Positions 1-64,000 of a stretch of 64,000 nucleotides of DNA are shown one piece after another (within the stretch, counting starts at the first letter, position 1; each line of letters opens with the position of its first letter). The DNA is from Planctomycetota bacterium (GTDB taxonomy: Bacteria; Planctomycetota; Phycisphaerae; Phycisphaerales; SM1A02). Below the pieces are notes generated by a model. It saw only the letters and a program-made list of their open reading frames with translations. It ran no database searches and was not told where the DNA came from. The stretch covers positions 62,001 to 126,000 of the forward strand of contig JAIOPG010000005.1 in NCBI GenBank assembly GCA_021414025.1. The letters are read 5' to 3'. The position numbers and the translations under genes are program-made.

Positions 1-63
1 GGCACGCTGCCGCTCCTGACACTCGCCGGCATCATCGGCTCAAGCCGCCGAAGAGCCTTCTAA
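1..63 (+). CDS. C-terminal tail of a PEP-CTERM-like exported protein (5' end outside window)
   Basis: Only the last 20 codons and the TAA stop are inside the window. The reading is a short hydrophobic stretch (LPLLTLAGII) followed by an Arg-rich end (SSRRRAF). That is the layout of a PEP-CTERM sorting tail: a transmembrane helix followed by a basic patch, recognised by an exosortase in the inner membrane. The proline-containing part of the signal would lie upstream, out of view. The next three genes downstream end in the same way, so this is probably the first member of the same run. The function of the exported domain cannot be seen. Confidence 0.6.
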   Translation, partial: GTLPLLTLAGIIGSSRRRAF

Positions 64-156
64 GTCCGGCCATTCATCGTTCGATCAATTCATTCGTACA
101 AATCTGTTGGATCCGCACACAAACTTCGGTTCATTCATTTGAAAGAGATGGGAATT

Positions 157-810
157 ATGTTCAAGCAATCGTTCATCACAGCGGCGTCAATGATCCTGGC
201 AAGCACGGCTTTTGCCGATCTGACCATCAACTACTCCGTCGATGGTTTGGCGGGCTCACCCGTGGTTTCGGCCGGAACCCTGACCGAGGCGGGCCTGAGT
301 TTCATCGACTCGCGCAGCGGCGATGACTGGTCCATCCAGTGGGATCTTCTGGGCGATTCCGTCAGCACGCCCAGCCTCATTTCCAACGGATTCACCATCA
401 CCAACACCAGCGCCTCCAGCAAAACCTTCGACATCCTGGTCGCCTTCGACATCTCCAATTGGGACGGCCCGACCTACTGCTTCGGCAACCTCTTTGGAGC
501 CGTGAATGGAACCGTCACGTCGTCCACGCCGATGTGGCAGGGCTATCTGGGCGGTTTCGCGGTGGTGGACCTGTTCCCGGAGTACTCGGCGACCGACGGC
601 GGATTCGGCGACACCATCCCCCCGTTTGAATTGCTGCAAGGCTCTGGCGGGACCCTGGGATACCACATGAAGTTCACCTTGGATGGAAATTCCGATGTCA
701 GCTTCATCGGCGCCTGGAATGCCGGAGCCGGGGCGATTCCTTCGCCGGGAGCGCTGGCCTTGGTGCTGTGCGGCTGCGTCTGCGGCTTGAAGCAGCGACG
801 CACCTGGTGA
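157..810 (+). CDS. PEP-CTERM-like exported protein
   Basis: 217 residues. The ATG at 157 is preferred over a TTG at 139 and an ATG at 148 because it sits about 8 bases after an AAAGAG ribosome site and opens directly on a signal peptide (MFKQSFITAASM, cleavage after AFA). The C-terminus is a sorting tail with IPSPG, a hydrophobic helix and KQRR. The body is rich in Ser, Thr, Gly and aromatic residues, like beta-sandwich exported proteins. A block around NGFTITNTS and MWQGYLGG also occurs in the protein at 1983-2705 (NGFTITNFS, LWQGLRGG), so the two are paralogues. Likely exported and processed by an exosortase at the cell surface. No enzymatic motif was seen. Confidence 0.85.
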   Translation: MFKQSFITAASMILASTAFADLTINYSVDGLAGSPVVSAGTLTEAGLSFIDSRSGDDWSIQWDLLGDSVSTPSLISNGFTITNTSASSKTFDILVAFDISNWDGPTYCFGNLFGAVNGTVTSSTPMWQGYLGGFAVVDLFPEYSATDGGFGDTIPPFELLQGSGGTLGYHMKFTLDGNSDVSFIGAWNAGAGAIPSPGALALVLCGCVCGLKQRRTW

Positions 811-840
811 GTTTGGATCCGAAATTCAATTGATTCACAC

Positions 841-874
841 GAAGCCCCGCTCCATGCGGGGCTTCTTTCTTTGA
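841..874 (+). terminator. Rho-independent terminator
   Basis: Perfect 10-base arms GAAGCCCCGC and GCGGGGCTTC around a 5-base loop, followed by a T-rich tail (TTTCTTTG). It lies 30 bases after the stop codon of the PEP-CTERM gene ending at 810. Confidence 0.85.
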
Positions 875-1263
875 TGCCGATGATCCATTCCTCCCGAATG
901 CCCGGGGACTCCCTGGGACCCGCGCGAAGTCAATCGCAACATTCGTAGGCTTGGTCGAGCCTGATAACTCGGCGATTCTTCCCAATATCCAATCTCCCGC
1001 TTGGCAATGCAGGAAAGCAATTCCATGGTGTTTTTGACATGAAATTCGACGATCCCGCTGTTCGGCAGGGTCACGGGCGCTGAAATGTGTTCGCTCAAAG
1101 ACAGGAACCTTTCCAAAGCGCTGCAACAGGCAAGGGATTGAATCCGTAAGGGCCTTTGAAGAGACACCGGCAAGCGAAAGCGGGCCGGATATGGGGACAG
1201 AGGGAAAGTTGCCGTTCACGGCAACACGTTTCGGAAAAATGAAGATTCGAGGAAAGGGAAGTT
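875..1263. other. Intergenic stretch without a convincing gene
   Basis: Reading frames here have no family resemblance, no credible ribosome site and no signal peptide. The one structure visible near the 3' end is a perfect hairpin, GTTGCCG-TTCA-CGGCAAC at 1208-1225, about 40 bases before the start of the next gene. It has no T-run after it, so it is more likely a 5' leader structure than a terminator. Otherwise I see nothing in it. Confidence 0.5.
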
Positions 1264-1860
1264 ATGCATTTTCAAAGAGGGAATGGAAAAGGATTAGCGG
1301 TTGTGTCATGGCTCGGAACCATGCTTGCCGCGTCCGCGGCCAACGCCGCACTGGTGACCTTCACAACCGTGGTCACCAACAACACCCTGCAGGACAAGCT
1401 CTATGACTTCAGCAATTCGCTGGAGTTGACCAGCGCCCTGGGGAACACCGGCGGCTCGGGCTCGATTTCAATCGTGGTCTCGGATCTCCGGGGAGGCGGC
1501 GCCTACGTCAAGAGCGTCGGCTCGAGCTCCATCTATTCCAGCTTTGTCCGCACCAACATGGTGGCTCAGCTTGCGACGGCCGTTGCATTCGACGGATCGC
1601 CGCTGGTCATTTCCGCGGGGCATCGCAGCCAGGCGTCGTACGCACAATCGTTCACCCAGCCGAGCTTCGGCCTGGTGGGCAATGTCAACGACACCATCGC
1701 GATGGAATTGAAGTTTGTTCTTTCCGCCGGCGACCAGGCGGCCATCTCGGGCACGTTCGAGGTGATCTCGTCCGAGCCCATTCCTGCGCCCGGCGCGGCG
1801 GCTCTGGTCTGCATGGCGTGCGGAATCGGTCTGCGCGGCCGTCGTCGGGAACATAACTGA
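1264..1860 (+). CDS. PEP-CTERM-like exported protein
   Basis: 198 residues. The start ATG at 1264 follows an AGGAAAGGG ribosome site. The N-terminus is a signal peptide (basic MHFQRGNGKG, hydrophobic core, cleavage near ANA-AL). The C-terminus has IPAPG, a hydrophobic helix (AAALVCMACGIGL) and RGRRR, the PxPG variant of the PEP-CTERM tail. The body is a low-complexity Ser/Thr/Gly beta-rich sequence. It is not obviously a paralogue of its two neighbours outside the tail. Exported, probably surface-anchored or released by exosortase; function unknown. No terminator is visible between it and the next gene. Confidence 0.85.
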   Translation: MHFQRGNGKGLAVVSWLGTMLAASAANAALVTFTTVVTNNTLQDKLYDFSNSLELTSALGNTGGSGSISIVVSDLRGGGAYVKSVGSSSIYSSFVRTNMVAQLATAVAFDGSPLVISAGHRSQASYAQSFTQPSFGLVGNVNDTIAMELKFVLSAGDQAAISGTFEVISSEPIPAPGAAALVCMACGIGLRGRRREHN

Positions 1861-1982
1861 AACTTTTGTGAAAATATCCGTGCTCCCGTTTGAACGCGAG
1901 CACTTTGAAATGATGAGTGGAATCACGATTTGAAAATTCCCGGCGCAGTGTCGGGAATCCATACCAGGAGAGGGAAGACAAG

Positions 1983-2705
1983 ATGTTTAAGTTCGCAATG
2001 ATGTCACTGGCTGCCGCGGCTCTCAGCGGAACCGCACTCGCGGTTCCGGTTCTGAAGATCAATTTCGATGTGGACGGCAGTCAATCGCTCGTGACCCAAA
2101 ACGGAACCGCGACGGGTTTTGGGGACTACAGCTATGTGGGTGCGTTCAGCGACAAGTTCCCCGGGACCACATGGGCCGTGGGATGGGACATCGCCTCCGA
2201 GTCCGCCGCGTCGGCCTTCGTGACCAACGGATTCACCATCACCAACTTCTCGAGCTCCACCAAGCGCTTCAACATCTCCTTGGAAGTGCTGGACACCGAT
2301 CCGGGCGGAGTCAACTGGAGCTTCTACGGAAACATCGGCGGCATTTTGACCAGCGACTCCGGAGCCTCATCGACCATCTCCTCCTACGGAAGCAATCCGC
2401 TTTGGCAGGGTCTGCGCGGCGGCACATCGCCGGGCACGAACTCCGAGCTGATGAAGTTCTTCTCGTTCTCGAGCCCGGGTTCCACCTCTTCGATCATCCC
2501 CGGCGTCGTGATCACTCCATATCCCGTGGCTGGCCCGCTGGGTCCGAGCCTGGGCTACCAGTTCCAGTTTGACATGACCGGAAAATCCACGGTCGCCTTC
2601 ACGGGAATCTGGGGCGCCGACTCGATTCCGATTCCAACCCCGGGCTCATTCGCCCTGGTCGGCATCGCCGGAATCGGTCTTCGAAAGCGGCGCCGTTCGC
2701 TCTGA
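1983..2705 (+). CDS. PEP-CTERM-like exported protein
   Basis: 240 residues. The ATG at 1983 follows a purine-rich GGAGAGGGAAG stretch and begins a clean signal peptide (MFKFAMMSLAAAALSG, cleavage after ALA). An in-frame ATG at 1917 would put 22 polar residues before the signal peptide and is rejected. The tail is IPTPG, hydrophobic helix, RKRRR. Shared blocks with the protein at 157-810 (NGFTITN, then LWQG or MWQG) mark a duplication. A hairpin with ATTCCCG/CGGGAAT arms (1936-1958) lies in the presumed leader. Function of the exported domain unknown. Confidence 0.87.
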   Translation: MFKFAMMSLAAAALSGTALAVPVLKINFDVDGSQSLVTQNGTATGFGDYSYVGAFSDKFPGTTWAVGWDIASESAASAFVTNGFTITNFSSSTKRFNISLEVLDTDPGGVNWSFYGNIGGILTSDSGASSTISSYGSNPLWQGLRGGTSPGTNSELMKFFSFSSPGSTSSIIPGVVITPYPVAGPLGPSLGYQFQFDMTGKSTVAFTGIWGADSIPIPTPGSFALVGIAGIGLRKRRRSL

Positions 2706-2778
2706 CCGTTGCAACTATTGCGGGCGCGCCGTGAGACTTTTCCGGCCAACCCGCTCAGGTCACTCCCCCGATTGCGTT

Positions 2779-2811
2779 ACGAGTCCTCTCAAAGGGACTC
2801 GTATCGTTTTT
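2779..2811. terminator. Terminator between convergent genes
   Basis: Arms ACGAGTCC and GGACTCGT around an 8-base loop, followed on the plus strand by ATCGTTTTT. It lies between the PEP-CTERM gene ending at 2705 and the minus-strand scpB ending at 2824. The T-run favours the plus direction. Confidence 0.8.
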
Positions 2812-2823
2812 AGGGTTGGACTT

Positions 2824-3447
2824 TCAGACGTTGGGGTTTCGAAGTTCCCGCGCCTGCGGCAGGTCCTCAATGCGTGAAATGCCGAAGACCCGCAGGAACT
2901 CCGTCGTGGTTCCGTAGAGCATCGGGCGGCCAAGTTCCTCCGCGCGTCCCGTGATCCGGACCAGGCGCCGCTCCATCAGGCCGCGCAGCACATCACCGCA
3001 CGCGACGCCGCGCACTGCTTCGAGCTCGGAGCGCAGCACGGGCTGGCGGTAGGCGATGATCGCCAACGTGTCCAGCGCCGCGGGCGAAAGGCGCCCCTGC
3101 TGGCGGTCGCCGTGCACACGGGTGAGCAGTGGCGCAAACTTGCCCAAGGTGAGCAACTGCCAGCCGCCGGCCAGGCGCTCGACGCGAAAACTTCGGGCGG
3201 AGGCCGCGTACTCGGAATTCAGCTTGTCGATGGCTTGGCGCACCAGCGCAGTGGCGGCCTTGTCCTTTGATCCGGCGGATTCAAGCCCCAGAAATTCGAC
3301 CAGCTTGGCCTCGCTCACCGGGCGGCTGACGGAAAGCAGCACGGCCTCGACCCGCGACTCAAGCGTCTGATCGGCGCAAGGAACTTCGGCGGGCTCGGGT
3401 GCGAACGCGGCGGCTTCGGGTTGCTCAGCGATTTCTTGGATTTCCAT
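2824..3447 (-). CDS. scpB: Segregation and condensation protein B (ScpB)
   Basis: 207 residues. ScpB is the winged-helix kleisin-associated subunit of the Smc-ScpA-ScpB complex that compacts and separates chromosomes. The typical opening (LESRVEAVLLSVSRPVSEAKL) and the conserved core (SPAALDTLAIIAYRQPVLRSELEAVRG, read around residues 120-145) are both present, followed by the second winged helix with the RPMLYGTT block. The Shine-Dalgarno AAAGGTGA precedes the ATG. An acidic, Pro/Ala-rich N-terminal extension of about 25 residues is unremarkable for the family. It is the last gene of a minus-strand run starting at 6658, 64 bases after atpC. ScpA is not in the window. Confidence 0.93.
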   Translation of the reverse strand: MEIQEIAEQPEAAAFAPEPAEVPCADQTLESRVEAVLLSVSRPVSEAKLVEFLGLESAGSKDKAATALVRQAIDKLNSEYAASARSFRVERLAGGWQLLTLGKFAPLLTRVHGDRQQGRLSPAALDTLAIIAYRQPVLRSELEAVRGVACGDVLRGLMERRLVRITGRAEELGRPMLYGTTTEFLRVFGISRIEDLPQARELRNPNV

Positions 3448-3511
3448 GCATCACCTTTGTGCCGCTCTGGGAAGGGAACGGGCGGCAGCCGAATCTACCA
3501 CTTTGCAGCGG

Positions 3512-3940
3512 TCAGGAGCGCTGTTCGGCGCGTAGGCGCGAGGCGTTGACCTTGGCCTGGGCGACGCGCTGGGCGCGCTCGACCGTTTCGCGGGCCGCGG
3601 GCGAAGTGAATCCCGGTGCGATCGCCTTTTGATTCGCGTCGGCCAGCGCGGCCGCGGCCTGCTTGGCGTCGATGCTGGCGATCTCATGGGTGTTGTCGGT
3701 CAGCAGGGTCAGGTTCTCCCCCTGCATCTGGGCGAAGCCCCCATCGGCCAGAAGCTGTCGCTTCGAGCCGTTGCCGGTGGTCACGGTCAGCACGCCGGTT
3801 CCCAGCTTCGTGAGGAAGGGGCTCGCCCCGGCAATCACTCCGACCTGTCCATCCCACGCTTCAAACGAGACGTAGGTCGCCTTTTCATCGAGGCTGATGG
3901 CGTTGGGGGTCACGACGGTGCAATGGATGCTTGTGGCCAT
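3512..3940 (-). CDS. atpC: F-type ATP synthase epsilon subunit
   Basis: 142 residues, normal for the family. It has the N-terminal beta-sandwich of epsilon (IHCTVVTPNAISLDEKA, then GQVGVIAGASPFLTKLGTGVL and the LLADGGFAQMQGENLTLLTD block) and a C-terminal helical hairpin (AAAALADANQKA to the Arg-rich end). Epsilon belongs to the central stalk of F1 and couples or inhibits rotation. A GGAG ribosome site precedes the ATG. It is usually the last gene of the atp operon next to atpD, but here its neighbours are a CYTH protein and scpB, and no other atp gene is in the window, so it is either detached from its operon or a second copy. Confidence 0.9.
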   Translation of the reverse strand: MATSIHCTVVTPNAISLDEKATYVSFEAWDGQVGVIAGASPFLTKLGTGVLTVTTGNGSKRQLLADGGFAQMQGENLTLLTDNTHEIASIDAKQAAAALADANQKAIAPGFTSPAARETVERAQRVAQAKVNASRLRAEQRS

Positions 3941-3983
3941 GGGTGGAACTCCGGGGCGGGGATGTTAGCAGGGTTTGGCCGGG

Positions 3984-4484
3984 CTATTTGGGCATTCCAT
4001 GCAGCGCCAGGGCGTGATTGCGGTAGCGCGGGTCGTGCGAAACCTCGCGGAGGATTTCCGGCGCAAGCCACTTGGGAAAGACGCAGGGCGCCCCTTCGCT
4101 GGGGAGTTCAACCTCGGCCATGACCAGTGGCAGGTCGAGAAACTGGTCAATTTCCCAAATCAGTCCCGCCTCGGCCACGCGAGAGCGAATTTTCCGGATG
4201 CGCTTGGAAAGTGTCTCAGGCCAGAGCCGCTCGAATTGGGCCCGGTCCAGGGCGCGCTCGATTTCCTGACGCACCACGCCGCTGCCTTGCTTGACCGTGT
4301 GAAAGAATTCGGCGGATCCGTCGGCATGCTCGACCGAGCGAATCCTTCCTTCGCGAAATTCGGCGTCGTCCACCGAGTGCTGGGGCAGATAGCCCTGGTG
4401 AATTTTCCAGACCACGGCGCCGTCCGGCAGGCGAGGCATCGCCCGAAGGATCCAGACCCGTTCGATTTCCTGTGCGGAGCCCAT
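3984..4484 (-). CDS. CYTH domain protein
   Basis: 166 residues. CYTH enzymes form a beta-tunnel that binds triphosphate substrates through acidic and basic residues, and act as adenylate cyclases, thiamine triphosphatases or inorganic triphosphatases. The signature opening ExExK appears as EIERVWIL at residues 6-13, with the lysine position changed. Downstream the family pattern of alternating charged strands is visible: FHTVKQGSG, RQEIER, WEIDQFLDLPLVMAEVELPSE. The start follows the holB stop by 6 bases. The exact substrate cannot be deduced; bacterial proteins of this length are often inorganic triphosphatases. Confidence 0.8.
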   Translation of the reverse strand: MGSAQEIERVWILRAMPRLPDGAVVWKIHQGYLPQHSVDDAEFREGRIRSVEHADGSAEFFHTVKQGSGVVRQEIERALDRAQFERLWPETLSKRIRKIRSRVAEAGLIWEIDQFLDLPLVMAEVELPSEGAPCVFPKWLAPEILREVSHDPRYRNHALALHGMPK

Positions 4485-4490
4485 GGATGC

Positions 4491-5603
4491 TCAACGCGAC
4501 GCGACGGCAACGCCCACCTGGCTCCAGGCCGCCACCAGCGACGCCAGCACCAGCTTCAGATTGACATTGGCCCGCACCGCTTCCTCGAAGTTGTCCAAGG
4601 TGAGCATGGCTCGCTGCGTCGCGTCGAGTGCCTCGCGATCGCCGGCGTTTGCCGCGGCGTGCAACTTCTGCCGCAGATGAAGTCCGGCAAGTCGGACCAG
4701 CATGCTGACCCCCTGGCGGTTCGCGGCGTCCTTGCTCGCGTTCTCGTTTTCCTTCACCAGAAGCTCCGCGTACTCCTCGGCGCACTTGGCCATTTCTTCT
4801 GCCAGGGTTGGCGGAAACTGACCCTGATCCAATTGCTTGAATTGCGGATGCAGCGATTGCCACCATCGATGCAATCCGAACTTCGCACCCAGCAGAGCCA
4901 GCCCGGGGCTGCCCGCCGCGAAGGAACGGAGCCAGGCGCGCTCGGCGTCGCCGGCCTTCCAATCCTGCCGCGACTCCCACTGCCGCATCGCCTCATCGGA
5001 GAGCGGGCCGAACCCCACCCTATGACAACGGCTGCGAATGGTGGGCAGCAGGCGGTCCTCGCGCGAGGTGACCAGGAAGAGATAGGTCCCCAGCGGCGGC
5101 TCCTCGAGCGTCTTGAGCAGGACATTTTGCGCCTCGCTTTCAAGAAGCTCGGCCTCGTCGATCACGAACACCTTGGCCCGGCCGCGGGCCGGCGTGCGCT
5201 GCACCGCGGAATCCAACATGCGACCCTCACCATCCACACCGCCGATGAGCGTTTCACGCAGAAGGTCCACCGGAATGTTGAGCTGCTTGCGCTCCCGCAG
5301 CTCGCGGCTCTGGCTCACCGCCGCCAGTTCCTTGCGAATCACGATGAAATCCGGGTGGGTTCCCGCGTCGAGCAGCGTCGCGTCCTCCGTGCCCTCGGGC
5401 GGCGCGAACGCCGCGATGTCGGCGGGCGCTGTTTCGGGGTCGAGCACCAGGCCCGCAAAAAGGCGGGCGGCCAGCGATTTGCCAACGCCCATCGGGCCGT
5501 GCAGGATCCAGGCGTGATGCAGCCGATCTCGGGCGAAGGCCCGCGTCAGGGCGGCGATCGCCCTCGGCTGGCCGATCAGCGGACTCGGACCTCCATGGGT
5601 CAA
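4491..5603 (-). CDS. holB: DNA polymerase III delta-prime-like clamp-loader subunit
   Basis: 370 residues. AAA+ clamp-loader ATPase domain with Walker A GPMGVGKS (about residue 36), Walker B VFVIDEAELL followed by QNVLLKTLEEPP, and the SRC motif in TIRSRCHRVGF. Together these identify the DnaX/HolB family that loads the sliding clamp. The zinc-finger cysteines of DnaX are absent and the protein is short, which favours delta-prime over tau/gamma. Translation most likely starts at a TTG whose last two bases overlap the preceding TGA stop (TTGA). An insert of about 50 residues (APPEGTED to GVDGEGRML) separates Walker A from Walker B. Co-transcribed with the CYTH gene. Confidence 0.85.
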   Translation of the reverse strand: MTHGGPSPLIGQPRAIAALTRAFARDRLHHAWILHGPMGVGKSLAARLFAGLVLDPETAPADIAAFAPPEGTEDATLLDAGTHPDFIVIRKELAAVSQSRELRERKQLNIPVDLLRETLIGGVDGEGRMLDSAVQRTPARGRAKVFVIDEAELLESEAQNVLLKTLEEPPLGTYLFLVTSREDRLLPTIRSRCHRVGFGPLSDEAMRQWESRQDWKAGDAERAWLRSFAAGSPGLALLGAKFGLHRWWQSLHPQFKQLDQGQFPPTLAEEMAKCAEEYAELLVKENENASKDAANRQGVSMLVRLAGLHLRQKLHAAANAGDREALDATQRAMLTLDNFEEAVRANVNLKLVLASLVAAWSQVGVAVASR

Positions 5604-6658
5604 CGCGGAATCTCGATCAAGACACAGGGCTTGGGAGTGGGTTTCGCGTTGGGCAGCCCGCGCGGCGGCGGCTCCAGCAGCGGCTCGCCGTTGACCAGCA
5701 TCACGGGAAACTTCTTCATGATGCGCTCGACATCCGGATGGAAGAGCGTGCTCCGCGCGTCGTAGGCCGTCGAATCGAAGACGCCGATGGTGACGGTGCT
5801 CGAGCGGTCGTCGGCGTCGTGCTTCACATAGGACTCGAGCCCCTGCAGGCGCAGCTCCGCGCAGTAGGCCTCGGCCTTCTTCTGGATGTCCGCGAAGGGT
5901 ATCTCACCGCTCTTGAAATCACTCCAGGTGGCGACCTTGACGGTGAACAGCGGCACCACATTGGGGAAGCGCGCCCGCACCTTGGACAGGTCATATTGCT
6001 TTGCCTGCGATTGCGGCGACGTGGTCTGCATGCGGACCAGATAGGCGCGGGCGAAAGGTCGCACTCCGTTCTCCTCGATCTCCTTCACCATCTTGATCGC
6101 GGGCTTTGACTCGGAATCATCGAGGCCGGCGAAGCTGCCGTAGACAATGGCGCTTCCCTTGTCGAGCGCGCAGACGCGCGCGGCGGAAAGCTTGGGATAA
6201 CGAGTGACGATGGCTTCTCGCATGGCGCCGGCCGCGGCGGCGTGTCCCTGTTCGGTGAAGGTCATCAGCAGCACGGACCACTCGGGTTTTTGCTCGTCAT
6301 TGGCGGCGGCATTCTTCCCATCGGAGGGCGGCGGGACGGGCGTCGCCGGAACTGCGACTGCTCCCTTGCCGGCGGTCTTTTTCTTCGCGTTGCCCCTGGG
6401 GGCGGAGGCGTTCCCATCCACTTCGTCGCCCTCGTTCATCAGCTCGTTGTTGGGATCGGGCTTGCCGCTGCTGCCTTTGGGGGCGCCGGTCGGCGGGGCA
6501 GGCGGTGTCGTTGGAGGCGCTGACGGAGGAGCGCTCGACGCGGCTAAAACCGGCGCCGAGAGAAGGCACAAAATGACCGCCATTTTGACAGTGAAAACGC
6601 ACTTTGAAAGGCGTCTCAAGGGCAGTGTTCGCGGCAAGTTAAAGAATTTATTTTGCAT
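5600..6658 (-). CDS. Exported Pro-rich protein with SPOR-like repeats
   Basis: About 352 residues from the ATG at 6658; an internal ATG just before MAVILCLL is an alternative. There is an N-terminal signal sequence (core AVILCLLSAPVLA), then a Pro/Ala/Gly-rich linker of about 70 residues, then a folded region with two stretches that resemble SPOR modules: PEWSVLLMTFTEQGHAAAAG and, later, FTVKVATWSDF with AEAYCAELRLQGLESYVKHD. SPOR domains bind denuded peptidoglycan, so a periplasmic cell-wall role is possible. The match is by pattern only and could be another alpha-beta fold. First gene of the minus-strand run; it overlaps holB by four bases. Confidence 0.55.
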   Translation of the reverse strand: MQNKFFNLPRTLPLRRLSKCVFTVKMAVILCLLSAPVLAASSAPPSAPPTTPPAPPTGAPKGSSGKPDPNNELMNEGDEVDGNASAPRGNAKKKTAGKGAVAVPATPVPPPSDGKNAAANDEQKPEWSVLLMTFTEQGHAAAAGAMREAIVTRYPKLSAARVCALDKGSAIVYGSFAGLDDSESKPAIKMVKEIEENGVRPFARAYLVRMQTTSPQSQAKQYDLSKVRARFPNVVPLFTVKVATWSDFKSGEIPFADIQKKAEAYCAELRLQGLESYVKHDADDRSSTVTIGVFDSTAYDARSTLFHPDVERIMKKFPVMLVNGEPLLEPPPRGLPNAKPTPKPCVLIEIPR

Positions 6659-6808
6659 CGAAATTCGTTCAAGATTGGAAGCGGAAGTGGTCGATTCTAT
6701 CCTCACGGGAGCGGATTGCCGCGACCATGTTTACAGACGCAGGAAGCGTTCGCCACACCTGTCTGAATCGGCTCAAAGGATTGACCCGAAGACGACAAGG
6801 AGTTTCTC

Positions 6809-7105
6809 ATGCCTGATATTTCCCCGATCAACAGTTTGCAGGGTGGTTCTGTCCCCGCTTCGATCCAGCGGGCGCAGATCGATGCCCCAGCCGCGGCCAC
6901 GCCCAAGCGGGCCGAGATCCATGATCGCGTGGAAATTTCGGAGCACGCCCGCCATCTCGAAAAGCTTCGCCAGACCCCGGACGTGCGGCAGGCCAAGATC
7001 GACGCCGCCCGGACTGAAATCGCCCAGGGCACCTACGAAACGCCGGACCGGCTTCGGGCGGCCCTGCTGCGGTTGCTCGACGAGATCGATCCGAGCCAGG
7101 CCTGA
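6809..7105 (+). CDS. flgM: FlgM-like anti-sigma-28 factor
   Basis: 98 residues, the normal size. FlgM holds flagellar sigma-28 inactive until the hook is finished and FlgM is exported. The family signature is clear: DRVEISEHARHLEKLRQ, then PDVRQAKIDAARTEIAQGTYETPDRL, matching the C-terminal sigma-binding half (VSLSxxA, RxEkIaxLkxaIaxGtY). The N-terminal 35 residues are low-complexity, as usual. A strong AAGGAG ribosome site lies 8 bases before the ATG. No other flagellar gene is in the window, so it may serve a distant flagellar regulon or another sigma factor. Confidence 0.82.
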   Translation: MPDISPINSLQGGSVPASIQRAQIDAPAAATPKRAEIHDRVEISEHARHLEKLRQTPDVRQAKIDAARTEIAQGTYETPDRLRAALLRLLDEIDPSQA

Positions 7106-7213
7106 AGCCGGTTCAATCCCCTGCCGCCTGACTGGAATTTGAATTTCCAGGGGCTGTTTCATTTAAAAGATGGGGCTCCGCCCTCTACCATCGCGGTTCC
7201 TGCAGGAGTTCCC

Positions 7214-10200
7214 ATGAGCCGAGCCACCCACGTCATTGGTTTTGCGTTCCTGATCTGTGCCGCCACCCTCTTCGCGCAAAATCCGCCACCGGTGGCGATG
7301 CGTCCCTCGGACGTGAGGCGCGACCTGATCGAGCATGCGACGGTGGTGGTGAAGCCCGGCGAGCGCATCGAGGATGGCGCGGTGCTGGTTGAGGATGGGT
7401 GGATCAAAGCGGTCGGCAAGAGCGGCGCCGTGACGGCTCCGGCGGGTACGCATGTCATCGACGCCAAGGGTCTGACCCTCTATCCGGGATTGATCGACGC
7501 GGGCTTGATGATCGACAGCGCCGCCGCGGCACGTGAGGCGGCCGCCGACGCCACGGGCTATTGGAACGACAAGGTCACGCCGCAGGTGCGCGTTGCCAAC
7601 ATGGCGACCCTGGCCTCGAGCATTCGCAAGGAACTGCGCGACATGGGATTCACGATCGCGGCGGTCCATCCCAATTCGGGAATCCTGCGCGGCGAGAGCG
7701 CGGTGGTGCTGCTGGCCAATGACGACCGCAAGGTCGAGCAGCTCGTGCCCAGCGCGGGCCAGAACATCTCCTTCGCCCATGTCGGCGACGAAGGTCCCGA
7801 CTCGAGCCGCTATCCCGCCGCGCTGATGGGAACCATGGCGGTGATCCGCCAGTCCTTCTTGGACGCGCAGTGGTTGTCTCGCTCCAACGCGGTCTGGAAA
7901 TCCCACCCACAGGGCAACGATCCGCCCAAGGCCTCCGCGGCGCTGGCGGCGCTGGAACCGGCGATTCAGGGCAAATCAATGGTGATTTTCGACACCAACA
8001 ACGAGCAGGATCTGCTTCGCGCCGCCGCTTTGGCGAACGAGTTCGGCCTGAAGGCCCGGATCATCGGATCAGGCAATGAATTCCGCCGGCTCAACGAAGT
8101 GGCGGCGACGCACCTTCCCATCGTGGCGACCTTTGAGTTTCCCAAGACCCCGGACGTGAGCGATCCGCGCAAGGACGAGTCGGTTTCGCTGCGCGACCTG
8201 GAGACCTGGGCGCTGGCGCCGCGCAATGTGAAGCGGCTGCTGGACGCGGGCGTGGATGTCAGCGTGGGCACCGCGAAGCTGAAGAACCGCGGAGACTTTC
8301 CGGCGCGGGCGCGCCGCGCCATGCTCGGCGGACTTTCGGAGGACGAGCTGCTCTCGTGTCTGACCACGCGGCCGGCGCAGCAGCTTGGACTCTCTGCCGT
8401 CGCAGGAACGATTGAACCCGGCCGCATGGCGAACCTGGTGCTGCTGGATGGCCCGCTCTTCGGCGAGAAGACGCATGTGATGCGAACCTTCGTGGCCGGA
8501 GATTCGACCAACGTGTACGAGCCCGTCATCTTTGGATTCAAGGGTCCCTGCACGCTCAAGTGCGACGCGATCGAGCTGGCGGGAAATTTCGATCCGGAGA
8601 CCAAGGCCATCAACTTCGAGACTTTGGCGCAGGTGGTTGCTCCGGTCCCGCCCACTGCGCCCCCGGCTGCTCCTGCTGCACCACCTGCCGCCGCGCCTGC
8701 AGCGGCACCCGTTCCATCCGCGGCGGATGCGAAACCTGCGGAGGTCAAGCCTGCCGAGGCGGTCGCCGCGGCGCCCGCCAAACCCTTCGAGCCCAAGAAA
8801 TTCACCGCGGAGCATGTCGACTTTGATCTGGACCGCGTCGGCTTCACGCTGCCGGGCGAGGCCCTGTCAAGCGAGGGCCTGCTCCGCTGCACCGCCGTCC
8901 GCATCGGCGATCGCGTTGAAGGCGTGGCCCAGACGCGTGACGGGAAGACTCTTGTTTTCACGCTGACCAAGCGCGATGTTCCCAAACCCGCGGATGCGAA
9001 GGTGGCTGATGCAAAACCCGCCGACGCGAAGCCTGCGGATCCCAAGGCGGCCGACGCGAAACCCGGTGATGCCAAACCCGCCGAAGCGGTCGCCGCTGCT
9101 CCCGCCAAGAAGACGGAGGATCCGCTGGCGTTCCTGCCCGCCGTCACGCCGCTGGGCGAATATGGCCTTGAAGCGCCGCCAGCATCCCAGGCCGTGCTGG
9201 TGAAGAACGCGACCATCTGGACCTGCGGACCGGCCGGCACGCTCAAAAGTGCCGACCTTCTGGTGGTGGATGGAAAGGTGAAGGCGGTCGGAAGCAACGT
9301 GGCGAACGTTCCCGCGGGAGCCCTGGTGATCGACGGCACCGGCAAGCATGTCACGCCCGGCCTCATCGACTGCCACAGTCACACCGGCATCGAAGGCGGC
9401 GTGAACGAGGGCACCAAGAACGACACTGCGGAGTGCCGCATCAACGACTGCATCGACCCCGATGCCATCGGCTGGTACCGCGAACTGGCGGGCGGGTTGA
9501 CCGCGGCCAACCAATTGCACGGCAGCGCCAATCCCATCGGCGGCCAGAACAGCGTCGTGAAACTGAAATGGGGCAACAGCGCCAATGACTTCCGCATTCC
9601 CGGCGCGATCCCCGGCATCAAGTTCGCCCTGGGCGAGAACGTCACGCGCCCGCGCGGCCGCTACCCCAACACCCGCATGGGCGTGGAGGCGCTGCTGCGC
9701 GACAGCTTCCGCGAGGCCCGTGAGTACGCCGCCAAGCAGCGCGACTACGCGGCGCTGACCGAGGATGCGAAGGCCTCAACCATGCCGCCGCGGCGCGACC
9801 TGCAGCTGGAGGCCCTGGCGGAGATCCTGGAGGGCAAGCGCCTGGTGCATTGCCACAGCTACCGACAGGACGAGATCCTGATGCTGCTTCGGCTGGCTGA
9901 GGAGTTCAACTTCCGCGTGGGCACCTTCCAGCATGTGCTCGAGGGTTACAAGGTCGCCGACCTCATCGCCAAGCACGGCGCGGGGGCGAGCACCTTCAGC
10001 GACTGGTGGGCCTACAAGATGGAGGTGATGGACGCGGTGCCTTTCAACGGCTCGCTGATGCATGACGTCGGCGTGGTGGTGAGCTTCAACTCCGACAGCG
10101 ACGAGATGGCGCGGCGACTGAACATGGAAGCCGCCAAGGCCGTGAAGTATGGCGGGTGCGATCCGGTCGAGGCGCTCAAATTCGTCACCATCAACCCGGC

Positions 10201-10645
10201 AAAGCAACTCAAGATCGACCAGCACATGGGCAGCCTCGAGGCGGGCAAGGATGGTGACTTTGTCGTCTGGTCGGGCGAGCCGCTGAGCGGATTCACCCTG
10301 GCGGAGAGCACCTGGATCGAGGGGGCCTGCTACTTCGACCGCGCCAAGGAGCAGGCGATGCGCGAGCGCGACGCCAAGCTGCGGGCGCGCCTGCTCGAAC
10401 TGGCTGTCGCCGAAGGCGAGAAGACCGGCAACCTGAAGACGATCGAACCACCGAAGGCGGAGCCGGCCAAGGACGCCAAGCCGGCGCCCACCACTTTGCT
10501 AACCCGAATGATGGATCTGCGTCGTGAGGCGCTGGTCGAGCAGGTCCGCCGCGGACGCGACCCCGAATCCATGGGGCCGGGTGATTGCGGATGCGGAGGC
10601 TCGAGCGAAGGCTGGCGCATTCTGCTGGAGGAGGGCCGCCAATGA
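7214..10645 (+). CDS. Secreted tandem amidohydrolase (degenerate plus active-type domain)
   Basis: 1143 residues. The ATG at 7214 follows GCAGGAG and starts a signal peptide (AFLICAATLFAQ). Two imidazolonepropionase-type amidohydrolase modules are joined by a linker rich in Pro, Ala and DAKPAD repeats (about residues 480-660). The first module keeps the fold landmarks (LTLYPGLIDAG, IEPGRMANLVLLDG), but the metal motif HxH is missing because PGLIDxHxH reads PGLIDAGLM. The second module has an intact PGLIDCHSH, further histidines (VHCHSYRQ, FQHVLEGY) and the closing SLEAGKDGDFVVWSG. It probably hydrolyses a cyclic amide or peptide in the periplasm; the substrate is unknown. It overlaps the next gene by ATGA. 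Confidence 0.85.
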   Translation: MSRATHVIGFAFLICAATLFAQNPPPVAMRPSDVRRDLIEHATVVVKPGERIEDGAVLVEDGWIKAVGKSGAVTAPAGTHVIDAKGLTLYPGLIDAGLMIDSAAAAREAAADATGYWNDKVTPQVRVANMATLASSIRKELRDMGFTIAAVHPNSGILRGESAVVLLANDDRKVEQLVPSAGQNISFAHVGDEGPDSSRYPAALMGTMAVIRQSFLDAQWLSRSNAVWKSHPQGNDPPKASAALAALEPAIQGKSMVIFDTNNEQDLLRAAALANEFGLKARIIGSGNEFRRLNEVAATHLPIVATFEFPKTPDVSDPRKDESVSLRDLETWALAPRNVKRLLDAGVDVSVGTAKLKNRGDFPARARRAMLGGLSEDELLSCLTTRPAQQLGLSAVAGTIEPGRMANLVLLDGPLFGEKTHVMRTFVAGDSTNVYEPVIFGFKGPCTLKCDAIELAGNFDPETKAINFETLAQVVAPVPPTAPPAAPAAPPAAAPAAAPVPSAADAKPAEVKPAEAVAAAPAKPFEPKKFTAEHVDFDLDRVGFTLPGEALSSEGLLRCTAVRIGDRVEGVAQTRDGKTLVFTLTKRDVPKPADAKVADAKPADAKPADPKAADAKPGDAKPAEAVAAAPAKKTEDPLAFLPAVTPLGEYGLEAPPASQAVLVKNATIWTCGPAGTLKSADLLVVDGKVKAVGSNVANVPAGALVIDGTGKHVTPGLIDCHSHTGIEGGVNEGTKNDTAECRINDCIDPDAIGWYRELAGGLTAANQLHGSANPIGGQNSVVKLKWGNSANDFRIPGAIPGIKFALGENVTRPRGRYPNTRMGVEALLRDSFREAREYAAKQRDYAALTEDAKASTMPPRRDLQLEALAEILEGKRLVHCHSYRQDEILMLLRLAEEFNFRVGTFQHVLEGYKVADLIAKHGAGASTFSDWWAYKMEVMDAVPFNGSLMHDVGVVVSFNSDSDEMARRLNMEAAKAVKYGGCDPVEALKFVTINPAKQLKIDQHMGSLEAGKDGDFVVWSGEPLSGFTLAESTWIEGACYFDRAKEQAMRERDAKLRARLLELAVAEGEKTGNLKTIEPPKAEPAKDAKPAPTTLLTRMMDLRREALVEQVRRGRDPESMGPGDCGCGGSSEGWRILLEEGRQ

Positions 10646-12012
10646 ACCATTCCATGAACATCGTGCGATGCTTCGCCGCCACGCTGGGACTCGCTGCGGC
10701 GGCCTTCGCCCAAAGCGCCCAGATTCCCGCCGCGCCGCAGGCGAAACCGGTGGCGCTGGTGAACGCGCGCATCTTCACGGCGGAGCCCGGTATGAAAATC
10801 ATCGAGCGCGGCTACGTGATCTTCGACAAGGGCGTCATCGTGTCGATCGGCCCCGGCGAGACGCCGGACCTTCCCGCGGAGTGCGCCAAATACGATTGCA
10901 CCGGACTCACCGTGATGCCGGGATTCATCCATGTGGGCAGTGAGCTTGGCCTGGTGGAAGTCCAGCAGGTCAACGCCACCGATGACCGCAATGAGTTCGG
11001 CCAGTACCACCCGGAGATCCGCGCCTGCGTGGCGGTGAACCCCGACAGCGACCTCATCCCGGTGGCCCGCTCGGGCGGCGTGCTCAACACCGTGGTCTTT
11101 CCGCAGAGCGGAGTGGTTGCCGGCCACGCCAGCGTGATGCGCGTCGACGGCTGGACCAGCGAGGACCAGACCCTGGTGCCTCGCGCCGGGCTGATCGTGC
11201 GCTGGCCCATGAGCGAGCCCATCGTTGCGCCGTGGATGGACAAGAGCGTGGATGACCAGAAGAAGGAGGCCGCGAAGAATCTGAAGGAGTTGGACGCCTT
11301 CTTCGACAAGGCCAAGACCTGGATGCTGGCCCGCGAGAAGGACCCGAAGACCGAGGGCGACCTTCGCTTCGAGAACATGATCGCCGTGCTCAAGGGCGAG
11401 GAGCCCGTGTATTTCGTGGCCAACTCGCCGGGACAGATCGAGGGCGCGCTGCTCTGGGCGAAGAGCCGAAACCTGCGGCCAATCATCTGGGGCGGCGCGG
11501 GCGCCGCCAGTTGCATTCCCCTGCTCAAGGATGCCAAGGCCGCCGTGGTCATCGCGGGCACGCACCGCCTTCCCGCGCGGCGGGCGGACTCGGTCGACGC
11601 GATCTACGCGCTGCCCAAGAAGCTGGCCGACGCGGGCATTCCCTTCTGCATCGCCACCGGCAGCGATCCGAGCAACGATCGCCATCTGCCCGACCACGCC
11701 GCCACCGCCGTCGCCTACGGACTGTCGCGCGACCTGGCCCTGCAAAGCGTGACCAGCGGCGCCGCCCAGATCGCCGGAGTCGGCGACAAGCTGGGCTCGA
11801 TCGCGCCGGGCAAGCTGGCCACGCTCCAGATCGTCGACGGCGAGCCCCTGGAAATGACCACCGAGCCGGTCCTGATTTTCTCGGAGGGCCGCCGCGTAGA
11901 TTTCGGCGACCGCCAGAAGCGTCTCGACGTGAAGTACCGCGAGAAATATCGGCGCATGGGTCTGCTGCCCGCCGAGAAGCCGCCGGCGCACCCCGCCCCG
12001 GTCCCCCGCTAG
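10642..12012 (+). CDS. Secreted amidohydrolase-like protein lacking the HxH metal motif
   Basis: 456 residues, with a signal peptide (ATLGLAAAAFAQ). The protein follows the amidohydrolase architecture: N-terminal beta-sandwich (ALVNARIFTAEPG), entry to the barrel at LTVMPGFIHVGSELG, and the C-terminal return LGSIAPGKLATLQIVDGEPL. Where active members have PGxIDxHxH this one reads PGFIHVGS, so the usual binuclear site cannot form, although TGSDPSNDRHLPDH keeps a His and an Asp. It may be an inactive partner of the tandem protein just upstream, with which it is translationally coupled (ATGA overlap). Likely periplasmic. Confidence 0.75.
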   Translation: MNHSMNIVRCFAATLGLAAAAFAQSAQIPAAPQAKPVALVNARIFTAEPGMKIIERGYVIFDKGVIVSIGPGETPDLPAECAKYDCTGLTVMPGFIHVGSELGLVEVQQVNATDDRNEFGQYHPEIRACVAVNPDSDLIPVARSGGVLNTVVFPQSGVVAGHASVMRVDGWTSEDQTLVPRAGLIVRWPMSEPIVAPWMDKSVDDQKKEAAKNLKELDAFFDKAKTWMLAREKDPKTEGDLRFENMIAVLKGEEPVYFVANSPGQIEGALLWAKSRNLRPIIWGGAGAASCIPLLKDAKAAVVIAGTHRLPARRADSVDAIYALPKKLADAGIPFCIATGSDPSNDRHLPDHAATAVAYGLSRDLALQSVTSGAAQIAGVGDKLGSIAPGKLATLQIVDGEPLEMTTEPVLIFSEGRRVDFGDRQKRLDVKYREKYRRMGLLPAEKPPAHPAPVPR

Positions 12013-12015
12013 CCT

Positions 12016-13419
12016 GTGGCGGTGCAGGACTTCAAGACACTTGGCGTCGACCCGCTGCTGGCTTCGTTCCTGGCGCGGTTGAAGATCACCGCGCCGACCG
12101 AGGTGCAGGCGGGCACCATCGTGGCGGCGATCTCGGGCCGCGACATCGTTGCCGTGGCCCCCACGGGAACTGGCAAGACGCTGGCCTACCTGCTGCCCAT
12201 CGCCACGCGGCTTCGCGCCGACCGCCCCACCGAAGACAATCGACATTTCACCGATCCGCGGGCGCGGCTGCGGGCCATCGTGCTGGCGCCGACGCGCGAG
12301 CTGGCCCAGCAGATCGGCAAGGAGGCAACCCAGTTGCTGGGCGGCACCGTGCTGCGCTGTGCGGTGGTGTGGGGCAAGAGCTCCATCGCGGCGCAGGCGG
12401 CGGCGCTGAAGGCCGGCGTGGATGTGCTGGTGGGCACCCCGGGGCGCGTGCGCGAGCTGCTGGAGATCGACGCCTGCTCGCTCGCCTGGATCCAGATGGT
12501 CGTGATCGACGAGGCTGACCGCATGCTCGACATGGGCTTCGCGCCGCAGGTCCGCGCGCTGATGGAGCGCGTGCCCGCCCAGCGGCAAACCTATCTTTTC
12601 ACCGCCACGCTGCGGCCCGCGGTCGAGTCGCTCGCCGGCGAGATCGTGCGCGAGCCCTTCCGCTACGGCGGCAGCTCCACTGCGGCACGCACCGTTCCCA
12701 CCGCCTACGACTGCCGCGACGCCGCCAAGACGCCGCTGCTGCTGCACCTGCTCAAGGACCCCAAGCGCACCGGCGTGCTGGTCTTCACCCGCACCCGCCG
12801 CCGCGCCGGCTGGGTGGCCACGGCTCTGCGGCGCAACGACATTCCCACCGGACTGCTGCACGGCGACCGCTCGCAGAAGCAGCGCGAAGCGGCACTGGAT
12901 GGACTGCGCACAGGAGAGAACCGGGTTCTTGTTGCCACCGACGTGGCGGCGCGCGGATTGCATGTGCCCGCCATCCGCTGCGTGGTGAATTATGATCTGC
13001 CCCCGATGGATGACGATGTGATCCACCGGATCGGCCGCGCCGGCCATGCCAGCGATTTCGCGGAATCCTTCGTCTTCGTCGACACGCAGGACCGGACCCG
13101 CTGGGAGCGCGTCGCCCAGGCCCTGGAGATCCCGCCGGACTTGCTCCCCGATCCCGAGGCCGCGCGACTGGCCCCCAGGAAGCGCGGCGCCCATGCCGCC
13201 GGCCCGGCCGGAAAGTCCGAGGCGACCGGCGTGAACCGCCCCCTGCGCCGCAGCACCAAGGTGATTCTCGCCCTGCGCGGCCGGTTGAAGGTGGAGAAGA
13301 CCACCCGGGAAAATGCCGCGGTGCGCAAGGGCCGCCTGCGCGGCAAGCAATCCAACAAGCCGATCAATCCCAAGTCGGCCGTGGGCAAGGGCATCCGGCC
13401 CGGACCGGGAGGGCGGTGA
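12016..13419 (+). CDS. DEAD-box ATP-dependent RNA helicase
   Basis: 467 residues, starting from a GTG at 12016 or 12022, three bases after the previous stop. All helicase motifs can be read in order: Q-motif (FKTLGVDPLL, PTEVQAG), motif I APTGTGKT, Ia PTRELAQQ, Ib GTPGR, II DEAD, III as TAT instead of the usual SAT, IV VLVFTRTRR, V DVAARGLHVP, VI HRIGRAG. The C-terminal tail of about 90 residues is very basic, as in cold-shock/ribosome-assembly helicases of the RhlE type, and would bind RNA non-specifically. Likely role: unwinding structured RNA during ribosome assembly or decay. Confidence 0.93.
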   Translation: MAVQDFKTLGVDPLLASFLARLKITAPTEVQAGTIVAAISGRDIVAVAPTGTGKTLAYLLPIATRLRADRPTEDNRHFTDPRARLRAIVLAPTRELAQQIGKEATQLLGGTVLRCAVVWGKSSIAAQAAALKAGVDVLVGTPGRVRELLEIDACSLAWIQMVVIDEADRMLDMGFAPQVRALMERVPAQRQTYLFTATLRPAVESLAGEIVREPFRYGGSSTAARTVPTAYDCRDAAKTPLLLHLLKDPKRTGVLVFTRTRRRAGWVATALRRNDIPTGLLHGDRSQKQREAALDGLRTGENRVLVATDVAARGLHVPAIRCVVNYDLPPMDDDVIHRIGRAGHASDFAESFVFVDTQDRTRWERVAQALEIPPDLLPDPEAARLAPRKRGAHAAGPAGKSEATGVNRPLRRSTKVILALRGRLKVEKTTRENAAVRKGRLRGKQSNKPINPKSAVGKGIRPGPGGR

Positions 13420-14042
13420 TGCGCGGATGGATCCCCGATGCCCTGCTGGCCCTGGTGAGCGCGGTCGTGGTGTCGCTGTGCATCGCCGCATGGTGCGTCA
13501 ATGAGTGGTGCGTCAACATCCTTTTCGGCACCCACCTGGTCGACATCGACACGTGGGTCGTGAATGGCCGCGACCCATGGACCGTCTCTCACCACGAAGG
13601 CTTCGGAGTCGACTGGGTCAACTGCTCCAAGATCTACGCGCCACTGCTCTCTCCGGTCGAGGCGGCCGGCGCTCCGCCTTCCTGGGCCGTGAATGCCATG
13701 GCACCCATGGATCAGTATGAGCGCGGCACGCGCGTCGCCGCGCTGGGCGCAGGCTGGCCGATGGTCCAGGTAGTGCGCGTGTGGGTGCAGACGCGCAACG
13801 ACGAGCTCTTTCCGCCCAGCGCGGAGTTCGACGTGAGCGGCGCCTGTCTGGACATGGGCCGGAACCGCCTGTGGGAGGAACCACGGACGTTTTCATTCGT
13901 GCCGGTCGCGGTCGTGGTTGATGTGATTCCGTGGTTCGCGATGTTCTTCGTCAGCCTGCGGCTCTACCGAGGCCACGGTCCGCAAAGGCCCGCTCTCAGG
14001 ACGAAGGCAGCAGCGGGATCACCACCCGCAGCAGCACCATGA
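13419..14042 (+). CDS. Membrane protein of unknown function
   Basis: 207 residues. The ATG at 13419 shares a base with the helicase stop (TGATG), so the two are translationally coupled. One membrane helix lies at the N-terminus (ALLALVSAVVVSLCIAAW) and another near the C-terminus (VPVAVVVDVIPWFAMFFVSL). The roughly 130 residues between them carry several Trp and Cys residues (WCVNEWCVNILF, VNCSKIY, GACLDMG) and would lie outside the membrane. The short tail is Ala/Pro-rich. No family was recognised. The 3' end overlaps the convergent gene at 13996-14244 by 47 bases. Confidence 0.65.
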   Translation: MRGWIPDALLALVSAVVVSLCIAAWCVNEWCVNILFGTHLVDIDTWVVNGRDPWTVSHHEGFGVDWVNCSKIYAPLLSPVEAAGAPPSWAVNAMAPMDQYERGTRVAALGAGWPMVQVVRVWVQTRNDELFPPSAEFDVSGACLDMGRNRLWEEPRTFSFVPVAVVVDVIPWFAMFFVSLRLYRGHGPQRPALRTKAAAGSPPAAAP

Positions 14043-14244
14043 GCCCCGCGGCCAGCGCCGCCATCACCAGAATCGAATGCGCCGTCATGGTGACCGCCTC
14101 GCGCCAAAAATGCTCGAGCGACTCCAGCCGGACGGCCTTCCAGGTCACGCTGACACCCGCGCAGCATGGGATGAGGAGCAGCCACCACCAGTTGGCCACG
14201 GTGGGCAAGGGCTGCAGGAACGGGATGTAGGCGAGCTCGAGCAT
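13996..14244 (-). CDS. Small membrane protein
   Basis: 82 residues with two hydrophobic segments (NWWWLLLIPCCAGVSV and SILVMAALAAGLMVLLRVVIPLL) separated by a basic/acidic loop. The ATG shares one base with the stop of the gene upstream (TGATG), so it is coupled to the membrane protein at 14244-14696 and probably works with it. No family was recognised. Its 3' end runs under the end of the plus-strand gene at 13419-14042. Confidence 0.65.
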   Translation of the reverse strand: MLELAYIPFLQPLPTVANWWWLLLIPCCAGVSVTWKAVRLESLEHFWREAVTMTAHSILVMAALAAGLMVLLRVVIPLLPSS

Positions 14245-14696
14245 CAGACGATCCCCTCCCGCTTGCCGCCGCGATGCAGCACGTCCAGCACGGCGACCAC
14301 GTTCATCATTCCCGCCAGGCCGCAGAGCAGCGTGCCAATTTCGTTCGAGGGTCCGGCCCCTTTGTAGCTGCTCACCATGATCTTGCCGCCCTGGACCGCC
14401 AGCGGAAGCAGTTCGCCAACCTCGCCGCTCTTGAGCAGGCTCGAGTTGAGCAGGTCGGTGGCGAAGGCCAGGCCGCCCGCGCCCGCTTGCGCGACGAACC
14501 ACATGCCATCCTCGCGCCGATCGACGCAGTCCACGCCGCCGACAAGCACACCGAGCAGGAAAAGTCCTCCTACGCCGAGCAAAATCAGCTTTCCCCGCGC
14601 CTTTTCACCGGCTTTGTAGTGCCCAAGTCCGGGCAGGATCCATCCCAGGATCGCGGCCGTGATGTTGAAGGGTCGATCCTCGATGTCTTCTGTCAT
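14244..14696 (-). CDS. Planctomycete-type membrane protein (DUF6677-like)
   Basis: 150 residues starting at the ATG at 14696. The opening NITAAILGWILPGLGHYKAGEKARGKLILLGVG is the pattern of small planctomycete membrane proteins: a helix ending in PGLGH, a basic turn, then a second helix (FLLGVLVGGV). Two more hydrophobic stretches follow (FVAQAGAGGLAFATDLL, TLLCGLAGMMNVVAVLDVL). The assignment to DUF6677 is from memory of the pattern and uncertain. Function unknown. Coupled to the 82-residue membrane protein downstream. Confidence 0.7.
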   Translation of the reverse strand: MTEDIEDRPFNITAAILGWILPGLGHYKAGEKARGKLILLGVGGLFLLGVLVGGVDCVDRREDGMWFVAQAGAGGLAFATDLLNSSLLKSGEVGELLPLAVQGGKIMVSSYKGAGPSNEIGTLLCGLAGMMNVVAVLDVLHRGGKREGIV

Positions 14697-14729
14697 TCCA
14701 TGCCCGATCGCTGTTGGCCGGCGGCGAAA

Positions 14730-14758
14730 TTGCCCCGACTGGATTGGTACAGTATATC
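14730..14758 (+). promoter_or_regulatory. Candidate sigma-70-type promoter for the gene at 14807
   Basis: TTGCCC and TATATC separated by 17 bases, about 50 bases before the ATG at 14807 and in the divergent spacer between that gene and the minus-strand membrane-protein pair. Only the element match supports it. Confidence 0.3.
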
Positions 14759-14806
14759 GGTCGACCCGACGCGCGACCGCTCGCTCCTCCCCAACCCAAA
14801 GCTCCC

Positions 14807-15211
14807 ATGACTTCAAACCCACCCAAGCCCGATCCGCACCACATACCACGAGCCAACGACGTCACCGATCGCCGCATCGGCATCGACCGGCGCGACCACG
14901 AGGTCTCCAAGGCGTCCAACCTCGAGCGGCGGCGCGGACCGGGACGGCGACTCACGGACTTCGTGAAGAGCGCCGAGGAGGGCGAGATGAACAAGGAGCA
15001 GTTCCTCTTCCTGCTCGCCCTGGACACCTTCAAGCGCGTCAACCACAAGGCCTTTCCGACCTGGACCGACGTGCTGGAGATCGTCCGCAAGCTGGGCTAT
15101 CGCAAGACGCTCAAGAGCGAGATCGAGCTGGGCTCCCGCGCCGTGGACTGGACCGAAAGCCCGACCGCCGCGATCGGCGTGAACAAGCTGGCCCACGAGC
15201 AGAAGGACTGA
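14807..15211 (+). CDS. Conserved-looking hypothetical protein
   Basis: 134 residues, cytoplasmic by composition (no signal or membrane helix). The N-terminal third is very basic and rich in RR pairs (DRRIGIDRRDHE, ERRRGPGRRL). The rest is a compact helical region (MNKEQFLFLLALDTFKRVNHKAFPTWTDVLEIVRKLGYRKT) that could be a small helix-turn-helix-like unit. The aromatic WTDVLEIVRKLGYRK block looks conserved, but I do not recognise a family. A nucleic-acid-binding role is a guess from charge only. Convergent with the ferredoxin gene. Confidence 0.65.
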   Translation: MTSNPPKPDPHHIPRANDVTDRRIGIDRRDHEVSKASNLERRRGPGRRLTDFVKSAEEGEMNKEQFLFLLALDTFKRVNHKAFPTWTDVLEIVRKLGYRKTLKSEIELGSRAVDWTESPTAAIGVNKLAHEQKD

Positions 15212-15295
15212 CACCGCCACGTTGGGGGCTGAATGTCGATCGTTGAAATAAAGGGGCGGCACTGCGCCGAGCGGCCTGGAAAGGCCCCGCGACGA

Positions 15296-15559
15296 CTACT
15301 TCTTTTTGTACCAATCCGCGTTGATTTGCACGTATTTCTGCCATTCCGCGGGCAAATCCTCGCTGGGGAAGATGGCCCGGACCGGGCACTCGTCCACGCA
15401 GAGGCCGCAGTCGATGCAGGTGTCGGGATCGATGTAGAGCTGCGTCGCATCCGGGAATTTTTCCGCGCCCTTCACCGGGTGGATGCAGTCCACGGGGCAG
15501 ACGTCCACGCAGGAGCTGTCCTTGGTTCCGATGCAGGGTTCGGCGATCACATGGGTCAT
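15296..15559 (-). CDS. fdxA: Ferredoxin with two Fe-S clusters
   Basis: 87 residues. The N-terminal cluster motif is CIGTKDSSCVDVCPVDC, in which the long spacing after the first Cys is typical of seven-iron (3Fe-4S/4Fe-4S) FdxA-type ferredoxins. The second motif, CIDCGLCVDECPV, is a classic 4Fe-4S site. The C-terminus (AEWQKYVQINADWYKKK) also matches this group. It is a low-potential soluble electron carrier; the partner is not evident from neighbours. It is a monocistronic minus-strand gene downstream of the terminator at 15661-15689. Confidence 0.92.
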   Translation of the reverse strand: MTHVIAEPCIGTKDSSCVDVCPVDCIHPVKGAEKFPDATQLYIDPDTCIDCGLCVDECPVRAIFPSEDLPAEWQKYVQINADWYKKK

Positions 15560-15660
15560 GGCGTTTGGCTCGCGTCGTGCGGCGCGAAATCATAGCAGGA
15601 ATTCTTTTTCTCAAGCCGATGCGGACGAACGCCGTCCGCTCATTCAAAAATATAAAAGCC

Positions 15661-15689
15661 AAAGGAGCCGGCTTCAAGCCGGCTCCTTT
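15661..15689 (-). terminator. Strong Rho-independent terminator of the tiny Lys-rich gene
   Basis: A perfect 12-base stem (AAAGGAGCCGGC / GCCGGCTCCTTT) with a 5-base loop. On the minus strand it is followed by a T-rich stretch. It lies 33 bases after the stop of the 21-codon gene at 15722-15787. Confidence 0.88.
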
Positions 15690-15721
15690 GGAACTGTTCA
15701 GTAAGGTACTTCAGTCCGGCG

Positions 15722-15787
15722 TCACTTACGACGCTTGGAGGACTTCTTAGCAGCCTTCTTCTTAGCAGCCTTCTTCTTCTTAGCCAT
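15722..15787 (-). CDS. Tiny Lys/Ala-rich basic protein (21 residues)
   Basis: A 21-codon reading frame, M-AKKKKAAKKKAAKKSSKRRK, of which 14 residues are Lys or Arg. It resembles the C-terminal tail of histone H1-like or AlgP-like proteins. Support for it being real is contextual: a GGGAG ribosome site 8 bases before the ATG, a candidate promoter at 15862-15890, a hairpin in the leader, and a strong terminator directly after it. Together they define a transcript of about 200 bases. Likely roles are nucleic-acid binding or compaction, or a ribosome-associated peptide. It is also the 3' tip of a much longer frame that has no other sign of coding. Confidence 0.65.
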   Translation of the reverse strand: MAKKKKAAKKKAAKKSSKRRK

Positions 15788-15827
15788 TGTATGGCTCCCA
15801 TGCGTTACGCTAGGTTGTCGGAGTGAG

Positions 15828-15853
15828 GAGTCGCTGCGTAACAGTAGCGACTC
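15828..15853 (-). other. Leader hairpin of the tiny Lys-rich gene
   Basis: Inverted repeat GAGTCGCT / AGCGACTC with a 10-base loop, about 40 bases upstream of the ATG and within the predicted 5' untranslated region. There is no T-run after it, so it is not a typical terminator. It could stabilise the message or regulate translation. Confidence 0.5.
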
Positions 15854-15861
15854 CACGCATA

Positions 15862-15890
15862 CTTGTACCTTTATCGACATAAAATGTGAA
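15862..15890 (-). promoter_or_regulatory. Candidate promoter of the tiny Lys-rich gene, with a repeated GTACCTTTA box
   Basis: On the minus strand, TTCACA (15885-15890) and TACAAG (15862-15867) are separated by exactly 17 bases. The 9-base word GTACCTTTA (plus strand) occurs twice, at 15865-15873 and 15891-15899, 26 bases apart. One copy overlaps the -10 element and the other lies upstream of the -35 element, a spacing that would fit a repressor or activator operator. Confidence 0.4.
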
Positions 15891-15935
15891 GTACCTTTAC
15901 ACATCTTTTGCAAACATTTCCAAAATCGTTCCAAT

Positions 15936-16664
15936 TTGACGCCCTTCCAACCATCCAAACCTCTCCGTCTCGTGCTGGTCGGCGCCGACGGACGAATGGG
16001 GAGATCGATCCAGCTTGCGGCGTCGAAAACGGCGACGGTCACGATCGTCAGCGCGGTGGACCTCGCGCCGCAAACGCCTAAAAACGCCGATGTTGTGGTG
16101 GATTTTTCATCCGTCGAGGGCGCGATGCGCGCCGTTGACATTGCCGCAGAGATGGGCGCCGCGCTGCTCGTGGGCACGACGGGATTGACTCCAAAAACAG
16201 TTTTGGCAATCGAAAAAGCCTCGCAAAAGATCCCCGCGATAAAAATTTCAAATTCTTCGCTCGGAATCGCGATTTTGACGCGATTGGCGGCTCTCGCCGC
16301 CACCCTCCTGGGCACCGAGGCGGTGATTTCGATTCGCGAGACACACCACGTCCACAAGAAGGATGCGCCATCGGGCACGGCGCTGGCGCTGGCCGAGGCG
16401 CTGACGAAGGCGCTGGGCAAGGCGGGCGGCAACCTTGGCGCGGATGCCATCGAGAGTCTGCGCGAGGGCGAGGTGGTCGGCGAGCATCGCGTGACCTTCG
16501 CGATGGAGGACGAGCTCCTGGTCCTGGAGCACCGCGCGATCCGCCGCGACCTTTTCGCCCTGGGCGCCATTCGCATTGCCGATTGGCTGCGATACCAGCC
16601 TCCCGGCATGCATGGTGTCGACCAATGGCTTTCCGATCTACTCTTGCGTTCGAGCAAGGCATGA
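15936..16664 (+). CDS. dapB: 4-hydroxy-tetrahydrodipicolinate reductase (DapB)
   Basis: 242 residues. DapB reduces hydroxy-tetrahydrodipicolinate with NAD(P)H in the lysine/diaminopimelate pathway. The nucleotide-binding loop reads VGADGRMGRSI, followed by DFSS, LLVGTTG, the catalytic ETHHVHKKDAPSGTAL block (the family H-H-x-x-K-x-DAPSGTA signature) and GEVVGEHRVTF. No ATG lies near the expected start. The TTG at 15936 gives the best N-terminus, nine residues before the first strand. Downstream it overlaps the M16 homologue by ATGA. Upstream is the divergent tiny gene, so the 150-base spacer probably holds both promoters. Confidence 0.92.
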   Translation: MTPFQPSKPLRLVLVGADGRMGRSIQLAASKTATVTIVSAVDLAPQTPKNADVVVDFSSVEGAMRAVDIAAEMGAALLVGTTGLTPKTVLAIEKASQKIPAIKISNSSLGIAILTRLAALAATLLGTEAVISIRETHHVHKKDAPSGTALALAEALTKALGKAGGNLGADAIESLREGEVVGEHRVTFAMEDELLVLEHRAIRRDLFALGAIRIADWLRYQPPGMHGVDQWLSDLLLRSSKA

Positions 16665-17911
16665 GCATCACGGTTGAAAAATTCCCCAATGGCCTCACGG
16701 TGGCGATCGAGCCCATCTCCGGGATGGCCACCGCATCGCTCTCCTTCGCGATCCCCGCGGGCACGGCCGGCGATCCCGATGGCGCGGCCGGAGAAGGGGA
16801 AAGCACGCTGCTTTCCGAGCTGATCGTGCGCGGCTCGGGCTCGCGCGACAGCCGCGCCTTCAGCGAGGCGATGGACGCCCTCGGCTGCGAGCGCAACACC
16901 ACGGTCAATGCCAACCACGTGCTGATTTCGGCCACCATGCTGGCGTCGCGCCTGGACGCGTCGCTGGGGCTGGTCGCGGACATGGCGCTGCGCCCGCGCA
17001 TCGACGAGGAGCATCTCGAACCCGTTCGCCAGCTCGCGCTGCAATCGCTGCATGCGTTGCCCGACGATCCGCAGCATCTGGTCATGCTCCGGCTGGCGCG
17101 GCTGCATCTGCCGCCCCCCTTCAACCGATCGGGCTACGGCGACGAGGCGGGACTGAAATCCCTGACCACCGCGGGACTGAGGTCGGTCTGGAAGCGGCGG
17201 GCCGTGGCGCAGGGCTCCATTCTTTCGATCGCCGGCGCGGTCTCGCCCGAGGCGGCGCTGGCCCGGGCCCGCGAACTCTTCGAAGCGTGGGGCGGGACCA
17301 ATGTGGAGGCCAAACCGCTGGGAGCGCGCGTCGGCGGCGTCGAGCATTATCCGCTGGAAAGCTCGCAGACCCACATGGCCTTTGCCTTCGACGCCCCGAC
17401 CGAAGGCGATCCCGACTCCTTCGGCTTCCGGATCGCCGCGGTGACCCTTGGCGGCGAGGCCAGCAGCCGCCTCTTCACCGAAGTGCGTGAAAAGCGCGGC
17501 CTCTGCTACAGCGTGGGGGCCAGCGTGGCCAATGGCCGCGACCGCGGCGTGCTGCAGATCTACGCGGGCAGCACCCCCCAGCGCGCCGCCACCACGGTCA
17601 AGTGCATCTTGGACGAGCTGGAGCGCTTCGAGTTGGGAGTGAATCAGACCGAGTTCGACCGCGCCAAGATCGGCTTCAAGAGCCGCATGGTCATGCAGGG
17701 CGAAAGTGCCCTGGCCCGCAGCAGCACCATCACCGGGGACCTCTACAAGATTGGTCGGGCGCGGACACTGGACGAGCTGACCCAGGCGCTGGACGCGTGG
17801 ACCCTCGATCGCGTGAATGATGTCATCAAGCGAAGAATGTCCTCGGCCTGGCGCGCCACCATGAGCCGCGCCACCGTCGGCCCGGATCCGAAACAGCCTC
17901 CTCCAGGTTGA
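16661..17911 (+). CDS. M16-family peptidase homologue lacking the zinc motif
   Basis: 416 residues. It has the insulinase/processing-peptidase fold: opening FPNGLTVAIEPISG, N-terminal lobe, then the C-terminal lobe with VREKRGLCYSVGAS, the R/Y substrate-binding motif of the non-catalytic domain. The HxxEH zinc motif expected about 50 residues in is absent; the position reads ESTLLSEL. Such proteins are normally the inactive partner of an active M16 subunit, but no active paralogue is next to it. Cytoplasmic by lack of a signal peptide. Coupled to dapB by ATGA. Confidence 0.83.
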   Translation: MSITVEKFPNGLTVAIEPISGMATASLSFAIPAGTAGDPDGAAGEGESTLLSELIVRGSGSRDSRAFSEAMDALGCERNTTVNANHVLISATMLASRLDASLGLVADMALRPRIDEEHLEPVRQLALQSLHALPDDPQHLVMLRLARLHLPPPFNRSGYGDEAGLKSLTTAGLRSVWKRRAVAQGSILSIAGAVSPEAALARARELFEAWGGTNVEAKPLGARVGGVEHYPLESSQTHMAFAFDAPTEGDPDSFGFRIAAVTLGGEASSRLFTEVREKRGLCYSVGASVANGRDRGVLQIYAGSTPQRAATTVKCILDELERFELGVNQTEFDRAKIGFKSRMVMQGESALARSSTITGDLYKIGRARTLDELTQALDAWTLDRVNDVIKRRMSSAWRATMSRATVGPDPKQPPPG

Positions 17912-17932
17912 GTCCGCTACACTGGCGCCCCT

Positions 17933-18190
17933 ATGTCACTCGAAGCCCCCGCCATGTCCGCCGGTACCCGGGTCCGTGTCACCCAGCAGTACGCGCAGAC
18001 CCACGATGTCTGGACCACCGTGATCGAGGGAGTCGTCGTTCGCTACCAGCAGGCCAAGACCGGCTCATGGTTCGCCCACGCGCGCGATGACAAGGTGTGG
18101 CTGGACCGGCTTGAGCTTCGCAAGGATGACGGCGAGCTGGTCACGCTGAATCTGGACCAGTACAGCGTGATCGAACTGGTCGCCGCGTAG
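17933..18190 (+). CDS. Small conserved-looking hypothetical protein
   Basis: 85 residues (78 if the ATG at 17954 is used). Composition and strand pattern (GTRVRVTQQYAQ, WTTVIEGVVVRYQQAKTGSWFAH, KVWLDRLELRKDDGELVTLNLDQYSVIEL) suggest a small all-beta SH3-like barrel of soluble type. I do not recognise a named family. It follows the M16 homologue after 21 bases and may be in the same transcript. Confidence 0.7.
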   Translation: MSLEAPAMSAGTRVRVTQQYAQTHDVWTTVIEGVVVRYQQAKTGSWFAHARDDKVWLDRLELRKDDGELVTLNLDQYSVIELVAA

Positions 18191-18223
18191 GTCCGACGAC
18201 CGCCTCAGCGCTTCGCGGTCATC

Positions 18224-18973
18224 TCAGCGCGGCCCGATCGACTGGGACTTCTTCATTTCCGCCTGGATCTCCTTCAATTGCTGCTCAATGTGGTTCAGGC
18301 GGTCGATGACCGGCATGAGCTCGCGCGGAACCTCGTCCCGATCCGCGTCCGTCGAGAGGCCGGGAGTGTTGAAGGATCCCGCATGCAGCGGACGGACCAT
18401 GTGCTCGGCGACCCAGGGAACGGCGGTGAGCGTGACGGTCTCCTTGGCGTTGCCCCGCTGCACGGTCCATGTCATCTTGTCGCCGGGCTTCATTTTCTTC
18501 AGCTTGTTGCGGATGTCGTTGGCGCTGGCGTCGCCCGAGCCGTCGACGGCGATCACAATGTCATGATCCACCAGCCCGGCCTTGTCCGCGGGCAGGCCGG
18601 GAATGATGTCCACCAGCAGCGTGGTGCGGGCCGGATTGAGGTTCAGATGCTTGCACAGTGCGGCTCCGGGCTGCTCCATCGTGACGCCCATCATGACCTT
18701 GGGCGGCACCAGGACGTTTCCCTTCTTGTCGACGTAGGTGCCGTCGGTGCGCGGCGTGAGGAACGCCGGCCGCGGTCCCTCGTTCGAGGCGGCGCCGGGC
18801 GCGGAGGGATTCGCCGCCGGAGTGGTGCCGCTCGCGGGAGTCGGAGTCTGGCCAGTCTTGGCGTCGGCGGGAGTGGCGGTCGTGTTCTTGGAAGCGTTCG
18901 TGGAAGCGCATCCCCACACCAGCGCGGAAGTCATCAACAGTGCGCCCAGCCGAATCCGTTGCGAAGATTTCAT
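18224..18973 (-). CDS. PDZ-domain lipoprotein
   Basis: 249 residues. The signal peptide ends in the lipobox LVWGC, followed by a Thr/Ala/Pro-rich tether of about 50 residues. A PDZ domain follows (MGVTMEQPGAALCKHLNLNP, then LLVDIIPGLPADKAGLVDHDIVIAVDG and the strand KMTWTVQRGNAKETVTL). The C-terminus is a short amphipathic helix of coiled-coil type (VIDRLNHIEQQLKEIQAEMKKS). PDZ domains of this kind bind C-terminal peptides, often in envelope proteolysis, but there is no protease domain. Anchored in a membrane facing the periplasm. Convergent with the gene at 17933-18190. Confidence 0.82.
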   Translation of the reverse strand: MKSSQRIRLGALLMTSALVWGCASTNASKNTTATPADAKTGQTPTPASGTTPAANPSAPGAASNEGPRPAFLTPRTDGTYVDKKGNVLVPPKVMMGVTMEQPGAALCKHLNLNPARTTLLVDIIPGLPADKAGLVDHDIVIAVDGSGDASANDIRNKLKKMKPGDKMTWTVQRGNAKETVTLTAVPWVAEHMVRPLHAGSFNTPGLSTDADRDEVPRELMPVIDRLNHIEQQLKEIQAEMKKSQSIGPR

Positions 18974-19025
18974 AGCCTCCAGTCTACCGTTCTCATGCCT
19001 TCGATCCGGGCGTTATCCTGAACGC

Positions 19026-19547
19026 ATGAGAGCGCTGTCCGCGTTGGGTTCCGCCCTGTGCTGCCTGATCCTGGCCTGCACGCCGGTGCACACCTTCCCG
19101 AATTCCCTGCGGATCAACGAACCCGCAAAGCCGCTTCCCGTGGACGCGTGGCCATTCCGGCCCTACTCGATCGCCATTCATCCCCTCAGCTACTTCCCCG
19201 AGCCGAACTGGACTTCGAGCCAGCCGGAGATCACCAACATCGAGATCTACGTCGAATGCCTCGACCAGGATGGGCAGGCGACGCGCACACCGGGTGTCTT
19301 CTATCTGGAGGTGCAGGATCCCCAGTCAAAGGCGGTCAGCAGCTTCCAGGCCGACCTTTCCGACCTGGTCCAGAACTACAAGTACTGGGATTCCGTGATG
19401 AAGTGCTACCGCTTCCTCGTGCCCATTCCCTCGGGTTTCCACTGCGCCGGCGACCTGCACCTGAATGTGGAGGCCGATGTGAACCTGGGCTTTGGGACCC
19501 TGCTGAAGACCACGGCCAAGGTGGCTTGCCCGAACCATCAACCGTGA
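19026..19547 (+). CDS. Lipoprotein of unknown function
   Basis: 173 residues starting at the ATG at 19026. The signal peptide ends in the lipobox LILAC. The mature part looks like one beta-sandwich (ITNIEIYVECLDQDGQATRTPGVFYLEVQDP, then DLHLNVEADVNLGFGTLLKTTAKV), with no catalytic motif. The GTG start of the EamA transporter overlaps its stop codon (GTGA), so the two are coupled. Divergent from the PDZ lipoprotein, with only 52 bases between the starts. Confidence 0.72.
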   Translation: MRALSALGSALCCLILACTPVHTFPNSLRINEPAKPLPVDAWPFRPYSIAIHPLSYFPEPNWTSSQPEITNIEIYVECLDQDGQATRTPGVFYLEVQDPQSKAVSSFQADLSDLVQNYKYWDSVMKCYRFLVPIPSGFHCAGDLHLNVEADVNLGFGTLLKTTAKVACPNHQP

Positions 19548-20452
19548 CGTCCCGACGAGAGACCATCCGGGCCGACCTGCTGCTGCTGCTGGCCTCGGCG
19601 ATCTGGGGAGCGGCGTTCGTGGCTCAGCAGAACGCCTCGAAAAGCCTGGACGCGCTTTCCATCCTGGCGATCCGCTTCCTGATGGGCGCCGCCATTTTGC
19701 TGCCCATCATCGTGGCGCGAAGAAAACGCCGCACCAGCATCGCCTCGCCGGCAAGACTGCTGTGGAGCGGCGGGATTTTCGCCGGGCTGGCAATGGTGGT
19801 CGCCGCCTACCTGCAGCAACGGGGATTGGAAACCACGACCGCCAGCAACGCCGGCTTCATCACCGGGCTCTATGTGCTCTTCGTGCCGCTCATCGGATTG
19901 ATCTTCGGGCGGCGCGTCGGCTGGTCGGCATGGCTCGGCGTCTCGCTCGCCGCCGTCGGCCTCTACCTTCTGAGCGTCACCGCGGAGTTCCACATGAGCC
20001 AGGGCGACGCGCTGGTCCTGGCCTGCGCGGTGCTCTGGGCGGTTCACGTGCTGGTCATCGGCCGCTATGCGCCGCGCTGCGATCCGATCGAGCTGGCGGC
20101 GGTGCAATTCCTGGTCACGGGAGGCGTGGCCGCGGTGTTCATGATGCGCAACCCGCTGCCCGAATGGTCGAACATCTCGGCGGTGTGGATGTCGCTGATG
20201 TACCTGGGGGCGCTGGCCGTCGCCATCGCCTTCACGCTGCAGGTGATCGGACAGCGGACCGCTCCGCCAACCCACGCGGCGATCATCCTGAGCATGGAGA
20301 GCCCCTTCGCGGCCCTGACCGGAGCATGGCTGCTTTCGGAGCGCCTGTCGCAGCGGCAATATCTGGGCTGCGCGCTGATGCTGGCCGGCATTCTGGCCTC
20401 GCAACTTCTGGGGTCCTCCCGGCCCATTGAGGCCGCGGAAACCAAGTCCTGA
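19544..20452 (+). CDS. EamA/DMT-family transporter
   Basis: 302 residues from a GTG at 19544. It has ten hydrophobic helices in two EamA repeats: the first opens LLLLLASAIWGAAFVAQQNAS with IRFLMGA, the second opens QGDALVLACAVLWAVHVLVIGRYA and ends with SPFAALTGAWLLSERLSQRQYLGCALMLAGI. This is the layout of drug/metabolite exporters that release amino acids, metabolites or toxic compounds. The substrate is unknown. It is translationally coupled to the lipoprotein before it. Confidence 0.88.
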   Translation: MTSRRETIRADLLLLLASAIWGAAFVAQQNASKSLDALSILAIRFLMGAAILLPIIVARRKRRTSIASPARLLWSGGIFAGLAMVVAAYLQQRGLETTTASNAGFITGLYVLFVPLIGLIFGRRVGWSAWLGVSLAAVGLYLLSVTAEFHMSQGDALVLACAVLWAVHVLVIGRYAPRCDPIELAAVQFLVTGGVAAVFMMRNPLPEWSNISAVWMSLMYLGALAVAIAFTLQVIGQRTAPPTHAAIILSMESPFAALTGAWLLSERLSQRQYLGCALMLAGILASQLLGSSRPIEAAETKS

Positions 20453-20493
20453 TCTTGCGATGATGATGCGGAAAATCGCCGCGAAACTCCTGC

Positions 20494-20499
20494 TAGAAT
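20494..20499 (+). promoter_or_regulatory. Probable -10 element of the tRNA-Gln promoter
   Basis: TAGAAT ends 11 bases before the 5' end of the tRNA, the usual distance for a tRNA start. No good -35 element is visible 16-18 bases upstream. Confidence 0.4.
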
Positions 20500-20510
20500 G
20501 CCCGCCCGCT

Positions 20511-20581
20511 TGGGGATTGGTGTAACGGTAGCACGACTGACTCTGACTCAGTTAGTCCTAGTTCGAATCTAGGATCCCCAA
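20511..20581 (+). tRNA. tRNA-Gln (anticodon CTG)
   Basis: A full cloverleaf can be drawn. The acceptor arms TGGGGAT and ATCCCCA are perfectly paired. The D-loop contains GGTAG. The anticodon stem ACTGA/TCAGT encloses the loop CTCTGAC with anticodon CTG, and the T-arm is CCTAG-TTCGAAT-CTAGG. The discriminator is A at 20581 and no CCA is encoded, so it must be added after transcription. The first base pair U1-A72, seen here as T/A, is typical of glutamine tRNAs. A terminator follows at 20607. Confidence 0.96.
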
Positions 20582-20606
20582 TTTCTGGTTGAGATACCAA
20601 GCGAAG

Positions 20607-20633
20607 AATGCCCCGTCGACCGGGGCATTTTTG
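20607..20633 (+). terminator. Terminator of the tRNA-Gln transcript
   Basis: Stem AATGCCCC / GGGGCATT, which can be extended by one G-C pair, with a short loop and a following TTTTG T-run. It is 26 bases after the tRNA. Confidence 0.88.
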
Positions 20634-20673
20634 TTTCCCACGCGCTTCGCGCGTTCATTCTTAGCATGCAGCG

Positions 20674-21597
20674 ATGCGCATCGTCAGCCTGCTCCCCTCC
20701 GCCACCGAACTGCTCTGCCGGATCGGCGGCGCCGGCTCGCTCGTAGGGCGCAGCCACGAGTGCGACTTTCCCGCCCAGATCCAGGATCGCCCGGTGTTGA
20801 CCCGGCAGATCACCCATGCGATCAGCAGCGCCGAGATCGACTCGCAGGTGCGGGCGGCGCTGGCCACGGGCAGCGGCGGCGCCAGCCTTTATGAACTTGA
20901 CGAGCCGATGCTTCGATCGCTCAAGCCCGACCTGATCCTGACCCAGGACCTGTGCGATGTCTGCTCGATCGATCTGCGCACCGTTGAGCGGATCGCCGGC
21001 GACATGTCGCCGCGGCCGCGCGTGCTGAGCCTGAATCCCGCCAGCATCTGGCAGGTCTTCGACGACGCGCTGCGGATCGGCGAGGCGGCGCACCTGGAGG
21101 CCTCCGCCGAGCGCGCCATGGTGGAGTTGCGCGGCGAGTACTGGAGCGCGGTCGACTATGTGAACCCTTACATTCCCGGGCCGGAAACGCTCTTTTTGGA
21201 GTGGTGCGATCCGCCTTTCTGCGGCGGGCATTGGACGCCGGAGCTGATCCAGGCCGCGGGCGGTCGCCACTCGCTGCAATCGGCGGGCAAGAAGAGCCGC
21301 GTGGTGAGCGCCGAGGAAATCATCGCCGCCGCGCCGGAACGCGTGGTGGTCTGCCCCTGCGGATTCCCGCTGGAAAGGGCCTGGCAGGAACTCGATGTGC
21401 TGCGAAAGACCCGTTGGTGGCCGATGCTGCCCGCGGTGATGGATCGCAAGCCCGGCGCGATCGCGGTGGTGGACGGCAATCAGATGTTCAACCGGCCCGG
21501 GCCGCGGCTGGTGGACGCCTTTCGATGGCTGGTGGCCTGGCTCAACGATCGCCCCGAAGTGATGCCGCCGGATTTTCCCGTCCGCTACTCGCAGTGA
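20674..21597 (+). CDS. BtuF/FepB-type substrate-binding protein homologue without signal peptide
   Basis: 307 residues. The two-lobed helical-backbone binding-protein fold (Peripla_BP_2, COG0614) is recognisable from MRIVSLLPSATELLCRIG, SLVGRSHECDFP, LKPDLILTQDLCDVCSI and the second lobe with RVVVCPCGFPLERAWQEL and the end PRLVDAFRWLVAWL. Members with a signal peptide bring cobalamin or siderophores to ABC importers. This one has neither signal peptide nor lipobox, so it is either cytoplasmic or has another role; cytoplasmic members of this group are common. No permease or ATPase gene is next to it. Confidence 0.83.
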   Translation: MRIVSLLPSATELLCRIGGAGSLVGRSHECDFPAQIQDRPVLTRQITHAISSAEIDSQVRAALATGSGGASLYELDEPMLRSLKPDLILTQDLCDVCSIDLRTVERIAGDMSPRPRVLSLNPASIWQVFDDALRIGEAAHLEASAERAMVELRGEYWSAVDYVNPYIPGPETLFLEWCDPPFCGGHWTPELIQAAGGRHSLQSAGKKSRVVSAEEIIAAAPERVVVCPCGFPLERAWQELDVLRKTRWWPMLPAVMDRKPGAIAVVDGNQMFNRPGPRLVDAFRWLVAWLNDRPEVMPPDFPVRYSQ

Positions 21598-21705
21598 TGC
21601 ACCGGCACTTTTGGCAGGCGGCGCGACCTCATGGCTCGGCGAACTTCTCAACCCGGCATTCCGCCCAGATTTCCCGCCTGATGACCTTAATTTAACCCGC
21701 ACGGC

Positions 21706-21722
21706 TGGCATGCCGATTGCTT
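21706..21722 (+). promoter_or_regulatory. Sigma-54-like (-24/-12) promoter element upstream of clpB
   Basis: The stretch TGGCATGCCGATTGCTT matches the sigma-54 consensus (TGGCAc, five bases, TTGCa), with the invariant GG and GC spaced by exactly 10 bases. The predicted transcription start would be near 21732, about 24 bases before the clpB ATG. No enhancer-binding site was identified. Confidence 0.45.
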
Positions 21723-21755
21723 CATGTCGGGATCACCTGAAAGGAAGACGAAACC

Positions 21756-24377
<2,622 letters not shown>

Positions 24378-24427
24378 ATCGCCTCCGGGCGGGGCTGGAA
24401 AATACGCGCGTGGAATGGTGAAAAAAC

Positions 24428-24473
24428 CCCTTTGGAAAGGGACAATCTGGCCTTTTTTTCCGGATTGCCCTTT
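24428..24473 (+). other. Nested inverted repeats between clpB and the metalloprotease gene
   Basis: AAAGGG at 24436-24441 can pair either with CCCTTT just before it (24428-24433, tight loop) or, with CAATC/GATTG and GG/CC extending the stem, with CCCTTT at 24468-24473. A run of seven Ts lies in the loop of the larger hairpin. The first fold followed by the T-run would be a weak terminator for clpB; the second would prevent it. Confidence 0.4.
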
Positions 24474-24550
24474 GCCTTGATGGCGTTTGTCATCCACAAT
24501 GAGGCGAGCGGTTCGGTGACCCACATTTTGACCCATATCGAAAGATCCTC

Positions 24551-27403
24551 ATGAAGACCAAGCCTGTCCGTTTGATCACTCTCCTTCGCCTTGCCATCGT
24601 CGCCATCGGGTTCGCGGTTCCCGGCGCCTTCGCCTCGGACTTCGCCTCGCCGCTGCAACCGGCGGCCGCTCATGGGGGCGGCGGACTGGGTCAGAACCAT
24701 CCGATCCCCGGCGTCACCGAAGTTGCCCTGGACCCCGCGCTGCTGGCACAACTTCCGGAGTCGGGCCCCTTCACGCTGCTTGGCTTCCCCATCGGCAACG
24801 GACAGACCGTCGACCTTGAACTCGAGCGCTTCCATGTGGAACTGGCCGGCGCGCACGCCGAGGTCTCCTCCGTCAACTCCAAGAACCAGATCGTCACGCA
24901 ATCGGTCTTCAACCTGGGCGATGTCGTGCAGTTCCGCGGAGGCATCATCGGCGACGAGGGCTCCAAGGCCTTCCTGAGCTTCTCCAGCACCGCCAACGCG
25001 GGCATCCTGGTCGGCTCCGACGGCGCGACTTGGATCATGAGCGACGGCGAAGTCGACCACCGCGGTCCCATCGTCATCACCAGCATGACGGAGCTTCCTC
25101 CCAACATCATCAACTGGAAGCCCTTCTCCTGCGGCACTGACACCAACGTGATCCCCCAGGACGGCGACATCGACGACACCCAGGAGGGCTCGATCATGAA
25201 CGCCATCGCCGGCTGCAAGGTGGTGACAGTCTATGTCGAGACCGACTTCCAGCTGTACGGCAAGCTGGGATCGAACTCGACTGCACTGACCAACTACATC
25301 CTGCAGATGGCCGGCGCGGCCAACATCATCTATTACAAGGATCTCAAGGTCGACCTGCGCCTTGCGGGCTGGTTCATCTACACCTCCGACGCGGCGGACG
25401 GTTTCGGCACCTACACCAACGACGGCAGCAGCGCTCTCAATGCCGTCCGAAGCAAGTGGCAATCCAGCCCCTACACCGGCTACAGCCGCAACCTGGTCTC
25501 CTATCTCACCTCGCAGAACACCGGCGGCGGCGTTGCATGGGTGGGCCAGATTTGCTCGACCTCATTCGACTACTCCATGTGCGGCAATTTGGACGGCGCC
25601 TTCCCCTACCCGCTCAGCCTGCGCAATTCGCAGAACTGGGACATCATGGTTTTCTGCCACGAGATGGGCCACAACTTCAGCGCTCCGCACACCCATGATC
25701 AGGGCCTGGACAATTGCTACACCGGCTCGGGCCTGGGCTCCTGCGTAGCTCCCGACGGCAACTATCCGCCGATCGGCGGCACCATCATGAGCTACTGCCA
25801 CTTGTGCCCCAGCGGCATGACCAACATCAATCTGATCTTCCACTTCGGCCAGACCGGAAGCATGATCTCCTACGTCGCGGGAAGGCCCTGCGTCGGCGGC
25901 TGCGGATCCATGACGATCAGCGCCACGCAGAACCAGACCGACCAGGTGAGCCTCTCCTGGACTTCCGATCCCAGCGCGATCAGCTACACCGTCTTCCGCC
26001 GCCTGCCCGACACCACCTCGCCGAAGGACTTGAACCTTCCCGTGGCGATCGGCACGGTGGTCGGCACCACCAAGGTGGACGCCTCGATGGTCTGCGGCAA
26101 GAACTATGAGTACTACGTTCGCGCCAACTACACCACGTCGCCGACCGGATCCGCGACGGGCATGATGAGCGACATCGCGATCGGCGCCGCAATCTGCTCC
26201 AACGACATCGACAACCTGATGGGCTGGGGCATCAACACCTTCAGCGAGCGAACGGTTCCCGTGGGTCTGGTCGGCAAGCAGATCGCCGCCGGCTACAACC
26301 ACAGCATCGTCCTGAAGAAGAACGGCTCCGTGCAGTGCTGGGGCAACAACGCCAACGGACAGACCGCCGCGCAGCCGGGCATCGCCGGCGCTCTGCAGGT
26401 CGCCGCGGGCTACCGCCACAGCGCGGCCCTGCTCGCCGACGGCACCGTGCAGTGCTGGGGCGCAGGAACCACCTCCGGAAGCAGCCCGAACTACGGCCAG
26501 TCCATCGTGCCCGCGGGGTTGACCGGCGTGACGCAGATCGCCGCGGGCGGTTTCCACACCCTGGCCCGCAAGTCCGATGGAACCATGGTCTGCTGGGGCA
26601 GCAACCTGCAGGGCCAGTGCACCATTCCAGTGGGTCTGCCCCCGGTGGCGCAGGTCGCCGCGGGATATTTCCACACCCTCGCGCTGCTCACGGATGGAAC
26701 CGTGCGGGCCTGGGGCTACAACTTCAACGGCCAGACCACGGTGCCGGTCGGACTTGACCATGTCGTGAAGATCGCCGCGGGCGCCTATCACAGCATCGCC
26801 TTGAAGGACGATGGCTCGATCGTGTGCTGGGGCGCGGGCACCACCAACACCGGCTCGAGCAACAACTACGGTCAATCCATCGTCCCAAGTGATTTGACGG
26901 AAGTCGCGGAAATCTCGGGCGGCGGCAAGCACACCGTGGTGCGGCAGACCAATGGCCTGATCCGCTCCTGGGGCTACAACTCCTCGGGCCAGTGCAATTC
27001 GCCCGCGGGCTACCGCGCCGAGTCCATTTCAGCCGGCTTTGAATTCACCATCGGCATGTTCAACCAGAACGACGAGGATGGCGATGGTGTGATCGGCTAC
27101 CTGGACAACTGCCCGCTGACGGCCAACGCCGATCAGACCGACTGCGACGGCGACGGCTTCGGCGACGTCTGCGCCATCGCCATGGGCGAGGTGGACGACA
27201 TGGACAGCAACGGCGTTCCCGACTGGTGCCAGTACGCCTACGGCGATCTGGACTTGAGCGGCGAAGTGGACGGTGGCGACATCGGCCTCTGCCTGCTGGA
27301 CTTCGGACCCTGCCCGGGATGCCCGGCGGATCTCGACGGTTCCGGCGAGGTGGACGGCGGCGACATCGGCCTGATCCTGCTGAACTTCGGGGATGTTCCC
27401 TAA
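24551..27403 (+). CDS. Exported reprolysin-like metalloprotease with RCC1 repeats and C-terminal dockerin
   Basis: 950 residues. Signal peptide (core AIVAIGFAVPGAFA); prodomain-like region to about residue 210; zinc-protease domain with HEMGHNFSAPH at residues 370-380 and a met-turn IMSYCH near 412, as in M12B (adamalysin) enzymes, though the family Gly is Ser. A fibronectin-III-like segment follows (SLSWTSDPSAISYTVFRR). Then come about six RCC1-type repeats, residues 557-840, each with AAGYxHS or AAGxFHT and WGxN. Next is an acidic DEDGDGVIGYLDNCP calcium repeat, and last a duplicated EF-hand-like dockerin (DLDxSGEVDGGD) with a Cys-Pro-Gly-Cys spacer. Likely a cell-surface or secreted protease held by the dockerin. 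Confidence 0.85.
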   Translation: MKTKPVRLITLLRLAIVAIGFAVPGAFASDFASPLQPAAAHGGGGLGQNHPIPGVTEVALDPALLAQLPESGPFTLLGFPIGNGQTVDLELERFHVELAGAHAEVSSVNSKNQIVTQSVFNLGDVVQFRGGIIGDEGSKAFLSFSSTANAGILVGSDGATWIMSDGEVDHRGPIVITSMTELPPNIINWKPFSCGTDTNVIPQDGDIDDTQEGSIMNAIAGCKVVTVYVETDFQLYGKLGSNSTALTNYILQMAGAANIIYYKDLKVDLRLAGWFIYTSDAADGFGTYTNDGSSALNAVRSKWQSSPYTGYSRNLVSYLTSQNTGGGVAWVGQICSTSFDYSMCGNLDGAFPYPLSLRNSQNWDIMVFCHEMGHNFSAPHTHDQGLDNCYTGSGLGSCVAPDGNYPPIGGTIMSYCHLCPSGMTNINLIFHFGQTGSMISYVAGRPCVGGCGSMTISATQNQTDQVSLSWTSDPSAISYTVFRRLPDTTSPKDLNLPVAIGTVVGTTKVDASMVCGKNYEYYVRANYTTSPTGSATGMMSDIAIGAAICSNDIDNLMGWGINTFSERTVPVGLVGKQIAAGYNHSIVLKKNGSVQCWGNNANGQTAAQPGIAGALQVAAGYRHSAALLADGTVQCWGAGTTSGSSPNYGQSIVPAGLTGVTQIAAGGFHTLARKSDGTMVCWGSNLQGQCTIPVGLPPVAQVAAGYFHTLALLTDGTVRAWGYNFNGQTTVPVGLDHVVKIAAGAYHSIALKDDGSIVCWGAGTTNTGSSNNYGQSIVPSDLTEVAEISGGGKHTVVRQTNGLIRSWGYNSSGQCNSPAGYRAESISAGFEFTIGMFNQNDEDGDGVIGYLDNCPLTANADQTDCDGDGFGDVCAIAMGEVDDMDSNGVPDWCQYAYGDLDLSGEVDGGDIGLCLLDFGPCPGCPADLDGSGEVDGGDIGLILLNFGDVP

Positions 27404-27469
27404 GCGATCGTCGCGCGACAAAGCAACAACTCTCGCCGCGGCTTCACCGTCGGATCGAAATGAGTCGAG

Positions 27470-29305
27470 TCACTCGACGGTGACGCTCTTGGCGAGATTG
27501 CGCGGCTTGTCCACATCCTTGCCGCGCAGCACCGCGGCGTGGTAGGCCAGCATCTGCAGCGGAATCACGGTCACCAGCGGCTGCAGCAGCTCCGGCACGT
27601 TGGGCACGTAGAAGACTTCCTCGGCCATGGTGCGGATGTGGTCGTCGCCCTCGGTGGCGATTGCGATCACATGGCCGCCGCGGCTGCGGACTTCCTGGAT
27701 GTTGGAGAGGACCTTCTCGTACTGGCTGTTCTTGGTGGCGATGAAGACGCAGGGCATGCCGTTGTCGATCAGCGCGATGGGCCCGTGCTTCATCTCCGCG
27801 GCGGGCATGCCCTCGGCATGGATGTAGGAGAGTTCCTTCAGCTTCAGCGCGCCCTCGAGGGCGACGGGCCAGTTGAGGCCGCGACCCAGGAAGAGCCAGT
27901 TCTCGCGGTCGATGTACTTGGAGACGGAGTCCTTGACCTTGTCGCTCACCAGCAGGGTGCGCTCGATCGCGTCGGGGATCTGCTCAAGCGACTTCAGGAA
28001 ATTCGAGACGAAATCGTTGGCGAGGTAACGGCGGCGGCCCACGAAGAGCGCCAGCATGGAGGCCACCATCACCTGGCCGACGAAGGCCTTGGTGCTGGCC
28101 ACGCCGATCTCGGGGCCGACGCGCAGGTAGACGCCGGCGTCGGTCTCGCGGCTGATGGTCGAGCCGACGACATTGACCACGCCGAGCGAGAACGCTCCGC
28201 GCTGCTTGGCTTCCTGGAGCGCGGCGAGCGTGTCGGCGGTCTCGCCCGACTGGCTGATCGCCACGACCACAGTGCCCTCTTCGACGATCGGATTGCGGTA
28301 GCGGAACTCGCTGGCGTAGTCCCAGTCCGAGTTCACCTTGCCCAGCTCCTCCATCAGGTAGGAGGCGATCATGCAGGCGTGCAGCGCCGTGCCCTGGCCG
28401 ACGAAGATGAATCGCCGCGCCGTGGCCAGCATCTTGGCGTTCTGCATCACGCCGCCGAGCACGATCTGCCCGCCGCGCGTGTCAGCCCGGCCCTGCAGGC
28501 AGGTGCGCAGCGCCCGCGGCTGCTCGTAGATTTCCTTGAGCATGAAGTGCTCGAAGTTGCCCAGCTCGATCTCGGCCAGGTCAAACTCGAGCTCCTTCAC
28601 TTGGGCGTTGACCGGAACATCGTCGACGGTCGAGGTGCGGAAACTGTCGCGGGTGAGCTTGGCCACGGTGTAGTCGGCCAGCGTGAAGGCCTGCGTGGTG
28701 TGGGCCACGATGGCGCTGGAGTCGCTGGCCACCACGTACTCGTCCTTGCCCACGCCCACCATCAGCGGGCTGCCCTTGCGGGCCACGACCAGGACATCGG
28801 GCTCTTCCTTGCAGATGACGGCGATGGCGTAGGCGCCGGTGACCTCGCGCAGCGCCGCCTGCACGGCCTTCTCCAGGTCGCCCTTGTAGAGCTCGCCGAT
28901 CAAGTGGGCGAGCACCTCGGTGTCGGTCTCGCTCTGGAAGGTGTGGCCCTTGTCCTCCAGGTACTTCTTGATGCTGGAGTAATTTTCAATGATGCCGTTG
29001 TGAATGATGGAAATGCCGTGGCCGAGCTTCTTGTCGTCGTTGTGGGGATGGGCGTTGACGTCGGTCACGCCGCCGTGGGTGGCCCAGCGGGTGTGGGCGA
29101 TGCCGATCGTGCCCTTGAAGCCGCCGGTCCGCTCGACCAGCTCCTCCAATTTGCGAACGCGACCAATGCTCTTGGCGATCTCCATTTTCCCGTTCATGAT
29201 GGCGATGCCGGCGGAGTCATACCCGCGGTACTCGAGCCGCTTCAGCCCCTCCAGAAGGATGGGAAGCGCGGGACGGCGACCGATATAAGCAACAATGCCA
29301 CACAT
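27470..29305 (-). CDS. glmS: Glutamine-fructose-6-phosphate aminotransferase (GlmS)
   Basis: 611 residues, full length. GlmS makes glucosamine-6-phosphate from fructose-6-phosphate and glutamine, the first step of UDP-GlcNAc synthesis for the cell wall. The N-terminal glutaminase domain starts at the catalytic Cys2 (MCGIVAYIGRR), with GYDSAGIA, HTRWATHG and HNGIIENY. Two SIS isomerase domains follow (SQSGETADTLAAL, VGPEIGVASTKAF; LGRGLNWPVALEGALKLKELSYIHAEG). The end reads DKPRNLAKSVTVE, the invariant tail. A GGAGG ribosome site precedes the ATG. No glmS-ribozyme-like leader is seen in the 90 bases upstream. Confidence 0.97.
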   Translation of the reverse strand: MCGIVAYIGRRPALPILLEGLKRLEYRGYDSAGIAIMNGKMEIAKSIGRVRKLEELVERTGGFKGTIGIAHTRWATHGGVTDVNAHPHNDDKKLGHGISIIHNGIIENYSSIKKYLEDKGHTFQSETDTEVLAHLIGELYKGDLEKAVQAALREVTGAYAIAVICKEEPDVLVVARKGSPLMVGVGKDEYVVASDSSAIVAHTTQAFTLADYTVAKLTRDSFRTSTVDDVPVNAQVKELEFDLAEIELGNFEHFMLKEIYEQPRALRTCLQGRADTRGGQIVLGGVMQNAKMLATARRFIFVGQGTALHACMIASYLMEELGKVNSDWDYASEFRYRNPIVEEGTVVVAISQSGETADTLAALQEAKQRGAFSLGVVNVVGSTISRETDAGVYLRVGPEIGVASTKAFVGQVMVASMLALFVGRRRYLANDFVSNFLKSLEQIPDAIERTLLVSDKVKDSVSKYIDRENWLFLGRGLNWPVALEGALKLKELSYIHAEGMPAAEMKHGPIALIDNGMPCVFIATKNSQYEKVLSNIQEVRSRGGHVIAIATEGDDHIRTMAEEVFYVPNVPELLQPLVTVIPLQMLAYHAAVLRGKDVDKPRNLAKSVTVE

Positions 29306-29434
29306 AAACGAACCTCCACGGGGCGGGAATCTGCTCGGCGAGCAGGGAATCGAACTACTAGAGTAGCAGGCGAAACGGGTTCAAAGCGATCTTGAACTTT
29401 GGGGAACATCGGACCAAATGGGGCGGCTCTTGAA

Positions 29435-30007
29435 GTGAATCCCGAACTCAAATCAAAACTTCGCCAGCAGCTCAGGGGCCTCGCGTCGAATCCGGAGATC
29501 TCGGCGCAGATCGCGCGTCGTCTCCTGGAATGGCCTTCGTGGAAAACCGCAAAGGTGATTATGGGATTCATGGCCATGGGCAGCGAGCCCGATGTCATGC
29601 CGGCACTGCGGGAGGCATTCGCGCGCGGGGCAAAGATCGCTTTTCCGATCGTCGATGGCGAGTCGATCCAGCCCGGCGCGGTGGCGTCGATGAGCGACGA
29701 ACACTTCAAGGTGGATGCCATGGGAGTGCGCAGCCCGAGCGCCTGGACGCCGATCGAGATCGGCGCGATCGATGTGGTGCTGGTGCCGGGCGTGGCCTTC
29801 GACCGCAGCGGCGCTCGCCTTGGACGCGGCGGCGGACACTACGACCGCTTCCTGGCGCAGCTCGCGGCGCGCACCACGACCGTGGGCGTGGCCGACGCTC
29901 GGCGGATCGTCGACCGCGTGCCCGTGGAGCCTCACGATCGCCGCGTGAAATGGCTGGTCAGCGACGCCGAGGGCGTTGCGGAAACCAAGCCCGGCCTGCC
30001 GATATAG
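29435..30007 (+). CDS. 5-formyltetrahydrofolate cyclo-ligase
   Basis: 190 residues from a GTG at 29435; a TTG at 29399 would add 12 atypical residues. The enzyme converts 5-formyl-THF to methenyl-THF using ATP. The N-terminal helix (NPELKSKLRQQLRGLAS) and the strand VIMGFMAMGSEPDV fit the family. The decisive motif is PGVAFDRSGARLGRGGGHYDRFL near residue 125, the conserved nucleotide/folate loop. The C-terminus (VPVEPHDRRVKWLVSDAEG) is also as expected. Divergent from glmS. Confidence 0.9.
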   Translation: MNPELKSKLRQQLRGLASNPEISAQIARRLLEWPSWKTAKVIMGFMAMGSEPDVMPALREAFARGAKIAFPIVDGESIQPGAVASMSDEHFKVDAMGVRSPSAWTPIEIGAIDVVLVPGVAFDRSGARLGRGGGHYDRFLAQLAARTTTVGVADARRIVDRVPVEPHDRRVKWLVSDAEGVAETKPGLPI

Positions 30008-30016
30008 GATTCCCAA

Positions 30017-31183
30017 ATGGTCCTCTCCAGTCAAAGCATTCGTTCGGACAGTCGTCGGTTGATGTCAAGCGACGGGCGGCGCGGCCGCGGCCGTGGATGG
30101 AAGTTCCTGGCGCTGCTGGCGATCGTCGGTGTCGGCGTCTGGCTGGGCTGGCGCTACCTCGGATCGTCGCCGGAGATTCCCGCGTCGGAGGTTCGCCATG
30201 ACGACGACACTTCGAAGACATTGATTTCCCAGGGGCCCAAGCCCGGGGAGGTTCCGCTGGAGAACAAGTCCTCGACGAGCACCACCCCCTCGCTCTCCAA
30301 CGCCGTGATCGGCGAGGAGAAGCCCGCCGCGAATCCCGCGCCGGCGGAAACGAAGAATTCCGCGGAGCCGGCCACCACCACGCAGCCTGAGGTGAACGCA
30401 CCGGACGACACGGCCGCGGTGAACTCCGCGCTGCAGGCGGCACTGGCCCAGATCGACAGCGATCCCGTCCGCGCCCGCGACGCGCTCACGCGCCTGCTCG
30501 AAGGCTCGGCCATCTCGCCGGCGGATCGGCTCAAGGGATACGAAGGCATCAACAAGGTCAACGCAGTGCTCACCTTCAGCGAGCGCGTGCTGGCCAACGA
30601 TCCCTACGCGCAGCAATACACGGTCAAGGAGGGCGACTCGCTCTCCAACATCCGCAAGGCTTTGAACCTGGACTGCGAGTGGCGCTTCCTGCAGCGGATC
30701 AACCATCTGGCCACCGAGCGGTCAATCCGCGTCGGCCAGGTGCTCAAGGCTCCCAAGGACGCCTTCCACGGTGAGGTGCGCAAAGCGGAGTTCCGCCTGA
30801 ACATCTTCGAGGGCGACGGCCCCAAGCGGGTGATGGTGGCGAGCTATCCGATTTCGCTGGGCGAGTTCAACAGCACGCCGACCGGTGCGTTTGCGATCCG
30901 GCCTCGCAGCAAGCTCATCGATCCGGAGTGGCGCAATCCGCGCACCGGCGAGCATTTCCAGAGCAACGATCCCAAGAACCCGATCGGCGAGCGCTGGATC
31001 GGCCTCAAGGGAATCGAGCCGCACAACAAGGCTTTCGAGGGCTACGGCATCCACGGCACGATCGACCCGGGGTCGATCGGCCAGCAGGCGAGCATGGGGT
31101 GCATCCGCATGTACCCGCAGGATGTCGAGGTGGTCTACGAGCTGCTGACTGAGCCGAACTCGATCGTCACGATTGCTCCGTGA
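30017..31183 (+). CDS. LysM-domain L,D-transpeptidase (YkuD family)
   Basis: 388 residues from the ATG at 30017 (373 from 30062). An N-terminal membrane anchor (FLALLAIVGVGVWLGW) follows a basic segment; a long Ser/Thr/Pro linker leads to a LysM module (YTVKEGDSLSNIRKALNL to RVGQVLKAP) and then the YkuD catalytic domain. The latter has TPTGAFAI, the active-site His in GYGIHGT and the catalytic Cys in SMGCIRM. Such enzymes form 3-3 peptidoglycan cross-links or attach proteins to the wall. An active cell wall fits with glmS nearby. It stands 9 bases after the cyclo-ligase gene. Confidence 0.9.
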   Translation: MVLSSQSIRSDSRRLMSSDGRRGRGRGWKFLALLAIVGVGVWLGWRYLGSSPEIPASEVRHDDDTSKTLISQGPKPGEVPLENKSSTSTTPSLSNAVIGEEKPAANPAPAETKNSAEPATTTQPEVNAPDDTAAVNSALQAALAQIDSDPVRARDALTRLLEGSAISPADRLKGYEGINKVNAVLTFSERVLANDPYAQQYTVKEGDSLSNIRKALNLDCEWRFLQRINHLATERSIRVGQVLKAPKDAFHGEVRKAEFRLNIFEGDGPKRVMVASYPISLGEFNSTPTGAFAIRPRSKLIDPEWRNPRTGEHFQSNDPKNPIGERWIGLKGIEPHNKAFEGYGIHGTIDPGSIGQQASMGCIRMYPQDVEVVYELLTEPNSIVTIAP

Positions 31184-31189
31184 TTTGAT

Positions 31190-31230
31190 CGCTTTGCAGA
31201 AAGCGGTGACCCCAGTCGCTCAGAGCAAAT
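31190..31230 (+). repeat. Diverged partial copy of the 130-base hairpin element
   Basis: 41 bases beginning CGCTTTGCAGAAAG and ending CCCAGTCGCTCAGAG repeat, with several changes, the first ~38 bases of the full copy that starts immediately after it at 31231. It looks like an old tandem remnant. Confidence 0.7.
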
Positions 31231-31362
31231 CGCTTTGCGAAAAGAAGTAGCCCCAGTCGCTCAGACAACGCTCCGGGCTCGCAGACTCGCCCTGCGCTAA
31301 ACTCGCTTTGTGGGGCTACTTCTTTTCGCGACGCAGGAATTCCAGATCGCCTGGTGATAGCA
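31231..31362 (+). repeat. Structured repeat element, copy A
   Basis: 132 bases, nearly identical to copy B at 35701-35834 and in the same orientation. The outer arms GCGAAAAGAAGTAGCCCCA (31237-31255) and its exact complement (31311-31329) give a 19-base-pair stem. Inside is a second small hairpin with GGGC/GCCC arms. Relative to copy B there is an A-for-G and T-for-C change on the two sides of the outer stem and one missing G and one missing C on the two sides of the inner stem; both changes preserve pairing. It lies between the L,D-transpeptidase gene and the 3' end of the pseudokinase operon. Confidence 0.92.
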
Positions 31363-31397
31363 ACCCACTCACTGCGCACAAACAATTTCGCCCCGAC

Positions 31398-32852
31398 TCA
31401 TGGAACGGGGACGCGCACTCCGTCCGAGTTTTCCGGACTCTTTCGGGTACGGGGAGGTCCACCACGAAGGGTGAATGGATTTGAAGGTATGGGCAGAGGC
31501 TTGTACTCAGGAAGTTTTGCGGCCTGCTCAGCGGTCAGGATTCCGCGAATGGCCATGACTGTTTTTTCCTCAACCTTTTCCCTCCGATGAAGCAGCGCCT
31601 TGAAGTCATTTACATTTTTATCAAAGTCCTCGCCGGTGAACGTTGTTGAGGTGAGCTTCCAATGCTTCATCATCAATTCTTCAAACGCGCGATTCAGCGT
31701 TTCAACTCCCTCGGCCCTCTCAACATCTAATGACACAACCACCGCTGCCTCGGCTTGACCAAGATCGGGGAGATGTCGAGCAACTTCCAATGCATCCAAC
31801 CCGGAACCCCGCTCCGTCGGAACTTGCGGAAACATCAACTCGCGAGCTCTCCAGATGAAATCTTGCCGCTTGTCTTCGGCCAGGGATGCGGCGATTTTTG
31901 GCAGCCAGCGGAGACTCGACTCGGCACGTAGGAACTGTGACGTTTCATTCTTCGCTTCCAAAGTCGTTCGTTCATCTCGAATGGTTTGATTCGAATCAGG
32001 ATCTTTTGCCGCCTCCATTTTCTCCTGCAGGATGGCGGCCTCGATGCGTGATTCAAGGAGCGATTCTGTGAAGCGCTTGGAAAAAGGAGTGATCTCACTC
32101 CAATATTGCTGAACTACTTGCTTCGCCTCCTCTCGCAATTCATTCGCTTCAATGGCTTCGATGTAGGGCAATGCGAATAACCCTATGTCAATTCTGGCCG
32201 CCACGAAAAAGGGGACAACATCCGAACATCGTGCTCTCCACCTTCCGGCTTCGAAGAGAGTTTTCGCCTTTGCGCGAACCTCCAAATCGATCGCAACACC
32301 AATCTCATCGCATCTCGCGTCGATTTTGCCCAATGTTGCTTTCTCCGTCTCATCGCGCAGTTTTAAGAACTGGCGGATCGCCTGATACATAGTTGCTTTC
32401 ACGCTCGCCGAATCACGCGGCGCCGATCTGACTGCCTCCATTTCCGCTTCCGACATTCCAGCAGACATCACTCTGTTGCTTCGAGGGCCGATGCTGGGAG
32501 TTGCTTCTTCTACAAGCATCCGATCCTTCTCCATGCTTTCCTCGATGAGCTTGTCGAAAGCGGATCGGTTTTCCTCAGGTACTCGAATCGCCAACAGGTA
32601 TTCGCGATAGTCCCGTGCAGACGCTGGTCTCCACGTAAATTGAACGCCTCCAAATTTCACCATCATGACATACGGTCTGCTTACCACCTCTCCGATGACC
32701 ATGAAAGGATCGCTCGGCGCTGTCGCGTCATCCGTCACGGTCGCGGTATCAGGTGGCGATGCTGGCTTATTCGAAACTTGCGGCCTTGCGTCATCGCCGT
32801 AGGCAACAGCACAACTGAGGATGAACGGAATGATGGAGATTGGTGGCTTCAT
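31398..32852 (-). CDS. Exported protein of unknown function, paralogue of its upstream neighbour
   Basis: 484 residues with an N-terminal signal peptide (PISIIPFILSCAVAYGDD). No known family was recognised. It is clearly related to the protein at 32849-34231: both have DPFMV-GEVVxR near residue 50, AxDYRxYxxAIxVPxExR, a central RWRARCSDV block, QQYWxEITPxSK and a closing ILTAEQAAxxPEYKPLxIPSNPF. The LTAEQ-type C-terminal helix is reminiscent of the LTxxQ motif of Spy/CpxP periplasmic proteins, but this is only a resemblance. The body is helical and charged. Coding G+C is visibly lower than in the paralogue. Overlaps it by ATGA; last gene of the operon. Confidence 0.75.
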   Translation of the reverse strand: MKPPISIIPFILSCAVAYGDDARPQVSNKPASPPDTATVTDDATAPSDPFMVIGEVVSRPYVMMVKFGGVQFTWRPASARDYREYLLAIRVPEENRSAFDKLIEESMEKDRMLVEEATPSIGPRSNRVMSAGMSEAEMEAVRSAPRDSASVKATMYQAIRQFLKLRDETEKATLGKIDARCDEIGVAIDLEVRAKAKTLFEAGRWRARCSDVVPFFVAARIDIGLFALPYIEAIEANELREEAKQVVQQYWSEITPFSKRFTESLLESRIEAAILQEKMEAAKDPDSNQTIRDERTTLEAKNETSQFLRAESSLRWLPKIAASLAEDKRQDFIWRARELMFPQVPTERGSGLDALEVARHLPDLGQAEAAVVVSLDVERAEGVETLNRAFEELMMKHWKLTSTTFTGEDFDKNVNDFKALLHRREKVEEKTVMAIRGILTAEQAAKLPEYKPLPIPSNPFTLRGGPPRTRKSPENSDGVRVPVP

Positions 32853-34231
32853 GATGGCGGCGCCGGGAGCGGCCGGGCGGTGAAGGGATTCGATGGGATC
32901 TTCAGCGGCTTGTACTCGGGGAAATTGGCGGCCTGCTCCGCGGTCAGGATTCCGCGGACGGCGTTGTAGGTCTTCTCCTCAAGTTTCTCGCGCTGAACGA
33001 GGAGCTCCTTGTATTCGGCCTTGCCCTTCTCGAATTCCTGCTTGTTCCCGCCGGAGAACTGGGATCTCCAATAGGTCATTAACAGGGCGTCGAACTTCTG
33101 ATCGAGGGCTCCGATCGCATCGGAGCGCTCCCGGCCCAGCGCGGCGATCTTCGCCTTCTCGGCTTCGCCCACGCTTGGAAGATTGACCGCGAACCGGACC
33201 GCGTCCTGCCCGACTCCCTTCTCCGAGGGCACCTGCGGGAACATCAAGTCGCGCGCCTTCTCGATGTAGTCCCGGCGCTCCGCCTCGGGAAGCGCCGCCG
33301 CGATCATGGGCAGCCACTTGAAGTTCGCTTCGGCGCGCTGAAAGAGCGGCGCCCCCTTTCGCATTTCGCACTTGCGAATCTCCGCCCCCAGTGTCGCCTT
33401 GTCCCCGCCCTTCTCCAGTTTGTCGCGCAGACTCAGGATCTCCATCGACATCAGGGAGTTCAATTCGACGGCCTCCTTGGAAGTCGGCGTGATCTCCCGC
33501 CAATATTGCTGAAGGACGCGCTTCGCCGGATCACCGCCCTCCTTCATGGAGTCGATGACCGGCATCGCGAGTAACCCGATGTCGATCATGCACGCGGTGA
33601 CGGGATAGGAGACATCCGAGCAGCGAGCCCTCCACCGCGCGGCCTCGAAGGAGCGCCTGGCGCTTTCGCGCGCTGCCGGATCCAGCGTGATCCCCAGCTC
33701 GCCGCAGCGGGCGTCGATCTTGTCCAGCGTGTCCCGCTCGGCCTTGTCGCGGGCAATCAGGAATTGATGGACGGCCTGACGCATCGCCAGCTGCACGCCG
33801 GGCGGATCCGGCGCGTAGATGGCGGCCTTCTGCGCGTCCGTCATGTCCGGCGTGATTTGCTTTCGCATCGGCGGTCCCATGCCGGGAGCCGAGTCATCGA
33901 TCAACTTCTGATCCGCGACCGCGCTCTCGACGAAGAGCTCGTCGAAGGAGGGCCGGTACTCCGCGGGAACCTGGATCGCCGTCACATAGGCGCGGTAGTC
34001 GTTCGCGGAGGGCGGCCGCCACAGCGAGACCACGGGCCCGGTCTTCACCTTCAGCGCATAGGTCCGGGTCACCACCTCGCCGACGACCATGAAAGGGTCG
34101 GCCGGAGCTTGCGCCGCGCTCGTGGCATTCGCCGGCGCCGACGACTGCCCCTGGGGTTGCGCCCATGCGTCGTTGTTGAAGGCGATCGCGCAAGCGACGA
34201 GGATCGAAATGATGGAGAGGGATCGAATCAT
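32849..34231 (-). CDS. Exported protein of unknown function, paralogue of its downstream neighbour
   Basis: 460 residues. Signal peptide (SLSIISILVACAIAFNNDAWA). Shares its whole length with the protein at 31398-32852 (landmark blocks DPFMVVGEVVTR, RWRARCSDV, QQYWREITPTSK, ILTAEQAANFPEYKPL), with scattered identities, so the duplication is not recent. Predicted largely alpha-helical, periplasmic or surface-exposed. The only cysteines I noted are those in the ARC and GEL-adjacent RCGE motifs, also conserved in the paralogue. Middle gene of the operon, four-base overlaps on both sides, so its output is probably tied to the membrane kinase-like protein upstream. Confidence 0.77.
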   Translation of the reverse strand: MIRSLSIISILVACAIAFNNDAWAQPQGQSSAPANATSAAQAPADPFMVVGEVVTRTYALKVKTGPVVSLWRPPSANDYRAYVTAIQVPAEYRPSFDELFVESAVADQKLIDDSAPGMGPPMRKQITPDMTDAQKAAIYAPDPPGVQLAMRQAVHQFLIARDKAERDTLDKIDARCGELGITLDPAARESARRSFEAARWRARCSDVSYPVTACMIDIGLLAMPVIDSMKEGGDPAKRVLQQYWREITPTSKEAVELNSLMSMEILSLRDKLEKGGDKATLGAEIRKCEMRKGAPLFQRAEANFKWLPMIAAALPEAERRDYIEKARDLMFPQVPSEKGVGQDAVRFAVNLPSVGEAEKAKIAALGRERSDAIGALDQKFDALLMTYWRSQFSGGNKQEFEKGKAEYKELLVQREKLEEKTYNAVRGILTAEQAANFPEYKPLKIPSNPFTARPLPAPPS

Positions 34232-35616
34232 GGCTTTCCCATTCTGGGTTTGTTGAGTTCGTCCGGCTTGTTGATCGTGTTCATCTTGTCGAATGCATCC
34301 ACCTGCGCGTGACGGACCTCCCGCTCTTTGAGCAGCGTCCGGGTGGAATAACCCAGGCCGATCGCCAGCGCGGCCACGACGATGGCCAGGGCGGCGACCG
34401 CGAGCTTGTGGCGGCGGACCACTTTCCGCAATCGATACATGGTGTCGGGCGGATGCGCCATGACCGGCTTGTGGATGAAGAATCGCTGGATGTCAGCCGC
34501 CAGTCCGCCGGCGGATTCGTAGCGGCGGCCGCGGTCCTTCTCCAGCGCCTTCATCACGATCCAGTCCAGATCGTCGCGGAGCACTCCCGGCAGCTTCGCC
34601 GCATCGACGCTCCGGGCCTTGGCGGCGGCGTTCAACTCCGCCTCGGCCAGCGATTGCATGCGGTAGGAAGGGGGCGGCGGTTCCTTTTCGCGGATCGCCT
34701 TGATGATCTCGTCGGAAGTGGTCCGGTGCATCTTGCCCGAGGGGAAAAGCGTCTGTCCGGTCAGCAATTCATAAAGCAGAACTCCGAGCGAATAGATGTC
34801 GCTGCGCGTGTCGATGTCCAAGCCGCCCAAGCCCACCTGCTCGGGGCTCAAGTAGGCCGGCGTGCCGATCATCTGCTCGTGGGCGGAGAAAAGCGTCGGG
34901 TCGGCCCGACTCTGGTGAATGGCTTTGGCGATGCCGATGTCGATCACCTTGGGCACGGCCGCGCCATCGATCACCGAGATGATGATGTTCGAGGGCTTGA
35001 GGTTGCGATGGACGACGCCCTTCTGGTGAGCGTGCTGCACGGCGCCGCAGACCTGCACGAAGAGGTCGAGCCGCTGACGGATGGTGAGCTTGTGCGCGTC
35101 GGCGTACTCGGTGATCTTGACGCCGCGCACCAGCTCCATGACGAAGTAGGGCCGCCCCGTCACGGTGGCGCCGCCATCCAGGATCCGGGCGATGTTGGGA
35201 TGGTCCATCGCCGTCAGCGCCGCGCGATCGGCCTCGAAACGGGCGAGGACATTGCGGGTGTCCATGCCCAGCTTGATCAGTTTCAGGGCCACGCGGCGGT
35301 GATTCGGCGCCTCCTGCTCGGCCAGGTAGACCACGCCGGTGCCGCCGGCGCCGATCTGCTGGAGAATCTTGTAGCGGCCGATGCGGGCGCCGGAATTTTC
35401 GGCAGACAGGGCTTCATCGGCGTTCGCCGCGGGCGCCGGCGAATGCCTGGGGTAGGTGGCGGCACTGTCGCGGGCCTGGAGCATCGCCTCGATGCGATGC
35501 CGAAGCGCGTCATCACCCTGGCAGGCCTCCTTGAGAAAAGCGATTTGCTGCCGTGGCGTGGCCAGCTGCAGCGCGGCGTTGAGAAGGGATTGCTCTTGTT
35601 CCGTGGGTGGACTCAT
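34228..35616 (-). CDS. Membrane-anchored Ser/Thr kinase homologue, probably a pseudokinase
   Basis: 462 residues from the ATG at 35616 (an in-frame extension to 35697 is less likely). Order: N-terminal helical segment (LLNAALQLATPRQQIAFLKEA), kinase domain, one membrane helix (LAVAALAIVVAALAIGLGY), and a short outside tail of about 40 residues. The Gly loop GAGGTG, VALK lysine, DTRSDIYSLG and SPEQ are intact. Three key places differ: the helix-C Glu appears as Asp (FEADR), HRD reads HRN with Asn205 (codon AAC) in place of the catalytic Asp, and DFG reads DIG. ATP binding is plausible but phosphotransfer should be weak or absent. It lacks the WD40/TPR outside domain typical of planctomycete kinases. 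First gene of a three-gene operon between two structured repeats. Confidence 0.85.
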   Translation of the reverse strand: MSPPTEQEQSLLNAALQLATPRQQIAFLKEACQGDDALRHRIEAMLQARDSAATYPRHSPAPAANADEALSAENSGARIGRYKILQQIGAGGTGVVYLAEQEAPNHRRVALKLIKLGMDTRNVLARFEADRAALTAMDHPNIARILDGGATVTGRPYFVMELVRGVKITEYADAHKLTIRQRLDLFVQVCGAVQHAHQKGVVHRNLKPSNIIISVIDGAAVPKVIDIGIAKAIHQSRADPTLFSAHEQMIGTPAYLSPEQVGLGGLDIDTRSDIYSLGVLLYELLTGQTLFPSGKMHRTTSDEIIKAIREKEPPPPSYRMQSLAEAELNAAAKARSVDAAKLPGVLRDDLDWIVMKALEKDRGRRYESAGGLAADIQRFFIHKPVMAHPPDTMYRLRKVVRRHKLAVAALAIVVAALAIGLGYSTRTLLKEREVRHAQVDAFDKMNTINKPDELNKPRMGKP

Positions 35617-35700
35617 GTCGTAACCGACCGTTTGATACACGACGCATCGTAATGGAACAAGCGTGACGGTCTGGCGCAGAAATTCCCGTGCCGACATTGG

Positions 35701-35834
35701 CGCTTTGCGGAAAGAAGTAGCCCCAGTCGCTCAGACAACGCTCCGGGGCTCGCAGACTCGCCCCTGCGCTAAACTCGCTTTGTGGGGCTACTTCTTTCCG
35801 CGACGCGGGATGTCAAACTTGCCTGGTGATAGCA
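35701..35834 (+). repeat. Structured repeat element, copy B
   Basis: 134 bases, direct copy of the element at 31231-31362. Outer arms GCGGAAAGAAGTAGCCCCA (35707-35725) and complement (35783-35801), 19 base pairs; inner hairpin GGGGC/GCCCC (35743-35764 region). The 3' end GCCTGGTGATAGCA is also shared. It sits in the divergent spacer between the kinase operon (start 35616) and queF (35881), a place where a terminator makes no sense for the flanking genes. Confidence 0.92.
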
Positions 35835-35880
35835 CTTTGATTTCTGCGCCATCACCACGCATTTTCGTTACGATTTTGCC

Positions 35881-36246
35881 ATGCCCAAGCCCGGTTGCCT
35901 CGAATTCTTCGACTCTCCCACGGACAAGCCCTTCGTCATCGAGCACGTGAGCGACGAGTTCACCAGCGTCTGCCCCAAGACGGGGCACCCGGATTTCGGA
36001 TCGGTCACGCTGCGCTACGAGCCCGCGGCGGTGTGCGTGGAGCTCAAGAGCCTGAAGCTCTACTACCAGAGCTTCCGCAACGATGGGATCTTCTACGAGG
36101 CCGTGACCAACCGCATACGCGATGACCTTGCGACCGCGATGAGCCCGCGCTGGATGCAGGTCATCACCGAGTGGAAGGGCCGCGGCGGAATCCGCAGCCG
36201 CATCGTCGCCAGCCACGGCCAAGTGCCCGCGGCGTGGGTGAAATAA
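35881..36246 (+). CDS. queF: NADPH-dependent preQ0 reductase (QueF)
   Basis: 121 residues, the unimodular (YkvM-type) form. QueF reduces the nitrile of preQ0 to the aminomethyl group of preQ1 in queuosine synthesis. The catalytic Cys lies in SVCPKTGHPDFG and the QueF motif ELKSLKLYYQSFRN follows at about residue 56. FYEAVTNRI and the TEWKGRGGI end also match. Other queuosine genes are not in the window. It starts 46 bases after repeat copy B. Confidence 0.93.
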   Translation: MPKPGCLEFFDSPTDKPFVIEHVSDEFTSVCPKTGHPDFGSVTLRYEPAAVCVELKSLKLYYQSFRNDGIFYEAVTNRIRDDLATAMSPRWMQVITEWKGRGGIRSRIVASHGQVPAAWVK

Positions 36247-36258
36247 GATCGCGCCCCG

Positions 36259-37323
36259 ATGACCCACCTGCTCGCCGAAAGCCTGCTGCACTCCAGCACT
36301 CCGTTCGCACTGCGGATGGGCAGCGGCTTCGGCATCCGCTGGTATGGCCTGGCCTATGCCGCGGGTTTCCTGGTGGCGTGGCTGCTAATGCGCTGGATGT
36401 CCGTTACGCGGCGCTCGCCCATGAGCCGGTCGCAGGTGAGCGACTTCCTCACCTGGGCCGTGCTTGGCGTGATCGTCGGCGGGCGCGTCGGCCACGTGAT
36501 CTTCTATGACCACGCCCTGCTCTGGACATTCACCAGCGAGTTTCCATTCTGGGGGCTGCTGTTCATTCACAAGGGCGGCATGTCCAGCCACGGCGGCATC
36601 ATCGGCGTGGTGATCGCGGTCTGGTGGTGGTGCCGGCGCAACCAGATGCACTTCACGCATCTCACCGACCTGACGGCATGGAGCTGCTGCATCGGTCTAG
36701 GTTTGGGCCGCTACGCCAACTGGATCAACGGCGAGCTGTGGGGAAAGCCGCTGCCGGTTTCGATGCAGGCGGAGAGCCCATGGTGGAGCGTGAAGTATCC
36801 CGAGGAGCTGCTGCGGCCCGGCGTGATCAGCGAGTCGACGCTGCTGCTGCTGAAGCCGCTGGTGCCGGCTTCAAGCGCGACGGTCGCGGCGGGCATGCAG
36901 GTGGCGCCGATTTCGGTGACGGGAGCGATCGAGCGCGGCAACACGGCGGAGATGCTCTACGCGGCGTGCTACGGCGGCGATGTGGCCGTGCGGGCCAAGG
37001 TGGCGCAGTATCTGGTCGCCTACTACCCGAACAACTTTCTGCAGGCGATCAGCGACGGCGTGGTGCTCTTCGCGCTGCTCTCGCTGGTGTGGCTGAAGCC
37101 GCGCAAGCCGGGCGTGATCACGGGATGGTTCTTCCTGGGCTACGGCACGCTGCGACTGGCCACCGAGCAGCTGCGCGAGATTGATCCCGGCGTGTTCATG
37201 ATCGGGCCCGCGACGCTGCCGATGCTCCTGAGCATGGCGATGATGGCGGGCGGCGTGGTGATCTGCATCGCCAGCAGCCGCCGCGCGATGCCGACGGTGG
37301 GCGGGTTGCTGCGGACGAACTAA
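36259..37323 (+). CDS. lgt: Prolipoprotein diacylglyceryl transferase (Lgt)
   Basis: 354 residues, an integral inner-membrane enzyme that attaches diacylglycerol to the lipobox Cys of prolipoproteins, needed by the several lipoproteins in this window. Motifs in order: IRWYGLAYAAGFLVAW, GGRVGHVIFYD, HKGGMSSHGGIIGVVIAVWWW, GRYANWINGELWGKP (the Lgt signature), and YGTLRLATEQLREID at the end. An insert of about 80 residues between the signature and the last helices (AESPWWSVKYPEELL to AVRAKVAQYLVAY) is longer than in proteobacterial Lgt. It starts 12 bases after queF; its stop overlaps the stop of the convergent ppgK (CTAA). Confidence 0.94.
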   Translation: MTHLLAESLLHSSTPFALRMGSGFGIRWYGLAYAAGFLVAWLLMRWMSVTRRSPMSRSQVSDFLTWAVLGVIVGGRVGHVIFYDHALLWTFTSEFPFWGLLFIHKGGMSSHGGIIGVVIAVWWWCRRNQMHFTHLTDLTAWSCCIGLGLGRYANWINGELWGKPLPVSMQAESPWWSVKYPEELLRPGVISESTLLLLKPLVPASSATVAAGMQVAPISVTGAIERGNTAEMLYAACYGGDVAVRAKVAQYLVAYYPNNFLQAISDGVVLFALLSLVWLKPRKPGVITGWFFLGYGTLRLATEQLREIDPGVFMIGPATLPMLLSMAMMAGGVVICIASSRRAMPTVGGLLRTN

Positions 37324-38024
37324 CCCTGATTCGGCCGCATGGCGTCGTGATAGATCGGCACTGAATTTTCCCAGGCTTTTTCCCACAAGCGGAAGCCGCC
37401 TTCAAAAGCGTTGGCGTTGTCGCCCAGGCGGCATCCCGCCGGAAGTTCCTTCAAGTTCCTGGAGTTGCCGCCGCCGAGCACCACTTCATCGGGAATCAGC
37501 GCGGCGCTGAGGATGTGGACCACATCGGCCACGGCGGTGCGCCACTTCTTCTTCCCCAGACGCTTCAGGCCGCGCAGTCCGACATAGTCCTCGAAAGAGC
37601 GGCCCTTCTTGTAGGGAAGGTGCGCGAGTTCCATCGGCAGAATCTGACGGCCCGCGATGAAGCAGGATCCGAGCCCGGTGCCCAAGCCGAGGAAGAGCAT
37701 GCTCCCGCTGTTGTAGCTGCCGACCGCCTGCATGGCGGCGTCGTTGAGAATCTTCACGGGCAGGCCGAAGTCGTTGTCGTAGTCGAAGTCGGTCCAGCCC
37801 TTGCCAAGATTGACCGGGTCGTGCAGCGGTCGGTTCGCCTTGATCGGCGCCGGAATGCCGATGGACACCGCGTCATAATGCCAGCCCGCCGCCAGCGCCT
37901 TCACGCCATCCACCATCATGCGCGGCGTCAGCGTGGGGCCGCTGTCGAACTCGCGCTTCTGCGGGTCTGTCGGGACGCGGATCTTGACATGCGTGCCGCC
38001 AATGTCGATCGAGAGGATGTTCAT
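37320..38024 (-). CDS. ppgK: Polyphosphate glucokinase / ROK-type sugar kinase
   Basis: 234 residues from the ATG at 38024. The ATPase-fold motifs are present: ILSIDIGGTHVKIRV (phosphate 1), ILNDAAMQAVGSY with the catalytic Asp, LFLGLGTGLGSCFIAG (phosphate 2) and EVVLGGGNSRNL (adenosine). The short length, the sequence LELAHLPYKKGRSFEDYVG in place of the ROK zinc cluster, and the order of motifs match polyphosphate/ATP glucokinases, which phosphorylate glucose at C6. The phosphate donor cannot be read from sequence. Last gene of a four-gene minus-strand run (acetyltransferase, deacetylase, glycosyltransferase, kinase). Confidence 0.8.
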   Translation of the reverse strand: MNILSIDIGGTHVKIRVPTDPQKREFDSGPTLTPRMMVDGVKALAAGWHYDAVSIGIPAPIKANRPLHDPVNLGKGWTDFDYDNDFGLPVKILNDAAMQAVGSYNSGSMLFLGLGTGLGSCFIAGRQILPMELAHLPYKKGRSFEDYVGLRGLKRLGKKKWRTAVADVVHILSAALIPDEVVLGGGNSRNLKELPAGCRLGDNANAFEGGFRLWEKAWENSVPIYHDAMRPNQG

Positions 38025-38037
38025 TCGCGGATGGTAG

Positions 38038-39216
38038 CTATGCGCAGCGATCACCAGTGACCGCGAAATAAATCTGTTCTTGCTGCAAGGCGACCGCCGA
38101 CCATTGGTGCGCGGAGGCGAATTCCAAAGCGGCGGCACTCAGTTTCTGTCGAAGCGATTGATCCTTCAACACGCGATTCAGTGCGGTGCACAGTTCGGTG
38201 GTGTCGCGTGGATCCTTGAGGATCAACGCGTTGGATTCATTCGCGAGCATGCTTGAAATGCCGCAATACTTTTCGCCGCTCAACACCACGGGCAGGCCAT
38301 GCGACATCGCCTCCATCACCACCATGGCGAATGTGTCTTCGAGCGTTGGATGCACAAGGCAATCCGCGGCGAGATACGCATCGTTGATGTCATTCAATGC
38401 CCCGAGAAAGTGAACGCGGGCTTCGATGCCAGCCGCCTTCGCGTGATCGCGATACTCCGGGATGTGCACGGCATTGCCGACGACGGCGAGCCAGGTGTCG
38501 GCGTCGAGCTTGGCCATCGCCGCAAGTAGCGTGTCCAGCCCCTTCTTTGCATAGTCGTTGCCGATGAAGAGAAGGCCATTCCCCCCTGCCGGCAAACCCA
38601 GCCGCTGCCGCGCGGCGAGTCGCGCGACAGGCGTCGATGGCGCAGCGGGAAGCGTGACGCCAGGTGTCAGCACCTGCAGCAAGCTCGCGGAGTCGGGAAA
38701 GGCGCTGGCCATCTGCGACATCAAAGTTTTTGATGTCGCCACGATGCAGCGATTGTGCATGGGTGCAAATCGCGCGCGCTCCAGACGGATGTAGGTCATC
38801 AGGCGCGGACTGGTCCACACTTTCAGCCATCGCATCAACCGCTGCCCCCCGCTGACTCCGTGAAACAATTTGTAATGCGTCGGCAGCACATGCACGGTCT
38901 GCACCTGGCCGCTCCAGCAATTTTCGTGCGATTGCACCACATCGAAGCCGTGCTGCGTGGCCCTCTTTGTGGCGTTCGCGTACCAGAGCTGGTTCATCCA
39001 TCTCGACTTCTTCAGCGGCGACGAAACGGTGTGGTAGGTCACGCCCGGCCATTTGTGATTGATCTGCTGGGCGAAGACGTGGATCTCGTGGCGCTGCGCG
39101 AGCTGCTCGACCAGCGCGATGGAATAACGCTCCGCTCCGCCGCCGGTCGGCGAGAACACGCGATTGAGCACGGCGATGCGAAGGCGACGGGTTGGGTTGT
39201 CGCTCGACGGACCCAT
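38038..39216 (-). CDS. Family 4 glycosyltransferase
   Basis: 392 residues with the GT-B double Rossmann fold. The N-terminal glycine loop is FSPTGGGAERYS. The C-terminal donor-binding half begins GLLFIGNDYAKKGLDTLLAAMA and has the E-x7-E motif as EDTFAMVVMEAMSHGLPVV. This is typical of retaining hexosyl- or heptosyl-transferases that build lipopolysaccharide or exopolysaccharide. The acceptor is unknown. It shares one base (TAATG) with the deacetylase gene upstream, so both likely act on the same surface glycan. Cytoplasmic. Confidence 0.88.
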   Translation of the reverse strand: MGPSSDNPTRRLRIAVLNRVFSPTGGGAERYSIALVEQLAQRHEIHVFAQQINHKWPGVTYHTVSSPLKKSRWMNQLWYANATKRATQHGFDVVQSHENCWSGQVQTVHVLPTHYKLFHGVSGGQRLMRWLKVWTSPRLMTYIRLERARFAPMHNRCIVATSKTLMSQMASAFPDSASLLQVLTPGVTLPAAPSTPVARLAARQRLGLPAGGNGLLFIGNDYAKKGLDTLLAAMAKLDADTWLAVVGNAVHIPEYRDHAKAAGIEARVHFLGALNDINDAYLAADCLVHPTLEDTFAMVVMEAMSHGLPVVLSGEKYCGISSMLANESNALILKDPRDTTELCTALNRVLKDQSLRQKLSAAALEFASAHQWSAVALQQEQIYFAVTGDRCA

Positions 39217-39965
39217 TACGCGCGCCGCCGGTCTTCGTAGCGCGTGGCCAGCTTCAGCCAGAGGTGCAGCAGACTGGTCGAGCGGACGACGGGGATGCGC
39301 GGCAGCTGCGTGAAGTCCTCGCCCGGTTGGCAGCGGCTTCGCTGCGTGGTTGTGGCCGACTCATATCCCGCGGCCCGCACCAGGGCGACATGCTCCTGCG
39401 TGAAGTCACCGTAGGGGTAGCAAAAGTGGCGCACGGGCGAGCCCGTCGCGCTTTCCAATTGCGATTTGCAGGAGAGGATTTCTGCGGCGCTGTTCGCGGC
39501 GTCGGCCTGCGTCAGGCGCACGTGGTGCATTGTGTGGGCGCCGATCTCCTGCCCGCCCTCGATCCACTTCCGCATCTGCGCCTCGTTCATCAACGGTGTT
39601 GACCTGACCCCGACGGAGTGGTCCCACTTGTTGGTCAGGCCGATGTGCTGGCTCACCGCGTAGCAGGTTGAAGAGAAGCCGTGCGCCTGCAGCGTCGGCA
39701 GGGCGTTAATGAGGTTGTTCAGGTAGCCGTCGTCAAAGGTGATGCCGACCACACGGCCGGTCATTTCGCCCAGCAAATAGGGCGCGAGCGCGGACATGGA
39801 AAGCCCGCGGTAGCCGAGCAATTTCAGCAGGGCCATCTGGCGGCAGAAAGCTTGCGGTGAGACGTACAGGCTGCGAAAGGGCGCGTCGCGCGGCGGCGCG
39901 ACTTCGATCTGGTGGTACATCAGAATCGGAATCGGCGCGGGATTGGCGGTGCGAGTCGCGGGCAT
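39216..39965 (-). CDS. Polysaccharide deacetylase (CE4/NodB family)
   Basis: 249 residues from the ATG at 39965. NodB-fold motifs: IPILMYHQIE (start), ITFDDGYLNN (motif 1 with the metal-binding Asp and catalytic base), and GAHTMHHVRLT (motif 2, H-x3-H). Further motifs are CYPYGDF and LPRIPV near the end. It removes N- or O-acetyl groups from a polysaccharide. There is no signal peptide, so it may work on a lipid-linked intermediate at the cytoplasmic side. Flanked by a GNAT gene (11 bases) and a glycosyltransferase (1-base overlap). Confidence 0.88.
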   Translation of the reverse strand: MPATRTANPAPIPILMYHQIEVAPPRDAPFRSLYVSPQAFCRQMALLKLLGYRGLSMSALAPYLLGEMTGRVVGITFDDGYLNNLINALPTLQAHGFSSTCYAVSQHIGLTNKWDHSVGVRSTPLMNEAQMRKWIEGGQEIGAHTMHHVRLTQADAANSAAEILSCKSQLESATGSPVRHFCYPYGDFTQEHVALVRAAGYESATTTQRSRCQPGEDFTQLPRIPVVRSTSLLHLWLKLATRYEDRRRA

Positions 39966-39976
39966 GCGGCCCGAGG

Positions 39977-40486
39977 TTACTTCAACGGTTTCGCGAAGTG
40001 GAAGCCGAGCACGGTCATGCCCTCGCGGAAGTAGAACTTGTGCGCCTGGGTGCGCTGCGTGCCGGAGTCGAGGGTGTACTTCTCGCAGCCGGCCTTGCGC
40101 GCGATGTCCTGGAGATGGTCCATCAGCGCCTTGCCGACGCCAGTCGAGCGCCGGGTGTCGTCGGTGACAAGGTCGTCCACATACATGTGCAGGCCGTCGA
40201 AGGTGTTCTCGTAGATGCGGTAAACCGCGACGCCCTCGACCCGATCGCCGCGGACGGCCACACACATGCGGCCGCCGTCCGCGAAGACTCGCTGCATTTT
40301 CGCGGCGTAGTCCGGTGGCAGATGCGTGCGAAGCTGGCGGTGAACCGACTCGGCTTTGGCGAACCACTCGGGAGTGATCACCTTGCCGGATGCATCGTTG
40401 ATGTCGATGATTTTGATTGTTGCGATTCGAGTGTCGCTCGTCGCGGATGTGTGCCCGATACTTCCATCACGAGATGGTTTTTGCAT
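39977..40486 (-). CDS. GNAT-family N-acetyltransferase
   Basis: 169 residues. The acetyl-CoA-binding motif A is seen as VDDLVTDDTRRSTGVGKALMDHLQDIAR (R-x-x-G-x-G/A), preceded by the strand VAVRGDRVEGVAVYRIYEN and followed by LDSGTQRTQAHKFYFREGM. This is the layout of small-molecule or protein acetyltransferases. An N-terminal tail of about 20 residues is polar. First gene of the minus-strand run with the deacetylase; substrate unknown. Confidence 0.86.
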   Translation of the reverse strand: MQKPSRDGSIGHTSATSDTRIATIKIIDINDASGKVITPEWFAKAESVHRQLRTHLPPDYAAKMQRVFADGGRMCVAVRGDRVEGVAVYRIYENTFDGLHMYVDDLVTDDTRRSTGVGKALMDHLQDIARKAGCEKYTLDSGTQRTQAHKFYFREGMTVLGFHFAKPLK

Positions 40487-40528
40487 GCTGAAAGCGTAGC
40501 GGAATGATCATGCATTTACTGCTTGCAC

Positions 40529-40554
40529 GCAACGACAATTCGGCAAGTCGTTGC
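40529..40554. promoter_or_regulatory. 8-base inverted repeat in the GNAT/rmuC divergent spacer
   Basis: GCAACGAC and GTCGTTGC with a 10-base spacer, 37 bases before the rmuC ATG and 43 bases from the GNAT start. It has operator-like geometry, but no regulator is identified. Confidence 0.3.
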
Positions 40555-40590
40555 CGCTAATCTGTAACAGTCTCCCCTGTTCCAGAATCC

Positions 40591-41916
40591 ATGCTTGAAG
40601 CGATCATCATCCTTTTGATTCTTGTCCTGCTGGTCAGCGGCTTTGTCGCACTGCGCCTTCTTCGCGCGCCCGTCGTCAACAGCCAGGAAGCGGTACTGCT
40701 CGCCCAGGAGAAGTCGCGCCTCGAAGTCGAGAAGGCGCGCCTCGAAGAGCAGCTTCGCGCCGCGGCTTCCGCCACCACAAAGGAAGCCGCTCTCCGGCAG
40801 GAAACCGCCGATCGCGAGATGGCAGCATGGAAGGAATCGAACGAGCGCGAGATGAAGTTCCTCAAAGACTCCGAGGAGCGCCTCAAGTTGCAGTTCGCCA
40901 AACTCGCCAACGACATCTTCGAGGCCAAGGGCAAGACGCTCACCGAAGGCAACCAGACCAATCTCAACGCGCTGCTGCAGCCTCTGAAGGAGCAGCTCGC
41001 CGCGTTCCAGACCCGCATCAACGAAGTGCATAAGACCGATGTCGAGCAATCCGCCGCCCTGCGCACACACATCCAGTCACTGCAACTGGCCACCACCGTC
41101 ATCAGTCAGGACACTGTAAACCTGACCAACGCCCTCAAGGGCGACACCAAGATGCAGGGCGACTGGGGCGAGTTCACGCTGCAGCGCATCTTCGATACCT
41201 GCGGCATGGAGCGCGGCCGCGACTACGAGGTGCAGCAATCCGACCGCGGAGAGGAAGGCGGGCACCTGCGCCCCGATTTCTATGTCTATCTGCCCGACAA
41301 TCGCGTGGTCATCATCGATTCCAAGGTTTCGCTGACCGCCTATGTGCGCTACTGCAACGCGACGGACCCCGAGGATCGCAAGGCCGCGCTGCGCGAGCAT
41401 GTGCAATCAGTTCGCAAGCACATCCGCGAATTGTCCGGCAAGGACTATCTGCAGCTCGACGGCATGCGCGGCCGCACGCTCGACTTCGTGCTGATGTGCG
41501 TGCCGCTGGAACCCGCGTACCAGGCCGCCGTGACCACGGACATCTCGCTGATCGAGGAATCCAAGAAAACCGTCACCATCACCGGCCCCAACGCCCTGCT
41601 GACCACCCTGAAGCTGATCGTGCAGGTGTGGCGCCGCGAGAAGGAGAACAAGAACGCCGAGGAGATCGGCCTGAAGGCCGGCGCCATCTATGACCAGGTG
41701 TCGCTGATTGTCGACGCGATGCAGGAGGCGAGCAACCGTCTCGAGAAGGTCTCCGAATCCTTCTCGCTGGCGATGAATCGGCTCTCGACCGGCCGCGGCA
41801 ATCTCGTGCGGCGAGTGCAGGAGATCCGTGATCTCGGCGCCAAGACCAAGCGCGAGCTGCCGGGCGATGTCGTGGACGGCGCCCGCGACGAGAGCGACAC
41901 CGAATCAGTGCGTTGA
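40591..41916 (+). CDS. rmuC: DNA recombination protein RmuC
   Basis: 441 residues. An N-terminal membrane helix (AIIILLILVLLVSGFVAL), a coiled coil of about 120 residues (LAQEKSRLEVEKARLEEQL onward), and the RmuC core: QGDWGEFTLQRIFDTCGMERGRDYEVQ, then LRPDFYVYLPDNRVVIIDSKVSL and DFVLMCVPLEPAY. RmuC limits rearrangements at inverted repeats and has a predicted restriction-endonuclease-like core (D-x-n-D-x-K in DSKVSL). Divergent from the GNAT operon. Its end overlaps the convergent DUF488 gene by 12 bases. Confidence 0.93.
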   Translation: MLEAIIILLILVLLVSGFVALRLLRAPVVNSQEAVLLAQEKSRLEVEKARLEEQLRAAASATTKEAALRQETADREMAAWKESNEREMKFLKDSEERLKLQFAKLANDIFEAKGKTLTEGNQTNLNALLQPLKEQLAAFQTRINEVHKTDVEQSAALRTHIQSLQLATTVISQDTVNLTNALKGDTKMQGDWGEFTLQRIFDTCGMERGRDYEVQQSDRGEEGGHLRPDFYVYLPDNRVVIIDSKVSLTAYVRYCNATDPEDRKAALREHVQSVRKHIRELSGKDYLQLDGMRGRTLDFVLMCVPLEPAYQAAVTTDISLIEESKKTVTITGPNALLTTLKLIVQVWRREKENKNAEEIGLKAGAIYDQVSLIVDAMQEASNRLEKVSESFSLAMNRLSTGRGNLVRRVQEIRDLGAKTKRELPGDVVDGARDESDTESVR

Positions 41917-42510
41917 AGAGCCGTCTCCTTCATTCACCCACGCCAGTTCCTCGCCCAACTTCTGATACGCGGTGTTGACCAGATCTTCTCTGCTCTGAAA
42001 CAAGTCGCTGCGCGGCGTCTCGGTGGCGTCCATCATACGCTCCTCGGCTTCCGACGCGGACTCAAGCCGCCCGTCCTCCAGAATGTGCTGGACATCGATC
42101 GACTCGCGCAGCAGCGCCCGCGCCACCAACACCGTGCGATGACAGGTGATCGGGTCCTTCTCCGCGCACATCAGCGCGATGCGCTGATCTTGCGCGCCCT
42201 TCTTCAACCGCTCGATCCCCTCGCGAAACTTCGGCAACTTCGCCACTCGCTCGTACTTGGCCTGGCCACCAACAAAACACTCCGGCTCGTCGCGCCGCGC
42301 GCCGAGTTCCTTGCCGAGATAGACGTAACTGATGCCCTCTCGCCGCAGCGACGCCTCCAGCGCCTGCTGGTTGAAGTGCGGATTGAAGCCGCTGAACGGC
42401 ACGCTGCGCACATCCGCGATCGCCGTGACCTGGTGCCGCTTCAGCAGACCGATGAACTTCTCCATAGTGTGGTTGGAGTGTCCAACGGTGAAGATGATCG
42501 GCATGGGCAC
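41905..42510 (-). CDS. DUF488 family protein
   Basis: 201 residues. The family markers are visible: the start IIFTVGHSNHTMEKFIGLLKRHQVTAIADVRSVPFS, the middle YVYLGKELGARRDE and the motif LMCAEKDPITCHRTVL, whose Cys-Ala-Glu and Cys-His-Arg pairs are diagnostic. The biochemical function is not established; cysteine and histidine conservation hints at a metal or thiol chemistry. A Met at 42504 is an alternative start. Convergent with rmuC. Confidence 0.9.
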   Translation of the reverse strand: MPMPIIFTVGHSNHTMEKFIGLLKRHQVTAIADVRSVPFSGFNPHFNQQALEASLRREGISYVYLGKELGARRDEPECFVGGQAKYERVAKLPKFREGIERLKKGAQDQRIALMCAEKDPITCHRTVLVARALLRESIDVQHILEDGRLESASEAEERMMDATETPRSDLFQSREDLVNTAYQKLGEELAWVNEGDGSSTH

Positions 42511-42572
42511 AGCCGAAGTTTAGTGACACGCGACTCGGCATGGCTGCGATCACGCACCGATATACTTCGCCC

Positions 42573-42878
42573 ATGGTTCCCCTCGCGTTGCTGCCAGGCA
42601 TGGTCAAGCCGCTGTGCTCCCGGGCTAATGTCTCGCGGCTGGCCCTCGTCGGCTCCGCGGCCCGCAACGACTTCGACCCCGCGCATTCCGATGTGGACTT
42701 CCTGGTGGACTTCAAGGACATCCCCGGTTTCGACTACTTCGGCGCCTACATGACGCTGCGGCGCGAGCTGGCCTCGCTGGTGGGCCATCAGATCGACCTG
42801 ATCTCGGTGCGCAGTATCGAGAATCCCTACCTGCAACAGTCCCTGACCCGCGACGCCCGGGAGCTCTATGCGGCATGA
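42573..42878 (+). CDS. mntA: MNT-domain antitoxin (MntA-type nucleotidyltransferase)
   Basis: 101 residues from the ATG at 42573 (112 from 42540). The nucleotidyltransferase motif GSAARNDFDPAHSDVDFLVDF gives GSx-RxD and the D-x-D metal pair; DLISVRSIEN carries the third acidic region. Small MNT proteins neutralise HEPN toxins by adding AMP to a tyrosine near the HEPN active site. It overlaps the hepT-like gene by 11 bases, which is the usual coupled layout. Confidence 0.88.
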   Translation: MVPLALLPGMVKPLCSRANVSRLALVGSAARNDFDPAHSDVDFLVDFKDIPGFDYFGAYMTLRRELASLVGHQIDLISVRSIENPYLQQSLTRDARELYAA

Positions 42879-43287
42879 CGCCCGCGTCGTGCTGCACGAC
42901 GCCATAACCGCCGCGGCCCGTATTGACGAGGTGATGCGCAACGTCACTGAGAAGCAATTCATCGGCGACTGGATGCTGCAATCCATGGTCGAGCGCCAAT
43001 GCATGATCGTGGGCGAGGCCCTGGGCCGGCTGCGCAAATTCCACCCGGAGCTCTCGGAGGGCATCCATCACGCGGACGAACTGGTCGACTTCCGCAACAT
43101 GCTGGCCCACGCATACGACCGTGTCGATCCGCGGCTGGTCTACTCGCTGGCGCACCTGCATCTGCAGAAGCTGCACGGACAACTGCAGCGCGTGCTTCAC
43201 GACTTGAATGCCGACCCCGCCGGCAGCGCCTGGTTTTCCAAGCGCATGCACCGCGGTTCCGACTCGCCGCGCGGCCGCCATCGATGA
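42868..43287 (+). CDS. hepT: HEPN-domain toxin (HepT-type, DUF86)
   Basis: 139 residues, all-helical. The HEPN ribonuclease motif R-x4-H appears as RNMLAHAYD, where the tyrosine two residues after the His is the position AMPylated by MntA in characterised pairs. The upstream helix MVERQCMIVGEALGRL is typical. The toxin would cleave RNA unless modified. The C-terminal 25 residues (WFSKRMHRGSDSPRGRHR) are a basic tail not usual in HepT. Followed by the terminator at 43307. Confidence 0.88.
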   Translation: MRHDARVVLHDAITAAARIDEVMRNVTEKQFIGDWMLQSMVERQCMIVGEALGRLRKFHPELSEGIHHADELVDFRNMLAHAYDRVDPRLVYSLAHLHLQKLHGQLQRVLHDLNADPAGSAWFSKRMHRGSDSPRGRHR

Positions 43288-43306
43288 CATGTGACGCGAC
43301 ATGAAA

Positions 43307-43332
43307 AAGCCCCGAGCGCAGGCTCGGGGCTT
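43307..43332. terminator. Bidirectional terminator between hepT and a PEP-CTERM gene
   Basis: A perfect 11-base stem AAGCCCCGAGC / GCTCGGGGCTT with a 4-base loop. The minus strand continues with a T-run (complement of AAAAA at 43304-43308), fitting the PEP-CTERM gene that ends at 43359; it also lies just after hepT. Confidence 0.85.
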
Positions 43333-43358
43333 GAATTCAAAGAAGCAATGGTCGGAAA

Positions 43359-44096
43359 TTATTTCCGCCGACGCCGCATCGCCAGGCCGCCCAGCGTCAG
43401 CAGGGACATCGTGACCGGCTCGGGCACGGCCTGGATGTCGATCGAATTTTGCGGAATGTAGAAATTGAAAGTGTCCTCGGCGGACATGCCGGTCCAGTCG
43501 AAACCAAAGGTGACTTGCCATTCGATGGCTGTTGCCGTTTGGTAGTTGGATCCGAAGCGATCCTCGAACGCGAAGCCATACCCGTAACCGCCTGGCTCGT
43601 GAATGCCCAGACCGGTACCGCTGCCAACTCCGATGAGTGGATTGTGCGAACTGTCGAAGAGGATGAAGGATGTCTCGACCTTGTAGATGTCGAGCGTGCC
43701 ACCCGAGAAATCAAAGCCGAAGCCAAATGAGGTGCGAATGAAATCGTCGGGGTGGGTCCACATCGCGCCATCGATCGTGCCCGTGCCGTAGATCACGAGC
43801 AGATTGCCTCGGAAATCGGGGTCACTGACGGGGCTTGGGACATAGTCCGCTCCAGTAAGTGCGAAAATTTTGTCCTCGAGACTTCCTCCTCCATGCAGCT
43901 TGATTCCATTTGAAAGCGGAGAGGAACCCACGGTCGGTCCCGGGTTGTATGCCCTCCAGACCGGTAAGTCGGAGTCGGACAAAAGATCGACATAGCGAAG
44001 ATCCGAATTGAGATACGACCACGTTGTGACGGCGTCGGCATTGGCCGCGCCCGTCAGGGTCATACCCAAGGCAGCAATAAACAAAGTCCTTTTCAT
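43359..44096 (-). CDS. PEP-CTERM protein with canonical VPEP tail
   Basis: 245 residues from the ATG at 44096, which is 6 bases after AAAGGAG; the ATG at 44102 abuts the ribosome site and is rejected. Signal peptide (RTLFIAALGMTLTGAANA). The C-terminus reads VPEPVTMSLLTLGGLAMRRRRK, a textbook PEP-CTERM signal, unlike the PxPG tails of the other such proteins here. The body is a Gly/Ser/aromatic-rich beta sequence (GYGYGFAFEDRFG, FGFGFDFSGGTLDIYK). Exported and exosortase-processed; function unknown. Confidence 0.88.
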   Translation of the reverse strand: MKRTLFIAALGMTLTGAANADAVTTWSYLNSDLRYVDLLSDSDLPVWRAYNPGPTVGSSPLSNGIKLHGGGSLEDKIFALTGADYVPSPVSDPDFRGNLLVIYGTGTIDGAMWTHPDDFIRTSFGFGFDFSGGTLDIYKVETSFILFDSSHNPLIGVGSGTGLGIHEPGGYGYGFAFEDRFGSNYQTATAIEWQVTFGFDWTGMSAEDTFNFYIPQNSIDIQAVPEPVTMSLLTLGGLAMRRRRK

Positions 44097-44251
44097 CCTC
44101 ATCTCCTTTGAATTCAAAAGTGAAAACCTGAATCGCATGCATGCAGCAATGGATGGACCACCGCAAATCCGGCAAGCAAGCCCTTCACCTATAGCCCGAA
44201 AACCTTTCGAGTCAAGAGAAACTTGGCAATTGATCGTGGTAAAGTGCCCGC

Positions 44252-45715
44252 GTGTCCACCGCCGTACCGCCACCCAAGGCCGCCAAGTGGGATTACGCCC
44301 CCGCCCCCGAGAGTTTCAAGCCGGCGATCGCTCCCGAGCACGGCCTCTATATAGATGGCAAGTTCACGCCCGCCAAGAGCGGCCGCAAGATGGATGTCAT
44401 CAACCCCGCCACCGAGGAGCACCTGACTAAGGTGGCCGAGGCGGGCAAGGCCGATGTGGACCGGGCCTGCGAAGCCGCGAAGAAGGCCTTCCGCGGCTGG
44501 TCGCGCATGAAGCCGCGCGAGCGGGCGAAACTTCTTTTCCGGGTGGCGAGAAAATTGCAGGAGCGCGCCCGCGAATTCGCGGTGCTCGAGACGCTCAACA
44601 ACGGCAAGCCCATCAAGGAGAGCCGCGACCAGGACGTGCCGGAGTCGGCCAAGCATTTCTTCTACCACGCGGGCTGGTGCGACAAGCTGCGCTACGCGGT
44701 GCCCGGCGGCCATGAGCCGGGGCCGGTGGGCGTGTGCGGACAGATCATCCCGTGGAATTTCCCGCTGATGATGGCAGCCTGGAAGCTGGCGCCCGCCCTC
44801 GCTTGCGGCAACACCTGCGTGCTCAAACCCGCCGAGACCACGCCGCTAACCGCCATTCGGCTTGCTGAAGTTTTCCGCGACTGCGATTTTCCGCCCGGCG
44901 TGGTGAACATCATCACCGGTGGTCCCGAGGCGGGCAAGGCCATCGCCCAACATCCGGGCTTCGACAAGATCGCCTTCACCGGCAGCACCGAGGTCGGCCG
45001 CATGATCGTGAAGGGCTGCGCCGGCCGCTCCGTGCGCCTGACCATGGAGCTCGGCGGCAAGGGCGCGCATCTCATCTTCGCCGACGCGGCCATCGACCAG
45101 GCGGTTGAGGGCGCGGTGCAGGGCATCTTCTCCAACCAGGGTCAGGTCTGCTGCGCCGGCAGCCGTCTGCTGGTGGAGGAATCGATCGCGGACATCTTCC
45201 AGGCCAAGTTGCTGCACCGCATGTCCTCGCTTCGCCTTGGAGATCCGATGGACAAGAACACCGATGTCGGCGCCATCAACTCCGCGCCGCAGCTCAAGCG
45301 CATCCAGGGCTATGTGAAGATCGCCCGCGAGGAGGGCTTGAAGGTGCTCGAGTCCGGCACAGGCGAGATCCCCAAGAAGGGCTTCTGGTGCAGGCCCACC
45401 GCGCTGGCCGGGGTGCAGCCCGCCAATGTCGTCGCCCGCGAGGAAATCTTCGGGCCGGTCGTCTGCCTGATGACCTTCCGCACCGTGGACGAGGCGGTCA
45501 GCCGCGCCAACGACACGCCCTTCGGCCTGAGCGCCGGCGTCTGGACCGAGAAGAGCGCCAAGATGTTCGACGTGGCGCGGCGCCTTCGCGCCGGCGTGGT
45601 TTGGTGCAATGGATTCAACCTGTTCGACGCCGCGAGCCCCTTCGGCGGCATGAAGGAAAGCGGATTCGGCCGCGAGGGCGGGCGGCACGGCTTGATGGAG
45701 TACATGGCGCATTGA
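44252..45715 (+). CDS. Aldehyde dehydrogenase (catalytic)
   Basis: 487 residues from a GTG at 44252. The full ALDH fold and active site are present: GPVGVCGQIIPWNFPL (Asn oxyanion), VLKPAETTPL, FTGSTEVG, the general-base Glu in LTMELGGKGAHL and the nucleophile Cys in NQGQVCCAGSR; EEIFGPVVCLMTF and SPFGGMKESGFGREGG close the fold. Oxidises an aldehyde with NAD(P)+. The following gene is a shortened ALDH-like protein 27 bases on. Combined size and order match the two halves of ALDH16. Confidence 0.94.
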   Translation: MSTAVPPPKAAKWDYAPAPESFKPAIAPEHGLYIDGKFTPAKSGRKMDVINPATEEHLTKVAEAGKADVDRACEAAKKAFRGWSRMKPRERAKLLFRVARKLQERAREFAVLETLNNGKPIKESRDQDVPESAKHFFYHAGWCDKLRYAVPGGHEPGPVGVCGQIIPWNFPLMMAAWKLAPALACGNTCVLKPAETTPLTAIRLAEVFRDCDFPPGVVNIITGGPEAGKAIAQHPGFDKIAFTGSTEVGRMIVKGCAGRSVRLTMELGGKGAHLIFADAAIDQAVEGAVQGIFSNQGQVCCAGSRLLVEESIADIFQAKLLHRMSSLRLGDPMDKNTDVGAINSAPQLKRIQGYVKIAREEGLKVLESGTGEIPKKGFWCRPTALAGVQPANVVAREEIFGPVVCLMTFRTVDEAVSRANDTPFGLSAGVWTEKSAKMFDVARRLRAGVVWCNGFNLFDAASPFGGMKESGFGREGGRHGLMEYMAH

Positions 45716-45741
45716 GCGCCGAGCAATGACATTGGCTTCCC

Positions 45742-46614
45742 ATGAATGAAGATCGACTCACAGTTCTGAAGACCCACAAGCTTTTCATCAAGGGCGCGTT
45801 CCCGCGCGGCGAGAGCGGCCGCACGCACCCGCTGCGCGACAAGCACAATGGCGTGCTGGCCCAGCTCTGCACCGCCAGCCGCAAGGATTTGCGCGAGGCG
45901 GTCGAGGCGGCCAAGGGCGCGCAGCCGGCGTGGGCGGCATCGACTCCCTATTTGCGCGGGCAGATTTTGTATCGCCTCGCCGAGATGATCGAAGGCCGCG
46001 CCGAGGAGTTCACCGCGGCTTTGCGCGAGACCACAGACGCCGGCGCCAAAAGCGCCCGCGCCGAGGTCGACGCCACGATCGACCGGACCATCTGCTTCGC
46101 GGGCTGGGCCGACAAGATGGTCAGCATTCTGGGAAATCAAAATCCGGTGGCGGCCCCCTACTGGAACTTCACTTCGCCCGAGCCGATCGGCGTGCTGGGC
46201 ATCGTCGCGCCGGATGATTCGCCGCTGCTTGGTTTCGTCTCGCTCTGGCTGCCCGCGCTCTGCGCCGGCAACACGGTGGTGGTGCTGGCCAGCGAGCGCT
46301 GCCCGCTTCCGGCCCTGCTGATGGCGGAGAGCATGCCGACTTCCGATGTGCCCGCGGGCGTCTTCAACCTGCTCACCGGGTTCCGCGAGGAGCTGCTCAA
46401 GCCGCTGGGCAGCCACCGCGACATCGACGGCGTCATCGCCGCGGTGGACAACGATCACGCCACTGTGCTGCGCGACCAGGGCGCCGACAATCTGAAGCGC
46501 GTCCGCATCCTGAACGCAAAGCGCGACTGGACCAGCGAAACCTGCGACGGTCCCGGCGCCTTCCATGGCTCGGTGGAATACAAGACCACCTGGCATCCGC
46601 TCAGCGCGGAGTGA
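45742..46614 (+). CDS. Truncated ALDH-like protein without the catalytic domain
   Basis: 290 residues. It aligns by eye with the N-terminal, cofactor-binding half of aldehyde dehydrogenases (KLFIKGAFPRGESGRTHPL, AAKGAQPAWAASTPYLRGQILYRLAEMIE, EPIGVLGIVAPDDSPLLGF, CAGNTVVVLASE, DVPAGVFNLLTG). It stops before the Cys-containing domain, ending in a short oligomerisation-like tail (GSVEYKTTWHPLSAE). It therefore cannot be an enzyme by itself. A partner role with the complete ALDH just upstream is likely. The reading frame differs from the upstream gene, so a single frameshift does not simply explain the split. Confidence 0.82.
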   Translation: MNEDRLTVLKTHKLFIKGAFPRGESGRTHPLRDKHNGVLAQLCTASRKDLREAVEAAKGAQPAWAASTPYLRGQILYRLAEMIEGRAEEFTAALRETTDAGAKSARAEVDATIDRTICFAGWADKMVSILGNQNPVAAPYWNFTSPEPIGVLGIVAPDDSPLLGFVSLWLPALCAGNTVVVLASERCPLPALLMAESMPTSDVPAGVFNLLTGFREELLKPLGSHRDIDGVIAAVDNDHATVLRDQGADNLKRVRILNAKRDWTSETCDGPGAFHGSVEYKTTWHPLSAE

Positions 46615-46662
46615 TCGCCCCAAATTACATTTCGAGGATGGGAGACAATGCGGCCCCCCGCT

Positions 46663-49536
46663 TCACCCCGTGATGTGCAGTTTCACTCCCGCTGGCGAGC
46701 GGCCATCGACATCGAAGATGCTCAGCGTGGCGTTGGGCGGGATTGCCTCCATCGGCAGCTCGATGCGAAGTCGCTTTTCCGCGGCGCAGTAGTCGCCGAC
46801 GATTTTTCCATCGAGCAGCACATGCCCATGCGAGAGACCGTTGCAGAGAATGGCGATCGATCCCCCAGCAACGGCGGGCTTGACCAGTGTGGTCGTGAAC
46901 CAGCGCGGCTCGCCGGGTTTGGCTGCCTTGGCCAACTTCAGCGGCTTCCATGCGGGCGATGTTCTTCCGGGCATTTCCCAGCGGGCGAAGCTCCAGGTGG
47001 CGCCGGATCCCAGCGACGCCTCCGGTGATTGGAAGAATCGAATCGCCTTCGCCAATTTCTCCACGCACTGCTCCGAAGATTTCTTCTCCTCCGTCCCGGG
47101 ATCGATCGGCACCAGGACCAGTTCGTTCACGCCGTTCTTCAGTCCGAACCGCGGGCTTTCCTTCGCGCCGCTCTTCGACTTCTCCTTCGAGGCCTTGGGC
47201 ACGGGACGCAGCACCAGCGCGTCGCCGAGGCCGCCGTGCCAGTCCAGGAAATCGATCACCGCCCCATTGAGGATCGCCACAGCGCGCAATCGCGTGGCCG
47301 GCGCGTCGAGCATGATGACGCCCTTGCCGCGATAGTCGAAGGCAAAGTGCGCCGCGTGCGTCGACAGCAGATGCCCCGGTGCGACTCCGGGCAGGAACGG
47401 CGCCGCCTTGAAGGGATCGACGCTGGGCGAATCGATGACCTTTGACTTGGCTTTCAGCGGCGACACCGCCAGCGCATTTCCAGAGATGCCGACCGAGTGA
47501 TTGCGGCTGGCGTCGTTGGCGCTGCGACCGCCCTGCCGGGCGAGCAACGTCAAGGTGCGCGAGTTGCCGCTCTTGCCGGAGCTCGAGGATTTTTCCGCGG
47601 GAATCGCAAGGGGAAGCGTCGCGCCCTTGCCGCCCAGCACGCCGAGGGACTTTCCATTGCTCCACGCCTGCATGAATCCGAACGCCGCCGGAAAGTGCGC
47701 ACTGACCGCCTCGGACGACTTGCCCTCCGGCTTCACGCTGAGCCGATACCAGCCCCATCCCGAATTCACGCCGCACTTGTCCAGGCTCTGTGGAACGGCA
47801 AGCGTTGCGAAGCGATCGCTGCTGCCATCGACGTATTCGCGGCACTCGGCGACCTGCCAATCCTTGAGCGCGCGCTCCGTCGGCTTGGACGGCGCGGCGG
47901 CGCGGAGCTCTGCGATCTCTCCCGAGAGCGAAATGCGAAACGCCTTGTTGAAACCCGGGCTCAACACGGCGTTTGTGCCGCGCACATCGTCCGCGCCGAG
48001 GGTCAGGCCGGTCGCTTCGATCAGCGCCGTGTCGATCTGCTCCTGGTTGCACACCACCACGGTGAGTTTCTGGTGCGCGAACACCAGCGGCTTGGCGCCC
48101 TCGCCCGCCTTGGGCAGGGTGAACTCCATCGCGGCGCCATCGATCGAGAGTGCGCCCATGGTGCCTGCGGCCCCCTGCAGCACCAGCAACTTCTTCTCGA
48201 TCAAGGCGAAGGGCGAGAGGTTGCAGAAGTCCAGCACGCCGGCACCCTGCAGATTGACGTTTGATAGATACCAACCGACCGGCGCATCGCCCAGATGCAC
48301 GGGCATGCGCACGCCGTTGGGCGTGATGATGGTCGCCGCGTCGCGCCGAGGCTTGCCCGCCTCATCTGGACCGCGGAAGACGAACACGACGTTGCCCGCG
48401 CCCTCGACGGTGACCACCGCGAAGGAGCCCGGCTCGAGCGCGTCGAGATTCTGCACCGCGGCCTGCTTGGTTCCATCGGCGCCGGCCAGCACGAATCCAA
48501 AGCTGTTGGCAAAACTCGCGAGCCGACGGATTGCACGCGCGCTGCCATCAGGTCGCCCGATCGAGTCGAGCAATGCGGGCACGGCATTGATTCGATCCGT
48601 GCGTGCCAGCCCCGGCAATGTGGGCTGCCCTCCGGCGCAGAGGATCTGCCCCACGCGGCGCAGTTCTTCCATGCCGGCGCTCCAGGAGCTCCTCTTTGCG
48701 GAAGCGCCGGACGAGTCGCGCACCAGATCGCCGGCCAGCTTCACGCATCGCGGCGAATCCTTGTCGCATCCGGTGCAGGCGGCCCACGCAGCTTCTTCGC
48801 GGATCTCCACCAGGCGCGGCGCGTCGGACTGGATGGACTGAAGCTGGCGCAGATTCGCGAAGAGATCGTTCCAGCCCTCCCAGACTTCGACGCAACCCTC
48901 GACGGAAATCCACAGGCCGTTGCTGGTCAGCACGGGCACGGTGAAGCCGCTGTCGCGGGCGAAGCGCAGCAATTCCTTGTGATACTTCTGCCCCTCTTCC
49001 TCATTGCCGCAGGTCCAGCCATGTTCGATCTGAACAGCGCAGAGCGCGCCGCCATCGTTGGACCTGCCGCCGGCGAAGCCGGCGCCGCGCGGCGCCTCGA
49101 CCGTGGCCTGCAGCTTCGACACTTCCTTGCCCACCGCTTGATAGAGCCGGGAGACATGCTTCAGGAATGTTTCGTTGGCGACGCGAAGTTTGATGTCGGG
49201 CTGGTCCGCGAGCCACGCCGGCAAACCGCCGCCGTCAAAGGGCTCGCCCGCCACCGGCCCGATCCGCAGCACCACGTGCAATCCCAGCTCGCGGCAGGCA
49301 TCGATGAACACGGCCACATTCAGGCCGCCGGTGAAATCCATCCGGCCCTCGCGCGCCTCGTGCAGGCACCAAGGCACGCTGGTGCGAATCGTGTTGAAAC
49401 CCATCCGCTTCAATGCAAGCAGCGCGGGCTTCCAACGCTCAGGAGCGAGCAGCGTGTATTCAAGGTTCGCGCCGATCATCCAGAGACGGCGGCCGTTCCA
49501 GATGAAGCTTTGACGGTCGTAGGCGAGGCTGGGCAT
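46663..49536 (-). CDS. GH35-like (beta-galactosidase-type) protein with altered active site
   Basis: About 957 residues from the ATG at 49536; Met codons at 49587 and 49632 are possible longer starts. The N-terminal TIM-barrel is GH35-like: GANLEYTLLAPERW, FNTIRTSVPWCLHE, DFTGGLNVAVFIDACRELGLHVVLRIGP and GEPFDGGGLPAWL. Where GH35 enzymes have QIENEYG, this protein reads QIEHGWT, so the proton-donor Glu is missing. The C-terminal half shows beta-sandwich segments with carbohydrate-binding character (GVNSGWGWYRLSV, GHLLSTHAAHFAFDY, GSIAILCNGLSHGHVLLDG). No signal peptide is seen. Probably a sugar-binding or differently acting protein. Confidence 0.68.
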   Translation of the reverse strand: MPSLAYDRQSFIWNGRRLWMIGANLEYTLLAPERWKPALLALKRMGFNTIRTSVPWCLHEAREGRMDFTGGLNVAVFIDACRELGLHVVLRIGPVAGEPFDGGGLPAWLADQPDIKLRVANETFLKHVSRLYQAVGKEVSKLQATVEAPRGAGFAGGRSNDGGALCAVQIEHGWTCGNEEEGQKYHKELLRFARDSGFTVPVLTSNGLWISVEGCVEVWEGWNDLFANLRQLQSIQSDAPRLVEIREEAAWAACTGCDKDSPRCVKLAGDLVRDSSGASAKRSSWSAGMEELRRVGQILCAGGQPTLPGLARTDRINAVPALLDSIGRPDGSARAIRRLASFANSFGFVLAGADGTKQAAVQNLDALEPGSFAVVTVEGAGNVVFVFRGPDEAGKPRRDAATIITPNGVRMPVHLGDAPVGWYLSNVNLQGAGVLDFCNLSPFALIEKKLLVLQGAAGTMGALSIDGAAMEFTLPKAGEGAKPLVFAHQKLTVVVCNQEQIDTALIEATGLTLGADDVRGTNAVLSPGFNKAFRISLSGEIAELRAAAPSKPTERALKDWQVAECREYVDGSSDRFATLAVPQSLDKCGVNSGWGWYRLSVKPEGKSSEAVSAHFPAAFGFMQAWSNGKSLGVLGGKGATLPLAIPAEKSSSSGKSGNSRTLTLLARQGGRSANDASRNHSVGISGNALAVSPLKAKSKVIDSPSVDPFKAAPFLPGVAPGHLLSTHAAHFAFDYRGKGVIMLDAPATRLRAVAILNGAVIDFLDWHGGLGDALVLRPVPKASKEKSKSGAKESPRFGLKNGVNELVLVPIDPGTEEKKSSEQCVEKLAKAIRFFQSPEASLGSGATWSFARWEMPGRTSPAWKPLKLAKAAKPGEPRWFTTTLVKPAVAGGSIAILCNGLSHGHVLLDGKIVGDYCAAEKRLRIELPMEAIPPNATLSIFDVDGRSPAGVKLHITG

Positions 49537-49655
49537 TGCGTTTGTTTCGCTCGAGCGCGTGGCGGAGTCTGCTTCTTCGCCATCCATTCGGAATGGTTCG
49601 TGACTCTTGGAAGAAATGATAAGCCGATACACTGTGCAAAAGAGAGGCTTGCTTC

Positions 49656-51734
49656 ATGTCGGTACGCACAATCGGCCATCTTTTTCTTTCTCGGTGGGTG
49701 GCTGCTGCGTTGCTGTGTTTCAGCATGAATGCAGGAGCGCGCGCTGATCCGCCAACCGCGCCCGCCAAGGACAATCCCAAAACCGCCGGCGCCTCCAACA
49801 ACGCAGCCGCATCGTGGAACGAGCTCTTTCCTAACCTTCGCTCCGGCGACAAGAATCCGCTGCACATGACCGACGATGACTGGGACGCGATCTCCATGCT
49901 TTCGAGCAGCCAACAACCCACACTGAAGGAGATCGAACGCGGCCGCCAGGCGATGGAGAAGCTGCAGCCGGTGATGGACCAGCTCGTTTCCACCAGCAAG
50001 CTGCGCAAGTGCGACTTTGAGCATGACTATTCGCAGGGCTTTGAGATGCTGCTGCCGGAAATGTCCCCTATGCGGCAGGCGGCCCGCGTGCTTCGAGCAC
50101 GCTCCTATCTCGCACTGACCGACGGCGACTGGGACACTTTTGCAGACAGCATGGGCGCTGTCAGCAACCTCTCCCGGCAAGTGTCGCAATCACCCGTGTT
50201 GATTTCTTCGCTGGTCGCCAGCGCCATTGGGGGGGGGCTCACGACAGGCCAAGCCCAGTTTCTCATCGACGAAGGCTCGCTCACTCCGGAGAAGGCCGAG
50301 CGACTCCTCAATGAGCTGGCGCCGCTTCGCGGTTCTGACCCGTTCGGCTTTTCCAAAAGCGTCGACGAGGAATACAAGGTTCTGCTGAGCTCCAACTACG
50401 ACGGCAAGAGAATGATCGAAGCCCTGGGCGAGGACCCCAACAACGATCGCTTCAAGAACCTTGACGCCGCTGCGATCCATCAAGCCATTCTTCCGCTGGC
50501 CGGCATCTACCAGGAGGCAGCCGCCGCAATGAAGGAGCCTGACAAAGAGTCTGCCCGCAAGCGCTGGGAGGCCGCATGGAATGCGCGAGACAAGCTGCCG
50601 CGGAATTCGCAAGTGCTTTTGGAACTGGTCATGCCTTCCATTGAAAGCATTATCAAATCTCGTTTCGAAGCGCAGGATCGAATCGACGCCTTGATGGCCG
50701 CGCTGCAGGGCATCGCCTCGGGGAAATCCAATCCCGCGTCGCTGGCCACTCCGGCGATCTGGTGGAGCCGCGCCGCCGCCGCCGCCCGCTCCCTCAACGA
50801 AGAGCAGCAAGCGGCGATGGTGATGCAGCAACTGAGCTCGGTGCCCGACAATTCACCACTGCAGCCCGTGGTCATGAGCACGCTTGACGCCTGTGACGCG
50901 ACGGTCTTCGAGTGCATGCGCCGCGCCATGGCCTGCGAGTCGAAGGTGGTCTCTTTCGAGAAAGTTGCCAAGGAGCGGACGCCGCTGGACCTGGCCCTGA
51001 TCGGCGGATTGCGCGGCGCGGCGCGAATGGCCATGGCCCAAAGCCTGCTGCCCCGGTGGAACGCGGAGAAGTCGCTCTCATTCATCGCCATGGCGATCGC
51101 CGCCTGCAACGCGCTGGCCAGCGATCCCACCTTCGCCCACGCGCTCGCCAGCCAGAGCATCGCGGAGGAGCTCGCCGACGCCATCTGGAGATTTTCGATC
51201 CGCACCGGCGTGAGCGACGAGTTGCGCAACAAGCTCGACGCGCTCATTGCCACCATCCCGCGCAGCGACGCTTTTGGGTTCGTCGCGGCGCAGAAAAAGG
51301 TGCGGGCACGGCTGACGGAGGATCTGCGCTATGACTTTGAGCGCAATGACGATGTCAAGGATGACCTGACCAAGGCGATCGCCAGGAAATCCCCGACCTG
51401 GCTTTTCGCTGTGGAGATCCTTTACGGATCCAATTGCCCCGCCGCCGGTCCCGAAGGCACGCTTGTGAGCACGGACGACCTCTTCCCGCCCGACAATTTG
51501 AAGGAACTTGCCGCCGCCTGCGAGAAGCTGCGCGAGGAGAAAGTCAAGGAGCGGGAGAGTGACACCCCGGTCCGCGCCCGGGCGACGAACGCACCCGCCG
51601 CGCAGCGGGTCCGCAAGTACCTCAATGACATCAATCCTCCGGCCATGCGCGACATTTCTCTCGACATGAACCGCGTGGGGGACGCGCTTTCCGCCCTTGA
51701 CGCGGCGGCGGCCAAGCGTAGGGAAACCAAGTAA
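49656..51734 (+). CDS. Large exported protein of unknown function
   Basis: 692 residues. An AGAGAGG ribosome site precedes the ATG; the signal peptide runs to about residue 30 (FLSRWVAAALLCFSMNAGARA). The rest is predicted almost wholly helical, rich in Ala, Leu and acidic residues, without aromatic clusters: repeated helix pairs such as IERGRQAMEKLQPVMDQLV and EKAERLLNELAPLRG. This suggests a superhelical scaffold or chaperone-like protein in the periplasm. No family recognised. A run of nine Gs at 50229-50237 encodes part of SAIGGGL. Divergent from the GH35-like gene. Confidence 0.72.
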   Translation: MSVRTIGHLFLSRWVAAALLCFSMNAGARADPPTAPAKDNPKTAGASNNAAASWNELFPNLRSGDKNPLHMTDDDWDAISMLSSSQQPTLKEIERGRQAMEKLQPVMDQLVSTSKLRKCDFEHDYSQGFEMLLPEMSPMRQAARVLRARSYLALTDGDWDTFADSMGAVSNLSRQVSQSPVLISSLVASAIGGGLTTGQAQFLIDEGSLTPEKAERLLNELAPLRGSDPFGFSKSVDEEYKVLLSSNYDGKRMIEALGEDPNNDRFKNLDAAAIHQAILPLAGIYQEAAAAMKEPDKESARKRWEAAWNARDKLPRNSQVLLELVMPSIESIIKSRFEAQDRIDALMAALQGIASGKSNPASLATPAIWWSRAAAAARSLNEEQQAAMVMQQLSSVPDNSPLQPVVMSTLDACDATVFECMRRAMACESKVVSFEKVAKERTPLDLALIGGLRGAARMAMAQSLLPRWNAEKSLSFIAMAIAACNALASDPTFAHALASQSIAEELADAIWRFSIRTGVSDELRNKLDALIATIPRSDAFGFVAAQKKVRARLTEDLRYDFERNDDVKDDLTKAIARKSPTWLFAVEILYGSNCPAAGPEGTLVSTDDLFPPDNLKELAAACEKLREEKVKERESDTPVRARATNAPAAQRVRKYLNDINPPAMRDISLDMNRVGDALSALDAAAAKRRETK

Positions 51735-51786
51735 GGCGCGGTATCCTTCGGATCCCAGTCCTGATTTTCATTTAAGGCGGACCATC

Positions 51787-52725
51787 ATGAACCGAAGCAT
51801 CAAAACCACATTCGCACTTGCCCTTCCACTCCTTGTCGCATCGATCGCCTCGGCGCAGGCCTACACCTACAACCAGAACTTTGACTCCCTGCCATCGAGC
51901 GGCACCCCGACCGCCATCACCGGCACCGGAGCGCTCAACAGTCAGGGAGCCTTGACTTCGATTTCCGCAGCGGGTTCGTCCTGGCAGGCAGCCCGCATCG
52001 CCGGAACGCAACCCGTCACACCGGTCAACCTGATCGTGGATTCGGGTTCGAACAATGCAGGCGCCATGTATTCCTACGGCGCGCCGCCTCCGCTCAGCCG
52101 GTCGCTTGGATGCATCGCCAGCGGCTCGACCGTCCCCGCCTTCGGAGTCGCCTTGACCAACACCACCGGCTCGACGCTGTCCTCGGTCACCATCACCTTC
52201 AAAGCACAGCAATGGCGATCGCCAAGCGATTCATCCCTAGCCAACTTTGGCGTCGTGAACACACTTAAATTCGCCTACGGTTTCTCTCCATCCGGCATGA
52301 CCAACGCCAATTTTCTCTCCTCCGCCTTGATGACCGAGGATGCCAATGGAAATGTGGTCAGCGGTGCAAACTCCGGATCCCAAACGGCAAACATTGGTCT
52401 GGTCCAACTGGGCACGAACACGGTGACCTTGACCGGCATCACCTGGAATGCGGATGACGTTCTCTATCTGCGCTGGCAAGACGCCAATGACGCGGCCAAC
52501 GACGCCGGACTGGCGATCGACGATCTGCTGGTGACTGCGGATGTCGGCGAGAATCCCTGCCCGATGGACCTGGACGGCTCCGGAGAAGTCGACGGTGGCG
52601 ACGTCGGTTTGGTGCTGCTTGACTTCGGCCCCTGCCCCGGCTGCTCCACCGACCTGGACGGCTCCGGCGAAATCGACGGCGGCGACATTGGACTGGTTCT
52701 GCTCGAATTTGGTCCCTGCCCCTGA
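51787..52725 (+). CDS. Exported dockerin-tailed protein (tandem copy 1)
   Basis: 312 residues from the ATG at 51787. Signal peptide (TTFALALPLLVASIASAQ). A single beta-sandwich-type domain of about 230 residues (AYTYNQNFDSLPSSG to GLAIDDLLVTAD) ends with two EF-hand-like repeats, DLDGSGEVDGGD and DLDGSGEIDGGD, each followed by xxGLVLL-FGPCP and separated by GCST. This Cys-Pro-Gly-Cys dockerin is a hallmark of exported Phycisphaerae proteins and probably binds calcium and anchors the protein. The opening Q-x-F-D-x-L-P-S-S-G and QWRSPSDSS resemble nuclease-associated or LTD-like sandwich proteins. Two paralogues follow directly. Confidence 0.85.
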   Translation: MNRSIKTTFALALPLLVASIASAQAYTYNQNFDSLPSSGTPTAITGTGALNSQGALTSISAAGSSWQAARIAGTQPVTPVNLIVDSGSNNAGAMYSYGAPPPLSRSLGCIASGSTVPAFGVALTNTTGSTLSSVTITFKAQQWRSPSDSSLANFGVVNTLKFAYGFSPSGMTNANFLSSALMTEDANGNVVSGANSGSQTANIGLVQLGTNTVTLTGITWNADDVLYLRWQDANDAANDAGLAIDDLLVTADVGENPCPMDLDGSGEVDGGDVGLVLLDFGPCPGCSTDLDGSGEIDGGDIGLVLLEFGPCP

Positions 52726-52900
52726 AAGCAATTTGCATTTGCAATTCTGACAAAAATCAAACACGGGGGCGGACTTTTCCGACTGTAAGGGGCGTCGTCT
52801 CGGGTCATTTTGAATTTTTGAGAATTTTTCCTTGGTCAAACCGGGCTTATAGGTCATATTGCTGCGCACGATCTTGTTTCCATTTTCAAGGCCCACACCC

Positions 52901-53842
52901 ATGCACCGCACCACAAATGCAATCTTCGCTCTCGCCCTCCCGCTCTTCGTCGCCTCGATTGCTTCGGCTCAGGCCTATACCTACGGCCAGTCGTTCGATG
53001 CGCTGCCTTCAAGCGGCGCCGCGGCCGACATCACCGGCACGGCGACTCCGCCATTGGGAAGCCAGGGCGCCTTGGCCGCGATCTCCGCGGTCGACTGCTC
53101 GTGGCAAGCCGCTCGCATCCTCGGAACCGGAACCGCGGCCATGAAGTTGACCGTCGACACGGGTGCTGCGAACACCGGTACGGTGTATTCCTACGGGAAC
53201 ACCGCTGCAAGCAACCGATCGCTCGGCTCGATCGCCAGCGGCACCACGGTTCCCGCATTCGGCGTGGCGCTGACCAACCACTCCGGATTCACGCTGACCA
53301 CGGCCACCATCACCTTCAAGTCGCAGCAGTGGCGGTCGCCAAGCGATTCGTCCCTATCGAACCATGGCGTGGTGAACACGCTCAAGTTCGCCTACGGCTT
53401 CACGCCTGCGGGCATGACCAATGCCAATTTTCTCTCATCCGCTTTGATGACCGACGAAGCCACAGGCAATGTGGTCAGCGGACCGAATTCGGGATCGCAG
53501 ACGGCCAGTGTGGGACTGGTCGATCTGGGTACGAACACCGTGACCCTGACCGGAATCACTTGGAACACCGGCGACGTTCTCTACCTGCGCTGGCAGGACG
53601 CCAACGATGCGGCCAACGACGCCGGCCTGGCGATCGATGATTTTCTGGTCACCGCGGATGCGGGCGGAAACCCATGCCCGATGGATCTGGACTTCTCCGG
53701 CGAAGTCGACGGCGGCGACATTGGGCTGGTGCTGCTGGACTTCGGCCCATGCCCCGGCTGCTCCACCGATCTCGACGGCTCCGGCGAAGTGGATGGCGGC
53801 GACATCGGACTGGTGCTGCTGGACTTCGGCGCCTGCCCCTGA
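52901..53842 (+). CDS. Exported dockerin-tailed protein (tandem copy 2)
   Basis: 313 residues from the ATG at 52901. Same plan as the gene before it and highly similar through its full length (signal peptide with LPLFVASIASAQ, QSFDALPSSG, FKSQQWRSPSDSS, GLAIDDFLVTAD). It ends with two EF-hand-like loops (DLDFSGEVDGGD, DLDGSGEVDGGD). It is closer to copy 1 than to copy 3. Separated from copy 1 by about 175 bases that lack a clear terminator. A strong terminator follows at 53867. Confidence 0.85.
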   Translation: MHRTTNAIFALALPLFVASIASAQAYTYGQSFDALPSSGAAADITGTATPPLGSQGALAAISAVDCSWQAARILGTGTAAMKLTVDTGAANTGTVYSYGNTAASNRSLGSIASGTTVPAFGVALTNHSGFTLTTATITFKSQQWRSPSDSSLSNHGVVNTLKFAYGFTPAGMTNANFLSSALMTDEATGNVVSGPNSGSQTASVGLVDLGTNTVTLTGITWNTGDVLYLRWQDANDAANDAGLAIDDFLVTADAGGNPCPMDLDFSGEVDGGDIGLVLLDFGPCPGCSTDLDGSGEVDGGDIGLVLLDFGACP

Positions 53843-53866
53843 CGCATTCTTGAACCAGTGCAAACC

Positions 53867-53900
53867 GCGCGGCGCCACTTCGGCGCCGCGCTTTGCTTTT
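53867..53900 (+). terminator. Terminator after dockerin copy 2
   Basis: A perfect 10-base stem GCGCGGCGCC / GGCGCCGCGC with a 5-base loop and a TTTGCTTTT tail, 24 bases after the stop of the gene at 52901-53842. Confidence 0.85.
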
Positions 53901-53939
53901 CCTGCGCCGGTCGCACCGAGTGAATGACGTTCAATGGGA

Positions 53940-53953
53940 TTGATTTCAATCAA
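53940..53953. promoter_or_regulatory. FNR/CRP-type palindrome upstream of dockerin copy 3
   Basis: TTGATTTCAATCAA fits the FNR/Anr consensus TTGAT-N4-ATCAA at every fixed position, with the palindrome extending one base further on each side (ATTGAT...). It ends 73 bases before the ATG at 54027. A possible -10 element TACACT lies at 53968-53973, so the site would overlap or precede the -35 region. An oxygen- or redox-responsive regulator is implied by analogy only. Confidence 0.45.
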
Positions 53954-54026
53954 TCGATGCCTTGCATTACACTGTTCATCGGTCGTGAATGCGTTCGCAC
54001 ATGCTGACTCGAAAGGTCTCTCGCCC

Positions 54027-54944
54027 ATGAACCGCACCATCACCCTCCTCCTTGCCCTCCCGATGGTTCTCGCTTCGATCGCCTCAGCGCAGGCGTACTC
54101 CTACAGCCAGAACTTCAACTCCCTGCCGTCAAGCGGCGCCGCGACCGCCATCAGCGGAACGGGTCCATTGGCAAGTCAAGGCGCCCTGACCGCGATTTCC
54201 GCTGCGGGCACTTCATGGCAAGCCGCTCGCATCGCCGGAACACTGACCACACCGGTCAACCTGATGGTTGACTCCGGTGCATCGAACTCGGGCGCGATTT
54301 TTTCCTACGGCGCGACCAGCTCCGGCAATCGCTCGCTCGGCTCGCTCGCCAGCGGATCCACCGTGCCTGCGTTCGGAGCCGCGATCACCAACACCTCGGG
54401 GGCCATCCTGCATGTGGTCACCATCAATTTCGAGTCGCAGCAGTGGCGCTCCTCGAGCAATTCCTCGGCCACCGTGCTTGGCGTGGTCAACACGCTCCAA
54501 TTCGCCTACGGCCTTTCCACATCGGGCATCACCAGCAGCAACTTTCTCTCCTCCGCCCTGATGACGAACGATCCCTTCGGAGACGTCATTGGCGGGTCGC
54601 CTTCCGGAACCACCACCGCCAATGTGGGATTGGTCCAGTTGGGGCCGACTTACATGACCCTGAGCGGAATCAACTGGAACCCCGGCGACACTTTCTATTT
54701 TCGCTGGCAGGACACCAATGATGTGGCCAACGATGCTGGTCTCGCCATCGATGATCTCGTCTTCAGCGGGTACATCTGTCGCTCCGATCTCAATGGGGAC
54801 GGCTATGTGGATGGCGCCGACATGGGGCTCCTGCTGCTCGCCTTCGGCAACTGTCCGGGATGCCCGGAAGACCTCGACGGCGATGCCGTGGTGGACGCCG
54901 CCGACGTTGGATTGATGCTGCTCGACTTCGGTCCATGCCCTTGA
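54027..54944 (+). CDS. Exported dockerin-tailed protein (tandem copy 3)
   Basis: 305 residues from the ATG at 54027. Signal peptide (TLLLALPMVLASIASAQ). The same sandwich domain as copies 1 and 2 (QNFNSLPSSG, ESQQWRSSSNSS, GLAIDDLVFSG) but more diverged. The dockerin is different in detail: DLNGDGYVDGAD and DLDGDAVVDAAD in place of DLDGSGEVDGGD, still with GCPE between. It is separated from copy 2 by a terminator and has its own upstream region with an FNR-type palindrome, so it can be expressed separately. Confidence 0.84.
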   Translation: MNRTITLLLALPMVLASIASAQAYSYSQNFNSLPSSGAATAISGTGPLASQGALTAISAAGTSWQAARIAGTLTTPVNLMVDSGASNSGAIFSYGATSSGNRSLGSLASGSTVPAFGAAITNTSGAILHVVTINFESQQWRSSSNSSATVLGVVNTLQFAYGLSTSGITSSNFLSSALMTNDPFGDVIGGSPSGTTTANVGLVQLGPTYMTLSGINWNPGDTFYFRWQDTNDVANDAGLAIDDLVFSGYICRSDLNGDGYVDGADMGLLLLAFGNCPGCPEDLDGDAVVDAADVGLMLLDFGPCP

Positions 54945-54964
54945 GGCGAATCTGAACTAGTACG

Positions 54965-55666
54965 ATGCGGGCGCCGCCCGCCATGTCGCAGCCCGTCTTC
55001 ATACACCACCGCTCCGCCGCACCGCAGCCCGACGCGACAAGTGCGTCGCGGGATTTCTATGAACGCATGAAGCAGCGACGCAGCGTGCGGATGTTCTCCG
55101 ACAAGCCCGTCCCGCGCGAGGCGATCGAGAACATCATCCGCGCCGCCGGCACGGCGCCCAGCGGCGCCAACAAGCAGCCCTGGCGCTTCGTGGCCGTGCA
55201 GGATCCCGCCCTCAAGAAGGAGATCCGCATTGCGGCCGAGGAGGAGGAGCGCGAGTTCTATTCCCGCCGCGCCAACCCTGAATGGATCCGCGACCTGCGG
55301 GCCATCGGCACCGACGAGCACAAGCCCTTCCTGGAGATCGCCCCTTGGCTGATCGCGGTGTTCAAGCTGGCCAAGGACGACCTGATGCAAAACGACTCCG
55401 ACCAGGTCTACTACATCAACGAGTCTGTCGGCATCGCCGTGGGGTTTCTGCTGGCCGCCGCGCACCATGCGGGTCTGGTCGCGCTGACCCACACGCCCAG
55501 TCCGATGAAATTTCTGACCTCGATCCTCGGGCGCCCGGCCCACGAGCGACCCTACCTGCTCATTCCATTGGGATACCCTGCGGAGGATTGCATGGTGCCG
55601 GACATCCATCGCAAGTCGCTTGACCAGATCATGTCGGTGGACCGCCGGGACAAGGAAAATTCATGA
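54965..55666 (+). CDS. Iodotyrosine-deiodinase-like nitroreductase-fold flavoprotein
   Basis: 233 residues (227 from the ATG at 54983). FMN-binding nitroreductase fold with RRSVRMFSDKPVP, AAGTAPSGANKQPW, IAAEEEEREFY, ESVGIAVGFLLAAAHHAGLVALTHTPSPMKFL, LGRPAHERPYLLIPLGYPAEDCMVPDI and KSLDQIM. The SVRxF, GTAPSG, EEExxxY lid, TTP-like, and LGRPxHE/GYPxxxxxVPD blocks follow the iodotyrosine deiodinase subgroup far more closely than general nitroreductases. Those enzymes reductively remove halogen from halotyrosines using FMN. No membrane anchor is present. Coupled by ATGA to a small membrane protein. Confidence 0.82.
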   Translation: MRAPPAMSQPVFIHHRSAAPQPDATSASRDFYERMKQRRSVRMFSDKPVPREAIENIIRAAGTAPSGANKQPWRFVAVQDPALKKEIRIAAEEEEREFYSRRANPEWIRDLRAIGTDEHKPFLEIAPWLIAVFKLAKDDLMQNDSDQVYYINESVGIAVGFLLAAAHHAGLVALTHTPSPMKFLTSILGRPAHERPYLLIPLGYPAEDCMVPDIHRKSLDQIMSVDRRDKENS

Positions 55667-56070
55667 ACACGAAATACCTGATGGTCGCGAGCAGCGTCGC
55701 GCTTGGAGCAGCGGGATTGGCCGCGACGTTCGCCCCGGTCGAACTGCTCGGCGCCATGCATGGGCCGACGGACCAGCCGCTTCCCGTTCTGGTTCAGGTT
55801 CTCGGTGCGCTCTACATCGGTTTCGCAATGGTGAACTGGACCGCCAAGGGCTTCGTGGTCGGCGGCATCTATTCCCGGCCGCTCACGCTGGGCAATTTCG
55901 TGCACTTCACTGTGGGCGCGATCGCCCTGCTCAAGCATGAATACGCGATTGGCTTCTCCGGGCCGCTCCTGTTCGCTTCGATGGCCTACGCGATCTTCGC
56001 GATCTGTTTTGGATACCTGGTCTTCGGCCGCGGCGCCGCTTGCGCGACCACCACCAGTCAATCGCTATAG
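55663..56070 (+). CDS. Small four-helix membrane protein
   Basis: 135 residues with four hydrophobic segments (LMVASSVALGAAGLAATFA, LVQVLGALYIGFAMVNWTA, LTLGNFVHFTVGAIALL, LLFASMAYAIFAICFGYLVF). No family motif is decisive; the layout resembles small DoxX- or DUF-type membrane proteins. The ATG overlaps the stop of the deiodinase-like gene by four bases and the next gene follows after 11 bases, so a three-gene operon is likely. Confidence 0.68.
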   Translation: MNTKYLMVASSVALGAAGLAATFAPVELLGAMHGPTDQPLPVLVQVLGALYIGFAMVNWTAKGFVVGGIYSRPLTLGNFVHFTVGAIALLKHEYAIGFSGPLLFASMAYAIFAICFGYLVFGRGAACATTTSQSL

Positions 56071-56081
56071 GGAGATTCTTC

Positions 56082-57269
56082 ATGCGCCGACTCGCACTTC
56101 TGCTTTGCATTGTCCTCTCCGCATGCGCCAAGCCGGACCTGGCGAAGACTCCTCCGGCGCCGGATCCAACCCGTCCCGCCCAAGTCCAGAACGCGTCGGC
56201 TTCGCCAGCGACGATGCCGGCCCAAGCCGGGCCGGCACCAAACACCCCCGCTGCACCGAACTATCCCGCGCCGGTCGAGGGCGACTACCTCATCAAGGAC
56301 TTCCATTTCCGCAGCGGCGAAACGCTGCCGGAGCTGCGGATCCACTACCGCACCATCGGCGAGCCCAAGCGCGACGCCAAGGGCGAGGTGCGCAACGCCG
56401 TGCTCATCGGCCACGGCACCGGCGGCGCGGGAACCCAATTCCTCGGCCCGCAATTCGCCAATGTGCTCTTCGGCCCCGGCGGCGCGCTCGACGCGAACAA
56501 GTATTTCATCGTTCTCGCCGACGGCATCGGCCACGGCGGTTCGAGCAAGCCCAGCGACGGAATGCACGCGCGCTTCCCCCACTACACCTACGACGACATG
56601 GTCGCCGCGCAATACGAGCTGCTCACCAAGAAGCTGGGCGTGAACCACCTGCGCCTGGTCATGGGCACTTCGATGGGCGGCATGCACACCTGGGTGTGGG
56701 GCGAGACCTATCCCGACTTCATGGACGCACTGATGCCGCTGGCCAGCTTGCCCGTGGAGATCGCGGGCCGCAACCGCATCTGGCGGCGCATGGCGATGGA
56801 CGCGATCCGCGACGACCCCGAGTGGCTCGGGGGCGAGTACAAGACCCAGCCGCTGCACGGCCTGATCGCGGCGGAAAATATCCTGCTTGTCGTGGGCAGC
56901 GCGCCACTCTACTGGCAGAAGCAATACCCGACGCGCGACGCGGCGGATGCCTTCTACGCGCAGCGGGTGAAGGACGCGGTCGCCAAGCTCGACGCCAATG
57001 ATCTGCTCTACCAGCTCGGCTCATCGCGCGAATACAACCCGGTGCCAAAGCTGGACACGATCAAGGCCTCGCTGCTGGCGGTTAACTCCGCGGACGACCA
57101 GATCAACCCGCCGGAACTGGGCCTGATGGAGCGCGAGATCAAGAAGGTCAAGCATGGCCGCTTCGTCCTGCTGCCCATCACCGACCAGACCCGCGGCCAC
57201 GGCACGCACACGCTGCCCCTGATCTGGCAGGATTATTTGAGGGAATTGCTTGCGGAGACGGAGCGCTAG
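56082..57269 (+). CDS. Lipoprotein alpha/beta-hydrolase of the homoserine O-acetyltransferase (MetX) type
   Basis: 395 residues. A GGGAG ribosome site precedes the ATG; the signal peptide ends in the lipobox LSAC, followed by a Pro/Ala tether. The hydrolase domain has the MetX-type opening FRSGETLPELRIHYRTIGEP, the nucleophile in VMGTSMGGMHTW, an acid near SADDQINPP and the catalytic His in RGHGTH. Cytoplasmic MetX acetylates homoserine. An exported lipid-anchored version must use a different acyl substrate or act as an esterase. Its stop overlaps the cysK stop (CTAG, convergent). Confidence 0.8.
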   Translation: MRRLALLLCIVLSACAKPDLAKTPPAPDPTRPAQVQNASASPATMPAQAGPAPNTPAAPNYPAPVEGDYLIKDFHFRSGETLPELRIHYRTIGEPKRDAKGEVRNAVLIGHGTGGAGTQFLGPQFANVLFGPGGALDANKYFIVLADGIGHGGSSKPSDGMHARFPHYTYDDMVAAQYELLTKKLGVNHLRLVMGTSMGGMHTWVWGETYPDFMDALMPLASLPVEIAGRNRIWRRMAMDAIRDDPEWLGGEYKTQPLHGLIAAENILLVVGSAPLYWQKQYPTRDAADAFYAQRVKDAVAKLDANDLLYQLGSSREYNPVPKLDTIKASLLAVNSADDQINPPELGLMEREIKKVKHGRFVLLPITDQTRGHGTHTLPLIWQDYLRELLAETER

Positions 57270-58258
57270 TTGCCGACGCGGGCGAGAAACTTCTCGTCCA
57301 CCGTGCTCACCTTCAGGGCGGCCGCCTCGCCGCGCTCCTTCTCCGCCAGCAGCGTGGAGAGATAGCGCTCGGTGTAGCTCGGAATCACGACCACGATTTT
57401 CTTGCCCCGGTTCTCGGGTTTGGACGCCACGCGGATGCCCGCCGCCACGGCGGCGCCGGAGGAAATCCCGACCGGAATCCCCTCCTCCTTGATCAGTCGC
57501 CGGGCCATGATGATCGCCTCGTCGCTGTTCACCTTCTCGATGCCGTCGATCACGCCGCGGTTGAGGTTCTTGGGAATGAAACCCGCGCCGATGCCCTGGA
57601 TCTTGTGCGGCCCCGGCTTCTCGCCGGAGATCACCGCGGATTCCACCGGCTCCACCACGATGATCTTGACGGTCTTCTTGTGCTGCTTGAGCACTTCGCC
57701 GACGCCGGTCGCCGTGCCGCCGGTGCCCACGCCGGTGACCACGATGTCCACCATGCCGCCGGTGTCGCGCCAGATCTCCAGCGCCGTGGTGTTGCGGTGG
57801 ATCTCGGGATTGGCCGAGTTCTCGAACTGGCTCGGCACAAAAACGCTCTCGTCCTGCTCCTGGATCTCCAGCGCCTTGGCCACGGCGCCGCGCATGCCCA
57901 GCGGCCCGGGGGTCAGGATCACCTCGGCGCCGAAGAGCAGCAGCAAAGTGCGCCGCTCCTGCGACATCGTCTCGGGCATGACCAGCGTGAGCGGGTAGCC
58001 CTTGGCGGCGCAGACAAAGGCCAGCGCGATGCCGGTGTTGCCGCTGGTCGGCTCGACCACGCGCTTGCCCTTCTTGAGCTGGCCGCCCTTCTCGGCGGCC
58101 TCGATCATGGCCAGGCCGATGCGGTCCTTGACCGACCCGAGCGGATTGAAGAACTCCAGCTTCAGCAGCAGCTCGCCCGGCAGGTTCTGGCCGATGCGCT
58201 GCATCTTGATGAGCGGAGTGTTGCCGATGGTCGCGGTGATGTCGCTGAAGACGTTCAT
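57266..58258 (-). CDS. cysK: Cysteine synthase A (O-acetylserine sulfhydrylase)
   Basis: 330 residues from the ATG at 58258. PLP enzyme joining O-acetylserine and sulfide to cysteine. ITATIGNTPLIKMQR, the lysine in GSVKDRIGLAMIE, PTSGNTGIALAFVCAAKGY, and the phosphate cradle GVGTGGTATGVGEV are all present; GSS-type loop GISSGAAVAAGIRVA closes the site. The C-terminal tail is slightly longer than E. coli CysK and ends in FLARVGN. Downstream of cysE by 25 bases, the natural order for cysteine synthesis. Confidence 0.95.
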   Translation of the reverse strand: MNVFSDITATIGNTPLIKMQRIGQNLPGELLLKLEFFNPLGSVKDRIGLAMIEAAEKGGQLKKGKRVVEPTSGNTGIALAFVCAAKGYPLTLVMPETMSQERRTLLLLFGAEVILTPGPLGMRGAVAKALEIQEQDESVFVPSQFENSANPEIHRNTTALEIWRDTGGMVDIVVTGVGTGGTATGVGEVLKQHKKTVKIIVVEPVESAVISGEKPGPHKIQGIGAGFIPKNLNRGVIDGIEKVNSDEAIIMARRLIKEEGIPVGISSGAAVAAGIRVASKPENRGKKIVVVIPSYTERYLSTLLAEKERGEAAALKVSTVDEKFLARVGN

Positions 58259-58283
58259 GCTGGTTTTTCCTTCGACGAGGGTG

Positions 58284-58823
58284 CTAGATGACATAGTCGG
58301 TCTGGATGTCGTGGACGGGGGTGACGCGCTTCTGGGCCTTGCCGTAGAGGCCGACGATGGTCGAGTTGGGCGGCACGCTCTCCACCACAACGGAGTTCGC
58401 GCCGATGCGCGAGTCGTCGCCGATGGTGATATTGCCCAGCACCTTGGCGCCGGCCCCGATCACCACGCGATTGCCGATGGTGGGATGGCGCTTGCCCGGG
58501 ACCAGCGAGACGCCGCCGAGCGTGACGCCGTGGTAGAGGATGACATCGTCGCCGATCTGGGCGGTCTCGCCGATCACCACCCCCATGCCATGGTCGATCA
58601 TGAAGTTCCGGCCGATTTTCGCCCCGGAATGAATCTCGATGCCGGTGAGCCAGCGCGAGAATTCCGCCAGGGCCCGCGGGAAAAACGGGACTTTCAGCTC
58701 GAAGAGGAAGTGCGCCATTCGGTAGATCGCCAGCGCCTTGATGCCGGGGTAGAGCAGCAGAATCTCGATGGAGCTCTGCGCGGAGGGATCGGATTTCTTG
58801 TAGGCCTGGATCAGGGATCGCAT
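58284..58823 (-). CDS. cysE: Serine O-acetyltransferase (CysE)
   Basis: 179 residues, the short EpsC-type form. It makes O-acetylserine from serine and acetyl-CoA for CysK. The N-terminal helices ([19 protein letters not shown]) lead into a left-handed beta helix: [43 protein letters not shown]. The hexapeptide repeats continue to [12 protein letters not shown]. The catalytic His158-equivalent is in [10 protein letters not shown]. The C-terminus ends in QTDYVI, where an Ile terminus of this kind inserts into CysK in the cysteine synthase complex. Divergent from the antiporter gene. Confidence 0.94.
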
Positions 58824-58889
58824 TCGGGGGCGAGTGTATACATTTCATTATCGAGTTGACTCGACCGCTGGCGCCACGGACTGCCTCCC

Positions 58890-60620
58890 TTGCACGAACT
58901 CATCCAAGACATCACCTTCAGCATCGTGGCGGCCTGGCTGCTCGGCCTGCTCGCGCACCACTTCCGCCAGCCCGTGCTGCTGGCCTACCTGGTCGGCGGA
59001 TTCGTGCTCGGGCCCTCGTGCAGCCGCATGGTGCAGTCGACGGAGAACATCCACTCCATCTCGGAGCTCGGGCTGATCTTCCTGCTCTTCATGATCGGCC
59101 TCGAGATCGACTTGAAGAAGATCATCAGCGCCGGCAGCTCGATCACGATCACCGCATTGGTGCAGATCCTGGGCGGCGCCGCCCTGGGGGTGGGATTTTT
59201 CTGGGCCTGCGGCTTCGGCCTGGGCGGCGGCAACTGGGACGCGCTCTACCTGGCCATCGCCGCGGCGCTGAGCAGCACCGTGATCATCGTGAAGCTGCTC
59301 TACGAGAAGCAGGAGCTGGACACGCTCACGGGGCGGATCACGCTGGGCGTGCTGGTGCTGCAGGATCTCGCCGCGATCGTCTTCCTGGCGATGCAGCCGA
59401 ACCTGGAGAATCTGGCGCCCGGAATCCTGCTGATGTCGCTCGCCCGCGTCGTGCTGCTGGTGACCATCACGCTGGCGATCAGCAAGTTCGTCCTGCCCGC
59501 GGTGTTCCACCGCATCGCGCGCTCGCCGGAACTGGTGCAGGTCGGCGCCCTGGCCTGGTGCTTCCTGGTGGGCGAGCTGGGCGCCCGCCTGGATCTCTCC
59601 CGCGAAATGGGTGCCCTCATCGCCGGCGTGGCACTCTCCACCTTCCCCTACGCCCTCGACGTCACCGCCAAGGTCACCACGCTGCGCGACTTCTTCGTCA
59701 CGCTGTTTTTTGTGGGTCTGGGCATGCAGATCCCCGTGCCCTCCTTCGCGCTGGCCCTCTGGACCGTGGTCTTCTGCGTGTTTCTGGTGGTCTCCCGTTT
59801 CCTCACCACCTTCACGCCGCTCTTCCTGATGAAGCAGGGACTGCGGACCAGCCTCATCACTTCGATCAATCTCAGCCAAGTCGGCGAGTTTTCGCTGGTG
59901 GTCCTGGCGCTGGGCACGCAGGCCGGACATCTCAAGGACCCGACCACCGCCGGCATGGTGGGTCTCGCCTTCGCGCTGCTGGCGGGAATTTCCAGCTTCG
60001 GCATGTCGCACTCGGACAACATCGTCCGCCGCATGATTCCCTGGCTGAAGGCGCGGGGATTCCGCGATCTTGATTTTACCCACGACGACACGCACGCCCC
60101 GGGCGGACACCCCGAGGGAAAATCCCGCATCATTTTCCTGGGCTTCTTCCGCACTGCCAGCTCGCTTCTGGAGGAGATGCAGCGGCACGCGCCGGATCTG
60201 ATCGGCGACACCACCGTTGTGGATTTCAGCCCCGTCGCCCGTGCCGGCCTCCTGGAGCGCAAGATCCGGGTGATCTACGGCGACATCAGCCAGCGTGAGA
60301 CGCTCCTGCATGCGGGGGTCGATCGCGCCGAGGTGCTCATCTGCACGGTCCCCGATTCCTTCCTCAAGGGCATCACCAACGAGCGCCTGGTGAAGGTGCT
60401 GCGCGAGCTGAATCCCGAGGCAAAGATCATTTCCACCGCCGATGTCCTGAGCAAGGTCGACACGCTGCTCCAGGCCGGCGCCGATTACGTCTCCATCGCC
60501 CGGCTTCGCGAAGCCAGCGATCTGCTTGAGGTGGTGCGGGCCGCGACCGATGGGTTGCTCGACGAAAAGCGGGAGCAGCTGAAGACCATCCTTGGCGACA
60601 GGCGGGAAGTCCTGGGCTGA
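58890..60620 (+). CDS. CPA2-family cation:proton antiporter with a TrkA-N-like domain
   Basis: 576 residues from a TTG at 58890 (LHELIQDITFSIV). About 12 membrane helices with the CPA2 pattern: LLAYLVGGFVLGP, ELGLIFLLFMIGLEIDLKK, AALSSTVIIVKLLYEK, LGVLVLQDLAAIVFL and GALIAGVALSTFPYALDV, similar to KefB/KefC and RosB-like transporters of K+ or Na+. The C-terminal domain is TrkA-N-like (RIIFLGFFRTASSLLEEM, DTTVVDFSPVARAGL, VIYGDISQRETLLHAGV), but the Gly-rich NAD loop GxGxxG reads GFFRTA. It is probably a K+ or Na+/H+ exchanger with a changed nucleotide site. Confidence 0.87.
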   Translation: MHELIQDITFSIVAAWLLGLLAHHFRQPVLLAYLVGGFVLGPSCSRMVQSTENIHSISELGLIFLLFMIGLEIDLKKIISAGSSITITALVQILGGAALGVGFFWACGFGLGGGNWDALYLAIAAALSSTVIIVKLLYEKQELDTLTGRITLGVLVLQDLAAIVFLAMQPNLENLAPGILLMSLARVVLLVTITLAISKFVLPAVFHRIARSPELVQVGALAWCFLVGELGARLDLSREMGALIAGVALSTFPYALDVTAKVTTLRDFFVTLFFVGLGMQIPVPSFALALWTVVFCVFLVVSRFLTTFTPLFLMKQGLRTSLITSINLSQVGEFSLVVLALGTQAGHLKDPTTAGMVGLAFALLAGISSFGMSHSDNIVRRMIPWLKARGFRDLDFTHDDTHAPGGHPEGKSRIIFLGFFRTASSLLEEMQRHAPDLIGDTTVVDFSPVARAGLLERKIRVIYGDISQRETLLHAGVDRAEVLICTVPDSFLKGITNERLVKVLRELNPEAKIISTADVLSKVDTLLQAGADYVSIARLREASDLLEVVRAATDGLLDEKREQLKTILGDRREVLG

Positions 60621-60902
60621 GGCCAATGGGGTCTGGGATCGCTCCCTCCAAAACATCGCAAGTCTTTGAAATGAAATAAGTTACAGAAGTTTTGTCTTTC
60701 AGAATTCTGTTCTCGGAGGATGGGAGGAATTTTCGCAAAGCAAAATTATTTACAGGGAATTTTAAAAAAGGTGAAACATTTTCTGGACATCCAGGATTAT
60801 CGGCGCAGTGTGCGATTGCTGAAGGTTCCGTTCAACTGGAACAATCGGCACAAGCAGGTGATGGGAAAAGGTTCTGAAAATTTCATTTAAGGGAAAACAA
60901 GA
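60621..60902. other. AT-rich spacer upstream of a PEP-CTERM gene
   Basis: About 280 bases, noticeably richer in A and T than its surroundings from 60660 to 60780. A 61-codon frame at 60692-60877 has no ribosome site or family resemblance and I reject it. A weak inverted repeat GTTCC-N8-GGAAC is at 60825-60842. The 11-base word CGGCGCAGTGT at 60801-60811 is also found upstream of the PEP-CTERM gene at 1983. Confidence 0.5.
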
Positions 60903-61547
60903 ATGTCAAATTCATTTGGACTGGGAAAAGTTTCGGCTGTCGCCACTTCGTTGCCGCTCGCGGTCGCCCTCATGGGTCTGACCGGAATGGCTTCCACCAG
61001 CAATGCCGACATCGCCGCCTCCTGGAGCGGAGACTTTGGCGTGGGACTCACCGTGGGTGCGAGCTCGAACACCGCCTGGGGCCAGACCTTCCTGTCGCAC
61101 GCCACCGGCCTGCTTCAGAATGTGTCCATCGGCTACATCGGCAGCAGCGGTTTCCAGGACATCACTCTGACCATCTGGACCACGGATGGTGGCAATCCGG
61201 ATGTGGCGATGGCAGCCCGGTCTCTTCACCCCAGCCAACTTGGGGGATATCCAAATCCCTCCATCTTCGACTTCAGCGACGATCCCATCTGGATCCTGGA
61301 TGGCCAGAACTACATGTGGAGCCTTTCCGTGGCCAGCGCCGATGATGGCATGCAGGGCATTGCAGCCTCCTACCTGGGGGGCTATACGGAAGGCTCCCTC
61401 AAAGTCTCCTTTAACGGAGCTGCGGGCCCATGGAACAGCGGCTATCAATACAGCGTTCCGTTCGAAGTCAACACCGTGATTCCAGCTCCGGGAACGGCCG
61501 CGTTGCTCGGACTCAGTGGTCTGCTGACCTCCCGCCGTCGTCGCTGA
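60903..61547 (+). CDS. PEP-CTERM-like exported protein
   Basis: 214 residues. The ATG at 60903 follows GGGAAAACAAGA; the signal peptide is long (SFGLGKVSAVATSLPLAVALMGL, cleavage near SNA). The tail reads IPAPG, hydrophobic helix (AALLGLSGLL) and SRRRR, the PxPG variant. The body alternates aromatic and small residues (GQTFLSHATGLLQNVSIGYIG, DITLTIWTTDGG), like a jelly-roll adhesive or carbohydrate-binding fold. Function unknown. Followed by a perfect terminator. Confidence 0.85.
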   Translation: MSNSFGLGKVSAVATSLPLAVALMGLTGMASTSNADIAASWSGDFGVGLTVGASSNTAWGQTFLSHATGLLQNVSIGYIGSSGFQDITLTIWTTDGGNPDVAMAARSLHPSQLGGYPNPSIFDFSDDPIWILDGQNYMWSLSVASADDGMQGIAASYLGGYTEGSLKVSFNGAAGPWNSGYQYSVPFEVNTVIPAPGTAALLGLSGLLTSRRRR

Positions 61548-61580
61548 CGACTCCGGACGGCAAACACTTCACAAAGAATC

Positions 61581-61607
61581 AAACCCCGGTCATCGACCGG
61601 GGTTTTT
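61581..61607 (+). terminator. Rho-independent terminator of the PEP-CTERM gene at 60903
   Basis: A 10-base perfect stem AAACCCCGGT / ACCGGGGTTT with a 5-base loop, running into TTTTT. It lies 34 bases after the stop codon. Confidence 0.9.
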
Positions 61608-61771
61608 CATTTGAACAAGGTTGAGTCGCTCTCGTACGGCGGGCTTCTATTGCGGACCGCTCCGCCTCGTTCATTCGCCTTTGCAATTAATTCACTTCGC
61701 GTCCGTTTGCCGATGGAACTCGCGTCGAACATGAAATCTCAGTGTTGCTCGATCACGAAGCGGTGACAAAA

Positions 61772-62464
61772 ATGAAAACTCAAGCGTTGGCTCTGGCGGC
61801 GGTGTCGGTGTTCCTGGCTTCAAACGGATGCGCATCCACGACCTACAGTCCGCCGAGCCGGATTCTCATGGGAGCGGTGGCCGGCAGCCAGCCAGCGCCG
61901 CAACCGATTCAACCTGCAGCGCAGGGCCGCCCTCTAAGCGTTGCCGACGTCAAGTCGCTGGCGAAGGCCGGCATCTCCGAGGACATCATCATCAGCCAGG
62001 TGCGTGCCTCGGGCTCGACGTACAGCCTGAGCGCCGCGGACATCATCGATCTGCGCGACGCAGGAGTGAGCAACCGGACGCTTGACTGCATGATCAACGC
62101 CGTGGGATCCGGCAGCTCCTCATCCGACGTCCAAGTGACGCAAATCGCCCCGCCACCACAGGAGCAGCAGGTTGTGTATGTGAGCCAGCAGCCGCCGCCG
62201 CCGATCGTGGAAACCGTGGTGATCGCGCCCGGCCCGGGCTATGTCTGGATCGGTGGCGAATGGTGCTGGAACAACCGCTGGTCCTGGCGAAGAGGCTATT
62301 GGTGCAGGCCCCCTCATCCGAACTCCATTTGGATCGGCGGCTCGTGGGGTCGCAGCGGCTCCTGGCATATCGGCGTTGGAGGTGGCGGACCTGGCGGCGG
62401 GCATGCTGGTCCCGGGCGCGGCGGCCCGGGCGGCTGGGAGCATCGGCCGGGCCACTGGCGTTGA
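61772..62464 (+). CDS. Lipoprotein with WxGGxW-type repeats and a Gly-rich tail
   Basis: 230 residues from the ATG at 61772. The signal peptide ends in a lipobox-like LASNGC. A helical segment follows (SVADVKSLAKAGISEDIIISQVRASGS and SAADIIDLRDAGVSNRTLDCMI), similar to SHOCT-like or short helical-pair regions of envelope proteins. Then come Trp-rich repeats YVWIGGEWCWNNRW and IWIGGSWGRSGSW and a Gly/His-rich end. The Trp repeats are like the YXWxxGxW repeats of outer-membrane-associated proteins. Probable outer-membrane lipoprotein, function unknown. Confidence 0.72.
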   Translation: MKTQALALAAVSVFLASNGCASTTYSPPSRILMGAVAGSQPAPQPIQPAAQGRPLSVADVKSLAKAGISEDIIISQVRASGSTYSLSAADIIDLRDAGVSNRTLDCMINAVGSGSSSSDVQVTQIAPPPQEQQVVYVSQQPPPPIVETVVIAPGPGYVWIGGEWCWNNRWSWRRGYWCRPPHPNSIWIGGSWGRSGSWHIGVGGGGPGGGHAGPGRGGPGGWEHRPGHWR

Positions 62465-62504
62465 AATCACCTGACGCAATCCGCGACAACACCCTGATAT
62501 TCTG

Positions 62505-62533
62505 AACCCCGCCTTCGTTGGGCGGGGTTTTTC
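62505..62533 (+). terminator. Rho-independent terminator
   Basis: Stem AACCCCGCC / GGCGGGGTT with a 7-base loop, followed by TTTTTC. It lies 40 bases after the lipoprotein stop at 62464. Confidence 0.87.
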
Positions 62534-62549
62534 TTTCGGAGATTTCACC

Positions 62550-62735
62550 ATGCGATTCCTCATCCTCTTCGTGCTGTGGTGCATCCTGCTGGTGCTCTGC
62601 TGGCCTCTGGCACTGCTGGCGCTGGTCGCCGCGCCGGTTCTCTACCTGCTGAGCGTGTGCATTGGCGCACTGCTCGCCCTGGTGAAGGCGATTCTCTTTC
62701 TTCCCGCTCGCGTGCTCGGCTGGCGGCCGTGCTAG
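62550..62735 (+). CDS. Small hydrophobic membrane protein
   Basis: 61 residues with a GGAG ribosome site before the ATG. Almost the whole sequence is two hydrophobic helices (LILFVLWCILLVLCWPLALLALVAAPVLYLL and IGALLALVKAILFLPARVL) with a short basic end. It overlaps the next gene by 7 bases. No family is recognised. Small membrane proteins of this kind often assist a larger partner. Confidence 0.65.
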   Translation: MRFLILFVLWCILLVLCWPLALLALVAAPVLYLLSVCIGALLALVKAILFLPARVLGWRPC

Positions 62736-63169
62736 CCCAGGCCGACGAGGCATTCCTGAAATCGTTTGAGGAGTGCACGCTGCCCTTCGAGCAGTGGAAG
62801 CATCCCACGCACATCAAGGTGGCCTACCTCTACCTGTGCCAACTTCCCTATGAGAAGGCGCTGGACAAGATCCGCGCCAGCATCAAGCGCTACAACGCTG
62901 CGACCAAGACGCCGGAGTCGCTGGATCGCGGCTACCACGAGACCATGACGCAGGCGTGGATGCGGCTGGTCGACTTCACTCTGCGTGAATATGGCCCGGC
63001 GGCCGGCGCGGAGGAATTTCTGCAGGCCCAGGAGCACTTGCTGAATCGCAAGGCGCTGCGCTTCTTTTACTCGCGCGACCGGATCATGTCGTGGCAGGCC
63101 AAGGCGGAGTTCGTGGAACCGGATCTGGCGCCCTTTCCACGCAGCGGCAAGGCGAATTCGAAAACCTGA
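62729..63169 (+). CDS. Soluble helical protein of unknown function
   Basis: 146 residues from a GTG at 62729, overlapping the stop of the membrane protein by 7 bases. The sequence is helical and rich in His/Tyr: FEQWKHPTHIKVAYLYLCQLPYEKALDKIRASIKRYNAAT, YHETMTQAWMRLVDF and HLLNRKALRFFYSRDRI. The block W-x-H-x-x-H-x-x-x-A-Y-x-Y-L followed by YHET is shared, from memory, with an uncharacterised family of small bacterial proteins; the His residues could bind a metal. No name is assigned. Confidence 0.68.
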   Translation: MLAQADEAFLKSFEECTLPFEQWKHPTHIKVAYLYLCQLPYEKALDKIRASIKRYNAATKTPESLDRGYHETMTQAWMRLVDFTLREYGPAAGAEEFLQAQEHLLNRKALRFFYSRDRIMSWQAKAEFVEPDLAPFPRSGKANSKT

Positions 63170-63208
63170 TTCGCGGGCGCGCCACGCTTGGCGGGTCGCA
63201 CTGTCGAA

Positions 63209-64000
63209 TCACCGCGTCTTGAGATAGGCGATCAGGGAATCGAGCTGCTCCTTGGTGAGCGAGACCGGCGGCATGGTCGGGGGAAACCCGCGGACGATTT
63301 TCGCCTGCGGCCGCTCGATGGATTCGCGCAGGTAGGCCTCGTCCGCCACCACTTGGCCGCCATCGGCCAGCAGCACGGTCGAGTTGCAGATCTTGTTCAG
63401 GTTCGGCGCCAATTGCGCGGAGCCCGCCTGATGGCAGGCGGCACAGCCCTGGGCGACAAACAGCTTGGCCCCCTTCTGCTCCGGGGTCAATCCGGCATCC
63501 GACGAGCTCGCGGGCATGATCAGCAGCACCTTGATGAGCCCGCACGCGATCAGGAAGACCGCCAGGATTCCCACCAGCCAGCCGCTGAAGACGTAGCGTG
63601 AATTCATCAGGAACTTCACCAGCATCAGCGCCACGATGACCACGCCCAGGATCGGCGAGAGCCAGTCGGCGCTGATGAGCTGCGGAAAGTGCGCGCTGAG
63701 CATCATGAAAAGAACCGGGAAGGTCATGTAGTGGTTGTGCATCGAGCGGGTCTTCGCCGCCTTGCCGTACTTCAGGTCGTGCGGCTGCCCCGCCCGCAGC
63801 GCCTCCATGAACTTCCGCTGGTTGCGCATGATGTGGAAGAAGACGTTGGCCGTCATCGCCGAGCCCAGCATCACGCCCACCTGCAGGAAGACCGCACGGC
63901 CGTTGAAGTATTGATTGAAGAACACCGTCGCCGACATCAGCAGCGCGAACGAAAGAAGGATGGCGAGCGCCGGAACTTCCTTGAGTTTGCTGCGCCAGAT
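63209..64000 (-). CDS. Membrane-bound cytochrome c protein, PuuD (urate hydroxylase)-like (5' end outside window)
   Basis: 264 codons are visible; the frame is open to the window edge, so the start is beyond it. The N-terminal part shows membrane helices (VGVMLGSAMTANVFFHIMRNQRKFMEAL, SMHNHYMTFPVLFMMLSAHFP, LGVVIVALMLVKFLM, LVGILAVFLIACGLIKVLL). The arrangement ANVFFxIxxNQRK, GKAAKxRSxHNxYxTxPVLFxMxSxHxP is that of the membrane domain of PuuD (DUF989-type urate hydroxylases). The C-terminus is a cytochrome c domain with CAACH as heme site and MPPVSLTKEQLDSLIAYLKT. It probably passes electrons to a terminal oxidase. Confidence 0.78.
   Translation of the reverse strand: MWRSKLKEVPALAILLSFALLMSATVFFNQYFNGRAVFLQVGVMLGSAMTANVFFHIMRNQRKFMEALRAGQPHDLKYGKAAKTRSMHNHYMTFPVLFMMLSAHFPQLISADWLSPILGVVIVALMLVKFLMNSRYVFSGWLVGILAVFLIACGLIKVLLIMPASSSDAGLTPEQKGAKLFVAQGCAACHQAGSAQLAPNLNKICNSTVLLADGGQVVADEAYLRESIERPQAKIVRGFPPTMPPVSLTKEQLDSLIAYLKTR

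Follow-up and report, generated by a model that had tools for sequence, protein, structure and literature searches.

Composite transposons carry their cargo between two copies of one repeat, and the attC sites of integrons are hairpins that can fold as single strands beside gene cassettes, their sequence being free to vary as long as pairing is kept. In envelope-sensing systems such as CnrYXH and NccYXH, and in those of the CpxAP type, an exported helical LTXXQ-like protein is found beside a membrane signalling protein. Among dispersed palindromic repeats, REPs are reported to be linked to RAYT/TnpA-REP. Here we compare with these systems a locus in which three genes lie between two copies of a palindromic element (Table 1). 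The window, i.e. the whole stretch of 64,000 nucleotides that was analysed (G000:C5:62001-126000), belongs to a genome assembly of 2.8 Mb that is 97.5% complete. We tentatively interpret the locus as a lineage-specific insertion of ~4.6 kb, running element-operon-element between two conserved genes, in which the operon would be bracketed cargo and would encode a pseudokinase signalling module; to this interpretation as a whole we give slightly less than an even chance.

Table 1 Features of the locus, in positions of the window
Feature	Position	Strand	Remarks
Left flank: L,D-transpeptidase (Ldt; YkuD + LysM domains)	30017..31183	+	Pfam domains
Extra 5' half-element immediately ahead of element copy 1; nested or tandem half copy	31190..31230	+	66% match to element start (31190-31236)
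Palindromic element, copy 1	31231..31362	+	Covariance-model match 31230-31336; tail common with copy 2 up to 31362
P3, predicted exported helical protein, 484 aa	31398..32852	-	Low GC compared with neighbours
P2, predicted exported helical protein, 460 aa, 46% identical to P3	32849..34231	-	
Membrane Hanks-type kinase homologue, 462 aa, predicted pseudokinase	34228..35616	-	HRN for HRD, DIG for DFG, Asp at helix-C Glu
AAC codon, Asn of kinase HRN	35002..35004	-	Read directly from sequence
Palindromic element, copy 2	35701..35834	+	Covariance-model match 35700-35808
Right flank: QueF-like gene	35881..36246	+	
Right flank: Lgt	36259..37323	+	

The sequence-only reading of this DNA had described three minus-strand genes, joined by four-base overlaps and placed exactly between two near-identical elements of the same orientation, with nothing else in between. 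Open reading frames and nucleotide matches agree with this layout, and no further gene was seen by eye between the two elements. Its count of two elements holds for full copies, of which there are only two in the window, but a half-element is additionally present ahead of copy 1. Given the four-base overlaps, the kinase homologue, P2 and P3 probably form one operon. P2 and the kinase gene match their neighbours in composition, and P3 has a GC of 0.528 and a GC3 of 0.551.

The two element copies of the window are 92-95% identical (92% over query positions 7-140), and their hairpin exceeds chance: folded as single-stranded DNA, the element reaches -35.9 kcal/mol (z -4.45), and none of 200 shuffles was as good. 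A nucleotide search of the window's own genome gave 19 matches that resolve into 13 full copies, and a covariance model built from these 13 recovers the same 13 places (in 14 rows, one of which is the reverse strand of a copy). This model gave 1 to 20 matches per genome in 9 of 15 congeners, whereas the 25 genomes searched beyond the genus gave none; stricter filters were applied in this search and at most 95 candidates were scored per genome, so weak copies may be missed. An exact search for one form of the element in public genomes, a set that may omit the window's own genome, returned no match. By eye, half copies and nested copies are common in the genome, and half copies like that ahead of copy 1 also lie beside other element copies there. 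The element is a dispersed, palindromic, non-coding repeat seen solely in this genus among the genomes searched, and it is probably mobile. As such it is scattered widely and without relation to the operon, a distribution that the sequence-only reading had regarded as counting against a cassette.

Within this repeat the loop is near-constant among the copies of the window's genome, and the outer stem is variable: 13 of its 20 pairs have two-sided changes (52 cells), one-sided changes and changes to G-U are both absent, and 96.5% of outer-stem cells are paired across copies. In the inner helices a two-sided change occurs once and one-sided changes to G-U three times, one pair being mostly U-G; copies from congeners possess a different inner hairpin of the same architecture. 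The observed stem covariation was reached by none of 500 shuffles, a control that is inflated by the relatedness of the sequences. Because the outer stem varies in sequence yet stays paired, and does so without changes to G-U, we read the element as a DNA palindrome, selected or copied, rather than as RNA. Structured RNA was rejected as its identity on the same grounds, together with the finding of no Rfam match in 30500-36500, even at E 5.

The flanking genes allow the locus to be compared with its counterparts in other genomes. A single contig carries both Ldt and QueF in 8 of the 15 congeners (G002, G004, G005, G006, G010, G011, G012 and G015), and in all eight the gap between them is 45-181 bp long and holds neither the operon nor the element. 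Among the remaining congeners, G001 has another exported gene in the gap, the contig of G007 ends after Ldt, and five are uninformative. The two window elements are sister copies with a tail in common, being 95% identical to each other, whereas neither exceeds 87% identity with any of the genome's 11 remaining full copies. At the empty-site comparisons no target-site duplication could be read, the intergenic sequence being too diverged. The earlier proposal that the operon moved as a unit thus gains from its absence in all eight informative congeners, from the sister elements and from a second bracketed block with an empty site (described below), but the empty sites are free of elements, and the movement is something that we infer. 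Indeed, the single element copy that the sequence-only reading had looked for at an empty site occurs at none of the eight, so that simple recombination from element to element is at most a candidate mechanism.

The brackets could also have arisen from two insertions unrelated to each other, an active repeat having landed by chance in both gaps while the operon had a separate history. The element does occupy 13 places in this genome, copies seem by eye to be mostly intergenic, and when the window's own genome alone was simulated, at least one element pair fell within 5 kb in 25% of runs. However, chance landings do not readily account for two copies that are sisters and share a tail, nor for the recurrence of element pairs around genes in G002 and G008, nor for a second empty site. 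The latter concerns contig C61 of G002, where two tandem genes with FGE-sulfatase domains lie between three elements, the third of which is inverted, and where the unit of element plus gene is duplicated (87% over 1841 bp); on contig C51 of G005 the aligned flanks are ~60 bp apart, the block is absent and no element is left. We regard two unrelated insertions as rather unlikely. Over nine genomes with the element (G010, with a single copy, was left out), 8 element pairs within 5 kb were observed against 1.8 expected (P 0.0004), with neither genomes nor pairs being independent: in G006 the pair is a tandem whose second copy is weak, and a single triple accounts for three of the pairs. Given the relatedness of the genomes, this weak tandem and the triple-derived pairs, bracketing is suggestive and unproven, and since much of the C61 block is common to G008, the G002 and G008 cases are not independent of each other. 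A gene cassette bracketed by elements is, in our view, plausible but unproven.

YhcG (PF06250 with PF17761) is encoded by two of the element-bracketed genes, of which G002 and G008 have one each. A family search over 41 genomes gave nine matches in the genus, distributed over G002, G005, G008, G012 and G014, all five of which also carry the element, and none in the window's own genome. A full element lies within 1 kb of six of the nine genes (L284, L285, L288, L291, L292 and L293, L288 being a fragment of a gene); full copies flank L285 and L291 on both sides, and L284 has one full copy and one cut by the end of the contig. Element remnants are found near L287 and L294 and none near L286, and there are no elements within 1.5 kb of the two YhcG matches outside the genus, one of which is below the family cut-off. 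The element pair around L291 is mutually identical and differs by 24-27 changes from seven other G002 copies, in a comparison that covers 9 of the 20 element matches of that genome. The YhcG proteins comprise five variants, 28-40% identical between variants, and four variants have a full element nearby. A correspondence of one stem type to each variant was discarded, since a single stem type accompanies three of the variants and a second accompanies one.

YhcG may be cargo of the element or may be its mobiliser, and we know of no test of the role of the YhcG/DUF1016 nucleases. DUF1016 genes have been described in integrative elements (PMC4316617), and none of the literature matches listed, as far as their extracts go, links YhcG/DUF1016 with palindromic repeats. 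Matches to the Y1 transposase (PF01797) are absent from the window's genome and from the nine element-bearing congeners, several of these assemblies being incomplete, and a RAYT-driven REP was set aside for this reason. A broader hypothesis would be that a system of hairpin-bounded cassettes exists in the genus, with sister elements delimiting blocks of one to three genes (YhcG, exported proteins with FGE-sulfatase domains, the pseudokinase operon) that are acquired, duplicated and lost each as a whole, the loop being kept and the outer stem free to change, and with YhcG-family PD-(D/E)XK nucleases, of which four divergent variants lie beside the element, acting on the hairpins and moving the cassettes in trans. 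In its entirety we consider this unlikely.

Turning to the cargo, P2 and P3 had been described as exported paralogues of no recognised family. They are paralogues, and neither passes the cut-off of any Pfam family, but the second part of the description goes too far, since profile comparison places both in a class-wide superfamily. Strong matches come solely from the window's own genome (one genome of 41 for P2, and one of 397 class genomes for a P2/P3 profile), and a search of public genomes with a P2/P3 alignment pattern, in a set that may omit this genome, gave 56 pattern stretches and no relatives. Weak hits in 9 of the 397 class genomes revealed a superfamily of helical proteins predicted to be exported, mostly of ~420-500 or 840-980 residues, with two weak members near 250. 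When 84 sequences were searched with a profile built from 14 long members that lie at QueF/Ldt loci, P3 was matched at 1.1e-13 and P2 at 2e-10; in hhalign, columns 63-450 align to the second half of the long members (with a one-template E-value). With E allowed up to 10, neither P2 nor P3 hit LTXXQ (PF07813), and one superfamily member (L160:4643-6010) passes the LTXXQ cut-off (33.3 vs 24.3). On these comparisons of sequence, P2 and P3 belong to a class-wide, predicted helical superfamily that reaches Pfam LTXXQ.

Structural comparison adds a hint of a CnrX/NccX-like fold for the two proteins. P2 was modelled by AlphaFold with intermediate confidence (pLDDT 62.5), and VIA-align places NccX first of 498 chains against this model (Z 8.2, rmsd 3.9, 129 aligned; next row 7.8); with the C-terminal part alone, CnrX and NccX come sixth and seventh (Z 7.4 and 7.3), tied with designed bundles. 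Foldseek E-values for matches to the model are above 0.1, and the structural matches are no better than those that common helical bundles give (Z under 13). TGA factors, acyl-CoA dehydrogenases and designed bundles were taken as chance matches.

Related exported genes are also found in the Ldt/QueF slot of other genomes, and so P2 and P3 could be old residents. In that case the ancestral order would have been Ldt - exported helical gene - QueF - Lgt, the gene having here been inverted, split or duplicated and joined by the kinase, while sister species lost it and the elements were inserted later. A superfamily gene does lie between Ldt and QueF in G001 and, as a weak match (E 7e-4), in G385 (L199); related exported-type genes follow Ldt in G007 before the contig ends; and 12 of the 40 family loci, among them L199, have a superfamily gene near QueF (at L198 it is 1.5 kb away, and two of the 12 loci are cut by contig ends). 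In a superfamily tree whose 23 rows, including eight long ones, were all retained (its input contained neither the G007 gene nor the partial genes L207 and L216), P2 and P3 fall outside a supported clade of six others, and their nearest members by path are QueF-adjacent. However, 5 of the 20 inner branches are starred and the placement of P2/P3 is weak (57/73), so that the tree does not settle the matter. Moreover, the slot genes differ from those of the window in strand or side: relative to the genes of G001 and G385, P2 and P3 are on the opposite strand, and they lie upstream of QueF, whereas at most other loci the gene is downstream. When P2/P3 were compared by profile, as a single pair, with the G001/G007 genes, E was no better than 0.014, the relation becoming clear with the larger family, and a profile of six other, shorter members matches P2/P3 about equally well (2e-12 and 6.7e-11). 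The odd composition of P3 further disfavours residence, as does the fact that no kinase was noticed at such slot loci, which were not scanned for kinases. Descent from a resident gene seems to us rather unlikely, and we favour arrival as a bracketed block.

The identification of the first gene as a kinase homologue with an HRN motif was borne out, both by a match to Pfam Pkinase (PF00069, 137 bits vs a cut-off of 31.7) and in the sequence itself. With HRN in place of HRD the catalytic Asp is absent; the Asp at the position of the helix-C Glu was read from the alignment by eye. HRD and DFG are found in thirteen related kinases from 12 fetched loci (a fourteenth, much weaker hit gave no HRD match by script and was left out of the count). 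The term pseudokinase, already used in the sequence-only reading, is supported by these motifs. The protein might instead still be an active enzyme, given that it keeps the VALK Lys, the DIG Asp and the Asn following HRN, but it has lost the base Asp, which, along with the Lys and the other Asp, is named as thought essential in PMC11032199, and which its thirteen relatives keep within HRD; we regard an active kinase as distinctly improbable. The ten best kinase hits, 51-56% identical, occur in other genera of the family and order, and congener kinases are 38-50% identical. At the 12 fetched loci, some of them cut by contig ends, there is no P2/P3-type neighbour, and the trio was consequently not seen to recur.

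Under the preferred reading, then, the operon would most likely have arrived as cargo between two sister copies of the element, and this cargo would be a signalling module composed of a membrane kinase homologue without its catalytic Asp and two exported all-helical proteins. The kinase homologue is predicted to place its kinase fold in the cytoplasm and to have a single membrane helix and a short tail outside. P2 and P3, as distant relatives of LTXXQ-type envelope proteins, may sense an envelope condition or ligand and may attach to their partner in the membrane; the kinase fold, which probably retains nucleotide binding, would signal by conformation or by partner docking and not by phosphorylation. 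A sensor function for P2/P3 and the kinase is thus what we infer for the module. If the brackets are functional, small gene sets would be moved between non-coding palindromic ends in bacteria whose gene gain is poorly understood, and YhcG/DUF1016 nucleases would gain a testable substrate. The cargo would itself be unusual, a pseudokinase being paired with exported helical, sensor-like proteins.

Among known systems, the element resembles REP/REPIN and MITE-type repeats in being dispersed, palindromic and non-coding and in having nested half copies, but differs from REP/REPIN in its length of ~107 bp, in its variable outer stem and conserved loop, in the pairs that bracket genes, and in the lack of any Y1 match in the genomes that carry it. 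As in composite transposons, putative cargo lies between sister copies of a repeat and relatives have empty sites; however, the repeat of the window codes for nothing, target duplication was not seen, and searches for Y1 and YhcG found no mobiliser in its own genome. Like an integron attC site, the element is a hairpin beside a putative cassette with a stem whose sequence is free while it remains paired, although neither the attC core motif nor an array was seen by eye. The kinase recalls the planctomycete pairs of ECF sigma factor and Ser/Thr kinase, since a related kinase in G031 (L266), 54% identical, follows an ECF sigma factor-like gene (judged by eye, with no profile run), whereas the window kinase has no sigma-factor-like neighbour, no repeat domain and no catalytic Asp. 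With respect to CnrYXH, NccYXH and CpxAP, the partner in the window is a Hanks-type pseudokinase, and P2 and P3 are larger, have no direct LTXXQ match and match the fold weakly (structures 4clv, 2y39 and 3zg1), but the arrangement is alike in that predicted exported helical proteins adjoin a membrane kinase homologue.

Copies of the same element as in the window were found at YhcG-type nuclease genes of congeners (L284, L285, L288 and L291-L293); the YhcG nucleases fall into five divergent variants, four of which have a full element nearby. The FGE-sulfatase-domain block of G002 (L136) is likewise interspersed with the repeat, in the tandem order element-gene-element-gene-element; a second congener, G005, lacks this block (L282), and no element remains there.

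The element pair at L138 possesses a wholly different outer stem and an almost unchanged loop. Nested and chimeric half-elements, in which the loop of one hairpin houses another, were recognised by eye at L003, L004 and window positions 31190-31230. Within the window's own genome, an element sits between both copies of the duplicated gene at L281.

Long genes of the P2/P3 superfamily, predicted to encode exported helical proteins, adjoin QueF in some members of the bacterial family: at L084, and at L199 and 11 more of the 40 QueF loci. Shorter members occur at L160, L164 and L166 (in tandem at the first two), adjoining what by eye appear to be type II secretion or pilin genes. The GC content of P3 (window 31398-32852) is sharply unlike that of P2, its 46%-identical neighbour.

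Coordinates of features, by locus
Feature	Locus	Position	Remark
Two identical elements flanking single YhcG gene	L138	2979-3088 and 4515-4624	
Tandem gene duplicate	L281	3777-6058	own genome; 82% over 947 bp
YhcG-type PD-(D/E)XK nuclease gene, element copies adjoining or bracketing	L285	597-2149	congener
Same	L291	508-2153	congener
Same	L284	1321-2849	congener
Same (genes)	L288, L292, L293		congeners
Long predicted exported helical gene by QueF, P2/P3 superfamily	L084	3396-5942	
Same	L199	4944-7505	
Exported genes with FGE-sulfatase domain, tandem block	L136	3207-7205	G002
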